A stretch of DNA of 64,000 bases from Anaerovibrio sp. JC8 (GTDB taxonomy: Bacteria > Bacillota > Negativicutes > Selenomonadales > Selenomonadaceae), in contig NZ_ANBM01000004.1 in NCBI RefSeq assembly GCF_002100115.1, positions 124,001 to 188,000 on the forward strand, read 5' to 3'. The translations under genes and the position numbers were made by a program. The notes beneath the pieces were generated by a model, which saw only the letters and a program-made list of their open reading frames with translations, ran no database searches and had not been told where the DNA came from. This document shows, piece by piece, positions 1 to 64,000 of the stretch (position 1 is the first letter of the stretch; every line of letters begins with the position of its first letter).

Positions 1-741
1 GCTCCAAATGGCACCGTTGACAAAGGCCGCCTCATCAGAGGCCAGAAAATCAATAACCGCCGCAACTTCCTCAGGAGTGCCGATTTTCCCCAGAGGATAA
101 ACAGAGCTCATTTCCCGCAGAGCCTCATCCCGGTCAGGATACTGCTGCAGCTGCTTTTCCGTAAGGGGAGTCATTACATCCCCCGGACACACGCTGTTGA
201 CCCGGATATTCCACGGCGCCAGCTCCAATGCCATGGCCTTTGTAAAGAGATTCACTGCCCCCTTGGAGGCACAGTAGGCACTGCACAGCATATTGCCGTG
301 AACTCCCGCATCAGAGGAAACATTGACTATAGCCCCGGAGCCCTGCTTCTTCATTTCCATTGCCACCTGCCGGGTCATGAAATAGGTCCCCTTCACATTT
401 ACATCCATGATGAGGTCAAAGTCCTCCTCATCCATATCCTCAATGGCCCGCTCAAAATAAATTCCCGCAGAGTTGACCAGTATATCTATGCGCTTATAAA
501 TATCCAGGGTCTTTTGCACCGCATCGGCGCAGTCACTTAGCTTTCGCACATCACAGGGAATATAATTGCACCTTGCATTGCTGACCTTTTCCATCACGGA
601 CTTTACAGCCCGCAGGCCACGGTCAGTATCCCGTCCCAGCATGACCACATTATATCCCTTTCCTGCGAATCTTTTGGCGGCAGCCAGCCCTATTCCGGAG
701 GTGCCCCCGGTTATAATAACAGTTTTAGTCTCCATAATCAT
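1..741 (-). CDS. SDR family NAD(P)-dependent oxidoreductase, 3' end outside window
   Basis: Reading leftward from 741 gives 247 codons without a stop, so the C-terminus lies beyond the window edge. The Rossmann motif TGGTSGIG is at residues 11-18, the structural NSAG at 90-93, and the catalytic set is Ser about 143, Tyr156 and Lys160 (SAYCASK). This is a classical short-chain dehydrogenase of the FabG/glucose-dehydrogenase type. The substrate cannot be told from sequence. An in-frame second ATG at 735 is an alternative start; AAGGAT lies a few bases upstream. It is downstream of the HU gene but separated by a terminator, so it is probably transcribed on its own. Close to full family length (about 250 aa), so only a few residues are missing. 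Confidence 0.9.
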   Translation of the reverse strand, partial: MIMETKTVIITGGTSGIGLAAAKRFAGKGYNVVMLGRDTDRGLRAVKSVMEKVSNARCNYIPCDVRKLSDCADAVQKTLDIYKRIDILVNSAGIYFERAIEDMDEEDFDLIMDVNVKGTYFMTRQVAMEMKKQGSGAIVNVSSDAGVHGNMLCSAYCASKGAVNLFTKAMALELAPWNIRVNSVCPGDVMTPLTEKQLQQYPDRDEALREMSSVYPLGKIGTPEEVAAVIDFLASDEAAFVNGAIWS

Positions 742-779
742 AAGTATCCTTTATATAGGCCAGGCCCAATAAGGGCAAC

Positions 780-810
780 AAAAAGGCTGCCTCAGAAATT
801 GTGGCAGCCA
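780..810 (-). terminator. Rho-independent terminator after the HU gene
   Basis: Read on the minus strand, the 7-bp arms GGCTGCC / GGCAGCC flank an 11-nt loop and are followed by a T run. It lies 26 bp after the HU stop codon. Confidence 0.85.
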
Positions 811-835
811 GATTGTATTACTTTAAAAAGCCTGA

Positions 836-1168
836 TTATCTTTTCTTGCCCTTCTTGGCTTTCTTGTCTTTCTTAGCTGGAGCAGCACCCTTCTTAGGGT
901 TAACGGAATCCTTCAAAGCCTTACCAGCCTTGAATACAGGGTTCTTGGAAGCTGCGATCTTGATTTCCTCACCAGTCCGAGGGTTACGGCCGGTACGAGC
1001 GGCACGAGCCTTAACCTCGAAAGTACCAAAGCCAATCATCTGAACCTTGTCGCCTGCTACCAGGGCTTCCTGTACGCTTGCGAACAGGCCGTTTACTGCC
1101 TTTTCAGCATCCTTCTTGGTAAGACCTGCCTTTTCTGCAACCTTTGCAACCAACTGAGACTTATTCAT
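836..1168 (-). CDS. hup: HU family DNA-binding protein with lysine-rich tail
   Basis: Nucleoid-associated histone-like protein that binds and bends DNA as a dimer. The start MNKSQLV is chosen because AGGAGG lies 6 bases upstream of this ATG; the ATG two codons earlier would directly abut the ribosome site. The core of about 90 residues is canonical, with the DNA-arm region [18 protein letters not shown] and the following [15 protein letters not shown]. It is then extended by about 20 residues of Lys/Ala/Pro/Gly ([14 protein letters not shown]), which standard 90-aa HU proteins lack; such tails resemble histone H1-like extensions. A consensus promoter lies upstream and a terminator downstream, so it is monocistronic. 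Confidence 0.96.
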
Positions 1169-1240
1169 ATACATCCTCCTCTTATTTAGGTTTTTCTGAA
1201 ACCCGCATAATTGCTTGGTTTCTACCCCTTCATTGTCTCC

Positions 1241-1269
1241 AATATACCATAAACACTAGGTTTCTGCAA
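1241..1269 (-). promoter_or_regulatory. Sigma-70-type promoter of the HU gene
   Basis: On the minus strand TTGCAG (1269-1264) and TATATT (1246-1241) are separated by exactly 17 bases, about 75 bp upstream of the HU start codon. Confidence 0.75.
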
Positions 1270-1304
1270 TAAAAGTCTCAAAAATTATTGGATTTTTTTG
1301 AATT

Positions 1305-2747
1305 TTAGCACAATTTTGCCATGTTCCAGAGCTCATCCAGCTCATTTAAGGTGAAATCAGACCAGTTTTTCCCCGATTCCTTCACCTTATTTTCCACAAA
1401 ATGAAACCGCTCCGTAAACTTGCGGTTGGTGTTCATAAGAGCCAATTCAGCATCTACCTTCAGGAAACGGGCCAGATTTACCACCGTAAAGAGCACATCT
1501 CCCAGCTCCTCCTCAATATGCTGTGGATTCCCCTCAGCCTGGGCCTCCTTCAACTCGTCAACCTCTTCCTTTATCTTGTCCCATACCGGCGCTATTTCGT
1601 CCCAGTCAAAGCCCACCTTGGCCGCCTTGTGCTGGAGCTTCTGGGCACTCATAAGGGCAGGCAGCCCCTTTGGTACCCCGTCCAGTACGGATTGGCGCTC
1701 CTTCTTTTCCTTCTTTTTGATGGACTCCCAGGCCAGCACTGCCGCTCCCGCATCAGCCGCCTGTACATCCCCGAAGATATGAGGATGACGGCGCACCAGC
1801 TTCTCCGTGGCCTCATCAATAACCTGCTGCATGGAGAAATCTCCTGTTTCCTCCGCCATGCGGGCATGGAACACCACCTGCAGCAGCAAATCCCCCAGCT
1901 CCTCGCACATGAGATGCGGGTCCTGCAAATCAATGGCCTCAATTACCTCATAGGTTTCCTCAATGAGATTGGTGCGGATGCTTTCATGTGTCTGGGCAAT
2001 ATCCCAAGGACAGCCCCCCGGAGAACGGAGAGTATGGACAATATCCTTCAACGGGGTAATGTCAAACTCACTCTTCCGCTTAAATGGCGGCACATACAGG
2101 CTGGTGAGATAATCAATATCCGGCTGACGGTCCAGCTCAAAGAGCTCAATGGTGCGGATGCTTTCGTCCGGCATACCCAGCTTATGGATGTAGGTTATAG
2201 GATACTCATCCGGAAAAACCTCCATAAGGCTCAGCTTGGTATCGGAGGCAATGCGGTCATTATAAACTTGGGTTATAACCAGCCCCGTAGGCATATCCAC
2301 CGGCAGCTGGTCAAAATCCTCTGCATCAATAATGGTCATGCCCTCAATAGGGTCAATGCCCAGCTTGCTGTACAGCACCTCCACGAAGCTCATGCCCGGC
2401 TGGATATCCAGCTCAATCCCGGCCTCACGGCAGTATTCCCGCAACAGCACCACGGTTTTTTCCGCCACCATGGGACTACCGGGAACAGCGTATACCAAAT
2501 CCTCGGAGGCCGCCTTCTTCACCAGGTCCCTGGCAATGGCCTCATAAAGGGCCTCAAAGCTCTCGGCCCCCTCATAAAAGCTGTCATAGGAGACAAAGCT
2601 GACTCCCCGCTCCTTTATCATGGGCACCGTAGGGTGCTTTTCCGTCCGAAAATACAGATGCTCAGCCCCTTGCATACGCTCCCAGCTGTCCATGGTTATA
2701 AGGCCAAAATCCCCGGGACCAAGGCCGATAACAGTTATACTGCCCAT
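1305..2747 (-). CDS. mazG: Bifunctional tetrapyrrole methylase-like / MazG NTP pyrophosphohydrolase
   Basis: 480 aa, the YabN-type fusion known in Firmicutes. Residues 1-220 form a SAM-dependent tetrapyrrole-methylase-like domain opening with VIGLGPGD and containing PGSPMVAEKTV. Residues 240-480 carry two MazG all-alpha NTP-PPase repeats: GGCPWDIAQTHESI followed by EETYEVIEAID and EELGDLL, and a second KIKEEVDELKEA with EELGDVL, which are the ExxE and ExxD Mg-binding motifs. MazG hydrolyses nucleoside triphosphates to monophosphates and PPi and is thought to clean the nucleotide pool. The methylase substrate in YabN-type proteins is unknown. It starts 18 bp after the mfd stop and is probably co-transcribed with mfd. 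Confidence 0.95.
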   Translation of the reverse strand: MGSITVIGLGPGDFGLITMDSWERMQGAEHLYFRTEKHPTVPMIKERGVSFVSYDSFYEGAESFEALYEAIARDLVKKAASEDLVYAVPGSPMVAEKTVVLLREYCREAGIELDIQPGMSFVEVLYSKLGIDPIEGMTIIDAEDFDQLPVDMPTGLVITQVYNDRIASDTKLSLMEVFPDEYPITYIHKLGMPDESIRTIELFELDRQPDIDYLTSLYVPPFKRKSEFDITPLKDIVHTLRSPGGCPWDIAQTHESIRTNLIEETYEVIEAIDLQDPHLMCEELGDLLLQVVFHARMAEETGDFSMQQVIDEATEKLVRRHPHIFGDVQAADAGAAVLAWESIKKKEKKERQSVLDGVPKGLPALMSAQKLQHKAAKVGFDWDEIAPVWDKIKEEVDELKEAQAEGNPQHIEEELGDVLFTVVNLARFLKVDAELALMNTNRKFTERFHFVENKVKESGKNWSDFTLNELDELWNMAKLC

Positions 2748-2765
2748 TTATACAATCCTCCCAAT

Positions 2766-5700
2766 TTATCTTGACGCGGCACCGGCCACAGCCTTGCCGT
2801 TCATGATTTCCATAATTTCCAGCACAAAATTGTGAATGGTGGTCCCCGGCACAATGCTCAAATCAATAAGCATGGCCTTGGCCTCATTGTCAAACTTGAC
2901 GTGATTGCCGTACATCCCCGATATCTCCAGCAGATTTTCTGTCGGACACTTAGGCTTCCCAGCAAAATATATTTCCAGATACTGGCTGCCCTCGGTAATG
3001 CGCTGAACCCCCACCTGGCGTGCCTCATTCCGGATACGGGCCACCGTAAAGAGATTCAGTACGGACTGTGGCGGATCACCAAAGCGGTCCACCAGCTCAT
3101 CCATGAGGATATCAAGGGCATTGTTGTTTCTGAGGGCTGCCAGCCGCTGATAAATTTCAATCTTGTGCATGGCATCTCCCACATACTCATTGTCAATGTA
3201 GGCCTGCACCTTGATTTCCACCAATGGGTCCGTCTGGTGCACCACCGGCTTGCCGGTCTTAAGCTCCTGCACCGCATCATCCAACATACGGCAATACATT
3301 TCAAAGCCCACGCTGGCAATATGCCCATGCTGCTGGGAGCCCAGAAGATTGCCGGCACCACGGATTTCCAGATCCCTCATGGCAATCTTAAAGCCGGCAC
3401 CCAGCTCCGCAAATTCCTTGATGGCCTGCAGACGCTTCTCTGCCACCTCGGACAGCACCTTGTCCTGCTTGTACAACAAGTAGGCATAGGCGATATTACG
3501 GGAGCGGCCCACCCGGCCCCGCATCTGATACAGCTGGGCCAGACCAAACTTGTCCGCATCATACACGATGATAGTATTGGCATTGGACACATCTAGGCCG
3601 CTTTCTATGATGGTGGTGGACAGGAGAATATCAAACTGCCCCTCGTAAAATTCCACCATAACACGCTCCAGCTGGGCCTCCGGCATCTGGCCATGGCCCA
3701 CCCGTATATTGGCATCGGGCACCAGCTTTTCCAGCCGGTCCAGCATGGAATAAATACTCTCCACACGGTTATAGACAAAATAAATCTGTCCACCCCGCTT
3801 CAGCTCCCTGTTAATGGCATTGCGGATAATGTTGTCATTTTCCTCCACCACATAGGTCTGGACAGGAAACCGCTCCTGGGGCGGTGTCTCAATAACGCTC
3901 ATATCCCGGGCCCCAGCCAAGGACATGTGCAGGGTGCGGGGAATAGGGGTAGCACTGAGGGTAAGCACATCAATGCCCACCGCCATCTGCTTTATCTTTT
4001 CCTTCTGGGACACCCCGAAGCGCTGCTCCTCATCCACTATGAGAAGCCCCAGATCCCTGAATTTGACCTTCTTGGCATTGAGAATGGCGTGGGTACCGAT
4101 GAGAATATCCACCTGTCCCGACTCCACCCGAGCCACCACAGCCTTCTGCTCCTTCTGGCTTCTAAAGCGGTTAATGACCTCCACCGATGGGCCAAAATTG
4201 TGGAATCTCTCCGCAAAGGTCTGGTAATGCTGCTGGGCCAAAACCGTAGTAGGCACCAGCACCGCCACCTGCTTGCCGTCCATAACCGCCTTGAAGGCCG
4301 CACGGACAGCCACCTCCGTCTTGCCAAAGCCCACATCACCGCAGAGCAGACGGTCCATGGGCTGCTGCCGCTCCATATCCGCCTTGATTTCCGCAATGGC
4401 CGTCAGCTGGTCATGGGTTTCCTCATAAGGGAAGGCATCCTCAAATTCCCGCTGCCATACAGTATCCGGGGAAAAGGCATAGCCCTCGTCACTCTTGCGC
4501 TTGGCGTAGAGATTTATCAGCTCCTTGGCAATATCCTTGACGGAGGAACGGACCTTGTTCTTGGTCTTGTTCCAGCTGGAGCTGCCAATCTTATGGAGCC
4601 GTGGCACCTCCCCCTCCTTGCCGATATACTTCTGCAGCAGGCTCACCTGGTCCGTAGGCACAAACAGCCGGTCCTCGCCCCCATACTGGATATAGAGATA
4701 ATCCCGCTTGACCCCGTTTATTTCCTCGGTCTTTACCCCGCAGTACTTACCAATACCGTACTGGGAATGAACCACATAATCCCCCACGTTGATTTCCCGG
4801 AAGTGATGTATGCGGTCCTCCTTGCTGACACGGGACAGACGCTTTTTCTGGCGGCCGAAAATATCCTTTTCAGTGACCACCACCAGCTTGGCCCCGGGCA
4901 GCTCAAAGCCGTTCAGCAGGCTCCCCTTCACAACGGTGGCCACCCCCGGACGAAGAGCAGTTTCCGTATCCCCCTCAACGGAGGCCAGACGGTGACGGGC
5001 CAGAATTTCCCGCACCGACTCCACCTTGGCCATATCGCCCAAAGTGACAATCACCTGATTTTTATCTGCCAGCCAGCCCTCCATATCATTGGAAAACATA
5101 TCAAACTGCCGCTGGTAGGAGGCCACCCCCTGGACAGACACGCCAATAAGGTGGTCCAGATTTATGCTGTGAAGGCTATGAAGCATCATGGCCATATATA
5201 TTACATTGTAGGAATTGATCTTCCCCAGAAAATCCTCCCAGGAAAAAAGCCGTCCCTTAATATCCGGGTTCTCCTTGGCCAGCTTGATGATTTCCTCACG
5301 GACCTTCAAGGGGTCATCAATAATGACCGCCGCCTCGGTGGTGAGAAATTCAGTAAACATGGCCTTCCGGTGCTTGTCGTCAAAGACATCAAAGGGTAGA
5401 ATTTCCGCCTTGTCGCACTTTGATATGGAGGTCTGTGCTTCCACATCAAAAAAGCGGATGGAATCCACCTCGTCATCAAAGAACTCAATACGATACGGGG
5501 CGTGGCTGTTCACCGGGAACACATCCACAATACCGCCGCGGACGCAGAACTCACCCTGCATATCCACCTGGTCCACCCGGTCATAGCCCATCTTTACCAG
5601 ATGGTCCAGCAAATCATCCCGTTCAATGACATCCCCCACCTTCAGCTTCAGGCTCAGTGCCCGGAACTGCTTTGGTGAGATACCCTTTTGGGCTGCCGCC

Positions 5701-6068
5701 TGGGCCGTGGCCAGAATAATTCTGGTATCCCCCTTAAGCAGGCTTCCCAATATTTCCATACGGCGGGAATTTCTGGCAATGCCCTTGGCCGCCGCATTAA
5801 AATCCACCATATCCAGCACCGGCAGCTCAGCCACCTCAGCCTCCGGAAGCAGGGCGGCGAGATTTTCCCGCCAGGCCGCCAGCTCATCCTGGTCATAGGT
5901 TATGATGATGCTTGTCCTGGGATTTTCTGCATAACAAGCAGAAAAGGAGGCATGCTTTTGCGTACCGGATAAACCATACACAAAGGCCTGCCCCTTTCCT
6001 CTGTTATAGCAGGTGCTCATTTGCTCTATTGAACTGTCCTTTAACATGACAGATAACAAATTCTGCAT
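2766..6068 (-). CDS. mfd: Transcription-repair coupling factor Mfd
   Basis: 1100 aa, close to the usual length. Mfd removes RNA polymerase stalled at lesions and recruits UvrA. Visible in order are a UvrB-homology N-terminus, the RNA-polymerase-interaction region with GDYVVHSQYGIGKY, and the RecG-like translocase with Walker A GDVGFGKTE, Walker B DEEQ (LLIVDEEQRFGV), motif III LSATPIPRTL, and motifs V/VI with STTIIESGLDV and QMRGRVGRS. A TRCF C-terminal domain follows. AAGGTG precedes the ATG at 6068. It forms an operon with mazG downstream; the upstream intergenic region is shared with a divergent gene. Confidence 0.98.
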   Translation of the reverse strand: MQNLLSVMLKDSSIEQMSTCYNRGKGQAFVYGLSGTQKHASFSACYAENPRTSIIITYDQDELAAWRENLAALLPEAEVAELPVLDMVDFNAAAKGIARNSRRMEILGSLLKGDTRIILATAQAAAQKGISPKQFRALSLKLKVGDVIERDDLLDHLVKMGYDRVDQVDMQGEFCVRGGIVDVFPVNSHAPYRIEFFDDEVDSIRFFDVEAQTSISKCDKAEILPFDVFDDKHRKAMFTEFLTTEAAVIIDDPLKVREEIIKLAKENPDIKGRLFSWEDFLGKINSYNVIYMAMMLHSLHSINLDHLIGVSVQGVASYQRQFDMFSNDMEGWLADKNQVIVTLGDMAKVESVREILARHRLASVEGDTETALRPGVATVVKGSLLNGFELPGAKLVVVTEKDIFGRQKKRLSRVSKEDRIHHFREINVGDYVVHSQYGIGKYCGVKTEEINGVKRDYLYIQYGGEDRLFVPTDQVSLLQKYIGKEGEVPRLHKIGSSSWNKTKNKVRSSVKDIAKELINLYAKRKSDEGYAFSPDTVWQREFEDAFPYEETHDQLTAIAEIKADMERQQPMDRLLCGDVGFGKTEVAVRAAFKAVMDGKQVAVLVPTTVLAQQHYQTFAERFHNFGPSVEVINRFRSQKEQKAVVARVESGQVDILIGTHAILNAKKVKFRDLGLLIVDEEQRFGVSQKEKIKQMAVGIDVLTLSATPIPRTLHMSLAGARDMSVIETPPQERFPVQTYVVEENDNIIRNAINRELKRGGQIYFVYNRVESIYSMLDRLEKLVPDANIRVGHGQMPEAQLERVMVEFYEGQFDILLSTTIIESGLDVSNANTIIVYDADKFGLAQLYQMRGRVGRSRNIAYAYLLYKQDKVLSEVAEKRLQAIKEFAELGAGFKIAMRDLEIRGAGNLLGSQQHGHIASVGFEMYCRMLDDAVQELKTGKPVVHQTDPLVEIKVQAYIDNEYVGDAMHKIEIYQRLAALRNNNALDILMDELVDRFGDPPQSVLNLFTVARIRNEARQVGVQRITEGSQYLEIYFAGKPKCPTENLLEISGMYGNHVKFDNEAKAMLIDLSIVPGTTIHNFVLEIMEIMNGKAVAGAASR

Positions 6069-6173
6069 TTTTTCACCTTACACTTTTCTATTTATATCAA
6101 TAACTATCTGCTCAAAACTACCATATATAATATCATAATCCCCCTCCTTTAGCATACCTGTTTTCCCCATAAA

Positions 6174-6193
6174 AATGTATACACGTATACATT
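6174..6193. promoter_or_regulatory. Perfect 9-2-9 palindrome, candidate operator
   Basis: Arms AATGTATAC and GTATACATT are exact reverse complements with AC between them. The site lies in the 230-bp divergent region between mfd (minus) and the 6302 gene (plus). The size and symmetry fit a dimeric repressor such as a GntR- or MarR-type protein; the regulator is unknown. No T run follows, so it is not a terminator. Confidence 0.45.
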
Positions 6194-6301
6194 AAATTGA
6201 AGTTAATTTCTGAATATTAAGTTTACGATATAAAGGTATAGGATAGGGCAAACTGTCTTTGCTCATAATTTTTCTTTTAAGGATGAAGGAGGAAGATGAA
6301 C

Positions 6302-6949
6302 ATGGATGTTAACACTATTTCTTCTTTGTCGCAGCAGACAGCAACGGTGAAGGCCAGTGTGACCAAAAGCACTACCACCAATGAAGCGACACAAGAAACC
6401 ACAACCACCGAGGCATTCTCCCTGGATATTTCCACGGAAGTAAAGAAGGCCTCCACTGCACTGGGCAAGCTAACTCCCGAACAGGTTGACGCATTACAGG
6501 ATGGCATCAACAAGAGCTATCAGTTAATGATCAAGACCCTTACAGAGCAAAACGCCATGCTGCAGGGCTATCTGGACCAAGGTCTGTTCTCATTTGACTT
6601 TGACGGCATACAGATCGGTCTGGACAAGTTTGTATTGCCGGAGGTAGCTACCACTCCTGAGGAAGCCGAACAGGCTGTCAGCGAGGGTGGCGATTACTCC
6701 GTAGATGCCGTGGCAACCCGTATCATGGACATGGCCACCTCCATTGCCGGCGGTGACCCTGAGAAGTTAAAAATGATGCAGGAAGCCGTAGAGGAAGGAT
6801 TCCGCCAGGCCGGCATTGTCTGGAAGGAAGCCATCGGGCAGGATGAAATGCCACAGATTACCCAGGATACCCATGATGAAATCACCAACCGCTTCAACAA
6901 GCTGTTTGAGGAAATGGGCATCAATGTAAAGCCTGCTGCCGAAGAGTAA
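6302..6949 (+). CDS. DUF5610-like protein of unknown function
   Basis: 215 aa, acidic, with no signal peptide or membrane segment. The N-terminal 45 residues are a Thr/Ser/Glu-rich linker (many TTT and ETTT runs). The folded part holds LTPEQVDALQDGINKSY and, from about residue 130, YSVDAVATRIMDMA-SIAGGDPEKL with a GFRQAG and a WKEA-P-IT-T tail. This order resembles the DUF5610 domain, often found with surface or flagellar proteins; the assignment is by eye. The ATG at 6302 is preferred over 6296 because AGGAGG sits 9 bases upstream of it. It is monocistronic, divergent from mfd and closed by a strong terminator. Confidence 0.7.
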   Translation: MDVNTISSLSQQTATVKASVTKSTTTNEATQETTTTEAFSLDISTEVKKASTALGKLTPEQVDALQDGINKSYQLMIKTLTEQNAMLQGYLDQGLFSFDFDGIQIGLDKFVLPEVATTPEEAEQAVSEGGDYSVDAVATRIMDMATSIAGGDPEKLKMMQEAVEEGFRQAGIVWKEAIGQDEMPQITQDTHDEITNRFNKLFEEMGINVKPAAEE

Positions 6950-6958
6950 AGAACCAAA

Positions 6959-7009
6959 GGGCCTGTTACAAGTCGTAAAAACGATTTGCAACAGGCCCTA
7001 TCTTTTTTT
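6959..7009 (+). terminator. Strong terminator after the DUF5610-like gene
   Basis: Stem of about 18 bp (arms beginning GGGCCTGTT and ending AACAGGCCC, two mismatches) with an AAAA loop and a T run on the plus strand. It sits between convergent genes and may also end the pyrG transcript, although the T run on that side is poor. Confidence 0.85.
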
Positions 7010-7017
7010 ATTTTATA

Positions 7018-8628
<1,611 letters not shown>

Positions 8629-8652
8629 CTAATCCTCCTATACACTAAAAAA

Positions 8653-9030
8653 TTACATGCTTTCCTGAATGCTCTCGAACTTGTGGGTATCGTTGGCCTT
8701 TTTCTTTTCAGAAGCAGCAGCTTCCTTGGAAATAGTGCGAACTGTACGGGAAGCCTTCTTCTTCTCAACAGGGTACCACTCAGTCAGGCCCCACATACCA
8801 TCATTTCTATAGGTGAAGCGGCTGTCCATGTTAATCTGGGTATAAATCTCAGAAATAGCCTCCGGAAGGGACTGGACAGGCTTCTTCTTTCTCTTGATAA
8901 CCTCCAGAATGAGGTCCTTGAAATACATTGGCTCGTAAGCGGAGGAATCCACTACATTGCCAAGATCAGCATTGTGCTCTGCAAGAATATAAGCGGCAAC
9001 TTCAACATCAGTACTCTTTAAATAATCCAC
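8653..9030 (-). CDS. rpoE: RNA polymerase delta subunit-like HARE-HTH protein
   Basis: 125 aa with a GTG start behind AAGGAG. The region FKDLILEVIKRKKKPV followed by AISEIYTQINMDSRF and GMWGLTEWYP matches the HARE-HTH fold of RpoE, which in Firmicutes promotes RNA polymerase release and recycling. Its position directly upstream of pyrG and downstream of argS is the classic location. It is odd in that the extended acidic Asp/Glu tail of Bacillus delta is absent; the C-terminal 35 residues are Lys/Ser/Thr-rich and net basic. The acidic tail is what mimics nucleic acid in the known protein, so the mode of action may differ. Confidence 0.8.
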   Translation of the reverse strand: MDYLKSTDVEVAAYILAEHNADLGNVVDSSAYEPMYFKDLILEVIKRKKKPVQSLPEAISEIYTQINMDSRFTYRNDGMWGLTEWYPVEKKKASRTVRTISKEAAASEKKKANDTHKFESIQESM

Positions 9031-9075
9031 TTTAAAAACTCCTTAACTTATATTATATCGTAAAACAAAATTTAA

Positions 9076-10737
9076 TTACATCTTTTCCGGTGCAGAAACG
9101 CCCAAAATTCCCAAAGCATGGCGAATGGTATGGGCAGTAACGGTTACCAGGGCCAGTCTGGCCTCTGCCAGATTCTCATCCACGCCCAGAATACGGCACT
9201 GGTTGTAGAAGCTGTGGAACTTGCCGGCCAGCTCGTAGGCGTAGCGGGCAATGCGCTGTGGTGCGTACTCAGCCGCTGCGCGCTCAATTTCTTCCTCATA
9301 TTCCTGAAGCTTGTTGATGATATCTATTTCAGTTTCATCCACCAGCAGGGAGAGGTCCACATTGTCAGTAACCTTCAGGCCGGTTTCCTCCGCCTGACGG
9401 AAAATGCTGCAGATACGGGCATGGGCATACTGGATATAGTAAACTGGGTTTTCGTTGCTTCTGGACTTGGCCAGATCAAGGTCAAAGTCCAGCTGGCTGT
9501 CCATGGAACGCATGATGAAGAAGTAACGGGCCGCATCGGTGCCTACTTCCTCAATGAGCTCTGCCAGGGTAACGGTCTGGCCGGTACGCTTGCTGAGCTT
9601 TACCAGCTCGCCGCCACGGAGGAGGCGGACCATCTGGAGCAGCAATACATCCAGATTGTCAGCATTGAAGCCCAATGCACTCATGGCTGCCTTTACACGG
9701 CAGATATAGCCGTGGTGGTCGGCACCCCAGATATTAATGAGCTTGCCGAAGCCACGCTCAAACTTGTCCTTGTGGTAAGCAATATCAGCAGCAAGATATG
9801 TAGGCACGCCGTTGTCACGGATTACTACACGGTCCTTGTCGTCGCCGTAGTCGGTGGACTTCAGCCAGAGGGCACCTTCCTCTTCGTAAATCTTGCCGTT
9901 CTTCTGCAGTACCTCAACCGCAGCCTTTACCTTGTCAGGATGCAGGGTGCGCTCGCTGTACCATACGTCGAACTCACAGTTGAAGGCCGCCAGATCTTCC
10001 TTAAGGGCTGCCAGCTTTTCCTTCAAAGCCAGCTCCTTGAAAATGTCCAGACGCTCTTCCTCGGACATATTGAGGTACTTGTCCCCGTCCTTCTTGATAA
10101 TGCGCTGGGCGGTGTCGATGATATCCGCACCGTGGTAGCCATTTTCCGGGAAGGTATCCTCAGTGGCCTTGCCCAGCAGCTCCAGATAGCGGTGGTCAAC
10201 GGACATGGCCAGATTGTTGATCTGGTTGCCGGCATCATTGATATAGTACTCGCTGGTTACAGGATAACCAGCTGCTCTCATTACATTTACCAGGGCACTG
10301 CCTGCTGCAGCACCACGGCCATGGCCTACATGAAGCGGGCCAGTTGGGTTGGCGCTGACATATTCCACCTGAACAGGCTTCATGTCCTTCTTTGGCAGCT
10401 GGCCAAAGGTCTCCCCACGGTCCATAATGGCCTTCAGACCATCATAAATTACGTTGGACTTCAGAAAGAAATTAATAAAGCCCGGGCCGGCAATTTCCAC
10501 CCGCTCCAGCCAATCACCCTTGATGCGGCCAGTAACCTCCTCGGCAATCTTCCGGGGATTCATGCGGAATGCCTTGGCAGACTGCATGGCAAAATTGGTG
10601 GCGAAATCACCCATTTCCTTCTTTGGCGGAACCTCGAGAATAATATTTGGCAGCTCTGCCTCCGGGAACACACCCTCGGAAATGGCCGTCCTGGCAGCTT
10701 CTTCAATGGCAGCCAGCAATGTATCCTTAATATCCAA
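9076..10737 (-). CDS. argS: Arginyl-tRNA synthetase
   Basis: 553 aa class I aminoacyl-tRNA synthetase that charges tRNA-Arg. It has the N-terminal Add-1 domain, the HIGH signature as ANPTGPLHVGHGRGA (about residue 130), the KMSKS-like LVKLSKRTGQ, and a DALR anticodon-binding C-terminus ending in AHTIRHALGILGV. The start is TTG, 8 bases after GGGAGG. It lies between ywiB (43 bp upstream) and rpoE (45 bp downstream) in one apparent operon. Confidence 0.98.
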   Translation of the reverse strand: MDIKDTLLAAIEEAARTAISEGVFPEAELPNIILEVPPKKEMGDFATNFAMQSAKAFRMNPRKIAEEVTGRIKGDWLERVEIAGPGFINFFLKSNVIYDGLKAIMDRGETFGQLPKKDMKPVQVEYVSANPTGPLHVGHGRGAAAGSALVNVMRAAGYPVTSEYYINDAGNQINNLAMSVDHRYLELLGKATEDTFPENGYHGADIIDTAQRIIKKDGDKYLNMSEEERLDIFKELALKEKLAALKEDLAAFNCEFDVWYSERTLHPDKVKAAVEVLQKNGKIYEEEGALWLKSTDYGDDKDRVVIRDNGVPTYLAADIAYHKDKFERGFGKLINIWGADHHGYICRVKAAMSALGFNADNLDVLLLQMVRLLRGGELVKLSKRTGQTVTLAELIEEVGTDAARYFFIMRSMDSQLDFDLDLAKSRSNENPVYYIQYAHARICSIFRQAEETGLKVTDNVDLSLLVDETEIDIINKLQEYEEEIERAAAEYAPQRIARYAYELAGKFHSFYNQCRILGVDENLAEARLALVTVTAHTIRHALGILGVSAPEKM

Positions 10738-10779
10738 ATCTATAGCCTCCCAAACCTTATAATTTACTATCCATAATAT

Positions 10780-11211
10780 CTATTTATCAGCATTGCTGAT
10801 TATTATATGAAGCTCGTACTCACCCACCGGCGAACCGTTGACCGTCAAATCGTAAAACAGGTCTATTTCGCCTGAGGCACCGGCTTCATCCATGCGTATT
10901 TCCAGCGTTCTGGTGTTGATGTGCAGCTCCATGGGGCCGTAAGGTGTACGGTACATGGTGCTGGTCTTTTTGTCGCTGGAAAAGGTCATTTCCGTATCCA
11001 CGGCACCACGACGGAAAATTGTCAGGCTCTCACCATCGGTTTTGATGGTGGTGGCAATGACGTTTTCCTGGTCCATGCTGCTGTCATCATATTTGATGTA
11101 ATGCTTTTTGTTACGGAAATAATACTGGCCCTCCGCCAGGTGGGAAACCTTTTCCCGCTTGCCGTTAAGGTCCTTTTGAAAGCCGGAAGTAACCACCTTT
11201 ACCTTGTTCAT
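10780..11211 (-). CDS. DUF1934 (YwiB-like) beta-barrel protein
   Basis: 143 aa of alternating beta-strand character with no signal peptide. It contains GQYYFRNKKHYIKYDD, TTIKTDGESLTIFRRG and YRTPYGPMELHINT, the pattern of the DUF1934 family. In Bacillus the homologue ywiB precedes argS as here. Its biochemical role is unknown; the fold is calycin-like by family knowledge. It is the first gene of the operon, behind a consensus promoter. Confidence 0.85.
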   Translation of the reverse strand: MNKVKVVTSGFQKDLNGKREKVSHLAEGQYYFRNKKHYIKYDDSSMDQENVIATTIKTDGESLTIFRRGAVDTEMTFSSDKKTSTMYRTPYGPMELHINTRTLEIRMDEAGASGEIDLFYDLTVNGSPVGEYELHIIISNADK

Positions 11212-11280
11212 AATGGTCCTTCAATTCCTCATTTTCTATCGAACAAATATTTGGTTCTGCGTTTTTACAAAACTATATCT

Positions 11281-11309
11281 AGTATAGCCAAAAAACATAT
11301 TCTTGCCAA
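11281..11309 (-). promoter_or_regulatory. Promoter of the ywiB-argS-rpoE-pyrG operon
   Basis: Minus strand TTGGCA (11309-11304) and TATACT (11286-11281) with a 17-base spacer, 70 bp upstream of the ywiB-like start. Confidence 0.75.
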
Positions 11310-11356
11310 GAATTTTTTAATTTTTTTCAGGGCAATAATCAGCCTTCATCAACACG

Positions 11357-11386
11357 CAAAAAAGGGACTGCCGAAGCAATCCCTTT
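11357..11386 (-). terminator. UUCG-loop terminator after cheX
   Basis: On the minus strand an 11-bp stem (AAAGGGATTGC / GCAGTCCCTTT, one G-U pair) closes a stable TTCG tetraloop and runs into TTTTTT. Confidence 0.9.
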
Positions 11387-11398
11387 CATGTGTAATTG

Positions 11399-11860
11399 TT
11401 ACTGCTGCACTGCAATATCGATTTCCACCTGATGGCCGCTGACATCCATGATAACACACAGATACTGCTCGTTGCTAATCTTTATCTGGAAATCATTGCC
11501 CACGGTAAGTGACGGGGTGGAAATATCCACCTCCAGCCCCAGGGCGGTCAGATTGGTGGCGGCATTGGCCGTCAGCATATTGGACATTTCGGAAATAGCA
11601 CTCTGGGCCATTTCGTCAAAGTTCTCCACCGGCATACCCATCATCATAGTGGAAGCGATGAATTTGGCGGTGTCCTCACTCATATTATAAACGACGTTTC
11701 CTCTTATCTCCTTGGTAAAACCAACGATTACAGCAACGCCTTGACTTACAGCATTTTGTTCATTTACGGTCATACCTGTACGCTGTGGTGTTGGAAAGCC
11801 CATCTGAGGAAGTACAGTCGTAAATGCATCTATAAACGGATTAACCAGTTTTACATCCAT
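11399..11860 (-). CDS. cheX: CheX-type phosphatase domain protein
   Basis: 153 aa, a single CheC/CheX/FliY-type domain. The catalytic ExxN signature appears as ISEMSNMLTANA (about residue 95), with the usual upstream FTKEIRGNVVYNMS and MMMGMP helix. CheX dephosphorylates CheY-P in chemotaxis. The start codon lies 3 bp after the stop of the receiver-CheX gene, so the two are translationally linked and the pair is probably one signalling module. No kinase or methyl-accepting protein is in the window. Confidence 0.88.
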   Translation of the reverse strand: MDVKLVNPFIDAFTTVLPQMGFPTPQRTGMTVNEQNAVSQGVAVIVGFTKEIRGNVVYNMSEDTAKFIASTMMMGMPVENFDEMAQSAISEMSNMLTANAATNLTALGLEVDISTPSLTVGNDFQIKISNEQYLCVIMDVSGHQVEIDIAVQQ

Positions 11861-11863
11861 AAG

Positions 11864-12727
11864 TTATACTCCCCTCGCAAAACCCACATTCATATGTACA
11901 TCGCCATAAGACGTCTTAGCTTTTACATTAAAAGAAATTAGCTCAGGATTGGACAGAACTATATCCGAACCAATGACTGTCCCCGGAGGCGTAATACGCA
12001 TCTCCTTGTCCTTAAACACGTCATTAACCCGTGATACAGCACGACCGGTAATAATATTACCAGCCTCCTCAATAGCAGCCTCTGCCTCGTCGGCAGACAA
12101 ATCATCCTGAGGATCCAGACCCAGCATAGCCTTGCTGAGGCTGTACATGGTATCGGAATCCATATAAAGCGCAACACGTCCCTTAGGCTCACCAACAATA
12201 CCGATAACAGCTGCCACACCGTTTACACGAAGGACAGACTCCTCATTCTGGGAAATTTCAATCTCACTCTGAATACCAAAAATAGACACCAGACTCTGCT
12301 GGAGCACCTTGGCAAAGGTGGTCACATAGGACTCCCTATAAACAGCCACTGCACCTACATTCTCATTGCACATAATCATGAGCGTATCAATAAGCTCATT
12401 GGTGCTGACAGGCTTCTGGAGGAAGGAGCCGATGCCGGCCATACGGCCCTGCATAATCAGCTTGGCATCCTTCATGGCACTGATCATGACGATCTTCGCC
12501 TTTGGATCTATAGCATGAATACGGCGGGTGCACTCAATACCATCTGCATCCGGCAAATTCATGTCCATGGTAACAACATCCGGTTTAGTCTTAGCATAAA
12601 GAGCTACTGCCTCTGCAGAATTCTCAGCCATTGCGCAAACTTCAAAATTAGTCTTGGCCAGCATGGAGCTAACCATCATACGGCTAATTCTTGAATCATC
12701 AACCACCATAACCTTGACTTTTTCCAC
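11864..12727 (-). CDS. Response regulator: receiver domain fused to a CheX-like domain
   Basis: 287 aa from the GTG at 12727. That start is preferred because AGGTGA is 6 bases upstream; the TTG two codons earlier abuts the ribosome site. Residues 3-120 are a CheY-like receiver with the acidic pair VVDDS, phospho-acceptor Asp in VTMDMNLPDADG, Thr/Ser switch in MISAMKD, and Lys in LQKPV. Residues 135-287 form a CheX-like domain with an ExxN motif in IEEAGNIITGRAV. A receiver plus its own phosphatase domain suggests a self-limiting or phosphate-sink regulator. There is no DNA-binding or GGDEF output. It is cotranscribed with the stand-alone cheX. Confidence 0.9.
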   Translation of the reverse strand: MEKVKVMVVDDSRISRMMVSSMLAKTNFEVCAMAENSAEAVALYAKTKPDVVTMDMNLPDADGIECTRRIHAIDPKAKIVMISAMKDAKLIMQGRMAGIGSFLQKPVSTNELIDTLMIMCNENVGAVAVYRESYVTTFAKVLQQSLVSIFGIQSEIEISQNEESVLRVNGVAAVIGIVGEPKGRVALYMDSDTMYSLSKAMLGLDPQDDLSADEAEAAIEEAGNIITGRAVSRVNDVFKDKEMRITPPGTVIGSDIVLSNPELISFNVKAKTSYGDVHMNVGFARGV

Positions 12728-12977
12728 AAACAATCACCTGCGCTTTTCGTGTAATTTATCCTTCTTTATAAATATTCGCCAAAAAAGTAAAAATCCTTCT
12801 AAAAGTACGAAAAAACTATATTTGTTTCTTCTAGTATACAAAAATTAGTAGAGCAATTCAAGGAAAAACGTCCCAGCCGCCCTACAATCGAAGGGTTACT
12901 AACTATTAGAATTCTTTATAAAATAAAAAAATCCTTCTTATTTTTTGTTTTTAATTTAGGACAATCCAAAAACCCAT

Positions 12978-13007
12978 TTGCCAAGAAGGAAGTCTTATAT
13001 GTATAAT
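12978..13007 (+). promoter_or_regulatory. putP: Promoter of putP; rest of the 317-bp gap
   Basis: TTGCCA (12978-12983) and TATAAT (13002-13007) are 18 bases apart, 37 bp upstream of the TTG start, which has AGGAGG 8 bases before it. The remainder of the gap (12728-12977) is AT-rich and holds two copies of AAAATCCTTCT (near 12790 and 12929) and presumably the promoter of the receiver-CheX gene; no gene is seen. Confidence 0.75.
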
Positions 13008-13044
13008 AGGAAAGTATTAAATTTTGATATAGGAGGAATAACTT

Positions 13045-14520
13045 TTGGATAATATATTAATAATTTCGGCCTTTGTGATATATCTGGGGCTGATGATGTT
13101 TATCGGGCTGTACTATTATAGAAAAACCACCAATATGGATGACTATATAATAGGAAACAGAAAGCTGGGAGCGTGGGTAACCTCCCTTAGTGCCGAGGCC
13201 TCTGATATGAGTGGCTGGATGCTGATGGGACTGCCGGGTGCCGCTTATCTGGCGGGGCTTAATGCCGGCTGGATTGCCGTGGGCCTTGCCCTGGGTACTT
13301 ATGCCAACTGGAAATTCATTGCGGCACGGCTGCGGAAATTTACGGAGATAGCCAACAATTCCCTGACCCTGCCTGACTTTTTCCAGAACCGTTACAATGA
13401 TAACAGCAATGTGCTGCGGATAGCACCGGCTATTTTTATCATTATCTTTTTCGTAATTTATACCAGCTCCGGCTTTGTCAGCGGCGGCAAGCTGTTCTCC
13501 ACCCTCTTTGGGCTGGAATACTCCACTGCTGTGCTGCTGGGCGCCTTCGTGGTGGTATTCTACACCCTCACCGGCGGCTTCATGGCTGTATGCTGGACTG
13601 ACTTTATTCAGGGTGTCATGATGTTCTTTGCCATTATCATGGTGCCTGCTGTGGCGGTATATGCTTTGGGCGGTGTTTCCAATACGGCTGCTGCGGTAAA
13701 TATTATGAATCCCACCTTCTTTAACCCGTTCCTGGGGCCTGATGGTTCCACTATTTCCTTCATTGAATTTATTTCCCTTATGGGCTGGGGCCTTGGCTAC
13801 TTTGGTCAGCCTCATATATTGATTCGCTTTATGGCCATCAAATCCTCCAAGGAGCTGAGCCATGCCATGCATATTGCCATGGTTTGGGTGGCCATTTCCC
13901 TTGCTGCTGCGGTGGCTGTGGGTATCGTGGGTAATGTGTATCTCACTGAAACCCTGACGGGACCAAAGGTGGAAACTGTATTTTTGGTAATGACCGAGCA
14001 GCTCTTTACTCCATTTGTGGGTGGTCTGATTATGTCCGCGGTACTGGCGGCTATCATGAGTACTGCCTCTGCCCAGCTGCTGGTAGCTGCCTCTGCTTTT
14101 TCCCAGGACTTCTACCGCTCCGTATTCCGGAGGGAAGCCGGCCAAAGTGAGCTTATCTGGGTAAGCCGCACCGCGGTGCTGGTTATCTCTGCCATGGCTA
14201 TCGGGCTGGCCATGAATCCAAACAACTTTATTCTGGATATGGTTTCCTACGCCTGGGCCGGCTTTGGTGCTGCCTTTGGTCCGGCTCTCATCATGTCTCT
14301 GTTCTGGCGCCGGGCTACCAGAAATGGTGTGCTGGCCGGTATTATCGTAGGCGGCCTTACGGTTCTCATCTGGAAGCAACTGGCCCTCTTTGGACTTTAT
14401 GAGATTATTCCGGGCTTCATCTTCTCCCTGCTGGCCATTTACATTGTCAGCAAAATGGATAAGGAGCCAAGCCGGGAAATCACTGAAATGTTTGATTCCG
14501 TGCAGCATTCTGATATTTAA
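13045..14520 (+). CDS. putP: Sodium/proline symporter (SSS family)
   Basis: 491 aa with about 13 hydrophobic segments across its length. It has family hallmarks: the N-terminal YYYRKTTNMDDYIIGNRKLGAW region, SAEASDMSGWMLMGLPG (sodium-site helix), TGGFMAVCWTDFIQG, and GWGLGYFGQPHILIRFMA, all strongly PutP-like. It imports L-proline with Na+. The start is TTG, consistent with the well-placed AGGAGG. It is the only plus-strand gene between 7 and 16 kb and stands alone; its stop is followed within 45 bp by the Fur-like promoter region. Confidence 0.95.
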   Translation: MDNILIISAFVIYLGLMMFIGLYYYRKTTNMDDYIIGNRKLGAWVTSLSAEASDMSGWMLMGLPGAAYLAGLNAGWIAVGLALGTYANWKFIAARLRKFTEIANNSLTLPDFFQNRYNDNSNVLRIAPAIFIIIFFVIYTSSGFVSGGKLFSTLFGLEYSTAVLLGAFVVVFYTLTGGFMAVCWTDFIQGVMMFFAIIMVPAVAVYALGGVSNTAAAVNIMNPTFFNPFLGPDGSTISFIEFISLMGWGLGYFGQPHILIRFMAIKSSKELSHAMHIAMVWVAISLAAAVAVGIVGNVYLTETLTGPKVETVFLVMTEQLFTPFVGGLIMSAVLAAIMSTASAQLLVAASAFSQDFYRSVFRREAGQSELIWVSRTAVLVISAMAIGLAMNPNNFILDMVSYAWAGFGAAFGPALIMSLFWRRATRNGVLAGIIVGGLTVLIWKQLALFGLYEIIPGFIFSLLAIYIVSKMDKEPSREITEMFDSVQHSDI

Positions 14521-14563
14521 AAAATAAATTTGAAAATAATTGAAAATTTTTCTCATTTAGGTA

Positions 14564-14592
14564 TTGAAAATCATTTTCAGTTGTGCTATATT
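14564..14592 (+). promoter_or_regulatory. Promoter overlapped by a Fur-like 7-1-7 box
   Basis: TTGAAA (14564-14569) and TATATT (14587-14592) are separated by 17 bases. Positions 14565-14579 read TGAAAATCATTTTCA, a perfect 7-1-7 palindrome that matches the classic Fur core TGATAATNATTATCA at all but two defined positions. A weaker half-matching copy lies at 14541-14555. No protein gene follows, only a short region closed by a terminator. Confidence 0.65.
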
Positions 14593-14598
14593 ATATTC

Positions 14599-14688
14599 AA
14601 GCTTTGAAGAAAGCGTAACTCTCCTAAATATAATACACACACACTAGAAAAGGGATTCCCTCTCGCACTGGGAATCCCTTTTCTAGTG
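14599..14688 (+). ncRNA. Candidate Fur-regulated small RNA (about 90 nt)
   Basis: Inferred transcript from about 7 bases after the -10 box to the terminator at 14642-14688. No ORF with a ribosome site is seen. The 5' part has a small AAGCTTTGAAGAAAGC hairpin, then a single-stranded AACTCTCCT stretch complementary to a Shine-Dalgarno sequence, then the terminator. Gram-positive Fur-controlled sRNAs such as FsrA of Bacillus act through C-rich stretches on ribosome sites. Homology is not claimed; the call rests on promoter, operator, C-rich element and terminator. Confidence 0.5.
14642..14688 (+). terminator. Long perfect hairpin terminator
   Basis: 19-bp perfect stem (CACTAGAAAAGGGATTCCC on the left, its complement on the right) with a 9-nt loop. 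The right arm contains CCCTTTT, so termination can occur within it. It could also act for putP read-through. Confidence 0.75.
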
Positions 14689-14707
14689 CAAATAACAGCA
14701 GCAAAAA

Positions 14708-14887
14708 GGCAGAAACTGTTATCTTTCGCTCGGTTCCGGTGCTAAAACCATTTTTTGATCTGTAATTAGCAGCAAGAAAAATCGAACTCGCTTCGCTCAG
14801 ACAACGATATTTTCTCGCTGTGTAAGTTATCAAAAAATAGTTTCTTCACGCACCGAAACCTAATGCTCAAGACAATCAGTTTCTGCC
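14708..14887. repeat. Large palindromic repeat, family A copy 1
   Basis: About 180 bp folding as one long imperfect hairpin. Outer arms are GGCAGAAACTG / CAGTTTCTGCC; inner arms include GGTGCTAAAAC pairing with a GTTTCTTCACGCACC-type arm; the central loop contains TCGCTTCGCTCAGAC. Read on the minus strand it begins at the stop codon of the glycosyltransferase gene and the outer stem ends in TTTTT, so the outer arms are that gene's terminator. A second copy with different outer arms is at 18827-19030. Confidence 0.8.
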
Positions 14888-14888
14888 T

Positions 14889-15824
14889 TTATTTCTCGTC
14901 TTTTGGTTTACCGCGGCCGATCAGGTACAGCGGTCTGTTCTTTACTTCTTCGTAAATGCGGCTGATGTACTCGCCCATGATGCCCAGGACTGTGAGCTGG
15001 ACACCGCCAAAGAACAGAATACTGGCGGTAATGGTAGCCCAGCCGGCTACTGCATCGTCAAAAACAAATTTGGATACGATTACGTGGAGTATCAGCAGTA
15101 TGCTCAGCAGACCGCAGCCTACACCGATATATAAGCCTATGCGCAGGGGCAACGTGGAAAAGGCCATAACCCCGTCAATGGCCAAGTGAAGCATTTTCTT
15201 TGGAGAGAACTTGGACACGCCTGCAAAGCGCTTTGGAGCCACAAATTCTATCTGGGTCTGCTTGAAGCCCATGGAGCCGATCATGCCCCGGATAAAGCGG
15301 GCATGCTCACGGTAGCGGCGGAAGGCCTTTACTACCACCTGGTCCATAAGGCGGAAGTCGGAGCCGCCCTCCTGGATATGCACACTGGAAACCATGTTCA
15401 GCAGCTTGTAATAATAGGCAGAGGTCAGCTTCTTCAGGGCTGATACGCCCTCAGTGGTCTTGCGGATGGTCTGCACCACCTCATAGCCCTCTTCCCACTT
15501 GGCCAGCAGGGTCGGAATCAGCTCAGGCGGATGCTGCATATCTCCATCCATCATAATAACCGCATCACCGTCTGCATGGTCAAGGCCGCAGGTCAGGGCC
15601 AGCTGATGGCCGGAATTCTTGGCCAGAAAAATAGACTGAACCCTGGAATCCTTTTTCTCCAGCTCCCGCAGAATTTCCCGGCTGCGGTCCTTGGAGCCGT
15701 CATCCACGAAATCCAGCTCAAACTCGTAGTCCAGCTTATCAAAAACATCTACAATGGACTGATAAAAATGCTCTATATTATCTTCCTCATTGTATACAGG
15801 AACAACAACTGATATAATCTTCAT
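14889..15824 (-). CDS. GtrB/DPM1-type membrane glycosyltransferase (GT2)
   Basis: 311 aa. The N-terminal GT2 domain opens with ISVVVPVYNEEDNIEHFY, has ELDFVDDGSKD and the metal-binding DGDMQHPPELI. The C-terminal 80 residues hold two membrane helices (around 230-250 and 262-282) followed by the family ending GIMGEYISRIYEEVKNRP. Such enzymes transfer a sugar from a nucleotide donor to polyprenyl phosphate on the cytoplasmic face for later surface glycosylation. A divergent GtrA-family gene (putative flippase) starts 177 bp away, supporting a GtrAB-type pair. The stop codon abuts a palindromic repeat that carries its terminator. Confidence 0.93.
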   Translation of the reverse strand: MKIISVVVPVYNEEDNIEHFYQSIVDVFDKLDYEFELDFVDDGSKDRSREILRELEKKDSRVQSIFLAKNSGHQLALTCGLDHADGDAVIMMDGDMQHPPELIPTLLAKWEEGYEVVQTIRKTTEGVSALKKLTSAYYYKLLNMVSSVHIQEGGSDFRLMDQVVVKAFRRYREHARFIRGMIGSMGFKQTQIEFVAPKRFAGVSKFSPKKMLHLAIDGVMAFSTLPLRIGLYIGVGCGLLSILLILHVIVSKFVFDDAVAGWATITASILFFGGVQLTVLGIMGEYISRIYEEVKNRPLYLIGRGKPKDEK

Positions 15825-15926
15825 GGTTATCTCTTTTCTCTCGTGTTATCTATTATAAAATACTTAGATTATTATAACGCCTTTGTTCAAATTTTGCCAC
15901 CGGCAAAATACTCCTATTAGCGTTTC

Positions 15927-15955
15927 AACGAGGTGCTATCATTTTTGACCTCGTT
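15927..15955 (+). other. Hairpin in the gtrA leader
   Basis: AACGAGGT / ACCTCGTT with a 13-nt loop, then a T-rich stretch ending about 45 bp upstream of the GtrA start. Possibly an attenuator or the remnant of a terminator; weak evidence. Confidence 0.3.
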
Positions 15956-16001
15956 ATACGTTTTTAAAAGTTAATTCTCAATAGTTTTTAAGGGGACCCC
16001 A

Positions 16002-16403
16002 ATGAAATTAATCGAAAAAACCAAGCATCATTTTTTGACAAAAGAATTTTTCCTGTTTCTGGTCATTGGCTGCATCAATACCTTCAACTGCACCTTTATG
16101 GCCTGGCTCTGCTCCTTTGTCATCACTGATGCCAACCTGACCTTTAATATCGGCTACATACTGGCCAACCTGTGCGCCTGCTGGATGAACAGCCGCTTCG
16201 TATTTCATGACACCCTGTCCATCAGCCGTTTCATTAAATTCTTCATATCATATATACCAAACTACATTATTCAAAATATTATAGTTATTATCTTCTACAA
16301 TTGGCTGGATTATCCTCCTATAGTAAGCTATCTTATTGCGGCTATACTGGGTATTCCTATTACATTCCTGATGGTAAAGATCTTCGCCTTCGGGCGGAAG
16401 TAA
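16002..16403 (+). CDS. GtrA family membrane protein
   Basis: 133 aa with four hydrophobic segments (about 18-38, 43-65, 82-103, 107-128). The family pattern is visible as EFFLFLVIGCINTF, followed by YILANLCACWMNSRFVF and a basic C-terminus FAFGRK. GtrA proteins are proposed flippases of polyprenyl-phosphate-linked sugars made by GtrB-type enzymes. It is divergent from the GT2 gene, and a perfect terminator begins at its stop codon. Confidence 0.9.
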   Translation: MKLIEKTKHHFLTKEFFLFLVIGCINTFNCTFMAWLCSFVITDANLTFNIGYILANLCACWMNSRFVFHDTLSISRFIKFFISYIPNYIIQNIIVIIFYNWLDYPPIVSYLIAAILGIPITFLMVKIFAFGRK

Positions 16404-16435
16404 AAAAAGGAACTGCATCATGCAGTTCCTTTTTT
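16403..16435. terminator. Bidirectional terminator between gtrA and brnA
   Basis: Perfect 15-bp stem (AAAAAAGGAACTGCA and its complement) with a TCA loop; A and T runs on both sides serve both convergent genes. Confidence 0.92.
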
Positions 16436-16466
16436 GATGTCATCTCATCCGTCGCAAGCGGAAGGC

Positions 16467-16646
16467 TTAAATTGCACTCTTTCTTGGCTTTACCCGATGA
16501 AATCTCTTTGCATCATCATCTGTCAATGGAGGGCAATCAGGATCAAAAACTAATGGCATATCCTTGGCTCTGTCTTCTTCCATTTTCATCCGTTCCGGAG
16601 TCATGTAAGCATCAATCTCTTCAGACGTCATAGTCACTATAGCCAT
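16467..16646 (-). CDS. brnA: BrnA-like antitoxin
   Basis: 59 aa from the ATG at 16646, which has AGGAGG 9 bases upstream and lies inside the end of the toxin gene. It starts MAIVTMTSEEIDAY and contains MPLVFDPDCPPLTDDDAKRF, a pattern seen in small partners of BrnT toxins. The protein is short and no full ribbon-helix-helix domain is obvious, unlike the canonical longer BrnA. The call rests mainly on overlap with brnT. An upstream start at 16685 would add 13 Arg-rich residues and is less likely. Confidence 0.7.
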   Translation of the reverse strand: MAIVTMTSEEIDAYMTPERMKMEEDRAKDMPLVFDPDCPPLTDDDAKRFHRVKPRKSAI

Positions 16647-16902
16647 AATAAATCGCCTCCTCCTTCTTAGTGGCTCTTCTTGCACTTATAATTCTTATCG
16701 TATCACCTTTTCGGTCAGTACATACAACGAAGAGGATATCTCTGACCTTTCCCAGCACATCGTATCGATATTCTCCATTAATAAAATAACAATCCGATTC
16801 GAGTCTTTCTGAGTCATCAAAAACTTTCTTTGCATATTGAAAAGAAAAACCATGCTTATTTATGTTGTCCTTGTTTTTCTTTTCATCCCATTCAAATTTC
16901 AT
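16621..16902 (-). CDS. brnT: BrnT family toxin
   Basis: 93 aa. It has the BrnT pattern FEWDEKKNKDNINKHGFSF, then the AKKVFDD helix, DVLGKVRDILFVVCTDR and RIISARRATKKEE. BrnT is a RelE-fold ribonuclease toxin neutralised by BrnA. It is the first gene of the pair and overlaps the antitoxin start by 26 bp. An extended -10 (TGGTATAAT on the minus strand, 16929-16921) lies about 20 bp upstream of the start codon. Confidence 0.9.
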   Translation of the reverse strand: MKFEWDEKKNKDNINKHGFSFQYAKKVFDDSERLESDCYFINGEYRYDVLGKVRDILFVVCTDRKGDTIRIISARRATKKEEAIYYGYSDYDV

Positions 16903-16920
16903 TCTCCCTCATCTGCCTTT

Positions 16921-16929
16921 ATTATACCA
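16921..16929 (-). promoter_or_regulatory. Extended -10 element of brnTA
   Basis: TGGTATAAT on the minus strand, without a clear -35. The surrounding ATACC direct repeats could be an autoregulatory site. The 150 bp further upstream are very AT-rich with nothing else recognisable. Confidence 0.4.
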
Positions 16930-17075
16930 TACCAATTATATTTCTTAGAAAACAATTTCTCTTAAACCAATATCTACATTATTCATTATAATTTAGTTAA
17001 TATTTTTATATGTTTTTATTATATATTCTAAATATATTTTGTTCAATCTTTTTATTTCATAAACTATATAATTAT

Positions 17076-17116
17076 AAAAAAATAACAGCCACACAAAATG
17101 ATGTGTAGCTGTTATC
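17076..17116 (-). terminator. Terminator after the floA operon
   Basis: On the minus strand a stem of about 14 bp (ATAACAGCTACACA and partner, one mismatch) is followed by TTTTTTT. It lies 14 bp after the 17130 stop. Confidence 0.88.
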
Positions 17117-17129
17117 GGGTTGCATTATT

Positions 17130-17495
17130 TTAAAAGTGTCTACGGCGGGCTTTGGGTTTGCCCAGAATCTCGGACCAGATTATGGCCCGGGCCATGCCGC
17201 CCATGGGCTTTTTTCTGTGCTCTATGGTATAGGAAGGGTCCTGAGGAGGTTCCTCATGCTTTTCCTCATAATCATCCGTGTGCCGGGTCAGATATTCCTG
17301 ATAAGGATTATGGACCTGGGCATATTCATAGGGATGATGGGGCCTGTGCTGTGGCGGAGCGGGCTCCGTTGGCATTTTTATGTCCGGCGGCTGCCAGTCC
17401 TTAGGAATGGGCTGAGCCGGCGGCTTTTTCTTGTCCAGCACGTTGCCAATAATCACCACAAAGACAAATACGAGTAATGGAGCTATATATTCCAT
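17130..17495 (-). CDS. Hypothetical membrane-anchored protein downstream of floA
   Basis: 121 aa. Residues 4-20 form one membrane helix (IAPLLVFVFVVIIGNVL). The rest is cytoplasmic or periplasmic, Pro/His/Tyr-rich and probably disordered (PTEPAPPQHRPHHPYEYAQ), ending in a basic KPKARRRHF. No family recognised. It starts 15 bp after the floA stop and precedes the terminator, so it is the last gene of an nfeD-floA operon; a role at the FloA membrane microdomain is a guess from context. Confidence 0.65.
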   Translation of the reverse strand: MEYIAPLLVFVFVVIIGNVLDKKKPPAQPIPKDWQPPDIKMPTEPAPPQHRPHHPYEYAQVHNPYQEYLTRHTDDYEEKHEEPPQDPSYTIEHRKKPMGGMARAIIWSEILGKPKARRRHF

Positions 17496-17510
17496 AGCAT
17501 TTCACCTGCT

Positions 17511-18521
17511 TTACTTAATAGGCGGTGGAGTCAGCGGGCTGTCGTCGGCACTGCGGCTGATGCTGTCACGCATATCCGTATCAGCCTTGATATTGTTCAG
17601 GTTGTAATAATCCATTACCCCCAAGTTGCCGCTCTTCAGGGCCTCAGCCATGGCGTGTGGTACCTCTGCCTGTGCCTCTACTACCTTGGCTTCCATTTCC
17701 TGAGTATAAGCCTTCATTTCCTGCTCCTTGGCTACGGCCATGGCACGGCGTTCCTCCGCCTTGGCCTGGGCAATGCGCTTGTCAGCCTCGGCCTGATCGG
17801 TCAGAAGCTCAGCACCAATGTTACGGCCTACATCAACATCGGCAATATCAATGGAGAGAATCTCAAAGGCAGTACCCGCATCCAGGCCCTTGCCCAGCAC
17901 TGTCTTGGAAATATCGTCCGGGTTGGCCAGCACATCGGTATGGCTCACGGAGGAACCAACGGTGGTTACGATACCCTCACCGACACGGGCAATAATGGTA
18001 GGCTCACCGGCACCACCAACCAGACGGTCAATATTGGCTCTTACAGTTACACGGGCCTTGATACGCAGCTCAATACCGTTCTTGGCCACAGCGGAAACCA
18101 CCGGGGTCTCGATAACCTTTGGATTAACGCTCATCTGCACTGCTTCCAGTACGTCACGGCCGGCCAAATCAATGGCAGCAGACCGCTCGAAAGGAAGCGG
18201 AATCTGGGCTCTGTGGGCCGCAATAAGGGCATCTACTACCTTATCCACGTTACCACCGGCCAGGAAATGAGCCTCCAGCTGGTTAACCTCAACACTGAGG
18301 CCAGCCTTGTTGGCCTTAATCAGCGGGTAAACGATGCGGGAAGGAATAACCTGACGAAGCCGCATACCCACCAATGTGAAAATTCCTACAGGCACGTTGG
18401 CAGCCTTGGCGGCTATCCACAACCGCAAAGGTACAAAGTGCAGGAACACAAAGAGGAATATTATTCCCAGAAAAATCCATAATCCGCTGAAATCCAGCAG
18501 AAAATCCAATGCTTTACTCAT
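17511..18521 (-). CDS. floA: Flotillin-like protein FloA
   Basis: 336 aa from the ATG at 18521 (GAAAGGG 9 bases upstream). It has an N-terminal membrane hairpin (residues about 8-30), the SPFH/band-7-like region with [19 protein letters not shown], and a long Ala/Glu/Lys coiled coil ([19 protein letters not shown]) near 230-290, as in YqfA/FloA. FloA scaffolds membrane microdomains and affects membrane fluidity and signalling complexes. The short NfeD partner is encoded 25 bp upstream, the conserved arrangement. Confidence 0.95.
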
Positions 18522-18545
18522 TAAATACACCCTTTCAATATATTA

Positions 18546-18800
18546 TTATCTTACAACCACATGGTTGCCGTTAACAGCAATGACCTTGACCTCCTGACCC
18601 TTGGGGATATAGTCTCCCTCAGAAACCACATCCACCGGCTCACCGTTGATGACAACGGTGCCGGCAGGCCGCAGCTCCCGGGTCACGATGCCCTTGCAGC
18701 CCAGCAGCTCCGACTGCTCCACTGCGCTGACATAGCCTTTTTCTGTTGAGGTCTGGTCCTTCAGCACAAAGCTGTGCCACAAATCGCTCCAAAAGGACAT
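18546..18800 (-). CDS. Short NfeD-type OB-fold protein
   Basis: 84 aa. It contains only the C-terminal NfeD OB domain: GCKGIVTRELRPAGTVVINGEPVDVVSEG then PKGQEVKVIAVNGNHVVVR. The ClpP-like protease and membrane domains of full NfeD proteins are missing; such short forms (NfeD1b truncations) occur next to flotillins. It probably binds or stabilises FloA. GGAGGG precedes the ATG. It is the first gene of the operon; palindromic repeat A2 lies just upstream. Confidence 0.85.
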   Translation of the reverse strand: MSFWSDLWHSFVLKDQTSTEKGYVSAVEQSELLGCKGIVTRELRPAGTVVINGEPVDVVSEGDYIPKGQEVKVIAVNGNHVVVR

Positions 18801-18826
18801 CTTAATCCCTCCTTATCTATTAGGGT

Positions 18827-19030
18827 GACAGGGGCTGGCGTCTTTCACGACGTCCCAGTGCTAAAACTTTTTCTTGCTTATATATAGTGGCAAAAATCAT
18901 AACTCGCGTTGCCCTACACGACTAGTTTTGCATCGCTCAGACAGATGATTTTTCCCACTAATATTACGGTAGAGCAACAAAAAGTTTCTTGACGCACTGG
19001 TACTAATTGTTCAATCCACCAGCCCCAGTC
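18827..19030. repeat. Large palindromic repeat, family A copy 2
   Basis: About 200 bp. Outer arms are GACaGGGGCTGG / CCAGCCCCaGTC; inner arms start CCAGTGCTAAAAC and end GACGCACTGG; the innermost stem is AGTGGCAAAAATCAT with ATGATTTTTCCCACT; the loop contains CATCGCTCAGACA. It shares the inner arms and loop words with copy 1 at 14708-14887 but has unrelated, self-complementary outer arms and an extra roughly 25 bp around ACGACTAGTTTTGCA. No T run follows on either side. Confidence 0.78.
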
Positions 19031-19059
19031 CCCCCCTGCATATCATCATATTTCATAAA

Positions 19060-19203
19060 GAGGTACGTGGGTGGGTATATATGGGGACGTATTTTACGTC
19101 GGTACTTAGTGAATTCAAGCCAATGGCGCAGAATGAACTTAGTATCCACTACGTAAACTAGTGAGCGCGAGCGTTCCCAATGTATGCCTACCCACGGTAC
19201 CTC
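19060..19203. repeat. Palindromic repeat, family B copy 1 (inverted)
   Basis: 144 bp bounded by GAGGTAC / GTACCTC. The core words GACGTAAA, TACTTAGTGAATTCAAG, GAATGAACTTAGTA and ACGTAAACTAGTGAGCG are the reverse complement of copies at 31045 and 40965. On the minus strand it starts 12 bp after the niaR stop and the outer stem is followed by TTT. With repeat A2 it fills the 415-bp gap between nfeD and niaR; no gene is seen there. Confidence 0.82.
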
Positions 19204-19215
19204 GCATTATATCAA

Positions 19216-19752
19216 CTACTTCTGATTATTAGCTGAAAGATTGGCGCAGATGTTTTCCTGCCGCAGCTGGTTCTTGATGCGGTCCAAGGATTCCTGGTCC
19301 GGCACCTCGATGGTGTGAAGATGGACCCCCTGGGTCACAATGGAAAGGGGCTTCCCGGCACATTCCTGCATGCGCTTGTCAAAGACCTCCACATCATGGC
19401 GGTTGCGGAGCATCAGATCGGCCCTGATTTCTCCATAAAGAGGGTGCTCCACAATAACATCCCGCACATAGCCGCCGTTATCCACGATGATTTCCAGCTC
19501 CCGGCGCATCTGCTCCGGACCATGCTTGCAGGCGATAATCCCCACAATGCCATGGATTTCCTCGTCCTCGGGCATTACATAGCCCCTTGGGGTAGCATAT
19601 ATAGTAGCACCGCCAGCACGGATAACGCTTATATCCCCCACAATAATCTGGCGGCTCACATTAAACTTCTTGGATAAAAAACCTCCCGTGAGAGGTCCCT
19701 TGGCCTGCTTCAATTCCTTCAGCAGCAGGCTCCGACGTTCCTGAGTGTCCAT
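19216..19752 (-). CDS. niaR: NiaR-type niacin-responsive repressor
   Basis: 178 aa. The N-terminal winged helix (LTGGFLSKKFNVSRQIIVGDISVIRAGG, cut by eye at residues 20-50) is followed by a 3H domain with conserved histidines in EEIHGIVGIIACKHG, VIVEHPLYGEI and GVHLHTIEVP. Family members (YrxA/NiaR) sense niacin and repress NAD synthesis or niacin transport genes. No nad or niaP gene is in the window, so the regulon lies elsewhere. Its terminator is apparently provided by repeat B1. Confidence 0.88.
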   Translation of the reverse strand: MDTQERRSLLLKELKQAKGPLTGGFLSKKFNVSRQIIVGDISVIRAGGATIYATPRGYVMPEDEEIHGIVGIIACKHGPEQMRRELEIIVDNGGYVRDVIVEHPLYGEIRADLMLRNRHDVEVFDKRMQECAGKPLSIVTQGVHLHTIEVPDQESLDRIKNQLRQENICANLSANNQK

Positions 19753-19822
19753 AATATTCCCCTCCTTCTTTCATTGTATTAAAGCCGTATAAAAAAAGCA
19801 ATTATCCAATAAAAAAAGCAAA

Positions 19823-19849
19823 CAAAAAAGGCTACTGATTACAGTAGCC
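19823..19849 (-). terminator. Terminator of the tRNA cluster
   Basis: On the minus strand GGCTACTG / CAGTAGCC with a TAAT loop, then TTTTTT, 12 bp after the tRNA-Val CCA end. Confidence 0.93.
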
Positions 19850-19861
19850 TCAATTTTCAAA

Positions 19862-19937
19862 TGGTGGGCGCTAACGGGATCGAACCGCTGACATTCTGCT
19901 TGTAAGGCAGACGCTCTCCCAGCTGAGCTAAGCGCCC
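19862..19937 (-). tRNA. tRNA-Val(UAC)
   Basis: 76 nt including encoded CCA. Acceptor GGGCGCT pairs with AGCGCCC; anticodon loop CTTACAA gives UAC; the TTCGATC T-loop is present. Last of three tandem tRNAs. Confidence 0.97.
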
Positions 19938-19977
19938 GTATGAAAAGGGGATTGGGTAATCCCCTCTGTTTTTGAAA

Positions 19978-20053
19978 TGGTGACGCGTACGGGATTCGAA
20001 CCCGTGAAGCCGCCGTGAAAGGGCGGTGTCTTAACCACTTGACCAACGCGCCA
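19978..20053 (-). tRNA. tRNA-Glu(UUC)
   Basis: 76 nt including CCA. Acceptor TGGCGCG pairs with CGCGTCA by one wobble; anticodon loop CTTTCAC gives UUC; T-loop TTCGAAT. Confidence 0.96.
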
Positions 20054-20054
20054 T

Positions 20055-20130
20055 TGGCTCCTCGAGCAGGACTCGAACCTGCGACATACGGATTAACAGT
20101 CCGTCGTTCTACCGGCTGAACTATCGAGGA
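20055..20130 (-). tRNA. tRNA-Asn(GUU)
   Basis: 76 nt including CCA, one base from tRNA-Glu. Acceptor TCCTCGA pairs with TCGAGGA; anticodon loop CTGTTAA gives GUU; T-loop TTCGAGT. First tRNA of the transcript. Confidence 0.97.
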
Positions 20131-20163
20131 ATCTTTTTAATGTCGGTGATGTCGACAAGTGAT

Positions 20164-20192
20164 ATAATACTGCATTTCAAAATAAAATGCAA
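20164..20192 (-). promoter_or_regulatory. Promoter of the tRNA cluster
   Basis: Minus strand TTGCAT (20192-20187) and TATTAT (20169-20164) with a 17-base spacer, 34 bp before tRNA-Asn. Confidence 0.7.
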
Positions 20193-20210
20193 GCATTTTT
20201 TCAAAAATTT

Positions 20211-21437
20211 TTAGTAATTTTTGTCCAGGCAGCAATTCTTGTACTTCTTGCCGCTGCCACAAGGGCATGGATCGTTACGGCCAATCTTCTTGCCAACCCG
20301 TACAACAGCCTGGCGTGGCATACTGGCCAGCTCGTCCTCGGTGTGGCCCTTCAGCACCCATTTAGGCAGGGTGTTGTTGTAGCGGCCGATAAGGCCATAA
20401 AGCTCCTGGGTCTCCTCCATCTTTGGCAGAACCAGCTTCTGGTCCTTCAGGAAGCCCACGATCTCCTTCATGCCGTAGCCGTTCTGAATGATGATATTAA
20501 TGGAACGAACTGCCTCAGCAGCCTGAAGCACGTCCAGATTGCACTTGTTCATAAGGAACTGGGCCAATGCTCTGTAGGCACCGGTGGACTCCACATAAGA
20601 CTCCTGACCGGCATCCCAAACCTTGTTATAAGGCAAGTCAGCATAATCAAGGGCGGTGTTCTTCATCTGCTCTGCCTGAAGAGCCTCCACATTCATGAGC
20701 TCCGCATACATCAGCTCATGCTTGCCGGCCTGAATATTGTCAAACCAGCAGCCACCATTGAGAATAATGCCGATAAAATCAGCAAACTCCAGCTCATCAT
20801 CAATGTAATAACAAACCTTGGCATAAAGCTGGTCATAATCCATTACGCCATAGTAGAACACCAAACCGGAGGCCAGACGGATAACCTCGGTGTTCAGGGC
20901 AGTTGCCTGCTGGTAGGCAGCATTGTTGATCTTGCCGTATTCCTTCTGAATCTCCTTTGGCATATACCAAACCAGCTTGCCGTCAGACAGGCCGCAGTAC
21001 ATGATACCGATACCGCGGAGATAATCCAGACGGCCGTCATCTATCTGCAAATCCCCTGCCAGGCCCTTGTGCTTGCAGGCATAATCAAAGATATCCTTCT
21101 GCTCCTCAAAGGCACTTACAAACCAGTGCTGGGCAAACTTGATGACCTCAGGCTTCACGGCCTCAACCATCTCAGCCTTCTTAACGCGATTAATATTGGA
21201 AGCCACCGGCAGATTCAGATTGTACTGAATATCCTCCAGCTCAGTCTTGGTAAGGGCATTCAGGGCCTCCTCCAGAGTCAGCTTCTCCGGAAGCTTATGA
21301 CGGCGCAGGCTCTTCATGCGCTCTGCCTTCTGCTCGGCGATAACTTTGTTGAACTGCTCATCGGAGAAGGTAAATTCCTGCTCCACAGCCTCATTCATAT
21401 TTTCCATATTTTTATCAGCCAAATCACTCAACCTCAC
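20211..21437 (-). CDS. SEC-C motif protein of unknown function
   Basis: Up to 408 aa from a GTG at 21437; ATGs at 21407 (MENMNEAV) and nearby are possible true starts, since no good ribosome site distinguishes them. The last 25 residues are a SEC-C zinc-binding tail ([18 protein letters not shown]), nearly identical to the SecA tail encoded at 46 kb. The body is alpha-helical and acidic with an [15 protein letters not shown] segment similar to Rho-N-like or SAP-like helices; no catalytic motif was recognised. The SEC-C domain suggests binding to SecB, ribosomes or another partner. Followed closely by the tRNA promoter. Confidence 0.8.
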
Positions 21438-21471
21438 ATATTTTCATATTCAAACAAAATGTATTATTTTA

Positions 21472-22689
21472 TCAGCCAAAGAATTTTTTAATTCCATTAA
21501 GGATACCGTCTGCGGCCTTTCTGATGCCCGCCTCGGAATTCAGCAGACGCTCCTCCCGCTCATTGGAAATAAAGGCAGTTTCCAGCAGAATTGCCGGCAT
21601 ATCCGTGTGCTTTACAACATAGAAATTGCAGCTCTTGGTGCCACGATTACCCGTAGACAAGGAGGATACTACCCCCTCGGATACATACTGGGCCAGCCGT
21701 CTTGATGCCTTGGTGCCCTTGCCATAGAAATAGCCGGTGGTACCGCTTGGGCTGCTGCTGGTAAAGGAATCCATGTGTATAGAAATAAAGATATCTGAAT
21801 TATTTTTATTGGCTATGTCACAACGGGCCTGAAGCTCCTCAACATCGGTGGCCCTTTCCCGCTTGGCGGATACCTCAATATCCTTGTTTCGGGTCATAAT
21901 GACCTTGGCCCCCTCCTCTGTCAGCTTCTTCTGAAGCTCCAGAGCTATGCGGAGGGTTATGCTCTTTTCCGTAACTCCTGTCGGGCCAATGGCACCCACA
22001 TCACAGCCACCATGACCGGCGTCAATGGTGATTATCTTGCCGCTGATACCAGGTGTAAATTCCGGCTCCACCACCGGCTTTTCCACAGTTTCCGGCTTCT
22101 CCGGCTCTTCCTCCGGCTTGTTGTCATTGGTAGTAGGCGGTTCCGGCGTTGTTGGCTCAGTAGGCTTGGTATTGCCCGTATCAGAGCCGCCCTTGCCAAA
22201 GTCTATGCCTGCACCGCTGGAGCCCTTGCTTACATTGCCGAAATCCAGCACCAGCCTGTGGCCTGTAGGGCCCCCTGCCAGTGAAAAGAACTTGCGGTTA
22301 TTGGCATTCATGGTGCTTTCCACCACAATACGCACTGTATTGGGATCAAACTGGGCCAGACGCACGGTCTTGGCAAACTGGCTGCCAATATTGACGGTCT
22401 TTTTGGCCTCGGGACTAATCCAGGCCCCCTGGACATCCACCACAACCCGGGGTGGATTACTGAGAACACTGGTCTTAATGGTAACATCCTTGGTGGTATC
22501 CAGCACAATACGGGCCTTGTCCTTGTCGGAGCTAACCCTTACATCCTTGATCTCCGCCATATTGGCCATGCGCTGGGCAAAGGTTGCCGCCTGAGCCTCC
22601 GAGGTGGAGAAAAACATAAGAAAACCAGCCAAAAGCAGCATTAATCCGGCAACTTGCAGATAGAGGCCTTTAGCTTTAAGAAAATACAT
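21472..22689 (-). CDS. N-acetylmuramoyl-L-alanine amidase with AMIN domain
   Basis: 405 aa from ATG 22689 (GGGGG 10 bases upstream). Signal peptide residues 1-34 end in SEAQA. An AMIN domain (about 45-135, IKDVRVSSDKDKARIVLDTT to HRLVLDFG) targets septal peptidoglycan. A Pro/Glu/Thr-rich linker (170-215) follows. The Amidase_3 catalytic domain (about 220-405) has the zinc ligands in IDAGHGGCDVGA, Glu in VTEKSITL, the second His in IFISIHMDS, and the catalytic Glu in ILLETAFISN. It cleaves the MurNAc-L-Ala bond during cell separation. The AMIN form is typical of diderm bacteria. Confidence 0.95.
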   Translation of the reverse strand: MYFLKAKGLYLQVAGLMLLLAGFLMFFSTSEAQAATFAQRMANMAEIKDVRVSSDKDKARIVLDTTKDVTIKTSVLSNPPRVVVDVQGAWISPEAKKTVNIGSQFAKTVRLAQFDPNTVRIVVESTMNANNRKFFSLAGGPTGHRLVLDFGNVSKGSSGAGIDFGKGGSDTGNTKPTEPTTPEPPTTNDNKPEEEPEKPETVEKPVVEPEFTPGISGKIITIDAGHGGCDVGAIGPTGVTEKSITLRIALELQKKLTEEGAKVIMTRNKDIEVSAKRERATDVEELQARCDIANKNNSDIFISIHMDSFTSSSPSGTTGYFYGKGTKASRRLAQYVSEGVVSSLSTGNRGTKSCNFYVVKHTDMPAILLETAFISNEREERLLNSEAGIRKAADGILNGIKKFFG

Positions 22690-22813
22690 AATAAAAATTC
22701 CCCCAAAAATGGGCCTTGCGCCCAAAGAACAAGCATAATATTTTCATTTTCTTCCAATATAAATTAGAAGAACAAATTTCTAAGTAGAAATTCTATCATA
22801 TAATTATGAAAAA

Positions 22814-23596
22814 TTAAAGCATGTTCTTGAGGAAGGCCTGGGTACGCTCCTCCTGTGGATGGTCAATGACCTGCTGGGCCGGGCCCTGCTCCACAATAAC
22901 CCCGTCAGCCATAAATACCACCTGGTTGGCTGCCTCTCTGGCAAAGGCCATTTCGTGGGTAACCACCAGCATGGTCATGTGCTCTGCTGCCAGCTCCCGC
23001 ATGGTTTTCAGTACCTCGCCGGTGAGCTCGGGATCAAGGGCAGAGGTCGGCTCATCAAAGAGCATAATATCCGGCTTCATGCAGAGAGCCCGGGCAATGG
23101 CCACACGCTGCTGCTGACCGCCGGAGAGACGGGATGGATAATTGTCCCTTTTCTCAAAGAGGCCTACCTTCCGAAGCAGCTCCTCCGCCTCGGGGATTAC
23201 CTCCTCCTTCTTGCGCTTCTGAACCTGAACCGGGGCCTCCAGCAAATTCTGCATCACGGTCATGTGAGGGAACAGATTGAACTGCTGAAACACCATGCCG
23301 GTACAGGAGAGAATATCCCTGGCTTCCTTTTCAGAAACGTATTCGGCAACATTTTCACTGTTGTTCTGGGCCAAAGCACGGCCCTTGATTTCGATTTTTC
23401 CGGAATCAATGATTTCCAGACGGTTAATGCAACGAAGGAGGGTACTCTTGCCGGAGCCGGATGGACCGATGATGGCCTTGGTTTCGCCCTTTTTCAAATC
23501 AAGGTCAATACCCCGCAGTACCTCCAAATCCTCAAATCGTTTATGAATCTGCGTCAGACGCAGCATCACTTCATTATTATTGGTCATATTTTCCAT
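22814..23596 (-). CDS. Amino-acid ABC transporter ATPase (GlnQ/HisP type)
   Basis: 260 aa. Walker [11 protein letters not shown]-loop [13 protein letters not shown], signature [15 protein letters not shown], Walker [15 protein letters not shown] and H-loop VVTHE. GGAGG is 6 bases before the ATG at 23596. It has a roughly 20-residue insertion after the beta-strand IEIKG (AQNNSENVAEYVSEKEARD) compared with short GlnQ proteins. It overlaps the permease 3' end by 20 bp and forms a polar amino-acid uptake system with the two upstream genes. Confidence 0.96.
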   Translation of the reverse strand: MENMTNNNEVMLRLTQIHKRFEDLEVLRGIDLDLKKGETKAIIGPSGSGKSTLLRCINRLEIIDSGKIEIKGRALAQNNSENVAEYVSEKEARDILSCTGMVFQQFNLFPHMTVMQNLLEAPVQVQKRKKEEVIPEAEELLRKVGLFEKRDNYPSRLSGGQQQRVAIARALCMKPDIMLFDEPTSALDPELTGEVLKTMRELAAEHMTMLVVTHEMAFAREAANQVVFMADGVIVEQGPAQQVIDHPQEERTQAFLKNML

Positions 23597-24221
23597 AATA
23601 TGCCTCCAGCTTCTTGAAGCCCCACGTCAGTACGGCTGTCATAATAAGGTAGAAAACTGCTGCCACCACAAACGGTGTCATGTCAAATTCCCGCTGTACG
23701 ATGGTACGGGCCACCCGCAAAAGGTCATTCATGGCCAGAATATAAATGAGGGAGGTATCCTTTACCAGATTAATGGTCTCATTGCTCACCGGCGGCAGAA
23801 CGTAACGGATCATCTGTGGAATGATAATGCGGCGCATGGTCTGCTTGTGGGTCATGCCCAAAGTCTTGGCGGCCTCATACTGGCCACGGCTGATGGACTG
23901 GATGCCCGCACGGAAAATCTCCGCAAAATAGGCTGCATAGTTTAATGTAAATGCCAGCAGGGCTGCCACCAGATCAGGCAGCATAATGCCCACCATCGGC
24001 AGGGCAAAATATACGAACAACAGCTGCAGCATCAATGGTGTACCACGCATGAGCCAAATATAAAATTCCATGAACCGGCTTACCAGCTTCAGGCTGGACA
24101 AGCGGCCAAAGGCAGCCAGCAGGCCCAATGGCAGTGAAAAAATCAGTGTAATGAAGAATATCTGCAATGTGACCTGGGTGCCTTCCAGCATCAGGACCAC
24201 TGTATGCAATAAGCTATCCAT
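23577..24221 (-). CDS. Amino-acid ABC transporter permease (HisMQ type)
   Basis: 214 aa with about five membrane helices. The HEQRMF family pattern is seen as EGTQVTLQIFFITL at the N-terminus and the EAA loop GQYEAAKTLGMTHKQTMRRIIIPQ at 127-150. It probably works as a homodimer, since only one permease is present. It is downstream of the binding-protein gene but separated from it by a terminator-like hairpin. Confidence 0.95.
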   Translation of the reverse strand: MDSLLHTVVLMLEGTQVTLQIFFITLIFSLPLGLLAAFGRLSSLKLVSRFMEFYIWLMRGTPLMLQLLFVYFALPMVGIMLPDLVAALLAFTLNYAAYFAEIFRAGIQSISRGQYEAAKTLGMTHKQTMRRIIIPQMIRYVLPPVSNETINLVKDTSLIYILAMNDLLRVARTIVQREFDMTPFVVAAVFYLIMTAVLTWGFKKLEAYYGKYDQ

Positions 24222-24302
24222 ATAAGTAGTAATCCCCTTTTAAATATTTCATTAATTTTCCGCTTTACCGTAGCAAAGCACTAAGCCTATATATTTTACA
24301 TC

Positions 24303-24340
24303 AAAAAAAGGACTATTGCAAACCGATGCAATAGCCCTTT
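24303..24340 (-). terminator. Intercistronic terminator between binding protein and permease
   Basis: 14-bp stem (AAAGGGCTATTGCA with a G-U wobble on the minus strand) and a run of T. It probably lets part of the transcripts stop, giving more binding protein than membrane components. Confidence 0.85.
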
Positions 24341-24361
24341 GGGTTATCATTTTTTAAATTA

Positions 24362-25159
24362 TTATTTCTTCTTTAAAGTGATGTCCTTGGTGAACCACTT
24401 CTCGGAAATCTTTGCTACGGTGCCGTCAGCAATCATTTCGTCGAATACCTTCTGTACCTTGTCACGGAGAGCCTGGTCATCCTTGCGGAATGCAAAGCCG
24501 AACTGGGTTACATCACCGATAACGGTATCAATGGCGGTAATCTTGTCAGGGTGCTTGCTGATGTAGTAACGGCCGATAATCTCATCACCAACAACGGCAT
24601 CAATGCGGCCATTTTCCAGATCCATGAATGCATTGATGAAATCAGGATAGTATTTTACTTCCTTCATGGAAGCCTTCAGATCCTTCTTGCCCTCGAAGTA
24701 TTCCTCAGTGGTACCGCCGCTCTGGGTACCGATAACCTTGCCGGCAAGGTCAGCCTCGGAGCCAATCTTTACGCCCTTGGAGGTAGCCACGAATACAATC
24801 TGGCGGTTGTCCATGTAAGGGTTGGAGAAGAGCATGTTTTCCTTGCGCTTCTCGGTGATGTCCAGACCATTCCAGAGAACATCAACACGGCCGCTCTTCA
24901 GCTCAGCCTCCTTGGAGTTCCAGTCAATAGCCTTGAATTCCACATCACAGCCCAGGCGCTTGGCAGCCTCCTTGGCCAAATCAATATCAAAGCCGGTTAT
25001 TTCATTCTTCTCATCCTTGAAGCCCATTGGAGGGAAATTATCATCAAGGCCAACCACGATTTTCTGTGGTGCATCCTTCTTGGCAGCGTTGTTGCCACAG
25101 CCTGCCAGTGCAGCCATAGCCACTACCAGCATCATACAAATAGCCAAAATCTTCTTCAT
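24362..25159 (-). CDS. Amino-acid ABC transporter substrate-binding lipoprotein
   Basis: 265 aa from ATG 25159. Lipoprotein signal peptide with lipobox LAGC (Cys21). SBP_bac_3 domain with IVVGLDDNFPPMGFKDEKNEITGFDIDLA split across the first strand and loop, GLDITEKRKENMLFSNPY and IGTQSGGTTEEYF. The ligand is probably a polar amino acid; the exact one cannot be told. It has its own consensus promoter upstream and a terminator downstream. Confidence 0.95.
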   Translation of the reverse strand: MKKILAICMMLVVAMAALAGCGNNAAKKDAPQKIVVGLDDNFPPMGFKDEKNEITGFDIDLAKEAAKRLGCDVEFKAIDWNSKEAELKSGRVDVLWNGLDITEKRKENMLFSNPYMDNRQIVFVATSKGVKIGSEADLAGKVIGTQSGGTTEEYFEGKKDLKASMKEVKYYPDFINAFMDLENGRIDAVVGDEIIGRYYISKHPDKITAIDTVIGDVTQFGFAFRKDDQALRDKVQKVFDEMIADGTVAKISEKWFTKDITLKKK

Positions 25160-25209
25160 AAAACAATACACTCCTTTTTGAAATAAGTTATTGCATTTTC
25201 AATACGCAT

Positions 25210-25239
25210 ATTATACTTTAGTTCGTTAATGTATTGCAA
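25210..25239 (-). promoter_or_regulatory. Promoter of the first amino-acid ABC cluster
   Basis: Minus strand TTGCAA (25239-25234), 18-base spacer, TATAAT (25215-25210). Confidence 0.75.
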
Positions 25240-25336
25240 GAGAAAAATGATAAAATATTAAAATTTATATTCAACTTCTCCGACTTTTGTCCAGTTATAA
25301 ATATTTTTTTATATTTTTTTCCTTTATGGTAGGATT

Positions 25337-25364
25337 TTTACAGTATCATATAGAAATGTACAAT
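25337..25364 (+). promoter_or_regulatory. Promoter of the HD-GYP gene
   Basis: TTTACA (25337-25342), 16-base spacer, TACAAT (25359-25364); a GGGGGG ribosome site follows near 25382. Confidence 0.5.
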
Positions 25365-25393
25365 GGTAAATAATGAATCTGGGGGGACTATGT

Positions 25394-26458
25394 ATGAAAG
25401 AATTAACAATAGATGAATTAGAGCCTGGGATGGAGCTTGCCCGCACCATTCTCAACGACGACATGGTTGTTATTCTGTCGGAAAACACCCTGCTGACCAA
25501 GGCTCACATCACCAGACTTGAATTCCTTAATGTTCCTTATGTATATGTAAAAGATGAATACGAGCTCAGTCCAAACTACCAGAATGTTATGGCTATGTTT
25601 AACCGTAGCAATGCATTCGCTGCCCAGTACCGGGAGGTAGTCCATGAGGTAAACGACATCTTTACCTCCACCCTGAAGGACAATCAGATTCCTGCGGAAA
25701 AGACCAAGGAGCTGGTCAAGGAGGACCTGATGCCGATGTCCAAGCAGAGTGGTGCCATTGATTATCTCTACGAGCTTAATCACATGGCTGACGACGTGTA
25801 CAACCACTCCATCCGTGTATCCATTCTGGCAGGTGTTATCGGCAAGTGGCTGCTGATGCCATCCAGACAGGTGACTGATTTGATTACTGCCGGCTTCCTT
25901 CACGATATCGGCAAGGTTCATTTCCCAGAACGCCTGCAGAACCGTCAGGTGGAGACCCTGAAGGGTGAGGACTTTGAAACCTATCAGCAGCACACCTACG
26001 ACGGCTACAAGATTCTGGCCACCAGCCCGGAGCTTTCCGAAGGCATTAAGATGGCTGCCCTGCAGCATCATGAGGCCATGGACGGCACTGGCATTCCGGA
26101 TGCCATCGGCGGGGACAAGATTCATCAGTTTGCCCGCATCATTGCCATTGCTGACCTCTATGATAACATCACCACAGAGCGTGAGGGCTTTGTCCGCCAG
26201 ACTCCGTTTGCAGCCATTGCCAAGATTACGGAGCTCATGTACAGCAAGCTGGACCCGGAAATCTGCGTAGTTATCCTGAAGCGCATCAAGGATGCATTCC
26301 TGGGCTCCACCGTAGTGCTGAACAACGGCCTTACCGGCACCATTCTCCGTTATCCTGATGATCTGGCCATTCATCCGCTCATCAAGATCGACCAGGACAA
26401 CATCATCGATTTGAACGAGCATCGTGGAATCAAGATTGTAGAATACAACGCAAAATAA
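25394..26458 (+). CDS. HD-GYP domain protein with altered GYP motif
   Basis: 354 aa from ATG 25394 (GGGGGGACT upstream). An N-terminal DUF3391-like segment (about 1-65) precedes an HD-GYP domain from about 115. Metal ligands are present: YNHSIRVSIL, FLHDIGKVHFP, and HHEAMDGTG followed by IARADL-type ADLYDNITT. The family HHExxxGxGYP motif reads HHEAMDGTGIP, with Ile for Tyr. HD-GYP enzymes hydrolyse cyclic di-GMP; the substitution leaves metal binding intact but may alter substrate handling. No receiver domain. Monocistronic. Confidence 0.9.
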   Translation: MKELTIDELEPGMELARTILNDDMVVILSENTLLTKAHITRLEFLNVPYVYVKDEYELSPNYQNVMAMFNRSNAFAAQYREVVHEVNDIFTSTLKDNQIPAEKTKELVKEDLMPMSKQSGAIDYLYELNHMADDVYNHSIRVSILAGVIGKWLLMPSRQVTDLITAGFLHDIGKVHFPERLQNRQVETLKGEDFETYQQHTYDGYKILATSPELSEGIKMAALQHHEAMDGTGIPDAIGGDKIHQFARIIAIADLYDNITTEREGFVRQTPFAAIAKITELMYSKLDPEICVVILKRIKDAFLGSTVVLNNGLTGTILRYPDDLAIHPLIKIDQDNIIDLNEHRGIKIVEYNAK

Positions 26459-26469
26459 CGAATATCAAA

Positions 26470-26505
26470 AAAATCCTGTTGCAATCGCAACAGGATTTTT
26501 ATTTT
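26470..26505. terminator. Bidirectional terminator between HD-GYP and MacB genes
   Basis: Stem AAAATCCTGTTGC with its complement, AATC loop, T run on the plus strand and A run giving a T run on the other strand. Confidence 0.9.
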
Positions 26506-26544
26506 CTCAAAGTCAACTCATACAATTAGTGTGAGAAGGTGTAT

Positions 26545-27762
26545 TTATTCATATCTCAATGCCTCAATAGGGTCCAGCTTGGCCGCCTTGCGGGCAGGAT
26601 ATATTCCGAAGAACAGGCCGATGCCCACGGAAAAGCTGAAGGACACAAGGACCGGCAGTGGCGTAATAACGGTGGTGAAATCACCAAACTTGCCCACCAG
26701 CATGGACAGGCCGCAGCCCACCCCGATGCCGATGATGCCGCCCACAACGCCGATAACCACCGACTCAATGAGGAACTGCATCATAATATTCTGGAAGGTA
26801 GCCCCCAAAGCCTTGCGGATACCTATTTCTCTGGTACGCTCCGTAACGGATACCATCATGATATTCATAATGCCGATACCACCAACTATCAGGGATATAC
26901 CGGCAATACTGCCCAACAACAGGGTCAGCATGGTGGTGGTCTGGTTCATGGTTTCCATAAGGCTGGTCATGTTCCGGACATTGAAATCGTCCTCCTTGCC
27001 CCCAATTATCTTGTGACGCTGGCGAAGGAGCACCTCAATATCCTCCTGAACCTGGTCCATCTTGTTGGGATCAGACACCTGAATATTTACCGAGGATACA
27101 TGATTCATGGCCATGAGACGTTCCATGGCAGTAGTCAGGGGCACAATAACCACATCATCCTGGTCCTGCCCCATTGAGGACTGGCCCTTGCTTTCCAGCA
27201 CGCCAATTACCTTGAAGGGCTGGTTGTTGACACGGATATTCTGGCCCACCGGGTTGCTGCTGCCAAAAAGATTGGTGGCAACGGTGCTGCCGATAACAGC
27301 CACACGATTTCTCTTAATATTGTCGCTATCGCTGACAAAGGAGCCGGTACCCACTTCCAAAGAACGGATGGACATATATTCCGGCGTTACCCCCATAACT
27401 GATGAATTCCAGTTCTGGTTGCCATTTACTATCTGATAGGATTGGGACACGGTAGGAGAAACAAAATCTATATTCTTGACCTTGTTTTTGATGGCCACTG
27501 CATCATCATATTTCAAACTGGTCCGGGAGCCCGCCGCCCCCCGGATGCCACCTCTGTTGGCGGAGCCTGGAGAAACGATGAGCATATTGCTTCCCAGTGA
27601 AGAAATACTGCTTACTACATTGCTTTTTACGCCCATGCCCACGGATACCATGGCAATAACGGCACCAACGCCGATGATGATACCCAGCATGGTCAGCAGG
27701 GAACGCATTTTGTTGGCCAGCAGGGCGGTAAAGGCCATGGAAAAGCTCTCTTTAAACAACAT
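26545..27762 (-). CDS. MacB-like ABC transporter permease
   Basis: 405 aa from ATG 27762 (an ATG at 27786 is also possible). One N-terminal helix (LLTMLGIIIGVGAVIAMVSV), a large extracytoplasmic MacB_PCD domain (about 45-270), then three C-terminal helices in an FtsX domain with RTREIGIRKALGA and the ending FFGIYPARKAAKLDPIEALR. It couples ATP hydrolysis to mechanotransmission in tripartite efflux. It overlaps the ATPase gene, is split from it as in YknYZ, and belongs to a TolC-MacA-MacB operon. Confidence 0.95.
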   Translation of the reverse strand: MLFKESFSMAFTALLANKMRSLLTMLGIIIGVGAVIAMVSVGMGVKSNVVSSISSLGSNMLIVSPGSANRGGIRGAAGSRTSLKYDDAVAIKNKVKNIDFVSPTVSQSYQIVNGNQNWNSSVMGVTPEYMSIRSLEVGTGSFVSDSDNIKRNRVAVIGSTVATNLFGSSNPVGQNIRVNNQPFKVIGVLESKGQSSMGQDQDDVVIVPLTTAMERLMAMNHVSSVNIQVSDPNKMDQVQEDIEVLLRQRHKIIGGKEDDFNVRNMTSLMETMNQTTTMLTLLLGSIAGISLIVGGIGIMNIMMVSVTERTREIGIRKALGATFQNIMMQFLIESVVIGVVGGIIGIGVGCGLSMLVGKFGDFTTVITPLPVLVSFSFSVGIGLFFGIYPARKAAKLDPIEALRYE

Positions 27763-28468
27763 CAAGAACCACGCCCTTTCCCTCATCCCGGGTGATTACG
27801 CCGTCCCGCACCAGCAGCTGACGGCTGGCACAGACCGCAATATCCGGCTCGTGGGTTACCAGTATAATGGTACGCCCCTTTTCGTGCATGGACTGGAAAA
27901 TCTCCATGATTTCCTTGGTTGACTTGGTATCGAGATTACCCGTAGGCTCATCCGCCATAATAATCTGAGGATCGTTTACCAGAGCCCGGGCAATGGCCAC
28001 ACGCTGGCGCTGGCCACCGGAAAGCTCATTGGGCTGGTGATCGGCCCTGTCCGCCAGTCCCACCTGCTCCAGATAATACATGGCCCGTTCCTCCCGCTCA
28101 TCAGAGCCCACCCCGGCATAAACCAGTGGCAGGGCCACATTTTCCAGAGCGGAGATTCTGGACAAAAGATTAAAGTTCTGGAACACAAAGCCAATTTTCT
28201 GGTTGCGGGTCCTGGCCAGCATATCATCACTTAAATGGGCCACCTCATTGCCATCCAGCTTATAGGAGCCCATGCTGGGACGGTCAAGGCATCCCAGGAT
28301 ATTCATAAGGGTGGACTTGCCGGAGCCGGAGGGCCCCATAAGGGCGGCAAATTCCCCCTCCTTGATGTCAAGGTCAATGCCGTTAAGGGCCGCTACCTCC
28401 TGGTCACCCATTTTATACAGCTTTTTTATTCCTCTGAGGCTGATAGTAATTTTCTCAATATTACTCAT
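27752..28468 (-). CDS. MacB/LolD-type ABC ATPase
   Basis: 238 aa. Walker [28 protein letters not shown], signature [15 protein letters not shown], Walker [13 protein letters not shown] and H-loop VTHE. The GNLD and LSRISALENV words mark the MacB/LolD/FtsE subfamily rather than importers. Its 3' end overlaps the permease start by 11 bp. Partner of the membrane fusion protein encoded 18 bp upstream. Confidence 0.96.
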   Translation of the reverse strand: MSNIEKITISLRGIKKLYKMGDQEVAALNGIDLDIKEGEFAALMGPSGSGKSTLMNILGCLDRPSMGSYKLDGNEVAHLSDDMLARTRNQKIGFVFQNFNLLSRISALENVALPLVYAGVGSDEREERAMYYLEQVGLADRADHQPNELSGGQRQRVAIARALVNDPQIIMADEPTGNLDTKSTKEIMEIFQSMHEKGRTIILVTHEPDIAVCASRQLLVRDGVITRDEGKGVVLDVV

Positions 28469-28486
28469 TGCGCATCAACCTCCGTC

Positions 28487-29614
28487 TTACATTGGGGGGC
28501 CGCCTGGTCCTCCGCCCCTGGAGCCACTGGCAGCAGCACTGCTCTTGGCCTTGTAGGTAATGGCAACAGTATCGCCATCAGAGAGGCCCTTCTCTATTTC
28601 CACAAATTCGTCACTGTAAATGCCAGTGGAAACATAGCGTTTCTCCGTGGTGCCGTCCGGCAGGCTCAGTTGCACATAGGAGCCCTTGGTATCGGTCTTT
28701 AAGGCGGAAATCGGCACTACCAGTGCATCCTCCTTTTCGGAGGTTACAATATCCACTCTTGCGGTCATGGCCGGCAGCAGCAGATTATCCGGGTCATCCA
28801 CGTCCAATACCACATAATAATAAATTACGCTGGCACTGGAGGAAGACGAGGAGCTGTTGCTGGAATTGGTATTCCAGCTGTTGGTCACGTCGGTCTGGGA
28901 AATCTTGGAAACCCGGGCCGTAAAGGTCTTGCCGGTATATGTATCAACTGTAAAGGTGGCGTTCTGGCCCACCTTCACGCTGCCAATATCAGTTTCATCC
29001 ACCTTGGCTAGAATCTGCTTCTTGCTCATATCCGCAATGGTCATAATAACAGTAGGGTTGCTGTTGCCCTGCACTGCCATGGTTCCGGCGGATTTAGGCT
29101 CGCCTACCACAACACCGTCCATAGGGGCCACGATAATGGTCTCGCTCAAATCAGACTGGGTTTTCTCCAGATTACTGGAGGCAGTGTCGAAGGTCAGCTG
29201 GGCATCCTCCAGCTCCTCCTGGGACTTGGCACCAATGGAATTGAGATATTCCACACGATGGTACTTGCTTCTGGCGTTAATGAGCTTGAACTCCGCCTGG
29301 TCGTTGGAGGCCTCATAATCCTTGCCGTCCAAAATGGCCACGGTCTGGCCCGCAGTTACCTTGTCGTTCTCCTTTACCAGCACCGACTTGATACGGGCTG
29401 TAATCTTGGAGCTTACCTCTACGGAATCCACAGGACGGATGGTGCCGGTGGCGGATACCGTGGATTTTATCTTCATGCGCTGAACCTGGGCCATTTCAGT
29501 GGTTGGCTTGTTTTTCTCAGCATTGGAGCTGCTGAAATATGTATAGGCACCAAATATTGCCACCAATATCACAATAACCACGCCAGCTATGGTGAAGGTC
29601 TTTTTCTTTCTCAT
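28487..29614 (-). CDS. MacA/HlyD-type periplasmic adaptor
   Basis: 375 aa from ATG 29614. Single N-terminal anchor helix (TIAGVVIVILVAIFGAYTYF). Biotinyl-lipoyl halves around VSATGTIRPVDSVEVSSKIT and ETIIVAPMDGVVV flank a helical hairpin of about 50 residues. The beta-barrel contains a Ser/Asn-rich insert (NSWNTNSSNSSSSSSSAS), unusual and probably a surface loop. The tail is Gly/Pro-rich (GSRGGGPGGPPM). It bridges MacB to the TolC channel. It lies between the tolC-like gene and the ATPase in one operon. Confidence 0.93.
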   Translation of the reverse strand: MRKKKTFTIAGVVIVILVAIFGAYTYFSSSNAEKNKPTTEMAQVQRMKIKSTVSATGTIRPVDSVEVSSKITARIKSVLVKENDKVTAGQTVAILDGKDYEASNDQAEFKLINARSKYHRVEYLNSIGAKSQEELEDAQLTFDTASSNLEKTQSDLSETIIVAPMDGVVVGEPKSAGTMAVQGNSNPTVIMTIADMSKKQILAKVDETDIGSVKVGQNATFTVDTYTGKTFTARVSKISQTDVTNSWNTNSSNSSSSSSSASVIYYYVVLDVDDPDNLLLPAMTARVDIVTSEKEDALVVPISALKTDTKGSYVQLSLPDGTTEKRYVSTGIYSDEFVEIEKGLSDGDTVAITYKAKSSAAASGSRGGGPGGPPM

Positions 29615-29649
29615 AATCATGCCTCTTTTCTCATTGGGGAATCACCCTG

Positions 29650-30960
29650 TTACTTGGCCAGGGGAGCATTGGAAACCGTGGAGGCAGACGGATGAACATC
29701 CAGCCCCATATCGCTTTCCACAGCGGCCTTGTGCCTTGCATAGTCGTACTGGGCACTGATGTGGTTGTGCCGGGCGGTAGACAAGGCATTCTGGGCATCA
29801 ATAATATCCAGCATTATGCCCTCGCCGGCCTTGTATTTCTCGTTGGCAATGAAGTAATCCTCCTCAGCCTCCCGCACGGCTTCCCGGGTAGTTTCAAAGC
29901 GTCTTTCCGCTTCACGCATGCTGTTGTAATCGTTGCGGACATTCATGTCCACTGCGCTCTGATCCTTGCTGAGAGTCAGCTTGGCAGTTTCCAGCTCCAC
30001 AGCGGCAGCATTGACCTTACCCTTGGTAACGCCGCTGTCCCAAATGGTCCAGTTGACACCGATGGTGCCGGATACACTGTGGTTATCCCGCTCCGGCAGC
30101 ACCTGCTTGTTCCAGCCGGTGCTTACACTGAGGTCCACCGTTGGCATATAGCCCGCCTTTGCATTCTTCAGGGCCAGCTCCTTCTGCTTCACCTGATAGG
30201 CATCCACAATAAGGTCCTTGCGGTTTTCCAAAGCATAGGATACACAGGAATTTACATCCTCAGAAAATGGCTCATAAACAAAATCATCTGTCAGCTCCAG
30301 AGGCTCCCTCTGGTCCATGAAAAGGAGATTTTTCAAGGTGCCGAGACTGTTTTCATAGGCATTCTGCCCCTTTATGAGGGACTGTCTGGCATCAGCCAGC
30401 TCAACCTGGGAGCGCAGCACATCTATTTTGGCCTTGCTGCCGGCACTGTACAGCTGCTCCACGATAGTCAGATGCTGCTGGTATCTGTCCACGGACTCCT
30501 GATAAACCAGGGTCTGCTTTCTGGCCTGCAGCACATTGTAGTAGGCCTTGATAACATCCAGCCTTGTGGTCTCCCATTTCCGCTGGGTCTGAAGCTTGGC
30601 AATATCCACGCCGATTTCCGCATTTTCAATATTGCGGCCGTTTATGTTGCCGTTATAAATTGGCAAAGAGGCTGAAACGCTGGTTTTGTTGCCATTATCC
30701 CAGCCCAAATCATTCTGCTCGGACTTGGAGAAATTGGTTCCCACCTTAACATTAAAGCTGTTGCTGCCCCGGGCCTGACTCAGCTTCGCCTGGGCCGCAT
30801 CCACGCCAAGTCTTGTTATATTCACGTCAGGATTATTAACCAAGGCCGTCTGTATAGCCTCCTCCAGGGACAATGCCGCACATTCCCCCGTTGACGGAGC
30901 ACCTACCAAAAAACCACTGGCAGCCAGCAATACGGCTCCTATTAAAAGTCGCTTTTTCAT
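29650..30960 (-). CDS. TolC family outer-membrane efflux protein
   Basis: 436 aa from ATG 30960 (GAAAGGA upstream). Signal peptide ends at about residue 28 (GAPSTGECA). Two OEP repeats are visible: LSLEEAIQTALVNNPDVNI near the mature N-terminus and CVSYALENRKDLIVDAYQV in the middle, with long helical stretches between. It forms a trimeric channel across the outer membrane, direct evidence for a diderm envelope. First gene of the exporter operon; exported substrates are unknown (MacAB-type systems move macrolides, peptides or lipids). Confidence 0.94.
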   Translation of the reverse strand: MKKRLLIGAVLLAASGFLVGAPSTGECAALSLEEAIQTALVNNPDVNITRLGVDAAQAKLSQARGSNSFNVKVGTNFSKSEQNDLGWDNGNKTSVSASLPIYNGNINGRNIENAEIGVDIAKLQTQRKWETTRLDVIKAYYNVLQARKQTLVYQESVDRYQQHLTIVEQLYSAGSKAKIDVLRSQVELADARQSLIKGQNAYENSLGTLKNLLFMDQREPLELTDDFVYEPFSEDVNSCVSYALENRKDLIVDAYQVKQKELALKNAKAGYMPTVDLSVSTGWNKQVLPERDNHSVSGTIGVNWTIWDSGVTKGKVNAAAVELETAKLTLSKDQSAVDMNVRNDYNSMREAERRFETTREAVREAEEDYFIANEKYKAGEGIMLDIIDAQNALSTARHNHISAQYDYARHKAAVESDMGLDVHPSASTVSNAPLAK

Positions 30961-31044
30961 ACTATACGTCCTTTCAAGTTTTCCCAGCCTCATAGCAGGA
31001 GTAAACCATAAAAAAATCTAACTAAACATACAATTAAGTAACAT

Positions 31045-31173
31045 GTGAATAGGTACATATGGTGAACGCTCTCGCTCACTAGTTTACGTAGTGGATACTA
31101 GGTTCATTCTTCGCCTTTGGCTTGAATTCACCAAGTACCAACGTAAACTACGTCCCCATATATACCTATTCAC
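31045..31173. repeat. Palindromic repeat, family B copy 2
   Basis: 129 bp. Outer arms GTGAATAGG / CCTATTCAC; core ACGCTCTCGCTCACTAG, ACGTAGTGGATACTA, TTCATTCTTCGCC, TTGAATTCACCAAG and ACGTAAACTACGTC. It lies between ctpA (stop at 31261) and the tolC-like gene. It shares the core with copies at 19060 and 40965 but has different outer arms that still pair. The rest of the 300-bp gap is AT-rich and shows no gene. Confidence 0.82.
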
Positions 31174-31260
31174 CTTATTTACCTGTTCCTGCTCATAGTA
31201 TATTCACTAAGCATAAATATTTTATAAACTAAAAATTAAAATACCATTAATTTTAACTTC

Positions 31261-32412
31261 TTACTGGAGTTTTTCCTTCATAACTTCCACAGCCTTCAAA
31301 AGCTGCACGTCCTCCGTAGGATGCTCCGGCAGGGCGATTTCCACGTCCGGCTGGATGCCGATACCATCAATGCTGGCACCGGATGGGGTGTAATACTTGG
31401 CCACGGTCAGCTTGATGCCGTCCCCTCTGAACAGAGGCAAAATGGTCTGAACGGAGCCCTTGCCGTAGGATTTCATTCCCACAAGGGTAGCTGCCCCCCT
31501 GTCCTTCAAGGCTCCCGCCAATATCTCAGAGGCGCTGGCACTGTTGCCGTCGATAAGCACCACAATAGGCATGCTTGGACCCGTAAGGCTGGATGTAAAC
31601 ACCTGCTTGCTGCCGGTGTTGTCAATAAGGGATACCACCTCGCCCTCCGGAACCACCTGGTTGGCAATTTCCATGCAGGAGTTCACCAATCCACCAGGGT
31701 TGGCCCTAAGGTCGATAATCAGTCCCTTGGCATTTTGTTCCTTCAGCTTGTCCAAGGCCTCCGTAAATTCCCTGCCGGTGTTTTCACTGAAGGAGGCAAT
31801 GCGAATGTAGCCAATTTCCGTATCCGGAATCATATTCCCGGCTGCCGTGGTCATGGCAATACTGGAACGGGTCAGGGTATAGTCCTTGTCCGCCTCACCC
31901 TGACGGCGAATGGTGATAACCACCTGGGTGCCCTCCACACCGCGGATTTTCCCCACCACTTCCTCCGGCTGAAGCTCGGAAACAGGGGTACCCTCCACAG
32001 CAATGACCTCATCCCCGGCCTGAAGGCCTGCCTCCTGGCCCGGAGTATTTTCCATAACTGACATAATGTGGCAATGGCCCGGCTCCGCAAAGCTCATAAC
32101 CACGCCAATGCCCCCGAAGGTGCCACTGTTGATATTGCTGAGCTGACGGAATTTTTCCTCGTCAAGGTAAATTGAGTATTTATCCCCAAGGGATTTCATC
32201 ATGCCGTCAATGGACCCGTTAATAAGTACAGTCCGATCCACATCACCGTCGTACTTGTCCTCCACGAAGTTCACTGTGGCAATAAAGCGGAGCATATCCC
32301 CGGCCTTTCCCACGGTACCACCCAGCATATAAAAGATGACACAGCATACCGCCAATAAGGTAACCAGCGCCGTGCCGACTACCAGAAGAACACTTTTCTT
32401 AGTCTGACTCAT
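31261..32412 (-). CDS. ctpA: C-terminal processing protease (S41, CtpA type)
   Basis: 383 aa from ATG 32412. One N-terminal membrane helix (VLLVVGTALVTLLAVCCVIFYML), a PDZ domain (about 85-170, FGGIGVVMSF to VVITIRR), then the S41 core with the catalytic Ser in GNSASASEILAGAL and Lys in GMKSYGKGSVQTI. It degrades or processes secreted proteins, in many bacteria regulating peptidoglycan hydrolases. Position after the M23 peptidase and ftsEX supports a role in cell-wall remodelling. Confidence 0.95.
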   Translation of the reverse strand: MSQTKKSVLLVVGTALVTLLAVCCVIFYMLGGTVGKAGDMLRFIATVNFVEDKYDGDVDRTVLINGSIDGMMKSLGDKYSIYLDEEKFRQLSNINSGTFGGIGVVMSFAEPGHCHIMSVMENTPGQEAGLQAGDEVIAVEGTPVSELQPEEVVGKIRGVEGTQVVITIRRQGEADKDYTLTRSSIAMTTAAGNMIPDTEIGYIRIASFSENTGREFTEALDKLKEQNAKGLIIDLRANPGGLVNSCMEIANQVVPEGEVVSLIDNTGSKQVFTSSLTGPSMPIVVLIDGNSASASEILAGALKDRGAATLVGMKSYGKGSVQTILPLFRGDGIKLTVAKYYTPSGASIDGIGIQPDVEIALPEHPTEDVQLLKAVEVMKEKLQ

Positions 32413-32463
32413 GAACATTCTCCAATCATTCTTCCTAAAATAACCCCAAAGCGAAGCAGAGCC

Positions 32464-32492
32464 CTTTCACCTGCCACAAAGGCAGGCGAAAG
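32464..32492 (-). other. Intercistronic hairpin between M23 peptidase gene and ctpA
   Basis: Minus strand CTTTCGCCTGCC / GGCAGGTGAAAG with a TTTGT loop, no T run. It could stabilise or process the ftsEX operon mRNA rather than terminate it. Confidence 0.5.
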
Positions 32493-32513
32493 AGCACGCT
32501 GAAACTTTATAAA

Positions 32514-33647
32514 TTACAAATAACTATATGGACTTACAGGCTCACCGTTTTCACGGACCTCGAAATGACAGTGAGGGCCTGTGGAATTACCGGTAGAACC
32601 ACACATTGCAATGGTCTGGCCCTGGGTTACGGATTCACCCTCCCCAACCAGGAGAGACTCATTATGGCCATACAGGGTGGTAATTCCGCCGCCGTGGTCA
32701 ATAATGACAGTGTAGCCGTAGCCGCTGATCCAGCCGGCGTGAATAACCGTGCCGCTGGCCGCTGCCACAATAGGCAGGCCGTAATCGCCGCCGATATCCA
32801 GACCGCTGTGATAGCGCTGGGTACCAAAAATAGGATGGGTACGCCAGCCAAACTCAGAGGTAATCGGACCGTCCAGCGGCCATATCATGGCCCCGGAGCC
32901 GCCTGCTACATAGCTGCCCCCCACCATCTGGCTGCGCTGAATCATGCGGGTAATCTCCTGGGATGCCGCCATGATTTCCTCATATGCCTGCTGGGAAACC
33001 TCCCGGTCATATTCGGCCTTTTCCAAAAGCACCTGCTGGGCCTGCTTCTTGTCCAGCATATTACGCTGCTTGATTTCCGCGTCGGCCACCAGCACCTCCA
33101 CCTCAGCCTTGTCCTTTTCCAGCTTAGCCTTGGTGCTCATGACTACGTCGCGGTCAGCCTTAACCTTCATAATAAGGTCATAATCATGCTTGATAATGCG
33201 CTTCAGTATGTCCATGCGGGTAAGGAAATCGGAGAAATCCTTGGCTCCAAAGAGCACATCCACATAGCTTATCTGGCCGTTGATATATATATCCCTGACG
33301 CGCTTGGCCAGCATCTTGCTCTTTACCTTCAGCTCCTTCTCGGTCTTGTTCAGAAGCTCGGTATTTTCCTCTATATCTGACTGAACCTTGTCCAGCCTGC
33401 TCTTTACATCGTTGTATTCAGCAGTGGCCTGATCCACTTCCTCCTGCAAAATGCGGAGCTTTTCGGACAGGCTGTCCACCCGGGCCTGGGCCTCATTGGT
33501 GATCTCCTGCTGCTGGGCCGCCTTTTCCTGTAAATCCTGAAGCTGACTCTCCAGATCGTCAGCCAGGGCAGTTCCCGCCACGGACAGTGACATGAGAACG
33601 GCCATTATAAGACTTCCCGTCTTATGCTTGGTAGTAAAAAAACTCAT
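32514..33647 (-). CDS. EnvC-like murein hydrolase: coiled coil plus M23 peptidase
   Basis: 377 aa. Signal peptide ends at about residue 29 (SVAGTALA). Residues 30-230 are a long coiled coil (QDLQEKAAQQQEITNEAQA and onward). A C-terminal LytM/M23 domain has HPIFGTQRYHSGLDIGG and HCHFEVREN, so the zinc ligands His, Asp and HxH are all present. E. coli EnvC has lost them and only activates amidases; this one should be catalytically active, like Gram-positive FtsEX partners. It sits directly downstream of ftsX, the transporter that would control it. Confidence 0.94.
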   Translation of the reverse strand: MSFFTTKHKTGSLIMAVLMSLSVAGTALADDLESQLQDLQEKAAQQQEITNEAQARVDSLSEKLRILQEEVDQATAEYNDVKSRLDKVQSDIEENTELLNKTEKELKVKSKMLAKRVRDIYINGQISYVDVLFGAKDFSDFLTRMDILKRIIKHDYDLIMKVKADRDVVMSTKAKLEKDKAEVEVLVADAEIKQRNMLDKKQAQQVLLEKAEYDREVSQQAYEEIMAASQEITRMIQRSQMVGGSYVAGGSGAMIWPLDGPITSEFGWRTHPIFGTQRYHSGLDIGGDYGLPIVAAASGTVIHAGWISGYGYTVIIDHGGGITTLYGHNESLLVGEGESVTQGQTIAMCGSTGNSTGPHCHFEVRENGEPVSPYSYL

Positions 33648-33656
33648 AGCCCCACC

Positions 33657-34544
33657 TCAGACCTTCAGGAAACGCTTGATGGAAACGGTACTTCCGATAG
33701 CTCCCATAATCATGCCGCCAATGACAACAATCATGGTCACATAGGTGAGGAACGGCTCCTCCGGAATAAGCGGGAAGAAGGCCAGGGTATCATATATCTT
33801 GGCAGTAATGCCGGAGTAGGTCAGCCGCAGGACAATGGAGGCAATAATACTGCCCAAGAAGCCCAGCACAATACCCTCCAGCACAAATGGCCAGCGGATA
33901 AACCAGTCAGTGGCGCCTACGTATTTCATAATGGCAATCTCCTTGCGGCGGGCAAACACCGTAAGGCGGATAGTATTGGAAATAATAAACAGGGTGGCCA
34001 GAGCCAGCACCATCATCAGGGCAAAGCCGAAAATACGGATCAGACGGGTGATGTCAAAGAGGTGCTCCATAACATCCTGTCCATACTTGGCACTGTCTAC
34101 TCCCTCGAACCGTTCAATGTTTTCAGCGGCGGTTTTAACCATTTCCGGCTGCAAAACCATAACCTCAAAGGAATCCGGCAACGGATTGGTGTCATCCAGG
34201 GCATCCAGCAGGGTCTTCTGGTCTCCCAGACGCTCCTTGAATTTCTCCATGGCCTCTTCCTTAGGAACGAAGGTTACCTTTTCCACGCCCTGCATTTTCT
34301 TAAGGTCAACCTCCAGCGACCGGGCATCATCCCTCGAGAAATTATCCTCCAGATACACCTTTATCTGAACCTGGGACTCCATGGTATCCACCATTTTGTT
34401 CATGTTCATGACCAGCATGAGGAACATGCCGAAAATCAACAGGGAAACTGCCACAGTACCGATGGAAGCGACAGACATCCAGTTGTTGCGCTTCAAGGAG
34501 TGGGCCACTTCCCTAACGAAATACTCAATAGTATTAATTGTCAT
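33657..34544 (-). CDS. ftsX: Cell-division protein FtsX
   Basis: 295 aa from ATG 34544. Four membrane helices: one near the N-terminus (VSLLIFGMFLMLVMN), a large extracytoplasmic loop, then three. The cytoplasmic loop RKEIAIMKYVGATDWFIRWPFVLEG is characteristic. With FtsE it transmits ATP-driven conformational change to periplasmic peptidoglycan hydrolases. It overlaps ftsE by 11 bp and is 9 bp upstream of its probable target, the M23 gene. Confidence 0.95.
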   Translation of the reverse strand: MTINTIEYFVREVAHSLKRNNWMSVASIGTVAVSLLIFGMFLMLVMNMNKMVDTMESQVQIKVYLEDNFSRDDARSLEVDLKKMQGVEKVTFVPKEEAMEKFKERLGDQKTLLDALDDTNPLPDSFEVMVLQPEMVKTAAENIERFEGVDSAKYGQDVMEHLFDITRLIRIFGFALMMVLALATLFIISNTIRLTVFARRKEIAIMKYVGATDWFIRWPFVLEGIVLGFLGSIIASIVLRLTYSGITAKIYDTLAFFPLIPEEPFLTYVTMIVVIGGMIMGAIGSTVSIKRFLKV

Positions 34545-35220
34545 AGCCGTAACCTCCCCGTGCCTCATCACGGACTATCTCACCATGTTCAATGGCAATA
34601 ACCCGCTTCTGCATGGCATCTACAATGCTCTTGTCATGAGTTGCCATAACGATGGTGGTACCATTGGCATTAATGCTCTTGAAAATGTCCATAATGCCCC
34701 AGGAAGTTTCCGGGTCCAGGTTACCAGTTGGCTCGTCAGCAATAACGACAGCCGGATTATTTACAACAGCCCGGGCAATGGCAACACGCTGCTGCTCACC
34801 ACCGGAGAGCTGATTCGGAAAGCACTTGTACTTGTCACGCAGGCCTACCAGGTCCAGCACGTTGTTCACGTTGCGCTGCACCATGCGTCTTGGAGCCTCA
34901 ATAACCTGCATGGCAAAGGCGATGTTTTCATATACGGTCTTGTCGGGAAGCAGTCTGTAATCCTGAAAGATAACTCCCAGGGAACGACGCAGATAAGGCA
35001 CATCCTTGTTGGACATGCGGATAATATCCCGGCCATTCACAGTGAGGATACCAGAGGATGGCAGGACCTCACGGAACAGCATTTTAATAAAGGTGGATTT
35101 GCCGGCGCCGCTGGGGCCAACCAAAAAGACAAACTCACCCTTTTTGATATCTACATTGATATGATTGAGGGCAATGGCACCATTGTCATATACCTTCATG
35201 ACATCATTCATATGAATCAT
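34534..35220 (-). CDS. ftsE: Cell-division ATPase FtsE
   Basis: 228 aa. Walker [11 protein letters not shown]-loop [20 protein letters not shown], signature [16 protein letters not shown], Walker [15 protein letters not shown] and H-loop MATHD. FtsE-specific words such as DYRLLPDKT separate it from LolD or MacB. First gene of ftsE-ftsX-M23-ctpA. Confidence 0.97.
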
Positions 35221-35250
35221 TGAGAAACCTCCATTTCTACACTAAACTTA

Positions 35251-35278
35251 ATTTTATCACAAATGGAGATATTCTAAA
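35251..35278 (-). promoter_or_regulatory. Putative ftsE promoter
   Basis: Minus strand TTTAGA (35278-35273), 16-base spacer, TAAAAT (35256-35251). A closely similar 40-bp stretch is found upstream of the Rpn pseudogene (39389-39430). Confidence 0.4.
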
Positions 35279-35334
35279 AGAATTATCAATTAGAGGATTT
35301 TGATTTAGCCAAACACTTTCAGTTAATCCTAATG

Positions 35335-35378
35335 AAAAAAGAGAGCTGATGCAACAACATTTTGCAGCAACTCTCTTT
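35335..35378 (-). terminator. Terminator of the XRE regulator gene
   Basis: Minus strand AAAGAGAGTTGCTGCAA pairs with TTGCATCAGCTCTCTTT (a few mismatches in the middle), then TTTTTT. Confidence 0.8.
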
Positions 35379-35393
35379 AATTATTTCAATAAC

Positions 35394-35726
35394 TTACTTT
35401 TTTCGATACAGAACCCGCAATAAATCCCGCAGCATTTCCCTTTCATCATCTGTAGGAAATTGAGCATATATGGTATATCGGCCATTAATCAATATATTTT
35501 CCAAATCAGCCAGGTCATCCTCCAAAGACGGGTCATCATTTCCCAGTAGATAATCAATGGATACACCGAAGAAATTGGCAATCTTTTTCAGTGTGGCATA
35601 GTCTGGTTCCCTGATTCCACGCTCATATCGGCTATAAGTGTTTTGCATTATATCCAGCTTCTTGGCCACTTCTAATTGTGACATTTCCTGATGTTCCCGC
35701 AATGTTCGTAATCTTTCCCCAAACAT
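35394..35726 (-). CDS. XRE-family transcriptional regulator
   Basis: 110 aa. Cro/CI-type helix-turn-helix at residues about 5-60 (LRTLREHQEMSQLEVAKKL with YSRYERGIREPDYATLKKI and FFGVSIDYLLGN). The short C-terminal part is acidic then basic, with no protease or ligand domain. It is divergent from the MBOAT/SGNH operon. The 130-bp region between them holds two copies of the same inverted repeat, one inside the acyltransferase promoter, so repression of that operon and of itself is the natural inference. Confidence 0.9.
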   Translation of the reverse strand: MFGERLRTLREHQEMSQLEVAKKLDIMQNTYSRYERGIREPDYATLKKIANFFGVSIDYLLGNDDPSLEDDLADLENILINGRYTIYAQFPTDDEREMLRDLLRVLYRKK

Positions 35727-35771
35727 ACACTATCCCTCCTGCTTTAAGAGTACGATAATGCATTTTATAAT

Positions 35772-35787
35772 TATCCTATTTGGGATA
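35772..35787. promoter_or_regulatory. Operator 1 of the XRE regulator (inferred)
   Basis: TATCC-N6-GGATA. Half-sites are identical to operator 2, centred 29 bp away, on the regulator's side of the divergent region. Confidence 0.6.
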
Positions 35788-35793
35788 TTTTTA

Positions 35794-35822
35794 TTGATAA
35801 TATCCATTTAGGGATATATAAT
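35794..35822 (+). promoter_or_regulatory. MBOAT operon promoter with embedded operator 2
   Basis: TTGATA (35794-35799), 17-base spacer, TATAAT (35817-35822). The perfect palindrome ATATCC-N6-GGATAT spans 35800-35817 and so fills the spacer exactly; a bound dimer would block RNA polymerase. Confidence 0.72.
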
Positions 35823-35858
35823 TTAAAAGAGACATTTTCTTAACTGGGAGGACTTACA

Positions 35859-37235
35859 TTGCTCTTTAATTCATATCCATTTATTTTTGTGTATTTGCCA
35901 ATTGTATTTGCAGCCTTTTTCCTAACGGCTAAATATATCAGCCATCGGGCTGCAACATTTACTTTGGTATTGGCATCCTTCGTTTTTTATGGTTACTGGG
36001 ATGTGAAATATGTTCCATTACTCTTTGGTTCCATTTGCTTCAACTATTTTATAGGAGGACAACTGGATAAACACACAAAATCCAAATTTTGGCTGGTTGT
36101 GGGACTTGGGATCAATATTTTACTGCTGGGGTATTTCAAGTATACAGATTTCTTCCTAACTACCATCAATGATATTAATGGAGCCCAAGTATTTGATCTG
36201 CCTCATATTGTATTGCCTTTGGGTATTTCCTTTTTTACATTTACCCAGTCGGCTTATCTGGTGGATGCATACAGAAAGGAAGCCGCTCCCCATAATTTTC
36301 TGACCTACTGCGAATTTGTAACCATTTTCCCTCATCTGATTGCAGGACCGATTATTAATCATAAGGAAATGATCCCACAGTTTATTAATGAAAAGACATT
36401 CCACATTGATTATAAAAATATTGCCTTAGGGCTTACCATTTTTACATTCGGATTATTTAAAAAGGTAGTAATTGCTGACAAGCTGGCTGTTTGGGCAAAC
36501 GAAGCCTTTAGCCATGTAAGTTCATTGACCTGTACCGAGGCCTGGGTGGGAGCTCTTGGCTATACCTTACAGCTTTATTTTGATTTTTCTGGCTACAGTG
36601 AAATGGCTATTGGGCTTGCTTTGTTATTTAATCTCAAAATGCCTACCAACTTTAATTCCCCTTATCAGGCTCGTAGTATTATTGACTTTTGGCGTCGTTG
36701 GCACATGACATTAGGCTTGTGGGTAAAGAATTATCTATACATTCCTATGGGTGGTAATCGCCATGGCGAGTTTAGTAAAATGCGAAATCTCTTTGTGTCA
36801 ATGCTGATAATTGGCCTGTGGCACGGAGCAGGCTGGACGTTTATTATTTGGGGCGGCATCCATGGCCTATTACTTATGATAAACCACCAATGGCGCAGAC
36901 TGAATATTAATCTCCCAAAAGTCATTAATTGGGGAATGACGTTCCTATGTGTAATGATATGCTGGGTGTTCTTTAGAGCGGAATGCTTCAATGATGCAAT
37001 TAATGTATTGAATAGTATGGTAGATTTTCAGTCTCTCGGCATGACAGGGCTCAAAAGACTAGCAGTACTGTGTATAATGATTGGAATACTAACAGTAGTA
37101 CCAAATCCTCTTATTCTTGTGCAAAATTTTACAGCTAATAATAAGTGGTTGTTAATAGCATGTGTATTATTTTTGATCAGTATATATAGAATTGCTTCAA
37201 CTGGCACTGGAGATTTCTTATATTTTCAATTTTAG
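35859..37235 (+). CDS. MBOAT O-acyltransferase (AlgI/DltB-like)
   Basis: 458 aa with about 10-12 membrane helices. It opens MLFNSYPFIFVYLPIVF as in AlgI proteins. It has ISFFTFTQSAYLVDAYR, DFSGYSEMAIGLALL, FWRRWHMTLGLWVKNYLYIP and the MBOAT histidine in GLWHGAGWTFIIWGGIHG. The TTG start has GGGAGG 7 bases upstream. MBOAT enzymes move acetyl or other acyl groups across the membrane to a surface polymer; with the SGNH-like protein next to it, this is a two-part O-acylation system. The target polymer is unknown. Base composition is clearly more AT-rich than surrounding genes, hinting at transfer. Confidence 0.93.
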   Translation: MLFNSYPFIFVYLPIVFAAFFLTAKYISHRAATFTLVLASFVFYGYWDVKYVPLLFGSICFNYFIGGQLDKHTKSKFWLVVGLGINILLLGYFKYTDFFLTTINDINGAQVFDLPHIVLPLGISFFTFTQSAYLVDAYRKEAAPHNFLTYCEFVTIFPHLIAGPIINHKEMIPQFINEKTFHIDYKNIALGLTIFTFGLFKKVVIADKLAVWANEAFSHVSSLTCTEAWVGALGYTLQLYFDFSGYSEMAIGLALLFNLKMPTNFNSPYQARSIIDFWRRWHMTLGLWVKNYLYIPMGGNRHGEFSKMRNLFVSMLIIGLWHGAGWTFIIWGGIHGLLLMINHQWRRLNINLPKVINWGMTFLCVMICWVFFRAECFNDAINVLNSMVDFQSLGMTGLKRLAVLCIMIGILTVVPNPLILVQNFTANNKWLLIACVLFLISIYRIASTGTGDFLYFQF

Positions 37236-37247
37236 GGAGCATAAAAT

Positions 37248-38363
37248 ATGGAGTATCAACGGTTTGTAGAACGGTTCGTAGTAATAAACTTTTCAATGAT
37301 AGTAGTTATTTTTTCTATATCATATTTTTTATTGGGGATTTGTAAAGAAAATTATAGTGATAACGAAATAGTACAGGATTATAAGAATATACTTTATGGT
37401 AGTGCACTAGATGATGGTGCTTTACTAAAGCTTGATATTGTAGAAAAGGAAAAACCGAAAGTAGTAGCCTTGGGTTCGTCACGAGTAATGCAATTTCGTG
37501 CAGAATTTTTTAACGACAGAGATTTCTATACATTGGGTGGTATAGGTGCTTCTGTTGACGAGGTGGTATTCGCATGGGATATAATACGAGAATCCTATAT
37601 ACCTGATGTTATTATTATTGGAATTGACCCTTGGTGGCTTAATCCAAATTTTAAACAAGAGAATCGTTGGACTAATTTATATACCAACCAATATGGAAAA
37701 TATATAAATATATATAAAAACAAGAAAATAATGAAACAAATTTTAAACACAGATGATATTAAAGAAATAGATCCATTAAGCGGATTAAAAAACATTGGAC
37801 TTGATGCTGCCGTAAATGGCAATGGGTATCGTTTATCTGATGGGAGCAGACAATATGGAAAAATCATTCAAGATAAAGAAGATAATGATACTCGTTTCAA
37901 AAGTACCTATGAGCGAATGGATAAAGGAGCCGTTGGGGATAGGTTTGTTTGGTGTGATAGCATATCTAATCAAGAATTGAATAAACTAAAAAACTTATTA
38001 GCACAAATACAACAATCAGGTGCACAGATTGTTGTATTTTTACCACCATTTCCCCATGAAGTCTATAACTACATGGATAATAGCATTCATTTCCATGATT
38101 ACTTACATGCCTATATGGATGAAACGAAAAGAATGTGCTCTGATTTAGATATTCCATGGTATAATTTCACTGATTTAGCGACAACCGGTGGCTCTGATGA
38201 TGAAACAATAGATGGTTTTCATGGTTCCGATGTTGCATACGCTAGAATTACCTATCTGCTTGGTAAAAATAATATACTCACCAATTACGTTGATAATGAT
38301 AAATTAGAATATGCCATAAACCATCCTATTGATAATTTTCAAGTAATTCCCGCTTCAAAATAA
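37248..38363 (+). CDS. SGNH-like membrane-anchored acylation partner
   Basis: 371 aa. N-terminal membrane helix (residues 14-33, INFSMIVVIFSISYFLLGI). SGNH/GDSL-type blocks are visible: VVALGSSRVMQFRAEFF (block I, Ser in GSSR), GGIGAS, and DGFHGSDVAYAR near the C-terminus with the Asp-x-x-His pair. GIDPWW and VVFLPPFPHE lie between. It resembles AlgJ/AlgX- or DltD-type partners that transfer or remove acyl groups on surface polysaccharide. It starts 12 bp after the MBOAT stop and is strikingly AT-rich, likely acquired with it. Confidence 0.8.
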   Translation: MEYQRFVERFVVINFSMIVVIFSISYFLLGICKENYSDNEIVQDYKNILYGSALDDGALLKLDIVEKEKPKVVALGSSRVMQFRAEFFNDRDFYTLGGIGASVDEVVFAWDIIRESYIPDVIIIGIDPWWLNPNFKQENRWTNLYTNQYGKYINIYKNKKIMKQILNTDDIKEIDPLSGLKNIGLDAAVNGNGYRLSDGSRQYGKIIQDKEDNDTRFKSTYERMDKGAVGDRFVWCDSISNQELNKLKNLLAQIQQSGAQIVVFLPPFPHEVYNYMDNSIHFHDYLHAYMDETKRMCSDLDIPWYNFTDLATTGGSDDETIDGFHGSDVAYARITYLLGKNNILTNYVDNDKLEYAINHPIDNFQVIPASK

Positions 38364-38376
38364 TTTACTTCACATA

Positions 38377-38424
38377 AAACTGCCCTTAATACACATCATT
38401 TATGTACTAAGGGCAGTTTTTATT
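38377..38424. terminator. Terminator of the acylation operon
   Basis: Arms AAAACTGCCCTTA / TAAGGGCAGTTTT with extra pairing inside, then TTTATTT on the plus strand; it also lies at the end of the convergent Rpn gene. Confidence 0.9.
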
Positions 38425-38436
38425 TATTAGCTTGAT

Positions 38437-39304
38437 TCAGTTGTAGGCCAAATTGTTTCTCTTGGCAATTTCCATAACATTTTCCAGAGGGGTATCAGCC
38501 TGTCGCGAGATTTTTTCGTATGGTTCACGGTCTTTGAGCATATTAATAACAACCTTTATAGTTTTTGCTTCCGTAGCTTTCTTGGTGGCTTCTTCAGCTG
38601 CTTCTTCTGCCCTGACTTCCATGGCCCTGTTCCAATCCCATTTGAAATTTACCATATCCAAAACCTCCCTCTGTTCCTTGTTGGAGAAATAGTCTTTCAA
38701 AAAATCATTTTCTTTACAATACTGTATAGCCTTAATAATAGCTTGACGAAGGGGTTTGCCCTCAGATATTTTCTGCCGCACCTGGGCAACGAAGATACTG
38801 TAGCACTTCAAATCATTGCATTTTTGCAAAAGTTCACTGCTTTTATCATAGTTTATGTTAAAAGCCGAAAGCTCCAGCTCCAAAGAATGAGTTTTTTCCG
38901 TAAAAGCATCTGACAATCGCATTGTCCAATGCTCCGGTGTCTCACCAGTACCGTTGTAAAACACATAAAACTCTGGTGCAGGAAGTAGTATACGAGTCTT
39001 TTTGTAGGGAGCATCAGGTTTAACTCTTTGCCGGTACAATTTAGCAATGTACCAAAGCATCCGTAGTGGCATATTTTCCGACAGTGTTGACTGGTGTTCC
39101 ATGAGTACGATATGACGGTTCCCCACCATAAAGCTGATGTCATTCTTGATATCTTCAAAAAAATGTTCCCCGTAAGGTAGTAATCTTGATGTCCTTTATA
39201 GCGACCTTCTCACCAGTCAAAGCATAATAGATTCCCTGTAGCCTCTTTTTGTCATTAAAAATGTCACGAAACAGTGAATCCTTATATGTTCGTCTAGCCT
39301 TCAT
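38437..39304 (-). pseudogene. Rpn-type PD-(D/E)XK nuclease/transposase, frameshifted
   Basis: Starting at ATG 39304 (GGGAGGGG upstream) the frame reads MKARRTYKDSLFRDIFNDKK and on to LRGTFF, then meets a stop at a run of seven A (T on the coding strand) at 39157-39163. Removing one base restores EDIKNDISFMVGNRHIVLME and the remaining 230 aa. The nuclease motif (D in NDISF, then EHQS) and the family segment NMPLRMLWYIAKLYRQ are intact downstream. Rpn (PF12784-like) proteins promote recombination. This could be a true pseudogene, a phase-variable or slippage-read gene, or a sequencing error. Confidence 0.82.
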
Positions 39305-39388
39305 AAAACGCCCCTCCCATGTCATTTTTAAAAAAATCGACCATGGGAAAGCCCTTAAAAGGCTTCTTTTACATGTATCCTCCCAATC

Positions 39389-39430
39389 TCAACCTAATTT
39401 TATCACAAAAGCGGATAACCTAAAAGAAAT
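39389..39430 (-). promoter_or_regulatory. Putative promoter of the Rpn gene, similar to the ftsE upstream region
   Basis: Minus strand TTTAGG, 16 bases, TAAAAT. The 40-bp block matches the ftsE upstream block at most positions (shared words TTCTTTTAG and TTTGTGATAAAATTA). Confidence 0.4.
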
Positions 39431-39440
39431 ATGTTATGGC

Positions 39441-39532
39441 TCATTCCCTCACATTTCACGATTTCATTCCCTCACATTTCACAATTTCATTCCTTCACAT
39501 TTCACAATTTCATTCCCTTATATTTCATGTAC
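39441..39532. repeat. 23-bp tandem repeat, about four units
   Basis: Units start TCATTCCCTCACATTTCACG and are 23 bp long at 39441, 39464 and 39487; the first three differ at one or two bases. The fourth (39510) is more diverged. Non-coding, between the Rpn pseudogene and a terminator. Confidence 0.85.
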
Positions 39533-39571
39533 AAAAAATACCCTTAGTACACAACTGAGTGTACCAAGGGC
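39533..39571 (-). terminator. Terminator of the panE-like operon
   Basis: Minus strand CCCTTGGTACAC / GTGTACTAAGGG, TCAGTT loop, followed by TATTTTTTG. Confidence 0.85.
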
Positions 39572-39587
39572 ATCTTTACATCAATAT

Positions 39588-39971
39588 TTATTCCAAAATC
39601 CTGCCATCACGGGAGATGGTTATCACCTGCCACGAGAGGAATTTGCCGCTATTTTTCAGGGCCGTTTCTGCGGCTCTTTGGAGACCACCACAGCATGGTA
39701 CCTCCATGCGGAGAATTGTTACGCTCTTTATATCATTATTGCTGATGATTTCCGTCAGCTTCTCACTGTAATCTCCCTCATCCAGCTTTGGACAGCCACT
39801 CATGGTTATTTTCCCTTTCATGAAATCCTCATGGACATTGGCATAGGCATAGGCGGTACAATCCGCTGCAATCAGCAGCTTGGCCCCATCATAAAATGGT
39901 GCCTGGGTTGGGAGCAGCTTTATCTGGCATGGCCACTGATTAAGCCGGGACACTGGACGGGCAGAAGTCAT
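39588..39971 (-). CDS. Small cysteine-rich protein (C-terminal domain of Fe-S family)
   Basis: 127 aa. It contains LNQWPCQIKLLPTQAPFYD, LLIAADCTAYAYANVHEDF, SGCPKLDEGDY and RMEVPCCGGLQRAAETAL. This matches, by eye, the C-terminal half of a widespread clostridial/Negativicutes ferredoxin-like protein that normally begins with two CxxCxxC clusters. Those clusters are absent, so this is either a stand-alone domain or a truncated gene. Cysteines in ADC, GCP and PCC remain and could bind a metal. It starts 13 bp after the panE-like stop. Function unknown. Confidence 0.7.
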   Translation of the reverse strand: MTSARPVSRLNQWPCQIKLLPTQAPFYDGAKLLIAADCTAYAYANVHEDFMKGKITMSGCPKLDEGDYSEKLTEIISNNDIKSVTILRMEVPCCGGLQRAAETALKNSGKFLSWQVITISRDGRILE

Positions 39972-39984
39972 TGGCTGATTATCA

Positions 39985-40911
39985 TTATTTTATTGCCTTA
40001 GCAGCTCCCCAGTCATTTATCTTCTCATAAAGTGGCACTAAAACGCCATATTCCTTGCCCAGGTTCACCACTCTGATTACCAGACCGCTGAATTCTGACT
40101 GGCGGCCCTGTATAATATCCCGCTGCATGGACATGGTGGAATCTGGCTTTAAATTGTCCATCATTTTCAAACCCACTTCCACCAGATCCTGTTCAAATTC
40201 CACTCCCATGGCTTTGCCTAGGGTTACTACTTCCTTTATAAGTCCAATGAAAGTATCCCGTTCCTCCCCCGGGTGCTGGAAATTTTCACAGGTGGCATCA
40301 AAATAGGCTCCCGCTGCGGCAGCCGGTGATACAAATGCGAATTTCTGCAAGGCATCACGGATAATATTAGCACTGAAATGCCCCTTTATCTCTGCCTCAC
40401 GCAAAACGCCCTCCAGCTGCTGGGCAGTATCCTTCAGATTTTCCGCCTGACCCGGCCGATAGCCATAAATTACCCGCAGAATTTTGTTGGACTGATAGAT
40501 TACCCCCGGGGACTCAATTTCACTCATAACGTAAATACAGCCATCCAGACAGGTGTACTCCGTAAGCTGCTCCTGCATTACCCCGCCGGTGCCAAAGACA
40601 TTCAGGATAGGAATTATCAGGGTATCCTTGAACATCTTCGCTTTGACAAAGGCAATAGCGTCCTCTAAATTGTAATATTTCACGCAGACAAATAATACAT
40701 CAGGAGTATCGCTGTATTCCGCTTCAGTACAGGCCTTAAGATTATCTATGGTCTCAGTGCCCCGATGGTTGGTATGAAGCACCAACCCTTTTTCTTTAAT
40801 GGCTTCCAAATGCTTTCCTCTGGCTATCAGTGTCACATCATTGCCAGCCATGGCCAAATAAGCCGCCAAGGTTCCGCCGGTTCCCCCAGCACCAAAAATA
40901 CAAAACTTCAT
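39985..40911 (-). CDS. Ketopantoate reductase family protein
   Basis: 308 aa from ATG 40911. N-terminal Rossmann motif IFGAGGTGGTLAAYLA, then VTLIARGKHLEAIKEKGL and the family block VLFVCVKYYNLEDAI with N/G-rich ILNVFGTGG; the C-terminal helical domain contains SMQRDIIQGRQSEFSGL, where the catalytic Lys/Glu region lies. ApbA/PanE enzymes reduce 2-dehydropantoate with NADPH in CoA synthesis, but many paralogues act on other 2-oxo acids. No pan genes are nearby, so the substrate is uncertain. Confidence 0.88.
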   Translation of the reverse strand: MKFCIFGAGGTGGTLAAYLAMAGNDVTLIARGKHLEAIKEKGLVLHTNHRGTETIDNLKACTEAEYSDTPDVLFVCVKYYNLEDAIAFVKAKMFKDTLIIPILNVFGTGGVMQEQLTEYTCLDGCIYVMSEIESPGVIYQSNKILRVIYGYRPGQAENLKDTAQQLEGVLREAEIKGHFSANIIRDALQKFAFVSPAAAAGAYFDATCENFQHPGEERDTFIGLIKEVVTLGKAMGVEFEQDLVEVGLKMMDNLKPDSTMSMQRDIIQGRQSEFSGLVIRVVNLGKEYGVLVPLYEKINDWGAAKAIK

Positions 40912-40964
40912 AACCCCTGCTCCTCTCATAAATTTGTTTCCTGCTAATATTTTAGCACAAAAAA

Positions 40965-41107
40965 GAGGTACTCAGTTAGGTACACCGGGGAACGCTCTCG
41001 CTCACTAGTTTACATAACGGTTACTAAGTTCATTCTTCGCCTTCGGTTTGAATTCACTAAGTATCGACGTAAACTACGTCACCTTGTGTACCTAACTGCA
41101 GTACCTC
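40965..41107. repeat. Palindromic repeat, family B copy 3, nested in the csaB terminator
   Basis: 143 bp. Outer arms GAGGTACTcAGTTAGGTACAC and the matching right arm ending GTACCTC pair almost perfectly. On the minus strand the element begins 3 bp after the csaB stop and its end runs directly into TTTTTT. Core as in copies at 19060 and 31045 (CGCTCTCGCTCACTAG, TTCATTCTTCGCC, GACGTAAACTACGTC). Confidence 0.85.
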
Positions 41108-41110
41108 ATA

Positions 41111-42235
41111 TTATTTAGCTTTTTCTTTCTTCTTTTTATCCATCAGTTCAGTGGCCAGCTCGGCATTGCGCATGGCAAGGCGGCGCAACTCGGCAAAGAG
41201 CTTTTCGTTCTTCTTGCTGAAGCCTGCCTTGTCATTCCACTTGGACCGAACCTTGTTCACAAGCTCATCATACTTGACGTTTTCCAAGTCTCCCACTGGG
41301 CTTTCCCCTACAGATTCCAGGAAGCGGTCAATTTTCGGGTCATAGGATACACCAATCATCGGCACTCCCATAACAGCCGCAAAAATCAGGGCATGGAGAC
41401 GGACACCAATCAACAGATCCATATTGCCCACGATGGACAGCAGCTCCTTGGTGGTATATTCCTTGTGAAGCACCACCGCGTTGCAGCTGGTCATGGAGGC
41501 CACCATTTCCGCACAATGCACATCCTCAGGATACTGCATTGGCAGGAAAATTATTCTGGCATCAAATTCCTGGGCTATCTGGTCTGCCGCCCTGGCAATA
41601 ACTGCCTTGTAATGGGTCCAGTCCTGCCACTCACGGACGGAAATACCCACCAGCGGCTTGGCCCCGAAGGCATTGTTTTCCTTCAAAATGGTGCGGCCGA
41701 TATTCTTGTCCACTGGATGAATGGCATGCACCGGGTCAGAGGTGCACTCTATGGCCGGGTGACGAATCTTCATCTGAGCCAACTCACCCAAGGAGCCCCT
41801 GTCCCGGACTGTAATCTGCTTGATGCCATTGCCCACCAGACGCATAATCCAACGGGCCATGCGCCCCTGAATCGGGCCAATGCCCTGGGCGTACAGCATA
41901 ACCGGCGTGCGCATTATCTCCGCCAGCACAATAATCATCAGATAGTAGTACAGGCTGCGACGGCTGGTAACATTCTGCAGCAGGCTGCCACCGCCGCTTA
42001 TCAGCAGGTCTGCCTTGTACAAGGCGCCTATAATGCTTCCAATATCCAGCCAGCCCACGGAGTTCACCTGATGGCGCTCCCTGGTATCGGCGGGATCTGC
42101 GGAAATAACTGTAATATTTAAATTGGGATCCAAATCCGACAATACTTCAACCATAGCTGCCAGCATTGCTTCGTCGCCGGCATTTCTGGAACCGTAATAC
42201 CCGGAAATTACAACATTACTCATGTCTGTTGTCAT
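41111..42235 (-). CDS. csaB: Polysaccharide pyruvyl transferase CsaB
   Basis: 374 aa. N-terminal ISGYYGSRNAGDEAML, DLLISGGGSLLQNVTS and YAQGIGPI are hallmarks of the family, with the C-terminal IGVRLHALIFAAVMGVP. CsaB adds ketal pyruvate to a cell-wall glycan, making it a ligand for S-layer-homology domains. In Negativicutes, SLH-type outer-membrane proteins tie the outer membrane to the wall, so a similar role is plausible here. It lies 13 bp after the DUF5693 gene; the transcript ends in repeat B3. Confidence 0.92.
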   Translation of the reverse strand: MTTDMSNVVISGYYGSRNAGDEAMLAAMVEVLSDLDPNLNITVISADPADTRERHQVNSVGWLDIGSIIGALYKADLLISGGGSLLQNVTSRRSLYYYLMIIVLAEIMRTPVMLYAQGIGPIQGRMARWIMRLVGNGIKQITVRDRGSLGELAQMKIRHPAIECTSDPVHAIHPVDKNIGRTILKENNAFGAKPLVGISVREWQDWTHYKAVIARAADQIAQEFDARIIFLPMQYPEDVHCAEMVASMTSCNAVVLHKEYTTKELLSIVGNMDLLIGVRLHALIFAAVMGVPMIGVSYDPKIDRFLESVGESPVGDLENVKYDELVNKVRSKWNDKAGFSKKNEKLFAELRRLAMRNAELATELMDKKKKEKAK

Positions 42236-42248
42236 TCCTTACCTTTAC

Positions 42249-44294
42249 TTATTTTAGAGAGCTCAGCTTCGGGGCAACGAATCTGCTCCAGAGCTGAACG
42301 AGAATCATACAGATAGCACCTATAACTGCTCCCAGCACAATACCGCCAATGCCGCGGGCAACGGACATAAATATTGGGGACCGCATGTGAGCGAAGGTCT
42401 CAACCATGGAGCCCTGTCCAATGGTGGCAATGAGCACCAGTGCAAAGAGTACCATGGTAGGCCACTTGCGGAACCATCCCAGTACAGCCAGCATAAAGGC
42501 CGGATGACCAATGAGAAGCTCCTTGGACCGTGGGCGGGCATACATGGCCTGCTCCAAGAAGGCCCTGAATTTCAGCTCAGTGGCGGAAACAGGCATGCCC
42601 ATGGTGTGACCGGAACGGGCCACAAATACCACGCCGGCAACCAATACCAAAAACAGAATCAGCAGGGATTTCACCTTTACAGGCATATCCAGCATCTTGC
42701 GGCACTGGGCCATAAAGCCCTCTGTGTCGTCCAGCTTGCCGTCAAAGACGTCAAAGCGCTGGAGGAAGGCAATGGCCACCAGAATAATCGGCAGAATAAA
42801 GGTCAGCTTGATGCCCCGGAAGATATTGACCTCCAGCAGATATTCCGTATCTGCCAGAGAGCCTGACAAATAGGAGGCACCCACATAAGACATAATACCA
42901 CAAGTAAAGATGGCCACCAAGCCGGTGCCAATAATCTTCACCAGTGAAGCCTGCTCATCGGGGCTCTTGGCCCGGAATCTGTCCAGCTGCCAAATCACGG
43001 CAATGGCCGGGAATACGTTGGCACTCAGAAGGGCTGCCACCACCCGGATCTTGTTGCCATGGCCCATGAGTACAGGGCCGGCAGCCGCCAAAATGCCAAT
43101 AATCAGCAAACCATAAATATACTTGGACTTAAAGCCGGGAATAATGAGGCAGAGGTACAGCACACAGGCTGCTGCCACGCCCACCATTACCAGAGCTCTC
43201 AGCCAGGCGGCAGGATAGAAGTGGTCAAACACACCAGCCTTGCCGATGGTATAGCCCTGGGCTTCCAGCTTGTCCCGAACTGCGGAAAAATAATTCATAT
43301 TGGTTTCCATCAGGGTCATGCCAGGAGCCGGCTTGTCAAAAATCTTCAGGAGATTGTAGCGGATGTTGCGCTCAGCATCGGTGTTGGCCCAACGCTCCAC
43401 ACACTCCCCGATTTTCATTTTCTTCTGCTCATCCTTTGGAATGGAATAGAGACGGGCCGACAGATAATCGTTGGCCTTGGCAATTTCCAGCATACCATCC
43501 TGCTGGAAGAACTGGAGCTGGGTGGTGCCCTCAATCATACCAACAGGCAGGCCACGCTCCGCCATTTTCTTGGCAGTATATTCAGAGCAATTAGGAGCAC
43601 CCAGGGTTTGGGAGCCGGAAAATACGATGCCGGATACCTTGTAATCGTCAATGCGCTTAAAGAAGGCATCCACATCGTCCTCAGTACATTTGTTGTAGTT
43701 GGTTGGACGGGCCAGCACATAGAAGCCGCCCTTGTTGACAGCCTCCATTTCATCCGTTGGCATGCCCAAATCCATTTTCTCGAAGGACTCGAACTGGGCC
43801 TTTACTGCAAGCACCGTGGAACCGCCAACATTGAGAGCTGTTACCCTGTCCTTGCCGAGACGGCGCACCAGATCCTCATGAACCTCCTTGAAGGTCTGGG
43901 CATGATGGCCGGTTACATAAATCTCAGTGCCCTTGATGGTGCCGTCCTCCACCAGCTTACGCCAGTTAGGGTCGGTCATGGCACCGGTCTGATAGTTGGT
44001 AAGAATATCACTGCCATTTACTGCAGTGGTCTTGCCGTTTACATTGAGTTTCTTGAAGGTGGTTTCATAAACAGCCAGGGAGGTAATTCCCGCTTCCTTG
44101 GCCTGCTTCATGACCTCGTCCACCGGCAGGCCCTCACATTCAGCCAGGGCCACCAGATCCTCATAATCCACGATCAGCTCAATGGAATTATTGCGGACCT
44201 CCACCTCATGACGCTGAATGTTAATAAACAGTGAAGCAAACAGGCCGATAACAATCAGCACAATTAATAATTTATTATACGCAAACTGCTTCAT
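42249..44294 (-). CDS. DUF5693 polytopic membrane protein
   Basis: 681 aa. One N-terminal helix (LLIVLIVIGLFASLFINI), an extracytoplasmic domain of about 330 residues (EDLVALAECEGLPVDEVM, ILARPTNYNK-like VLARPTNYNKCTEDDVDAF, FSGSQTLGAPN), then roughly eight C-terminal helices from residue 365. This layout is that of DUF5693, which is commonly encoded next to csaB. Function unknown; a role in exporting or assembling the pyruvylated glycan is inferred from context only. Confidence 0.85.
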   Translation of the reverse strand: MKQFAYNKLLIVLIVIGLFASLFINIQRHEVEVRNNSIELIVDYEDLVALAECEGLPVDEVMKQAKEAGITSLAVYETTFKKLNVNGKTTAVNGSDILTNYQTGAMTDPNWRKLVEDGTIKGTEIYVTGHHAQTFKEVHEDLVRRLGKDRVTALNVGGSTVLAVKAQFESFEKMDLGMPTDEMEAVNKGGFYVLARPTNYNKCTEDDVDAFFKRIDDYKVSGIVFSGSQTLGAPNCSEYTAKKMAERGLPVGMIEGTTQLQFFQQDGMLEIAKANDYLSARLYSIPKDEQKKMKIGECVERWANTDAERNIRYNLLKIFDKPAPGMTLMETNMNYFSAVRDKLEAQGYTIGKAGVFDHFYPAAWLRALVMVGVAAACVLYLCLIIPGFKSKYIYGLLIIGILAAAGPVLMGHGNKIRVVAALLSANVFPAIAVIWQLDRFRAKSPDEQASLVKIIGTGLVAIFTCGIMSYVGASYLSGSLADTEYLLEVNIFRGIKLTFILPIILVAIAFLQRFDVFDGKLDDTEGFMAQCRKMLDMPVKVKSLLILFLVLVAGVVFVARSGHTMGMPVSATELKFRAFLEQAMYARPRSKELLIGHPAFMLAVLGWFRKWPTMVLFALVLIATIGQGSMVETFAHMRSPIFMSVARGIGGIVLGAVIGAICMILVQLWSRFVAPKLSSLK

Positions 44295-44308
44295 CGCAAT
44301 TTAACTCC

Positions 44309-45007
44309 TCATTTATCATTTATATGACGGCTGGCCTTGATAATAACACGGCCCTCCTGCATTTCCACATCGTCCACCTCAACACGGACAGGCATCTTGT
44401 GCAAGTCAAAAAGAAGAATGTCCCCGAAGAAATTGCCGATAACCGCCTTGCCAAAGACAGCGTTGCGGATATCAAGATTTGTCATGTGAAAATATACGGC
44501 ACCCTTTTCCTCAAAGACAATCCCCGCCAGGGTAAGGTCTGCGGTGCGGCCCAGCAGCTTAACTGTGCCGGTGGCCGACAGCTTTTCCTTGTCCATGGTG
44601 GCGGTTACGTTTTCCACCTGGTCCAGCTTGTCCTGAAGAAGGTTCTGAAGGGACTCCTGGGAGATAATCCCGGTCATTTCCAGCCTGTCGGCAGAACGTA
44701 TGGCTGAGCCATCCCGGGCGTTCAGCTTGGTCAAATCGCCGTTGACATTTTCCCCGTCCAGGGTCAGCTTGTCCACCCGGACGTCACCTACCATGGCATT
44801 ATCCGCATCTATGTGGATGGTGTCCATGTGGCCTGCCAGAAGCATAAAGCCTGCCACGCTGGAAACCTTCACATTTACGTTTTCCGCCTTGGTGGCGTCC
44901 TCTATGCTGTGGGCAATGGAGGACTGCACAATAAAGGGCAGAATCAGCTGGCAGAACACCAGCAGTACCACTATTGCCGCTATACCAAACTTTATTGCTT
45001 TGCTCAC
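44309..45007 (-). CDS. DUF2993 (LmeA-like) lipid-binding family protein
   Basis: 232 aa. N-terminal signal anchor (FGIAAIVVLLVFCQLILPFIV). The rest alternates strands with VSSVAGFMLLAGHMDTIHID, VRVDKLTLDGENV and RVEVDDVEMQEGRVIIKA, the DUF2993 pattern. LmeA-type proteins are periplasmic phospholipid-binding proteins of the TULIP fold. Encoded between prfB and DUF5693, 14 bp from the latter, hence probably part of the envelope operon. Confidence 0.82.
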   Translation of the reverse strand: MSKAIKFGIAAIVVLLVFCQLILPFIVQSSIAHSIEDATKAENVNVKVSSVAGFMLLAGHMDTIHIDADNAMVGDVRVDKLTLDGENVNGDLTKLNARDGSAIRSADRLEMTGIISQESLQNLLQDKLDQVENVTATMDKEKLSATGTVKLLGRTADLTLAGIVFEEKGAVYFHMTNLDIRNAVFGKAVIGNFFGDILLFDLHKMPVRVEVDDVEMQEGRVIIKASRHINDK

Positions 45008-45023
45008 TTAAATCACCTTATTA

Positions 45024-46130
45024 TCAAAGCTGATGATTGGCCTTAGCCCGCAGGAAGGCCTCAATGAACATATCGATTTCACCGTCCATAACGGCACCGG
45101 TGTTGCCGGTTTCCGCATTGGTACGGTGGTCCTTGACCATGTTGTATGGATGGAATACGTAGGAACGGATCTGGCTGCCCCACTCAATCTTCTGCTGGTC
45201 GCCCTCCAGAGCCGCAATTTCCTTTTCCTTCTTCTCCTCTTCCAGCTCAAAGAGCTTGGCCCGGAGCATTTTCAGGCACTGCTCACGGTTCTGGAGCTGG
45301 GAGCGCTCGTTCTGGCACTGTACCACGATACCCGTAGGCTCATGGGTCATGCGGACTGCAGAGGAAGTCTTGTTGATGTGCTGACCACCGGCACCGGAGG
45401 CGCGGTAGGTATCAACACGAACCTCATCCATATTAATCTTAACCTCTTCCGTATCATCCAGCTCCGGCATAATGTCGCAGGCACAGAAGGAGGTGTGGCG
45501 ACGGGCTGCGGAGTCAAATGGAGAAATGCGCACCAGACGGTGTACACCCTTCTCGGACTTCAGGAAGCCATAGGCGTTATGACCCTTGATAAAGAGGGTA
45601 ACGGACTTAACGCCGGCCTCATCCCCCGGCAGGAAGTCAGCTGTTTCCACGGTAAAGCCATGACGCTCCGCATAGCGGCCGTACATTCTCAGCAGCATGC
45701 TGGTCCAGTCCTGGGCCTCGGTACCGCCGGCACCGGCGTGGAGGGTCAAAATACAATTGTTGGCATCATACTTGCCGGAGAGCATAACCTCCAGCTGCAG
45801 CTCCTCCAGAGCCTTGTCAATGGCCTCCATATCAGCCTTGATATCTTCCTCAACGCTTTCGTCCTTGTCCTCCATGCCGATTTCCCACATTACCTGGACA
45901 TCGTCATACTTGGCCACAAGCTCCTTGTACTTATCCACGCTGATTTTAACGTCGTTAAGCTCCTGGTTGATTTTCTGGGCACTTTCCGGGTCATCCCAGA
46001 AGGTTGGCTCGCCCATCTTATATTCAAGCTCTGCTATTTTTTCTTCTTTATGAGCTACATCAAGAGCCTTTTCCATCTCCTTCAGCCGCTCCTGGAGTGC
46101 CCCAATACCTGGCTTCAAATCCTCCAGCAT
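45024..46130 (-). CDS. prfB: Peptide chain release factor 2, no programmed frameshift
   Basis: 368 aa. Recognises UGA and UAA stop codons. The stop-codon tripeptide SPF is in LVRISPFDSAARR and the catalytic GGQ is in RASGAGGQHINKTSSA. The reading frame is open from MLEDLKPGIGALQERLKEM straight through ALDVAHKEEKIAEL: the coding strand reads CTT GAT GTA where frameshifted genes have CTT TGA C. So the usual autoregulatory +1 frameshift is absent. It lies downstream of secA with a hairpin between. Confidence 0.96.
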   Translation of the reverse strand: MLEDLKPGIGALQERLKEMEKALDVAHKEEKIAELEYKMGEPTFWDDPESAQKINQELNDVKISVDKYKELVAKYDDVQVMWEIGMEDKDESVEEDIKADMEAIDKALEELQLEVMLSGKYDANNCILTLHAGAGGTEAQDWTSMLLRMYGRYAERHGFTVETADFLPGDEAGVKSVTLFIKGHNAYGFLKSEKGVHRLVRISPFDSAARRHTSFCACDIMPELDDTEEVKINMDEVRVDTYRASGAGGQHINKTSSAVRMTHEPTGIVVQCQNERSQLQNREQCLKMLRAKLFELEEEKKEKEIAALEGDQQKIEWGSQIRSYVFHPYNMVKDHRTNAETGNTGAVMDGEIDMFIEAFLRAKANHQL

Positions 46131-46165
46131 GTTCTCACATCCTATTTTTATTTTATTTCTTTAAG

Positions 46166-46207
46166 CAAGATAATCCCCTCTGCCACAAATGTGGGAGAGG
46201 AGATTAA
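46166..46207 (-). terminator. Hairpin between secA and prfB
   Basis: Minus strand AATCTCCTCTCCCACA pairs with TGTGGCAGAGGGGATT (two mismatches); only a weak T stretch follows, so it may be a partial terminator or processing site. Confidence 0.6.
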
Positions 46208-46237
46208 ATCATATCATATATTTAAGCCAATGGCCAA

Positions 46238-48787
46238 TTATTTGTCACGACCGCAGCAATTCTTGTACTTCTTGCCGCTGCCGCATGGGCATGGGTCGTT
46301 ACGGCCGATTTTCTCGCCCTTGACAACAGGCTTCTGCTTGGTCTTTTCCTCAGAATCATCCGCCTGGGCATGGGAGCTCTTGGCCTGGGCCAGACGCTGC
46401 TTTGCCTGCTCTTCCATGGCACGCTGCTGCTCTGGGGTAATGATGTTTACACGATACATCATGGTGGCAATATCAGTCTGGATGGCATCGACCATGGACT
46501 GGAACATATCGTGGCCCTTGATCTTGTACTCAACCAGCGGATTGCGCTGACCATAGGACAGGAGACCAATACCCTCACGGAGCATATCCATGTCATCAAG
46601 ATGCTCCATCCAGTGGTTATCAATAACACGAAGCATAACGATGCGCTCCAGCTCACGCATATTGACCTCGCCAAACATCTTCTCACGAAGCTCGTAGGCC
46701 TCGGTAGCCATATTCATGAGGGTTTCCTGAACCTCGTCGCGGCTCATTTCCTCCAGCTCCTCCAGCTTCAGCTTGCCTGCAGGAGCATAAATCTGCTCAG
46801 CGTCCTTAATGAGGTCACCCAGGGTCCACTGCTCAGGATAGAGCTTGGCATTGGCATACTGATCCATTTCGGACTCGATAATCTGGCCAATCATGTGCAT
46901 GATGTGTTCCTTCAGGTCCTCGCCCTTCAGCACCTGCTTGCGCTCCTTGTAGATAACCTCGCGCTGCTGGTTCATAACATCATCATATTCAAGGACATGC
47001 TTACGCATATCGAAGTTGCGTCCTTCTACCTTCTTCTGGGCATTCTCAATGGACTTGGTAATCATCTTGTGCTCAATCGGGTCATCCTCGCCCATGCCCA
47101 GACGGTCCATAATGGAGGAAATGTTCTTGGCACCGAAGAGACGGAGCAGATCATCCTCCAAGGAGAGATAGAAACGGGAATTACCAGGGTCACCCTGACG
47201 GCCGGCACGACCGCGGAGCTGGTTATCAATACGGCGGGACTCATGACGCTCAGTACCCACGATAAAGAGACCGCCCAGCTCAGGCACACCCTCGCCCAGC
47301 TTGATATCGGTACCACGGCCCGCCATGTTGGTGGCAATGGTAACGGCATTCTTCTGACCTGCGTCAGCAATGATTTCTGCTTCCTTCTCATGGAACTTGG
47401 CATTCAATACATTATGGGAAATGCCACGCTTTCTGAGAATTGCACTGATTTCCTCGGACTGGGCAATGGAGGTGGTACCAATGAGGATTGGCTGGCCGGT
47501 GGAGTGAATTTTCTCCACATCATTGGCCACAGCCTTCAGCTTGGCACGACGGGTCTTATAGATAACATCCGGGAAGTCGGTACGCTTAACCGGCATATTG
47601 GTAGGCACCACTACTACCGGCAGGTTGTAAATCTTGATAAACTCGTCTTCCTCGGTCTTGGCAGTACCGGTCATACCACCCAGCTTCTTGTACATGCGGA
47701 AGTAGTTCTGGAAGGTAATGCTGGCCAGAGTCTGGGACTGACGGCGAACCTCCAGGCCCTCCTTGGCCTCGATAGCCTGATGGAGACCATCGGAATAACG
47801 GCGGCCTTCCATAAGACGGCCGGTGAATTCATCGACGATAACGATTTCGCCCTCTTTAACCACATAATCACGGTCACGCTTCATGAGAGCCTTGGCACGG
47901 AGAGCCGCAGTGAAGCAGTGGGACATCTCGATGTTCTCGGAGTCGTACATATTCTTTACGCCCAGGAACTTCTCAACCTTGGCAACTGCACCCTCGGACG
48001 GAGCAACAGTCTTCTGCTTCTCATCAACGGTGTAGTCCTCACCGGCCTTCAAAATCTCAACGGCCTTGGCCATGCGGGTATACATATCGGTAGACTTGGT
48101 GCCGGCACCGGAAATAATCAATGGAGTTCTGGCCTCATCGATGAGGATACTGTCCACCTCATCCACGATGGCAAAGTTCAGCTCACGCTGTACCATCTGG
48201 TTAAGGTCTACCACCATGTTGTCACGGAGATAGTCAAAGCCATACTCGTTGTTGGTACCAAAGGTAATATCGCAGCTGTAGGCAAACTTGCGCTCAGGGA
48301 AATCCATGTCGTGCTTAATCAGACCTACACTGAGGCCCAGGAAGTTGTACAGACGGCCCATCCACTCACTATCGCGCTTGGCCAGATAGTCGTTGACGGT
48401 AACCATGTGTACGCCCTTGCCGGTGAGGGCATTCAGATATACAGGGAGGGTTGCCACCAGGGTCTTACCTTCACCTGTACGCATCTCGGCAATCTTGCCT
48501 TCATGGAGGCAGATACCACCAATCATCTGCACATCAAAATGACGCATACCCAGCACACGGCGGGATGCCTCACGAACAACGGCAAAGGCCTCCGGAAGAA
48601 TATCATCCAGGGTCTCACCGTTGGCAAGACGCTCCTTGAATTTTTCTGTATTTTTAACCAATGAGGAGTCGCTGAGCTCGGTCAATTCCTCTTCATAGGA
48701 ATTGATCTGGTCTACGATTGCTCTCATACGTTTTATTTCTTTTTCATTATTGTCGCCTAAAAATCTTTTAAAGATGCCTAACAACAA
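46238..48787 (-). CDS. secA: Preprotein translocase ATPase SecA
   Basis: 849 aa. Motor of the Sec pathway. Walker [13 protein letters not shown] ([17 protein letters not shown]), the [15 protein letters not shown] segment, and the zinc-binding SEC-C tail [18 protein letters not shown]. The start is one of two tandem TTG codons (48787 or 48784), both 6-9 bases after AGGAG; no ATG fits. Unusually for such an important gene, an inefficient start codon is used. A consensus promoter lies 48 bp upstream. Confidence 0.97.
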
Positions 48788-48834
48788 AACTCACTCCTAA
48801 CGAATTGGATATGTGCATAAAAACACCTCTTAAC

Positions 48835-48863
48835 AGTTTAACAAACTATATTATAGAAGTCAA
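48835..48863 (-). promoter_or_regulatory. Promoter of secA
   Basis: Minus strand TTGACT (48863-48858), 17-base spacer, TAAACT (48840-48835). Confidence 0.7.
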
Positions 48864-48896
48864 AAGAAACCTCTCTATTTAATATAGGTAAATGGG

Positions 48897-49095
48897 CGCA
48901 GGAAAAGGCCGCTGCCCGCACGACCTACGAGCAACGGCCCCTTCTATAATTTACCGATCCTACAACCGGCAAAAGTCTTTATTTATCCGAGGCTAACGGT
49001 TGCTAATACTCCTTCCTCTTGGGTGGGAGTTAAGCACCCGTAAAGCCATGGGTAAAATTCAACTAAATTCAGGCGGAGCTAAAACTCCATCTGAA
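48897..49095. mobile_element. Structured element between hpf and secA (IS200/IS605-like end or raiA-type RNA)
   Basis: About 200 bp with several paired segments and no ORF. One end has GGCCGCTGC / GCAACGGCC (48907-48939). The middle has CTAATACTCC and GGGAGTTAAGCACCC. The other end is TTCAGGCGGAG / CTCCATCTGAA (49068-49095), preceded by AACTAAA. The plus-strand order (TACTCC stem, GGGAGTTAAGCACC, AACTAAATTCAG hairpin) recalls right ends of IS200/IS605 elements that encode TnpB guide RNAs, but no transposase is present. Read on the minus strand it begins 12 bp after hpf and ends GGCCGTTGC / GCAGCGGCC plus TTTT, like an RNA with a terminator; a raiA-motif RNA is the alternative. The rest of the 320-bp gap holds the secA promoter. 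Confidence 0.45.
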
Positions 49096-49107
49096 TAAGT
49101 TATCATT

Positions 49108-49656
49108 TTATCTGTTATCGGACTCGATCAAGCCATACTTGCCATCGGAGCGGCGATAAACTACGTTGACCTCTTCGGTATCAGCATCACGGAATACGAA
49201 GAAATCGTGATTCAGAAGATTCATCTGCATAATAGCCTCCTGAACGTCCATAGGCTTTACGATGAACTTCTTGCGCTTAACGATAGGATACTCATCCTCC
49301 TCGTCCTCAACCCGGGCCTGGACTGCGTTGGCAGCGAATGCCTCATCCAGCAATGTACCATCGCGGAAACGGCGCTGCATCTTGGTCTTATGCTTATGTA
49401 TCTGGCGTTCCAGCTTTTCAATGACCAAGTCAATAGAGGCATACATGTCATGGGATGCTTCCTCTCCCCGGAGAAGCACGCCCTGCACAGGAACTGTAAC
49501 CTCTACAAGGTGACGGTCCTTCAAGACACTGAGCAATACAGAAATTTCGCCAACCGAATCGAAGTATCTGGTAATCTTGCCGATCCTTTTCTCCACATAA
49601 TCTCTCAGGGCTGGGGTAATCTCTACATTTTTACCTCTGATAGTGAATGTTGTCAT
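49108..49656 (-). CDS. hpf: Long-form ribosome hibernation-promoting factor
   Basis: 182 aa from ATG 49656, with AAAGGGG upstream; longer in-frame starts up to 49803 read non-conserved sequence. The N-terminal S30AE domain (MTTFTIRGKNVEITPALRDY to about 105) has the conserved HLVEVTVPVQG. A linker and the C-terminal dimerisation domain (VKRKKFIVKPMDVQEAIMQM, DHDFFVF-like NHDFFVFRDADTEEVNVVY) follow. It pairs 70S ribosomes into inactive 100S dimers in stationary phase. It has its own promoter; secA is downstream, as in many Firmicutes. Confidence 0.95.
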   Translation of the reverse strand: MTTFTIRGKNVEITPALRDYVEKRIGKITRYFDSVGEISVLLSVLKDRHLVEVTVPVQGVLLRGEEASHDMYASIDLVIEKLERQIHKHKTKMQRRFRDGTLLDEAFAANAVQARVEDEEDEYPIVKRKKFIVKPMDVQEAIMQMNLLNHDFFVFRDADTEEVNVVYRRSDGKYGLIESDNR

Positions 49657-49684
49657 ACTAACATCCCCTTTCCATTTTCTATGT

Positions 49685-49713
49685 ATTATAATATTCTCCA
49701 TTTTGAGAGAAAA
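49685..49713 (-). promoter_or_regulatory. Promoter of hpf
   Basis: Minus strand TTTTCT (49713-49708), 17-base spacer, TATAAT (49690-49685), about 30 bp upstream of the start codon. Confidence 0.6.
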
Positions 49714-49770
49714 TCCTTTTATTAATTTCAAATCTTCACACTTAGGACTGAATCCCCTGTTTTTTGCATT

Positions 49771-49804
49771 AAAAAAGGTGTTCCGGAAATACTTCCGAAA
49801 CACC
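49771..49804 (-). terminator. Terminator of the cold-shock gene
   Basis: Minus strand GGTGTTTCGGAA / TTCCGGAACACC with a GTAT loop and TTTTTT. Confidence 0.93.
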
Positions 49805-49826
49805 CTGTGATTTACATTATTAAGAA

Positions 49827-50027
49827 TCAGGCCTTCTTAACAACATTAGCTGCCTGAGGACCGCGTGCACCTTCAACGATCTCAAACTCTACAGTCTGAC
49901 CCTCGTTGAGTGTCTTGAAGCCTTCATCCACGATTGCAGAGAAATGTACGAAAATATCGTCGCCACCTTCACGCTCGATAAATCCATAACCCTTTTCAGC
50001 ACTAAACCACTTAACCTTACCTTCCAT
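49827..50027 (-). CDS. Cold-shock protein (CspA family)
   Basis: 66 aa from ATG 50027, with AGGAGG 9 bases upstream. [20 protein letters not shown] contains RNP1 (KGYGFI) and [10 protein letters not shown] is RNP2; the C-terminus [12 protein letters not shown] is typical. Single-stranded nucleic-acid-binding RNA chaperone. It has a leader of about 50 nt with a short CGGTTTTTAACCG hairpin and its own promoter and terminator. Confidence 0.97.
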
Positions 50028-50079
50028 TTTGAAACCTCCTAGAAATCCCCGGTTAAAAACCGATAAAACTAACACGTTT

Positions 50080-50108
50080 AGTCTAGCACCTATAGTTAGC
50101 ATCTGCAA
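50080..50108 (-). promoter_or_regulatory. Promoter of the cold-shock gene
   Basis: Minus strand TTGCAG (50108-50103), 17-base spacer, TAGACT (50085-50080). Confidence 0.65.
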
Positions 50109-50268
50109 CTATCTTAGTAATTATAATTTAACTGTAAATTACCCCAAAACAGAAAAAAATATAATGGCTAAACTATATTAAGAAATTAATATAAGTTTAA
50201 CCATTATTTTAAGATTTTTTATATGGTTCTGTGAGAATTTTCAAAAAATTATATTCTATTTAGTCAGG

Positions 50269-50988
50269 TCACAAAATCTTGGAGAAGAACAATTTTGTCC
50301 TTTCTTCCTTTGGATTGTCAAAAACGTCCTTAGGAGGACCCTGCTCAATAATCTGGCCCTCATCCACAAAGAGGAGTCTGTCTCCCACCTCACGGGCAAA
50401 GCCCATTTCGTGGGTAACAATGGCCATGGTCATGCCCTTGTTGGCCAGGGCCTTCATAACGTCCAAAACCTCTTTTACCATTTCCGGGTCCAGGGCGGAG
50501 GTAGGCTCGTCAAAAAGCATAACCTTCGGCTTCATGGCAAGGGCCCTGGCAATGGCCACACGCTGCTGCTGGCCGCCGGAAAGCTGTGGTGGATATGCAT
50601 CGGCCTTGTCAGCCAGTCCCACCTGGTTAAGCAGCTCCATGGCAGTCTTTTCCGCTTCCTCCTTGGAAACCTTCCGCACCTTCATAGGGGCCAGGGTAAT
50701 GTTCTGGAGCACCGTCATGTGAGGGAACAAATTAAACCGCTGGAACACCATGCCGATTTCCTCACGGGCCTTGTTGATATTGGCCTCGCCGTTCAGCTCA
50801 ATGCCGTCCACAACCACCTTGCCGGAGGTCGGTACCTCCAGCATATTCATGCAGCGAAGGAGGGTACTTTTACCGGAGCCGGATGGCCCGATAATTACCA
50901 CTACCTCCTTTGGATTAATATGCAAATTTATGCCTTTTAATACTTCGTGATCCTCGAAGGACTTCCGCAAATCTTTAATATCTATCAT
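50269..50988 (-). CDS. Amino-acid ABC transporter ATPase (GlnQ type), second system
   Basis: 239 aa. Walker [27 protein letters not shown], signature [15 protein letters not shown], Walker [16 protein letters not shown]-loop IVTHEMGF. Standard GlnQ length, without the insertion seen in the paralogue at 22.8 kb. Overlaps the permease stop by 4 bp (ATGA). Confidence 0.97.
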
Positions 50989-51641
50989 GATGTCTTCAAC
51001 CTCTTCTCCATATATGCCACCAGACGGGAAATTGCCAGGGTCATTACCAGATAAATAACAGCTACGCTAAGCCAGATTTCCAGTGAACCGTAGGTTCTGG
51101 CAATAATCAGCTGGCCCCGGCGGGTCAGCTCCTCAAAGCCGATAACAGACACCAGTGAGGAATCCTTCAGCAGGGCAATAAACTCGTTGCCCAGTGGTGG
51201 AATAATGTTCTTGAATGCCTGTGGCACAATGATATACCGCATGGTCTGAACCCAGGTCATGCCCAATGAACGGCCTGCTTCCATCTGGCCCTTGTCGATG
51301 GCCTGAATGCCCGCACGGAAAATCTCCGCCACATAGGCACCGGAGTTGATGCCGCAGGCGGTAATGGCTGCCACGAAGGGGTCCACCCGCTGGCCCAGCA
51401 TCAACGGCAGGGCAAAGTAAATCAGGAATATCTGAACCAAAAGAGGTGTGCCCCGCAAAAAGTCAATATACACTGCCGCCAGCATACGCAGCGGAGCCAC
51501 ATGGGAAATGCGGGCAATGCCCACAAACATACCGATAATCATACCCAGTCCTACCGACAGGGCCGTAATCTTAATTGTAATGCCCGCACCCAGAAGAAGC
51601 AGGGGAAAGGATTGTATTACCAAGTCAAAATTAAAACTCAT
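50985..51641 (-). CDS. Amino-acid ABC transporter permease, second system
   Basis: 218 aa with about five membrane helices. [20 protein letters not shown] at the N-terminus, [18 protein letters not shown], and the EAA loop [24 protein letters not shown]. Probably a homodimer. It follows the binding-protein gene after a terminator hairpin, the same layout as the first system. Confidence 0.96.
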
Positions 51642-51728
51642 TTACAACTCACCTGACCATTCTAATTTATATTCTAAACAACATATTGGTATAATTATAC
51701 AGTTTATACATGTCTATGTCAAGCGGAC

Positions 51729-51759
51729 AAAAAAGGCTGTTGCCCACGCAACAGCCTTT
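51729..51759 (-). terminator. Intercistronic terminator after the second binding protein
   Basis: Minus strand AAAGGCTGTTGC / GCAACAGCCTTT with a GTGG loop, then T run. Confidence 0.92.
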
Positions 51760-51771
51760 GTATGCATTCAA

Positions 51772-52545
51772 TTATTTAACGTTGCCAAACCACTTCTGAT
51801 AGATCTGGTCGTACTTGCCATTCTCCTTCAGCTTCTTCAGAGCCTCGTTGATCTTGGTCTGGAGCTCAGGATTATTCTTGTTGATGGCCATACCGTAGTC
51901 CTCGGAGGTCAAGAGCTCGGAAAGAACCTTAACATTGTCGTTCTTGGACTCAACGATATAACGATCATTAACCGGACGGTCATTGATAACTGCATCTACG
52001 CCCTTGGCGTTCAGCTCAATGAAGGTATCAGCGGAGGAATTCAGCTCCTTAACCTCAGCAGAGCCCAGCTTCTTGGCCTCAGTTGCAGAGGTGGTACCAA
52101 TCTGTACGGCAATCTTCTTGCCCTTCAGGTCCTGGAAACCCTTGATGGAATCATCATTCTTGGCAAGCATGATGGAAAGACCGGATTTATAATAAGGGTC
52201 GGAGAAAAGAACCTTCTGCTTGCGCTCATCGTTAATGGTCATACCGGAAATAATAACATCGATGTTGCCAGCCTCCAGGGATGGAATCAGGCCATCAAAT
52301 GCTACATTGTTGATCTCAACCTTGTAACCCATTTCCTCACCGATAGCACGGATAAGATCCATATCAAAGCCCTCGTAAGCACTAGGATCAGAGCCCTGGA
52401 ACTCAAATGGAGCAAAGTCAGCATTGGTGCCGACCTTCAGAACCTTCTCACCCTCAGCAGCCTTCTTATCACTGCCGCAGCCTGCTACCATAGCCATTAC
52501 AGCCATCAGGGCAGCCATGCACAACACTAAAATCTTCTTGGACAT
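51772..52545 (-). CDS. Amino-acid ABC substrate-binding lipoprotein, second system
   Basis: 257 aa. Lipobox MVAGC (Cys23). SBP_bac_3 domain with VGTNADFAPFEFQGSDP, GFDMDLIRAIGEEMG, ISGMTINDERKQKVLFSDPY and VQIGTTSATEAKKLG. The DFAPFEF and SGMTI-ER motifs indicate a glutamine/polar amino-acid binder; exact ligand unknown. AAAGGGGG precedes the ATG. Confidence 0.96.
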   Translation of the reverse strand: MSKKILVLCMAALMAVMAMVAGCGSDKKAAEGEKVLKVGTNADFAPFEFQGSDPSAYEGFDMDLIRAIGEEMGYKVEINNVAFDGLIPSLEAGNIDVIISGMTINDERKQKVLFSDPYYKSGLSIMLAKNDDSIKGFQDLKGKKIAVQIGTTSATEAKKLGSAEVKELNSSADTFIELNAKGVDAVINDRPVNDRYIVESKNDNVKVLSELLTSEDYGMAINKNNPELQTKINEALKKLKENGKYDQIYQKWFGNVK

Positions 52546-52592
52546 GTTTAAATTTCCCCCTTTGGAATTAGAGATAAACTTTTATGTACAAG

Positions 52593-52626
52593 AGAAGCCC
52601 GGAGAAAGACACTCGCCGGGCTTCTT
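52593..52626 (-). terminator. Hairpin after the zinc-ribbon gene
   Basis: Minus strand GAAGCCCGG / CCGGGCTTC with a 13-nt loop and TCTTG after; the T run is weak. Confidence 0.6.
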
Positions 52627-52649
52627 CGCCATAACTGATTCAGTTCTGA

Positions 52650-52943
52650 TTAAGCATTCTTTTTTGCCTGGAAGCAGTCACGGCAGTATACTGGACGGTC
52701 GTTCTTTGGCTCGAATGGAACCTCAGTCTCCTTGCCGCACTCAGCACATACTACAGTGAACATCTGACGCTGCTCTCTTGCGCCCTCGCCATCACGGCTG
52801 CGACGTCTCTTGTCGCGGCAATCGCGGCAGCGTACAGGCTTGTTCTCAAAGCCCTTCTCTGCATAAAATTCCTGCTCTCCTGCGCTAAAGATGAACTCCT
52901 TGCCACAGTCCTTACATGTTAAAGTCTCGTCTACAAAAGCCAT
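52650..52943 (-). CDS. Zinc-ribbon domain protein
   Basis: 97 aa from MAFVDETL (52943). Two CxxC pairs surround the first ribbon (TCKDCGKEF and RCRDCRDKRRR) and another two the second (VCAECGKETEVPF and YCRDCFQAKK). Small proteins with this doubled ribbon are common in Firmicutes and related to CxxC_CXXC_SSSS-type or zinc_ribbon_4 families. Probably nucleic-acid or protein binding; function unknown. Monocistronic. Confidence 0.85.
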   Translation of the reverse strand: MAFVDETLTCKDCGKEFIFSAGEQEFYAEKGFENKPVRCRDCRDKRRRSRDGEGAREQRQMFTVVCAECGKETEVPFEPKNDRPVYCRDCFQAKKNA

Positions 52944-53065
52944 TAAAAAATCCCCCATAATTCTGATTTGACATCCCGCTGTACTCTTACTACTTACCTA
53001 CTTCCAGGTGGTCAAAGAGACATCCTTACCCGTCAAGTATATATGTAAAAATGAAAAAAAGCAAG

Positions 53066-54814
53066 CTAAACTTTACAATAGGTAGCCCAAATCTGCTTAA
53101 ATTTATTCTCTATATCCGCCATATACGACTTATTGTCCATCAGACGTGACATTCGTATCATTTTTGGCAAATCATGATGCAATTCGTTCAACTTCTCCAC
53201 CTGACGTCCCAGCTGCACCGCCTTGCTTACATAAGTACGGCTTCCATCGCAGATAAGCTCCGGCAAGCCCGCCGCCTGCAAAATGGTTTCCCCGTAACGG
53301 GAGCCGTGGGAATGTCCCTTCAGGGTGACCACCGGCACACCCATGGACAAAGCATCACAGGTGGTGAGCCCTCCACAATATGGTGAGGTATCCAGACAGA
53401 TATCTATATCCTGATACTGGGTGAGATAATCCGGACTGAAGGGCCGCAGCTCCAGCTTGTCAGGGTTGCCCCCGATGCGACGGAACCGTTCCAGAATAAT
53501 CTCCCGCCCCGATGGCACGCTGCAGGTCTTGTTTTTAAGCACCAGCTTGGAAGGAATGCTTTCCAATATATTGCGCCACATGAGCAGCATATCGTCGGTA
53601 ACCTTGGCAAAATTATTGAAGCAGCCGTAAGTAACATAGCCATTGGCCTTGGCCGGGGCATCCGCCCCTTCAAATTTCATGGTTCTCAGAGTGCCGGGGC
53701 TGAAACAGAGGTGACAGCCCTCAACCTTCAACAGCTTCTCCGTAAATTTCCTCTGGTCCCCAGGAGCAGGGCAGCATACATCATCCGTCAAAAAGTAATC
53801 CACGGTGCCAAGCCCCGTGGTGTTGATATATCCGATGCCGGAAACCTGCACCGGGGCAGGACGATAGCCCAATATTGGCAGACAGTTATTCTGGCTGTGG
53901 CCGGACAAATCCACCAAAATATCTATGCGGTCATCGAAAATCTGCCGTGCCACTGCGCGGCTGTTCTTGCCGTACATATCCCGCCATACGTCGGGCATCT
54001 TCATGAACCGCTGGGTTATATGATCCTTTTTGCCGGTGGAATAAGCATATACTTTAAATTCATTGCGGTTGGCATCCTTTAAAAACGGCGTAAAGAAATA
54101 GGCCGCCGCATGCTGACGAAAGTCGGGAGAAATATACCCTATCCGCAGGGAATGATTTTTCCGCCTTTTGTCCTTGTCATGAGGAAATTTCACCTCTGTC
54201 CGCAGCAGGCTGGCATATTGGTTATGCTGCTCAAACTGACGGTCCGTGCCGCTTTCGCGGTAATTGGTCAAAAACAGGGCATTGCTGTGATACTGGGCCT
54301 TTTTCTTAATGTCAGACACCGTCCGGCTGGCCTTGAAGGTCGCTTTTGCCGCCTTATCCGCAGCCCCTGCCAGCAGACAGGTATCCGCATAAAAGGTATA
54401 GCCACGCTCAATAATCCGATGGCTGGTATCGTCCCATTTTCCCTTGCCCACGCTGACATCAAACCGCTTAAACAGCTGCTCGTAGGCCTCCATGGCCTTA
54501 TCAAGGATAAACTGAGCACCATAAAAAGCAGCCGTAGCAAACAAGCCCCGCAAATTCGCAACCGCCACTGTTTTCTGAGAGTCCAGATGCCACAGCTGGT
54601 CCAGGGCAGATTCTGCCGTTTCAAAGTCCTCAAGATAAACCGACGCCTCCGCCACTATGGCCCAACCCTCAGCATTATTCAAATCTTCATCCAAAATCTC
54701 CCGGCCACAGGCCCGCATGCTGGAGAAATTCCCATCCTCCAAAAACATTTCCGCCTTGTCAGACCAGGAAGATTTTTTAGATTCATTATCCTTGCTGCTC
54801 AATTTGTACACCAT
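53066..54814 (-). CDS. OGT/SPINDLY-type O-linked glycosyltransferase (GT41), copy 1
   Basis: 582 aa. N-terminal TPR-like helices (residues about 20-190), then the GT41 catalytic region: RIGYISPDFRQHAAAYFF, DILVDLSGHSQNNCL, YGCFNNFAKVTDDM, LVLKNKTC and DICLDTSPYCGGLTTCDAL with MGVPVVTLKG. GT41 enzymes add sugars to Ser/Thr of proteins. In Selenomonas and relatives they occur with flagellin or surface-protein glycosylation genes. Here it clusters with a methyltransferase-GT2 fusion and a second GT41. Downstream end of the cluster; no terminator evident. Confidence 0.92.
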   Translation of the reverse strand: MVYKLSSKDNESKKSSWSDKAEMFLEDGNFSSMRACGREILDEDLNNAEGWAIVAEASVYLEDFETAESALDQLWHLDSQKTVAVANLRGLFATAAFYGAQFILDKAMEAYEQLFKRFDVSVGKGKWDDTSHRIIERGYTFYADTCLLAGAADKAAKATFKASRTVSDIKKKAQYHSNALFLTNYRESGTDRQFEQHNQYASLLRTEVKFPHDKDKRRKNHSLRIGYISPDFRQHAAAYFFTPFLKDANRNEFKVYAYSTGKKDHITQRFMKMPDVWRDMYGKNSRAVARQIFDDRIDILVDLSGHSQNNCLPILGYRPAPVQVSGIGYINTTGLGTVDYFLTDDVCCPAPGDQRKFTEKLLKVEGCHLCFSPGTLRTMKFEGADAPAKANGYVTYGCFNNFAKVTDDMLLMWRNILESIPSKLVLKNKTCSVPSGREIILERFRRIGGNPDKLELRPFSPDYLTQYQDIDICLDTSPYCGGLTTCDALSMGVPVVTLKGHSHGSRYGETILQAAGLPELICDGSRTYVSKAVQLGRQVEKLNELHHDLPKMIRMSRLMDNKSYMADIENKFKQIWATYCKV

Positions 54815-54894
54815 CCAAAATAAATTCTTCCAATATGTACTTATTCGCTAAACTTTTCTTAAATCCTCTATAGGGTCTTTAATTAGAAATTCCG

Positions 54895-56532
54895 TTAAAT
54901 CTCCGGATTCAATTCATGGCCATATTCCTTAAGAAATATTTTCTGGTACTGCTTATAGGTGGGATCCAAAGCCTTTTCCTTTGGACTGTGAATACACCAG
55001 AAGCCCTCCTCCTGATTTGGCACCACAACCCTGTGGCCATGGCGGCGCATTTCCATGCACTGGGAAATCTCATAAAAATGCCAGCCCGTGAACAAATCCT
55101 CCCGCCAAGGCAAATCCACCTGGGTGACAAGGATAAGGCCATCAACGGCTTCAACCTCCACATAAGGCCCCTCAATGTCCAGACAGACGCTGTCCACCAC
55201 GCTTTCCGCCTCACAGGCGTGAAGCACCCGGCCCACAGTACGGAGGCCATCCCACCAGATGCCCGTCTCCGGCAGGCTACGGGCCCCAATGACTCCCAGG
55301 GCACCGATGGTTTTATCCTCAAAAATCTTCAATACATCACTGATAAAGTGCCTGTTGGCAATGAAGGTATCCTGATGGAGATACACCTTGTATTTGGCAT
55401 TGGTCTGCTTCATGCCCATATTGTAGCCCTGGCACATTGACTTGGCCCCCCGCACGGGAACCAGCTCCACCGCCATGCCCTCCGGCACCTCTAAATTATT
55501 GATGTAAAGCTGGCACTCCTGATACCATTCTTCCTTATTAATACAGGTTATGAAGGCAAATTTGTTTTCCGGGGCTGCTGATGCAATATTGGCTGGAGCC
55601 TTGGTCTGCGTTTTCTCCTTGTGGAGAGGAGCAGCAACCTCCGGCATATCCAATGCCTGCAGAAAATCCCGGGCCCATTCTTCATGGCCCATGGCAGAAA
55701 GCTCACTAACGAAATGGGCAGCAAACCGCTCCCGATAATAAACCGCCTGATACACGAAATCCGCCACATATTCCGGAAAAATCATCTTTTCCTCAAAAAG
55801 CTGCCACAGCTGCTGCACATTGTCCTGAGCATCAATACCGTATTCAATACGCCGCAGACGGTTGGACAACTCCCGACGGATTTCCTTGGTGTACAGCTTC
55901 TTTAGGGCCAGCACCTCGTCAATGGATTTGGTGGCCCTTACCAGCCATGTCCTTACCGCCAGATCGTTGCCATCATTTTCAAAGCCAAGCTTTTCCAGCT
56001 CAGCAATAAAATCCTTGTCAGGCTGCTTTTCATCCTGCACCGGCAGGAAGGAAGCATCTTTATAAAAGGAAGCCCCCAGCAGGGACATCATTTCATTGCG
56101 GGTAAAGACATGGGTGCAGACATGATAAAAATGCCCGTCCCGCAAGTCCCGAATATTACGCCAATATCTGGCGTTGGTAAAGGAAGTCAGCAGATAGCCT
56201 GTATCCTTTAAATAATTCCCCAGCCCCGAGGCAATATCCTGAGGATTCCAGGCCTCCAAAAACAGATTTTCCCCCATGATAATATCAAAGGAATCCTCCT
56301 CCAGGGGCAGCCGCTGGGCCAGAAAATTCACCGTAACCCAATGAATATCCAGCTCTGCATGTTCCTCCCGCAGGGACTCATCATCCTCTGATACCACCAC
56401 AAAAAGCTCCGCCCCGGGCATAAGGGAGCGAAGCTCATGAATATATTCCACGTTTTCTATTAACAGAACCCGCAGCTGTTCTTCTGTATGATGTAAAAAG
56501 TTAAGTAAGCAAAGTGTCTGTCCGTCCGCCAT
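54895..56532 (-). CDS. Methyltransferase-like domain fused to a GT2 glycosyltransferase
   Basis: 545 aa. Residues 1-160 look like a class I SAM-dependent methyltransferase (LLIENVEYIHELRSLMPGAEL, SFDIIMGENLFL); the glycine-rich SAM motif is poor, so activity is uncertain. A helical linker (200-310) follows. Residues 320-545 are a Glyco_tranf_2_5-type domain with FAFITCINKEEWYQECQ, KYKVYLHQDTFI (DxD-like HQD), GIWWDGL and DLPWREDLFTGWHFY. It lies between two GT41 genes, 5 bp after one of them, so it probably extends or modifies the same protein-linked glycan. Confidence 0.85.
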   Translation of the reverse strand: MADGQTLCLLNFLHHTEEQLRVLLIENVEYIHELRSLMPGAELFVVVSEDDESLREEHAELDIHWVTVNFLAQRLPLEEDSFDIIMGENLFLEAWNPQDIASGLGNYLKDTGYLLTSFTNARYWRNIRDLRDGHFYHVCTHVFTRNEMMSLLGASFYKDASFLPVQDEKQPDKDFIAELEKLGFENDGNDLAVRTWLVRATKSIDEVLALKKLYTKEIRRELSNRLRRIEYGIDAQDNVQQLWQLFEEKMIFPEYVADFVYQAVYYRERFAAHFVSELSAMGHEEWARDFLQALDMPEVAAPLHKEKTQTKAPANIASAAPENKFAFITCINKEEWYQECQLYINNLEVPEGMAVELVPVRGAKSMCQGYNMGMKQTNAKYKVYLHQDTFIANRHFISDVLKIFEDKTIGALGVIGARSLPETGIWWDGLRTVGRVLHACEAESVVDSVCLDIEGPYVEVEAVDGLILVTQVDLPWREDLFTGWHFYEISQCMEMRRHGHRVVVPNQEEGFWCIHSPKEKALDPTYKQYQKIFLKEYGHELNPEI

Positions 56533-56537
56533 CTTTC

Positions 56538-58112
56538 CTACCTTTTCCCATCCATTAACTGGTGATAAAGCTGCTCCACCTGGGCTGCATATCCCGCCTC
56601 ATCCATCAGAGGAGAGGCCTTCACCATATCCCGCAGCTGGAGGCGCAAATCCGCCACCACATCCGGGTTGTTTCCCAAAGCCGCGGCTATTTCCACATAT
56701 TCCGCCGGCTCAGAGGTGGTCATATCCTCAAGGCCCATATTCATCAGCATACTGTAGCCAAAACGCTGGCCCCGGCTGTCCCCGTAAAGGCTTACCACGG
56801 GAACGCCCATATACATGGCTTCGAAGGTGGTCATGCCCCCGGTGTATGGGAAGGTGTCCAAAGCAATGTCCATATCCCCATATTGCTGGAGATAGTCCTC
56901 GCTAAAGCCCCGAAGCTCCACCCGGTCTGCGGGAATTCCGCATTTTCCCAGCCTTTTCAGCGTATACTCCCGGCCAGTTTCGTGGTCAAAGAGCTTGTGC
57001 TTCAAAAGCAGCCTGCTCTGAGGTACCTTACTTAAAATCTGTCCCCATAATTTCAGCATATCATCCGTAACCTTGGCGAAATTATTAAAGCAGCCATAAG
57101 TAATATAACCATTGCGTTGCCATGGTGCTTCTGCAACCGCCGGCATTTTCTTGAAGATATGGAAGCAGAAATGGCTGTTCTTTACCGGCAGGAGCTTTTC
57201 CACATAAGCATCCTGCTGCTCCGAGCCACTGCAGTATTCATCTCCCAGAACATAATCCACTGCCTGCATGCCGGTACTGCCCACCCAACCAATGGCGGAC
57301 AGCTGAATACGGGCCGGCCTGTAGGCCAGCACCGGCAGCATGTTGTTGCTTGTATGGCCACCAAGATCCACCAGAATGTCGATTTCATCAATATGAATCT
57401 GCCGGGCAATTTTGTCGTGAGTCCAGCCACAGACCTGACGGTACACATCCGCCTTTTCACGGAAGGACTTGGTAACGGCGTCCTCATCCTTATTGCCGGC
57501 ATAACAGAAAATCTGAAATTCCTTGTTATTGGCCTTGTCCAGCAGCGGCCACAGCAACGAGCTCACCGGGTGCTGACGAAAATCACTGGACAGATAGCCA
57601 ATGCGAATACGATGATGACTGCGGGGCTTTGGTGTATACGGCTCCACATTGCCCTCGGATAACAGGGCATCATAGCCCTCATAAAGGGTCTGCCAAAACT
57701 CCTTGTCCGTATCCGGCAGGGAAGCCGCCGCAAAAACAGCATTGCTGTATTCCACCAGCTTCTGCTGCCACTCCTCTTCATGCTCCACCGATTGCAGAAA
57801 GCTCTCCACAGCCTTGTCTGCCCGGCCGATGGTGTTGTAGGCCTGCCCCAGCATGCTGTACACGGTGCCCTTGAGCTCAGGCTCGTCGGTACAGCCGCTT
57901 TTTTCCAGAGACTCCAAAATTGCCAGCTCCCCCAGCACATCCTCCAGGGAGCGCTTGATATACGCTCCCAAAAGCTGTGCCTTGGAAACCTGGTCTCCAC
58001 CTGCTTCCAGCAAGGCCCCCATGGCATCGTCTGCCCTGTGGAACAGCCCCATTTTCCAAAGATCGTGAATCTTGATATAAAGCTTCCAGCATTCCTTGGT
58101 CATATTCGCCAT
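56538..58112 (-). CDS. OGT/SPINDLY-type O-linked glycosyltransferase (GT41), copy 2
   Basis: 524 aa from ATG 58112. TPR-like N-terminus (to about 165), then RIGYLSSDFRQHPVSSLLW, DILVDLGGHTSNNMLPVLAYRPARIQ-type core, YGCFNNFAKVTDDML, RLLLKHKLFD and DIALDTFPYTGGMTTFEAM with MGVPVVSLYG. It is paralogous to copy 1 (shared blocks, same order) but clearly diverged, so the two probably have different acceptors or sugars. A phosphosugar mutase gene is 21 bp upstream. Confidence 0.93.
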   Translation of the reverse strand: MANMTKECWKLYIKIHDLWKMGLFHRADDAMGALLEAGGDQVSKAQLLGAYIKRSLEDVLGELAILESLEKSGCTDEPELKGTVYSMLGQAYNTIGRADKAVESFLQSVEHEEEWQQKLVEYSNAVFAAASLPDTDKEFWQTLYEGYDALLSEGNVEPYTPKPRSHHRIRIGYLSSDFRQHPVSSLLWPLLDKANNKEFQIFCYAGNKDEDAVTKSFREKADVYRQVCGWTHDKIARQIHIDEIDILVDLGGHTSNNMLPVLAYRPARIQLSAIGWVGSTGMQAVDYVLGDEYCSGSEQQDAYVEKLLPVKNSHFCFHIFKKMPAVAEAPWQRNGYITYGCFNNFAKVTDDMLKLWGQILSKVPQSRLLLKHKLFDHETGREYTLKRLGKCGIPADRVELRGFSEDYLQQYGDMDIALDTFPYTGGMTTFEAMYMGVPVVSLYGDSRGQRFGYSMLMNMGLEDMTTSEPAEYVEIAAALGNNPDVVADLRLQLRDMVKASPLMDEAGYAAQVEQLYHQLMDGKR

Positions 58113-58141
58113 ATCTATCACCCATAAAACCTTATTTTAGG

Positions 58142-59839
58142 CTACACGGCTGCTATCATATCCCCACAAGCTGCCGCGATTTCCCTCTCTGCCTCTTCTG
58201 CTATCTGTCTGCTGTCCCCGCTGACGCTGAGATACAGCTTTAATTTTGGCTCCGTGCCGCTAGGACGTACCACCACGGAAATATTGTTTTCCAGCTTTAT
58301 TTTCAGCACATTGGACTTTGGCAGGCCGTTAAGCCCCTGGCTGTAATCCTCCACCTGAAGTACCTTGCGGCCGGCAAAAGCATCCCCGGCAGCCACATTT
58401 TCCCGCACATGGGTCATGATAGCCTGCATTTTGGCCATGCCCGCAGAACCATCAAACTTGTAGCTGTGAAGGGTATTCAGGCAATATCCGTACTTGGCAT
58501 ACAGTTCATTGAGCTTGTCCAGCAGGGATACCCCATGGGTCTTGTAATAGCTGAACATCTCGCAGACTATGTAGGCACCGTCTACGCCGTCCTTGTCCCG
58601 AACATAGCCCCCGGTGAGATAGCCATAGCTTTCCTCAAAGCCAAATACATATCTGTCTTCTTCGTCATTGCTCTCCAAAATTCCTATCTGCTCACCAATA
58701 AATTTAAAGCCAGTAAGGACATTGATGGTCTCCATGCCGTAATCCGCCGCAATTCTGTCGGCCATATCAATGGTAACAATGGTCTTTATAAGGAGAGGCT
58801 TCTCTGGCATGGTGTCGTGCTTTGTCCGCTGGCTGCAGATATAATCCAAAAGCAGCAGCCCCACCTCATTGCCGGTGAGAAGCTGATAATCCCCGTCATT
58901 ATTTTTCACTGCAATACCAACACGGTCACAGTCCGGGTCCGTGGCCAGCATCAAATCCGCCCCGATCTTTTGGCAATACTCAATGCCCAAAGCCAGTGCT
59001 TCCTTTATTTCCGGATTTGGATAAGGGCAGGTTGGGAAATTGCCGTCCGGTTGTCTCTGCTCCTCCACCAAGGTAATGTTGGTGTAGCCCTCCTCCTTGA
59101 GAATCCGGGTCACAGGCTCCAGACCGGTGCCATTTAATGGAGAATAAACAATGGACACATTCTTGTCGATGTCCTCCCCGTAAAGCACGGACTGGTCCTT
59201 TACTGCCTGCAAAAAGCTGTCAAAGACCTTATCCTCAATATAGCTGATTTTTCTGTCATCAAGGGCAGCTTCAAAGGAGGTGGTCTGAACCCCATCAAAA
59301 ATGTCCACCACTTCAATGGATGCCAATATCTCCTTGGCCGCCTCAGTGGTAATCTGGCAGCCATCAGCCCCGTAAACCTTGTAGCCGTTGTACTGGGACG
59401 GATTATGGGAAGCGGTTATCATAACACCGGCACTGGTGCCCAAATAACGCACTGCATAGGATACAGTTGGCACCGGCAGCAGACGGTTCCAGATAAATAC
59501 CTTTACCCCATTGGCCGCAAACACACTGGCCGCTACCCTGGCAAATTCATCGGATTTCAGGCGGGAATCGTAGCCAATGGCCACGCTGGCCTCCTGACCA
59601 TACTGCTGACGCAAATATGCAGCCAAACCTTGGCTGGCCTTGGCTACAGTATGAATATTCATGCGGTTGGTGCCGGCACCGATAACGCCACGGAGTCCCC
59701 CGGTGCCAAAGGCCAAATTCCTGTAAAAGCTGTCCTCTATCTGCGCCTCATCATAGCCCCGCAGCTCTGCCTGCAATCCCTCATTGGCCTGCTCCAGCCA
59801 ACGCTTATATTCTTCTCTGTAATCTCTCACTTCTGTCAT
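58142..59839 (-). CDS. Phospho-sugar mutase (PgcA/PGM2-like)
   Basis: 565 aa alpha-D-phosphohexomutase. Active-site phosphoserine loop TASHNPSQYNGYKVYG (about residue 140), metal loop ATDPDCDRVGIA, sugar-binding GFEESYGYLTGGYVRDKDG and phosphate-binding VVRPSGTEPKLKLYL. It interconverts hexose 1- and 6-phosphates, feeding nucleotide-sugar synthesis for the adjacent glycosyltransferases. Preference for glucose or mannose cannot be told. Confidence 0.95.
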   Translation of the reverse strand: MTEVRDYREEYKRWLEQANEGLQAELRGYDEAQIEDSFYRNLAFGTGGLRGVIGAGTNRMNIHTVAKASQGLAAYLRQQYGQEASVAIGYDSRLKSDEFARVAASVFAANGVKVFIWNRLLPVPTVSYAVRYLGTSAGVMITASHNPSQYNGYKVYGADGCQITTEAAKEILASIEVVDIFDGVQTTSFEAALDDRKISYIEDKVFDSFLQAVKDQSVLYGEDIDKNVSIVYSPLNGTGLEPVTRILKEEGYTNITLVEEQRQPDGNFPTCPYPNPEIKEALALGIEYCQKIGADLMLATDPDCDRVGIAVKNNDGDYQLLTGNEVGLLLLDYICSQRTKHDTMPEKPLLIKTIVTIDMADRIAADYGMETINVLTGFKFIGEQIGILESNDEEDRYVFGFEESYGYLTGGYVRDKDGVDGAYIVCEMFSYYKTHGVSLLDKLNELYAKYGYCLNTLHSYKFDGSAGMAKMQAIMTHVRENVAAGDAFAGRKVLQVEDYSQGLNGLPKSNVLKIKLENNISVVVRPSGTEPKLKLYLSVSGDSRQIAEEAEREIAAACGDMIAAV

Positions 59840-59909
59840 TTAAAACCTATCCTATACTTAAATTTTTTGCTACATTATATGATACAATGCTTTAGCCTTT
59901 TTGAAAATA

Positions 59910-59978
59910 TCATTGGCTAATTTTTAGCTCAGTTTCGGCGGCTTCCAGGGCCTTGGCAATGGTTACATCCATATCATA
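59910..59978 (-). pseudogene. 3' remnant of a second glf allele
   Basis: Directly after the AlbA_2 stop codon the minus strand reads YDMDVTIAKALEAAETELKISQ and a stop. This corresponds to the C-terminal end of Glf encoded at 62262 (YDMDVTIAKALENAESELK), with about three quarters of the bases identical. No start or ribosome site. It marks where an older glf gene was replaced or split by the two-gene cassette. Confidence 0.85.
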
Positions 59979-61376
59979 TTATGATTTCTCTTTTATTTCC
60001 CAATGACCACTATAACCACGCCCCACATAAGATAGTTGTGGTATCTTCTTTATTTCCCGCTCAATTGTTTTCTTACTAACACCAAGGTTTTCCGCAATAT
60101 TTGCTCTTGTCATTTTATTATTTTCACGAATCATTTTTAAAATTGCTTTAGCATATTTTCCTTGGGCGACATCTTGGGCGACATCTTGGGCGACATCTTG
60201 AGGGACAACCTCATGTCTATCATAATAATTCAAATTATATAAAATCAAAACAAAACCACTATTATCAGCAATGAATTTAGGCATCAATTCTTCTCTCGAA
60301 TTTTCCTGAAAATCATAATCCTCAAGAATCTTCTTGAAACCGCTGCCACGACGCTCCATTAGTAGTAACCTACTGAAAATATCAGCCAATACCGGATTGC
60401 GTCTTTTTGAAGATATGGTTCTTAAATCTTTTCCTTCGAGGGTAGAGCCATCCACCATACCACCCGGAGAATAAATCTCCAAACGGTCATCAAACATATC
60501 TATGTGTACTTCGCTGCCTATTTCCAGGTAATTTCTATGAATCAAGGCATTAACCAGTCCCTCAGTTACCGCACGTTCAGGATACTCCGGATATTCCACT
60601 CTACTTGTAGGTAATTTCCTCCATGCTTTTCTGTTATTCCGCATTATAAATTTAAGACCATCTTGAAACAACGAAACTAGACCACCTGAGTATTCTTCAT
60701 CATCTATGGCATCCATCAAACCTGATGCTTTAGTAAGTCCATTCCATCTGGTGCAAAATACACGGGAATGCCTTACAGGAGATTCATCCGCAAGAAGAGC
60801 CCCAGCATTGGTAAGATTGCCATTCCCATCCACTATCCCGAAGGACTCATAATCCGTTTCTTCAAAGGATTTACCTGTACGCTGCTTATATACGGAACGG
60901 AGTTTGGTAAATGCCATATCTTCAAATCTGAACTTCGAAGGGAGGCTGTCATAACTCTGACCACTTCCCCGAATTATAAGTTCCCGAAGCTGAGCAGGCG
61001 TAGCCGGAATGCTTTCATTGCCAACACGTATATAGGCTATCAGCTGGCCTTCACCAGAATAGTAGTATGGTGTTTCATCGCCAACCATCACCTCTACCAT
61101 GATAAGGTCTTTACCCTCAACTTTTTCAAAGGACAGTTTAAACTTAGGAATAGGATTCATGCGGTTCTTTATTGTTTCGCTAATAATCTCCGCATCACCC
61201 TTGGCATCATCCAAACCGATAACCTGTTCATCATCCGACAATCCCCAAATCAGTTTCCCTCCGAAAGTATTGGCAAAAGCACTGACACTCTTCAACCAGC
61301 TTTTGGGCTTTTTAATCTCAAGACTTTGCTTTTTGTCGTATTCAGTTGATTCACCAATAAGATGTTCAATCTCCAT
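59979..61376 (-). CDS. AlbA_2 (Schlafen-like) ATP-binding/HTH protein
   Basis: 465 aa. N-terminal AlbA_2 domain (about 1-125: ESTEYDKKQSLEIKKPKSW, FANTFGGKLIWGLSDD, YIRVGNESIPATPAQL). A GHKL-like C-terminal ATPase part has LVNALIHRNYLEIGSEVHID, FDDRLEIYSPGG and LLLMERRGSGFKKILEDY. A winged-helix HTH_24-type end (KMTRANIAENLGVSKKTIEREI) follows. Between them a 12-bp tandem repeat encodes (QDVA)x3, a typical slippage-prone linker in this family. Such proteins are putative transcriptional regulators or defence-associated; specific role unknown. It is more AT-rich than its neighbours and part of an inserted pair. Confidence 0.85.
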   Translation of the reverse strand: MEIEHLIGESTEYDKKQSLEIKKPKSWLKSVSAFANTFGGKLIWGLSDDEQVIGLDDAKGDAEIISETIKNRMNPIPKFKLSFEKVEGKDLIMVEVMVGDETPYYYSGEGQLIAYIRVGNESIPATPAQLRELIIRGSGQSYDSLPSKFRFEDMAFTKLRSVYKQRTGKSFEETDYESFGIVDGNGNLTNAGALLADESPVRHSRVFCTRWNGLTKASGLMDAIDDEEYSGGLVSLFQDGLKFIMRNNRKAWRKLPTSRVEYPEYPERAVTEGLVNALIHRNYLEIGSEVHIDMFDDRLEIYSPGGMVDGSTLEGKDLRTISSKRRNPVLADIFSRLLLMERRGSGFKKILEDYDFQENSREELMPKFIADNSGFVLILYNLNYYDRHEVVPQDVAQDVAQDVAQGKYAKAILKMIRENNKMTRANIAENLGVSKKTIEREIKKIPQLSYVGRGYSGHWEIKEKS

Positions 61377-61426
61377 ATTAATAATCCCCTAATCTATTCC
61401 GAACCTCATAATACGTGAGTTATACG

Positions 61427-62212
61427 TTATTTACAAACACTACCAATTTCCTCCCCAACAGTCCGTAATTCACTAATAACGGCATTAGCTGTAAGAGCAT
61501 GGTATAAAGCAAAACTTCTATCTTCCTCTTCTTTCTCCTCTTCACTACGAGTATCTTCAGACACTCCCAGTTCCTTACGAAGGTCTTCATAATCATGGAA
61601 AAACTTTTTCTGTTCCTCTAAAGGCATTTTTTCTATTTCTTCAATCTCTTTAATCGACGCATCCAATTCCTGTCTATGCTCTTTCTGAGATTCTTCGGTC
61701 ATTCCATTAAATGTCATTTCCTCCAACATTGCGAATATACAATCTTGCAGTCCAATGCGTTGTAAATTACCTACGCTCACCTGATAACCAAGTATCTCAC
61801 TCCAAAGATTAAATTCAAATGCATAACCTTCAGGGCGGCCTTCATTTATTTCACGTATATACCGCTTTATTTCATCAGTCGGTAAATTCTTCAAATTATC
61901 AAATGAATGAAAACTGCGTTTTGCTATAGCCGTGCAATATTTACTCAGTTCATCACGTTTATACAAACATACGTCAATATATTCATCAACCTCACCGTCC
62001 CAATTATCCCATACGCTTGAAAAAACAGCTATATCATCTGACTTCACATAGGAGTAGCTGGCCATTCGAGAGAGAAAATCACTCCAAGAACGAGATATTT
62101 TTCCATAATCATGTACACTGAGAACATTATCACTCTCAATAGTTTTCCGCACTATCGCATCAAGATCAACCAACTTCAGTAGTTCTTGTACCGTTATAAA
62201 AGCTTTTGTCAC
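61427..62212 (-). CDS. Hypothetical protein in the glf-adjacent cassette
   Basis: 262 aa from GTG 62212 (GGGGGGAC upstream); an ATG at 62230 is possible. Acidic, mostly helical, no membrane segment. The start TKAFITVQELLKLVDLDAI with SRSWSDFLSRM may correspond to a DUF6557-like domain. The C-terminal third is a highly charged coiled coil (KEIEEIEKMPLEEQKKFF, RSEEEKEEEDRSF). I do not recognise an activity. It lies 50 bp upstream of the AlbA_2 gene, and both are lower in GC than glf and the mutase. Confidence 0.65.
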   Translation of the reverse strand: MTKAFITVQELLKLVDLDAIVRKTIESDNVLSVHDYGKISRSWSDFLSRMASYSYVKSDDIAVFSSVWDNWDGEVDEYIDVCLYKRDELSKYCTAIAKRSFHSFDNLKNLPTDEIKRYIREINEGRPEGYAFEFNLWSEILGYQVSVGNLQRIGLQDCIFAMLEEMTFNGMTEESQKEHRQELDASIKEIEEIEKMPLEEQKKFFHDYEDLRKELGVSEDTRSEEEKEEEDRSFALYHALTANAVISELRTVGEEIGSVCK

Positions 62213-62261
62213 GCCAGTCCCCCCATTCACTCTATTTCTTAATTATCTTTTTTTAAAATGA

Positions 62262-63389
62262 TTACGTATCATAAGTTTTTAACTCACTTTCAGCATTTTC
62301 CAAGGCCTTGGCGATGGTTACATCCATGTCATAGTAGGAATAGGTTCCCAGGCGGCCACCGAAAATTACGTTATTGAGCTTTGCCGCCTCTGCCTTGTAC
62401 TGGGCATACAGAGTACTGTTTTTCTCGTCATTAACAGGGTAATAAGGCTCGTCTCCCTTTTTCCATTCTGAGGAAAATTCCCGGGAAATCACGGTTTTCG
62501 GCAAATCATTGCCATTTTCATCCTTGCCAAATTCAAACCACTTGTGCTCAACAATCCTGGTCCATGGTGTTTCCCGATCCGTATAATTAACTGCCGCATT
62601 GCCCTGGAAATTAGGCATATCCAGCAGCTCATTTTCAAATCTTACCGAGCGGTATTCCAAGGTGCCCAGCTTATAATCAAAGAACTCGTCTATTGGGCCG
62701 GTGTAGAGGATTTTCTCGGCAATATTTTCGTACCCACTCCGTTTTTTAAGGAAGTCCACCCCAAGCCGAACTTCGATGCCCTCCAGAAGATTCTCCACCA
62801 GCTTGGTATAACCACCCATAGGAATCCCCTGATAAAGGGCATTGAAATAATTGTTGTCGTAGGTGTAGCGCACCGGCAGCCGCTTTATGATGAAAGCTGG
62901 CAAATCCTTGCAGTCACGTCCCCATTGCTTTTCCGTGTAACCCTTAATGAGCTTTTCAAAAATATCCCGGCCCACCAAAGAAATGGCCTGCTCCTCCAGA
63001 TTCTTTGGCTCCCCCTTTATCTCCTGCCGCTGCTCCGCAATCTTGGCCGCCGCTTCCTCCGGAGTCACCACTCCCCACATCTTGTTGAAGGTGTACATAT
63101 TAAAGGGCAGGGAATACAGCTCTCCCTTGTAGTTTGCCACCGGAGAGTTGGTGAAGCGGTTAAATTCAGCGAATTTATTCACATAATCCCACACGGTTTT
63201 ATTATTGGTATGAAAAATATGGGCACCATATTTGTGGACATTAATGCCCTCCACCTTTTCCGTGTACACATTTCCCCCAATATGGTCCCGCCGATCGATA
63301 ACCAGCACCTTTTTCCCTGCTGCCCTGGCCTGCTGGGCAAACACCGCACCGAACAGGCCGGAGCCTACTATTAAATAGTTATACTGCAT
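62262..63389 (-). CDS. glf: UDP-galactopyranose mutase
   Basis: 375 aa from MQYNYLIVGSGLFGAVF (ATG 63389), GAGAGGA upstream. FAD-binding GSGLFG and VIDRRDHIGGNVYTE, then KYGAHIFHTNN, SLPFNMYTFNKMWG, KGYTEKQWGRDCKDLP and the C-terminal GRLGTYSYYDMDVTIAKAL. Converts UDP-galactopyranose to UDP-galactofuranose for surface glycans. It was probably adjacent to the phosphosugar mutase before the two-gene cassette was inserted. Confidence 0.96.
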   Translation of the reverse strand: MQYNYLIVGSGLFGAVFAQQARAAGKKVLVIDRRDHIGGNVYTEKVEGINVHKYGAHIFHTNNKTVWDYVNKFAEFNRFTNSPVANYKGELYSLPFNMYTFNKMWGVVTPEEAAAKIAEQRQEIKGEPKNLEEQAISLVGRDIFEKLIKGYTEKQWGRDCKDLPAFIIKRLPVRYTYDNNYFNALYQGIPMGGYTKLVENLLEGIEVRLGVDFLKKRSGYENIAEKILYTGPIDEFFDYKLGTLEYRSVRFENELLDMPNFQGNAAVNYTDRETPWTRIVEHKWFEFGKDENGNDLPKTVISREFSSEWKKGDEPYYPVNDEKNSTLYAQYKAEAAKLNNVIFGGRLGTYSYYDMDVTIAKALENAESELKTYDT

Positions 63390-63411
63390 AGAATGGTCCT
63401 CTCTTTTGGTT

Positions 63412-63723
63412 TTAAGTATCAAACAAGCTGCCATAATCACTGCGGTCGTCCAGCACTAAATCTATATATACAACCTTTTCCTTTTTATTCACCCGATAAA
63501 CCAACCACAAATGGAGCCAAAAAGGAATCAGTCTATACATAGGTGGCAGATACTTCAACCGACGCGCCCCACGTTCAGGCATATTTTCCAAAGACTCTTT
63601 GCCACTAATAAAGGCATCAATGAACTTTTGCCCCAAAGCCTCATCCTGCACAATAGTAAGCTCAGCGGCCTTTGTCACCAACTGCTCTTTTGCATTTGGT
63701 GAAACAATTACAGTATATTTCAT
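63412..63723 (-). CDS. RelE/ParE-type toxin
   Basis: 103 aa. YTVIVSPNAKEQLVTKAAEL at the N-terminus, IDAFISGKESLENMPERGARR in the middle, then YRLIPFWLHLWLVYRVN and VYIDLVLDDRSDYG, the ParE_toxin pattern. It overlaps the antitoxin stop by 4 bp (ATGA). Probably inhibits gyrase or cleaves mRNA at the ribosome; which cannot be told. Confidence 0.85.
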   Translation of the reverse strand: MKYTVIVSPNAKEQLVTKAAELTIVQDEALGQKFIDAFISGKESLENMPERGARRLKYLPPMYRLIPFWLHLWLVYRVNKKEKVVYIDLVLDDRSDYGSLFDT

Positions 63724-64000
63724 TTCTTAGCCGCCTCTTTTACCGCCCGTCGCATCATCTCCACAACTTCATCGCAGGAATAATCTGGTACGCCATCACG
63801 TCTTGCTTCTTCTATTCCCAATAGTTCTTCCCTAAGCGAAAAAGCTGCCTCACGACGGTTATAATTATCTATGTCCATTACAACCAGGTCACCTTCGCCA
63901 TTCTTGGTTAAATAAACCGGTGAAGCTGACTCCCGACATAGTTTTGCAATACCATTATAATCCTGTCTTATGGACGCTGATGGTTTTATTATGGTTTTCA
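63720..64000 (-). CDS. Phd/YefM-type antitoxin, start codon cut by window edge
   Basis: The open frame reads KTIIKPSASIRQDYNGIAKL at the N-terminus, then PVYLTKNGEGDLVVMDIDNY and a helical C-terminus ending VKEAAKK. The first codon is ATG with its first base at 64001. This is the PhdYeFM fold (strand-helix DNA-binding N-terminus). It precedes the toxin and overlaps it by 4 bp. Confidence 0.88.
   Translation of the reverse strand, partial: KTIIKPSASIRQDYNGIAKLCRESASPVYLTKNGEGDLVVMDIDNYNRREAAFSLREELLGIEEARRDGVPDYSCDEVVEMMRRAVKEAAKK

Follow-up and report, generated by a model that had tools for sequence, protein, structure and literature searches.

A probable non-autonomous mobile element of Anaerovibrio, structured and dispersed, lying between hpf and secA

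Introduction

Short gene-less repeats are usually dismissed as species-specific debris. Several kinds have nonetheless been characterized, among them the PATEs and other MITE-like elements of the IS200/IS605 group, which carry no gene, have subterminal hairpins and keep their insertion site 3′ of a short word. As the available portions of the relevant papers describe them, the bcr1 group-A repeats are multicopy, intergenic, MITE-like sequences of ∼150 bp (147 and 167; PMC2267715) with a conserved stem-loop, their mobility is linked to a TTTAT motif, and they are restricted to the B. cereus group (PMC6542083, PMC3446304, PMC2267715). REPs are described as intergenic palindromes whose movement is attributed to a Y1 enzyme acting in trans, and for the CGTC REPs no transposase is known (PMC3733652). 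A fourth system is an RNA rather than a repeat: raiA genes are, in the part of the source available, common neighbours of the raiA motif, or ModT RNA (PMC11706538). We found no published account of a TTTAT-flanked repeat of this sort in Negativicutes in the open-licence literature.

Here we describe a repeat copy in the window, by which we mean the whole 64,000-nucleotide stretch of DNA analysed. NCBI taxonomy places its host in Negativicutes, Selenomonadaceae, and with five Anaerovibrio Hpf relatives at 97–99% identity the host is, to judge by sequence, an Anaerovibrio close to A. lipolyticus.

Results

A structured non-coding element had been proposed at 48897–49095 by a first-pass annotation, which placed it between hpf and secA. 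The position is correct, both genes lying on the minus strand and the gap from the end of hpf (49108) to the start of secA (∼48787) being ∼320 bp, and the structure was confirmed: the whole interval folds beyond chance on the plus strand (−68.8 kcal/mol, z −4.9) and on the minus strand (−88.7 kcal/mol, z −6.5), levels that none of 200 shuffles reached on either. Yet this is not one structure. Cut at ∼48980, the right part (48981–49108) gives z −7.1 on plus versus −5.2 on minus, and the left part (48897–48980) −6.6 on minus versus −1.2 on plus. The interval is two structures of opposite polarity, a mobile repeat with the plus strand favoured and a minus-strand RNA at the hpf 3′ end (Table 1), and the proposed edges had to be redrawn at both sides: the right one fell ∼16 bp short of the repeat, which runs to 49111 and takes in the hpf stop codon, and the left part, 48902–48973, is the separate structure. 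The best match of the interval to any Rfam family at E up to 10 was Evf-2_5p, at chance level (16.4 bits, E 2.2, gathering score 40). Elsewhere in the window a cspA thermoregulator-like match (49774–50113, minus strand; 58.3 bits, below the 78-bit cut-off) covers a csp gene and leader upstream of hpf.

Table 1. Positions of the genes, the repeat copy and its parts, and the hpf 3′ structures in the window
Feature	Position	Strand	Evidence
secA	46238..48787	−	ORF list
Sigma-70-like site upstream of secA	48863-48835	−	Promoter scan
hpf terminator-like stem with 4-residue U tract and mostly conserved loop region	48902..48944	−	Fold, alignment
hpf 3′ hairpin UUUGCCGGUU-GUAG-GAUCGGUAAA	48950..48973	−	Fold, alignment
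Dispersed-repeat copy	48982..49111	+	Copies in own genome and relatives; empty site L046
TTTAT flanks of the window copy	48982-48986 and 49107-49111	+	Sequence
First composite hairpin, an outer helix followed by a long stem whose A-rich internal loops are conserved	48982..49056	+	Fold, covariation helices 1 and 2
Second hairpin ATTCAGGCGGAG...CTCCATCTGAAT, near right end	49067..49096	+	Fold, covariation
Right-end TTTAT, containing the hpf stop codon TAA (49108-49110) on the minus strand	49107..49111	+	Sequence, L046
hpf, hibernation promoting factor, 182 aa	49108..49656	−	ORF list, Hpf relatives

The left structure is, on sequence grounds, hpf's own 3′ end, comprising a hairpin and a terminator-like stem unrelated to the repeat. 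When the 300 nt after hpf were scanned with a profile, 9 of 80 loci matched on the plus strand, all of them Anaerovibrio; the profile had itself been built from these nine and the window. Over 9 distinct rows, 97.4% of cells are paired. Pairing is complete (100%) in the terminator helix, where six pairs have changed on both sides. It is 93.2% in the upstream hairpin, which shows no double change and is missing from locus L142; the loop region differs in L139. On a measure that admits further pair types, 57 of 500 shuffles scored as high as the hpf part. The U tract has 4 residues in the window and 5 in L136, and a terminator scanner found no terminator here.

A likeness between the minus strand and the raiA motif had also been noted, and the strand does adjoin hpf and end in a terminator-like stem. 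What it holds instead is the hpf hairpin and stem just described. No match to the raiA/ModT model (RF03072) was found in the interval at E 10 or anywhere in the genome. The model performed well as a positive control in the class, where 115 of 150 genomes had the RNA (112 over cut-off, at 174–202 bits). In the host family, by contrast, it matched 0 of 161 genomes (98 near complete; own genome included) under the stricter filters of large searches, to which weak matches are lost, and all 20 listed of the 35 class genomes without a match belong to that family, which looks like a family-wide loss. In locus L302 the raiA RNA lies directly before a gene homologous to window 52650–52958 (zinc-ribbon-like by eye); in the window only ∼107 bp (52958–53066) precede that gene, with no raiA match. 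Without the insert, moreover, the conserved hpf 3′ structure is only ∼75 nt. We therefore give practically no credence to the reading of the interval as a raiA-motif (ModT) RNA in minus orientation beside hpf.

The right structure is a repeat, multicopy, with common ends in unrelated flanks, and relatives keep its empty site. BLAST with a 231-bp interval matched 21 of 60 genomes (own included); among the matches listed, the part 49110–48982 occurs many times per genome and the left part is found a single time in each of five close relatives. Other copies, a search for which had been suggested in the first-pass annotation, were found in the own genome at 13 more places: a covariance model, R1, gave 12, and the last is a truncated copy beside one of them. 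Read with their flanks, the 12 other regions share the ends TTTAT-CCGATGC ... CATTTTAT (with variants). Three copies (L041, L042 and L256) have the right end CTCATTGAAC and different left flanks, and the right end looks to be borne by the element, judging by these copies. At the junction of a tandem pair in genome G006 (L003 and L050, which are the same place), TTTTA is common to both copies. Right ends are constant and left flanks TTTAT-like with several exceptions (L035, L037), which would point either to a loose target rule or to decay at those sites. For the hpf locus alone, a 5-bp target duplication is a possible alternative account of the TTTAT pair. Past the right end, flanks differ among copies except in one apparently orthologous pair (L005/L006).

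At the hpf–secA site, to which the empty-site comparison is confined, Anaerovibrio sp. RM50 (L046) reads GATAACAGATAAATAAAGAT where the window has its insert, a clean empty site relative to which the window carries ∼125 bp extra. Four more Anaerovibrio hpf–secA loci (L043–L045, L047) also have no repeat. The ∼125-nt body is gene-free. In 21 copies the gene on the right points towards the element, and in five of these it stops exactly 3 bases inside the matched end, as hpf does. By crude ORF calls, no copy lies inside a called ORF (0 of 56 with a called ORF on both sides, from 57 distinct copies, one without a neighbour being left out), and several overlap ORF edges. One own-genome copy (L039, 2540–2585) is interrupted by ∼45 bp whose two edges have almost the same 10-bp stretch and which may be a further small element; in G004 (L263, 3963–4019) two right ends of the repeat are joined head to head as an almost perfect palindrome; and L043 and L046 have a further insert, of ∼110 bp, after the hpf terminator stem and before the secA promoter region.

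The fold of the repeat is kept by compensatory changes. We aligned 35 of 38 collected copies (L003_1752, L100_1424 and L017_1424 were left out, and the window row stops before the right end), and over 32 pairs 94.3% of cells are paired, with 69 double-side-changed cells versus 18.5 in shuffles (0 of 500 as high); the weaker measure with further pair types was matched in 5 of 500 shuffles. As to which strand folds, the model suggests plus by its pairs (130 G-U versus 33 A-C cells) and by consensus energy (−29.4 versus −20.5 for minus); counter to plus, single copies fold better as plus in only 23 of 35 cases, and by little (mean −55.5 versus −54.0), and the 20 pairs predicted on both strands have 14 A-C versus 4 G-U cells. 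On this mixed evidence the plus strand is favoured, short of proof, and the analysis would be compatible with either RNA or single-stranded DNA as the folded form.

Model R1, whose source copies come in part from several genomes that were also searched, had matches in 50 of 250 genomes of the class and in 30 of 299 of the phylum (own genome in both). Because only 11–13 candidates were scored per genome these counts are floors. Nine loci from outside the class were read; eight are plainly the same element and the ninth (L296) had been extracted at the wrong place. Exact right-hairpin cores number 41 in G191, 36 in G041, 23 in G004, 19 in G006, 1 in the own genome (G000) and 0 in G001, and the backward control of the core gave 0 in 13 of 13 genomes. 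A loop pattern, TTCGTAGGTCGTGCGG with 2 mismatches, was also tried and matched 101 of 151 family genomes, but its backward control matches widely too (own genome 1 versus 3), so the pattern is useless beyond the genus. By blastn, neither 2 copies against phages nor 3 copies against plasmids found the repeat. Three viral contigs match the right-hairpin pattern, one of them (L307) strongly backed by R1 (49.4 bits), and none matches the left-end pattern; L309 is a phage-like contig that has duplicated hairpins of its own.

The first composite hairpin varies. Copies at L246 and L249–L251 have no upper part or a different one, and its apical loop is the site of extra modules in other genomes. Among 12 left-shortened matches in G041 and G191, ten are long forms of ∼233 nt with one ∼103-nt module in that loop, and the other two (L316:814 and L261) hold two modules in tandem. 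Long forms with modules were seen at L314–L318, L310, L313 and L261. Within the modules one stem covaries, reading either GGATT-TTCG-AATCC or GGGTC-TCCG-GACCC; its loops are UNCG, with one UUUG exception. UNCG loops stabilise RNA.

Features of this kind could also belong to a regulatory RNA selected near genes, serving as a terminator, mRNA stabiliser or antisense RNA, rather than to a parasite. Such a role would suit a structure that covaries across families and lies between genes, the UNCG-closed stems of the modules, and the orientation of the copies, 27 of which read with both neighbours and 14 against both. The excess falls short of significance, however (27 of 41, p 0.06), close relatives have no repeat at hpf–secA, and abundance differs strongly between genomes. 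We consider a selected RNA unlikely.

The search for a mobilising enzyme was negative. In the own genome, which is 99.99% complete, there are 0 Y1_Tnp matches and 0 matches to the TnpB domain family PF07282. Reading of translations revealed no transposase in three right-end-only or partial copies with ORFs listed, nor in ten regions with closely spaced copies, where the ORFs look like ordinary host genes. Across 83 Y1 or TnpB loci R1 was strong only next to broken Y1 fragments in G004 (L090 and L100), and no strong copy lies within ∼1.5 kb of 29 Y1 loci from repeat-bearing genomes, including some that we take to be RAYT-sized. R1 also matched two IS605 left ends (L082, E 0.006; L265, E 0.009), a resemblance too weak to use.

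These results bear on the suggestion, made in the first-pass annotation, of a PATE-like element without transposase. A gene-less mobile element with subterminal palindromes, in plus orientation, was borne out; IS200/IS605 ends were not, no autonomous Y1 element sharing them having been found among the 83 loci. An IS200/IS605 derivative whose subterminal hairpins are recognised by a Y1 (HUH) TnpA acting in trans would account for those palindromes, for a site apparently restored 3′ of a short T-rich word and for the fact that no terminal inverted repeats were seen; the two IS605 left ends, weak as they are, point the same way. Y1 matches occur in 20 of 20 repeat-bearing genomes searched from other genera, an enzyme common anyway (15 of 21 relatives). 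Set against this are the own genome without a Y1 match, the differing TnpB right ends, the scarcity of strong R1 matches among the 83 loci, and G001, which has 5 Y1 and 7 TnpB-domain matches yet no repeat. We regard this derivation as possible, if on the doubtful side.

The annotation had further proposed a TnpB guide-RNA scaffold, that is, a relic of an omega RNA with its guide antisense into the hpf 3′ end. Plus orientation, a right-end hairpin and a flank that would serve as guide all fit, but with no TnpB-domain match in the genome, a scaffold and right end that by eye are unlike those of the genus's TnpB elements, no strong R1 match in TnpB loci, and right flanks that vary as for any insertion (save in the orthologous pair), we think it very improbable. 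The Rfam check that had been suggested with raiA, IS605-orfB and HEARO models returned no meaningful match at E up to 10, including for HEARO/IscB omega RNA, a search with no HEARO positive control. Rfam also missed six genuine TnpB loci, so the lack of a match to the repeat carries little weight. A group I intron match (L116, 2784–3119, minus strand; 58.4 bits) lies in the locus of a G003 TnpB gene.

Discussion

Taken as a whole, the observations are best explained if 48982–49111 is a non-autonomous interspersed mobile element, and we hold this to be very probable. We infer that an enzyme supplied in trans would recognise the folded strand, whether this is single-stranded DNA or a transcript, and would join the element 3′ of a TTTA(T)-like site. 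Since the element also closes with TTTAT at its right end, the site would be restored, and at hpf the TAA of the stop codon would thus be kept. Insertion there would only lengthen the 3′ untranslated region by ∼125 nt, because hpf would still read into its own hairpin and stem. What appears as one intergenic structure can be two elements of opposite polarity set side by side by insertion.

One covariance model ties the Anaerovibrio copies to other families and classes with structure preserved, relatives have very different copy numbers, and the loop tolerates added modules. We tentatively propose, as an idea that may well prove wrong, that the window copy represents an undescribed group of mobile, structured elements present in many families of the phylum, in which the folded plus strand would be selected, the apical loop of the first hairpin could carry tandemly repeatable ∼103-nt modules with covarying UNCG-closed stems, and movement at TTTAT-like sites would depend on an enzyme other than resident Y1/TnpB; bcr1 may be one branch. 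A family that crosses the phylum with its structure preserved makes it a testable question which enzyme moves TTTAT-flanked repeats, and whether it acts on RNA or single-stranded DNA.

With the raiA motif, or ModT RNA, the locus shares a raiA-gene neighbourhood and differs in having no sequence-structure match, as does the rest of the host family. Like PATEs and related IS200/IS605 elements, the repeat has no gene and has subterminal hairpins, and it may keep its site 3′ of a short word, but no partner IS with the same ends was found, and the own genome has no Y1 or TnpB match. Like REPs, the repeat is palindromic and intergenic and, as the available text reports for CGTC REPs, has no known transposase; unlike them it is longer, has two hairpins and ends in TTTAT rather than GTAG. 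The closest described kind is bcr1 (group A, bcr1–bcr3), which by description alone, in the parts of the papers available, resembles it in size (∼150 bp), TTTAT, intergenic position and fold; bcr1 is described there from the Bacillus cereus group only, whereas the repeat reported here occurs in Negativicutes and in other classes of the phylum.
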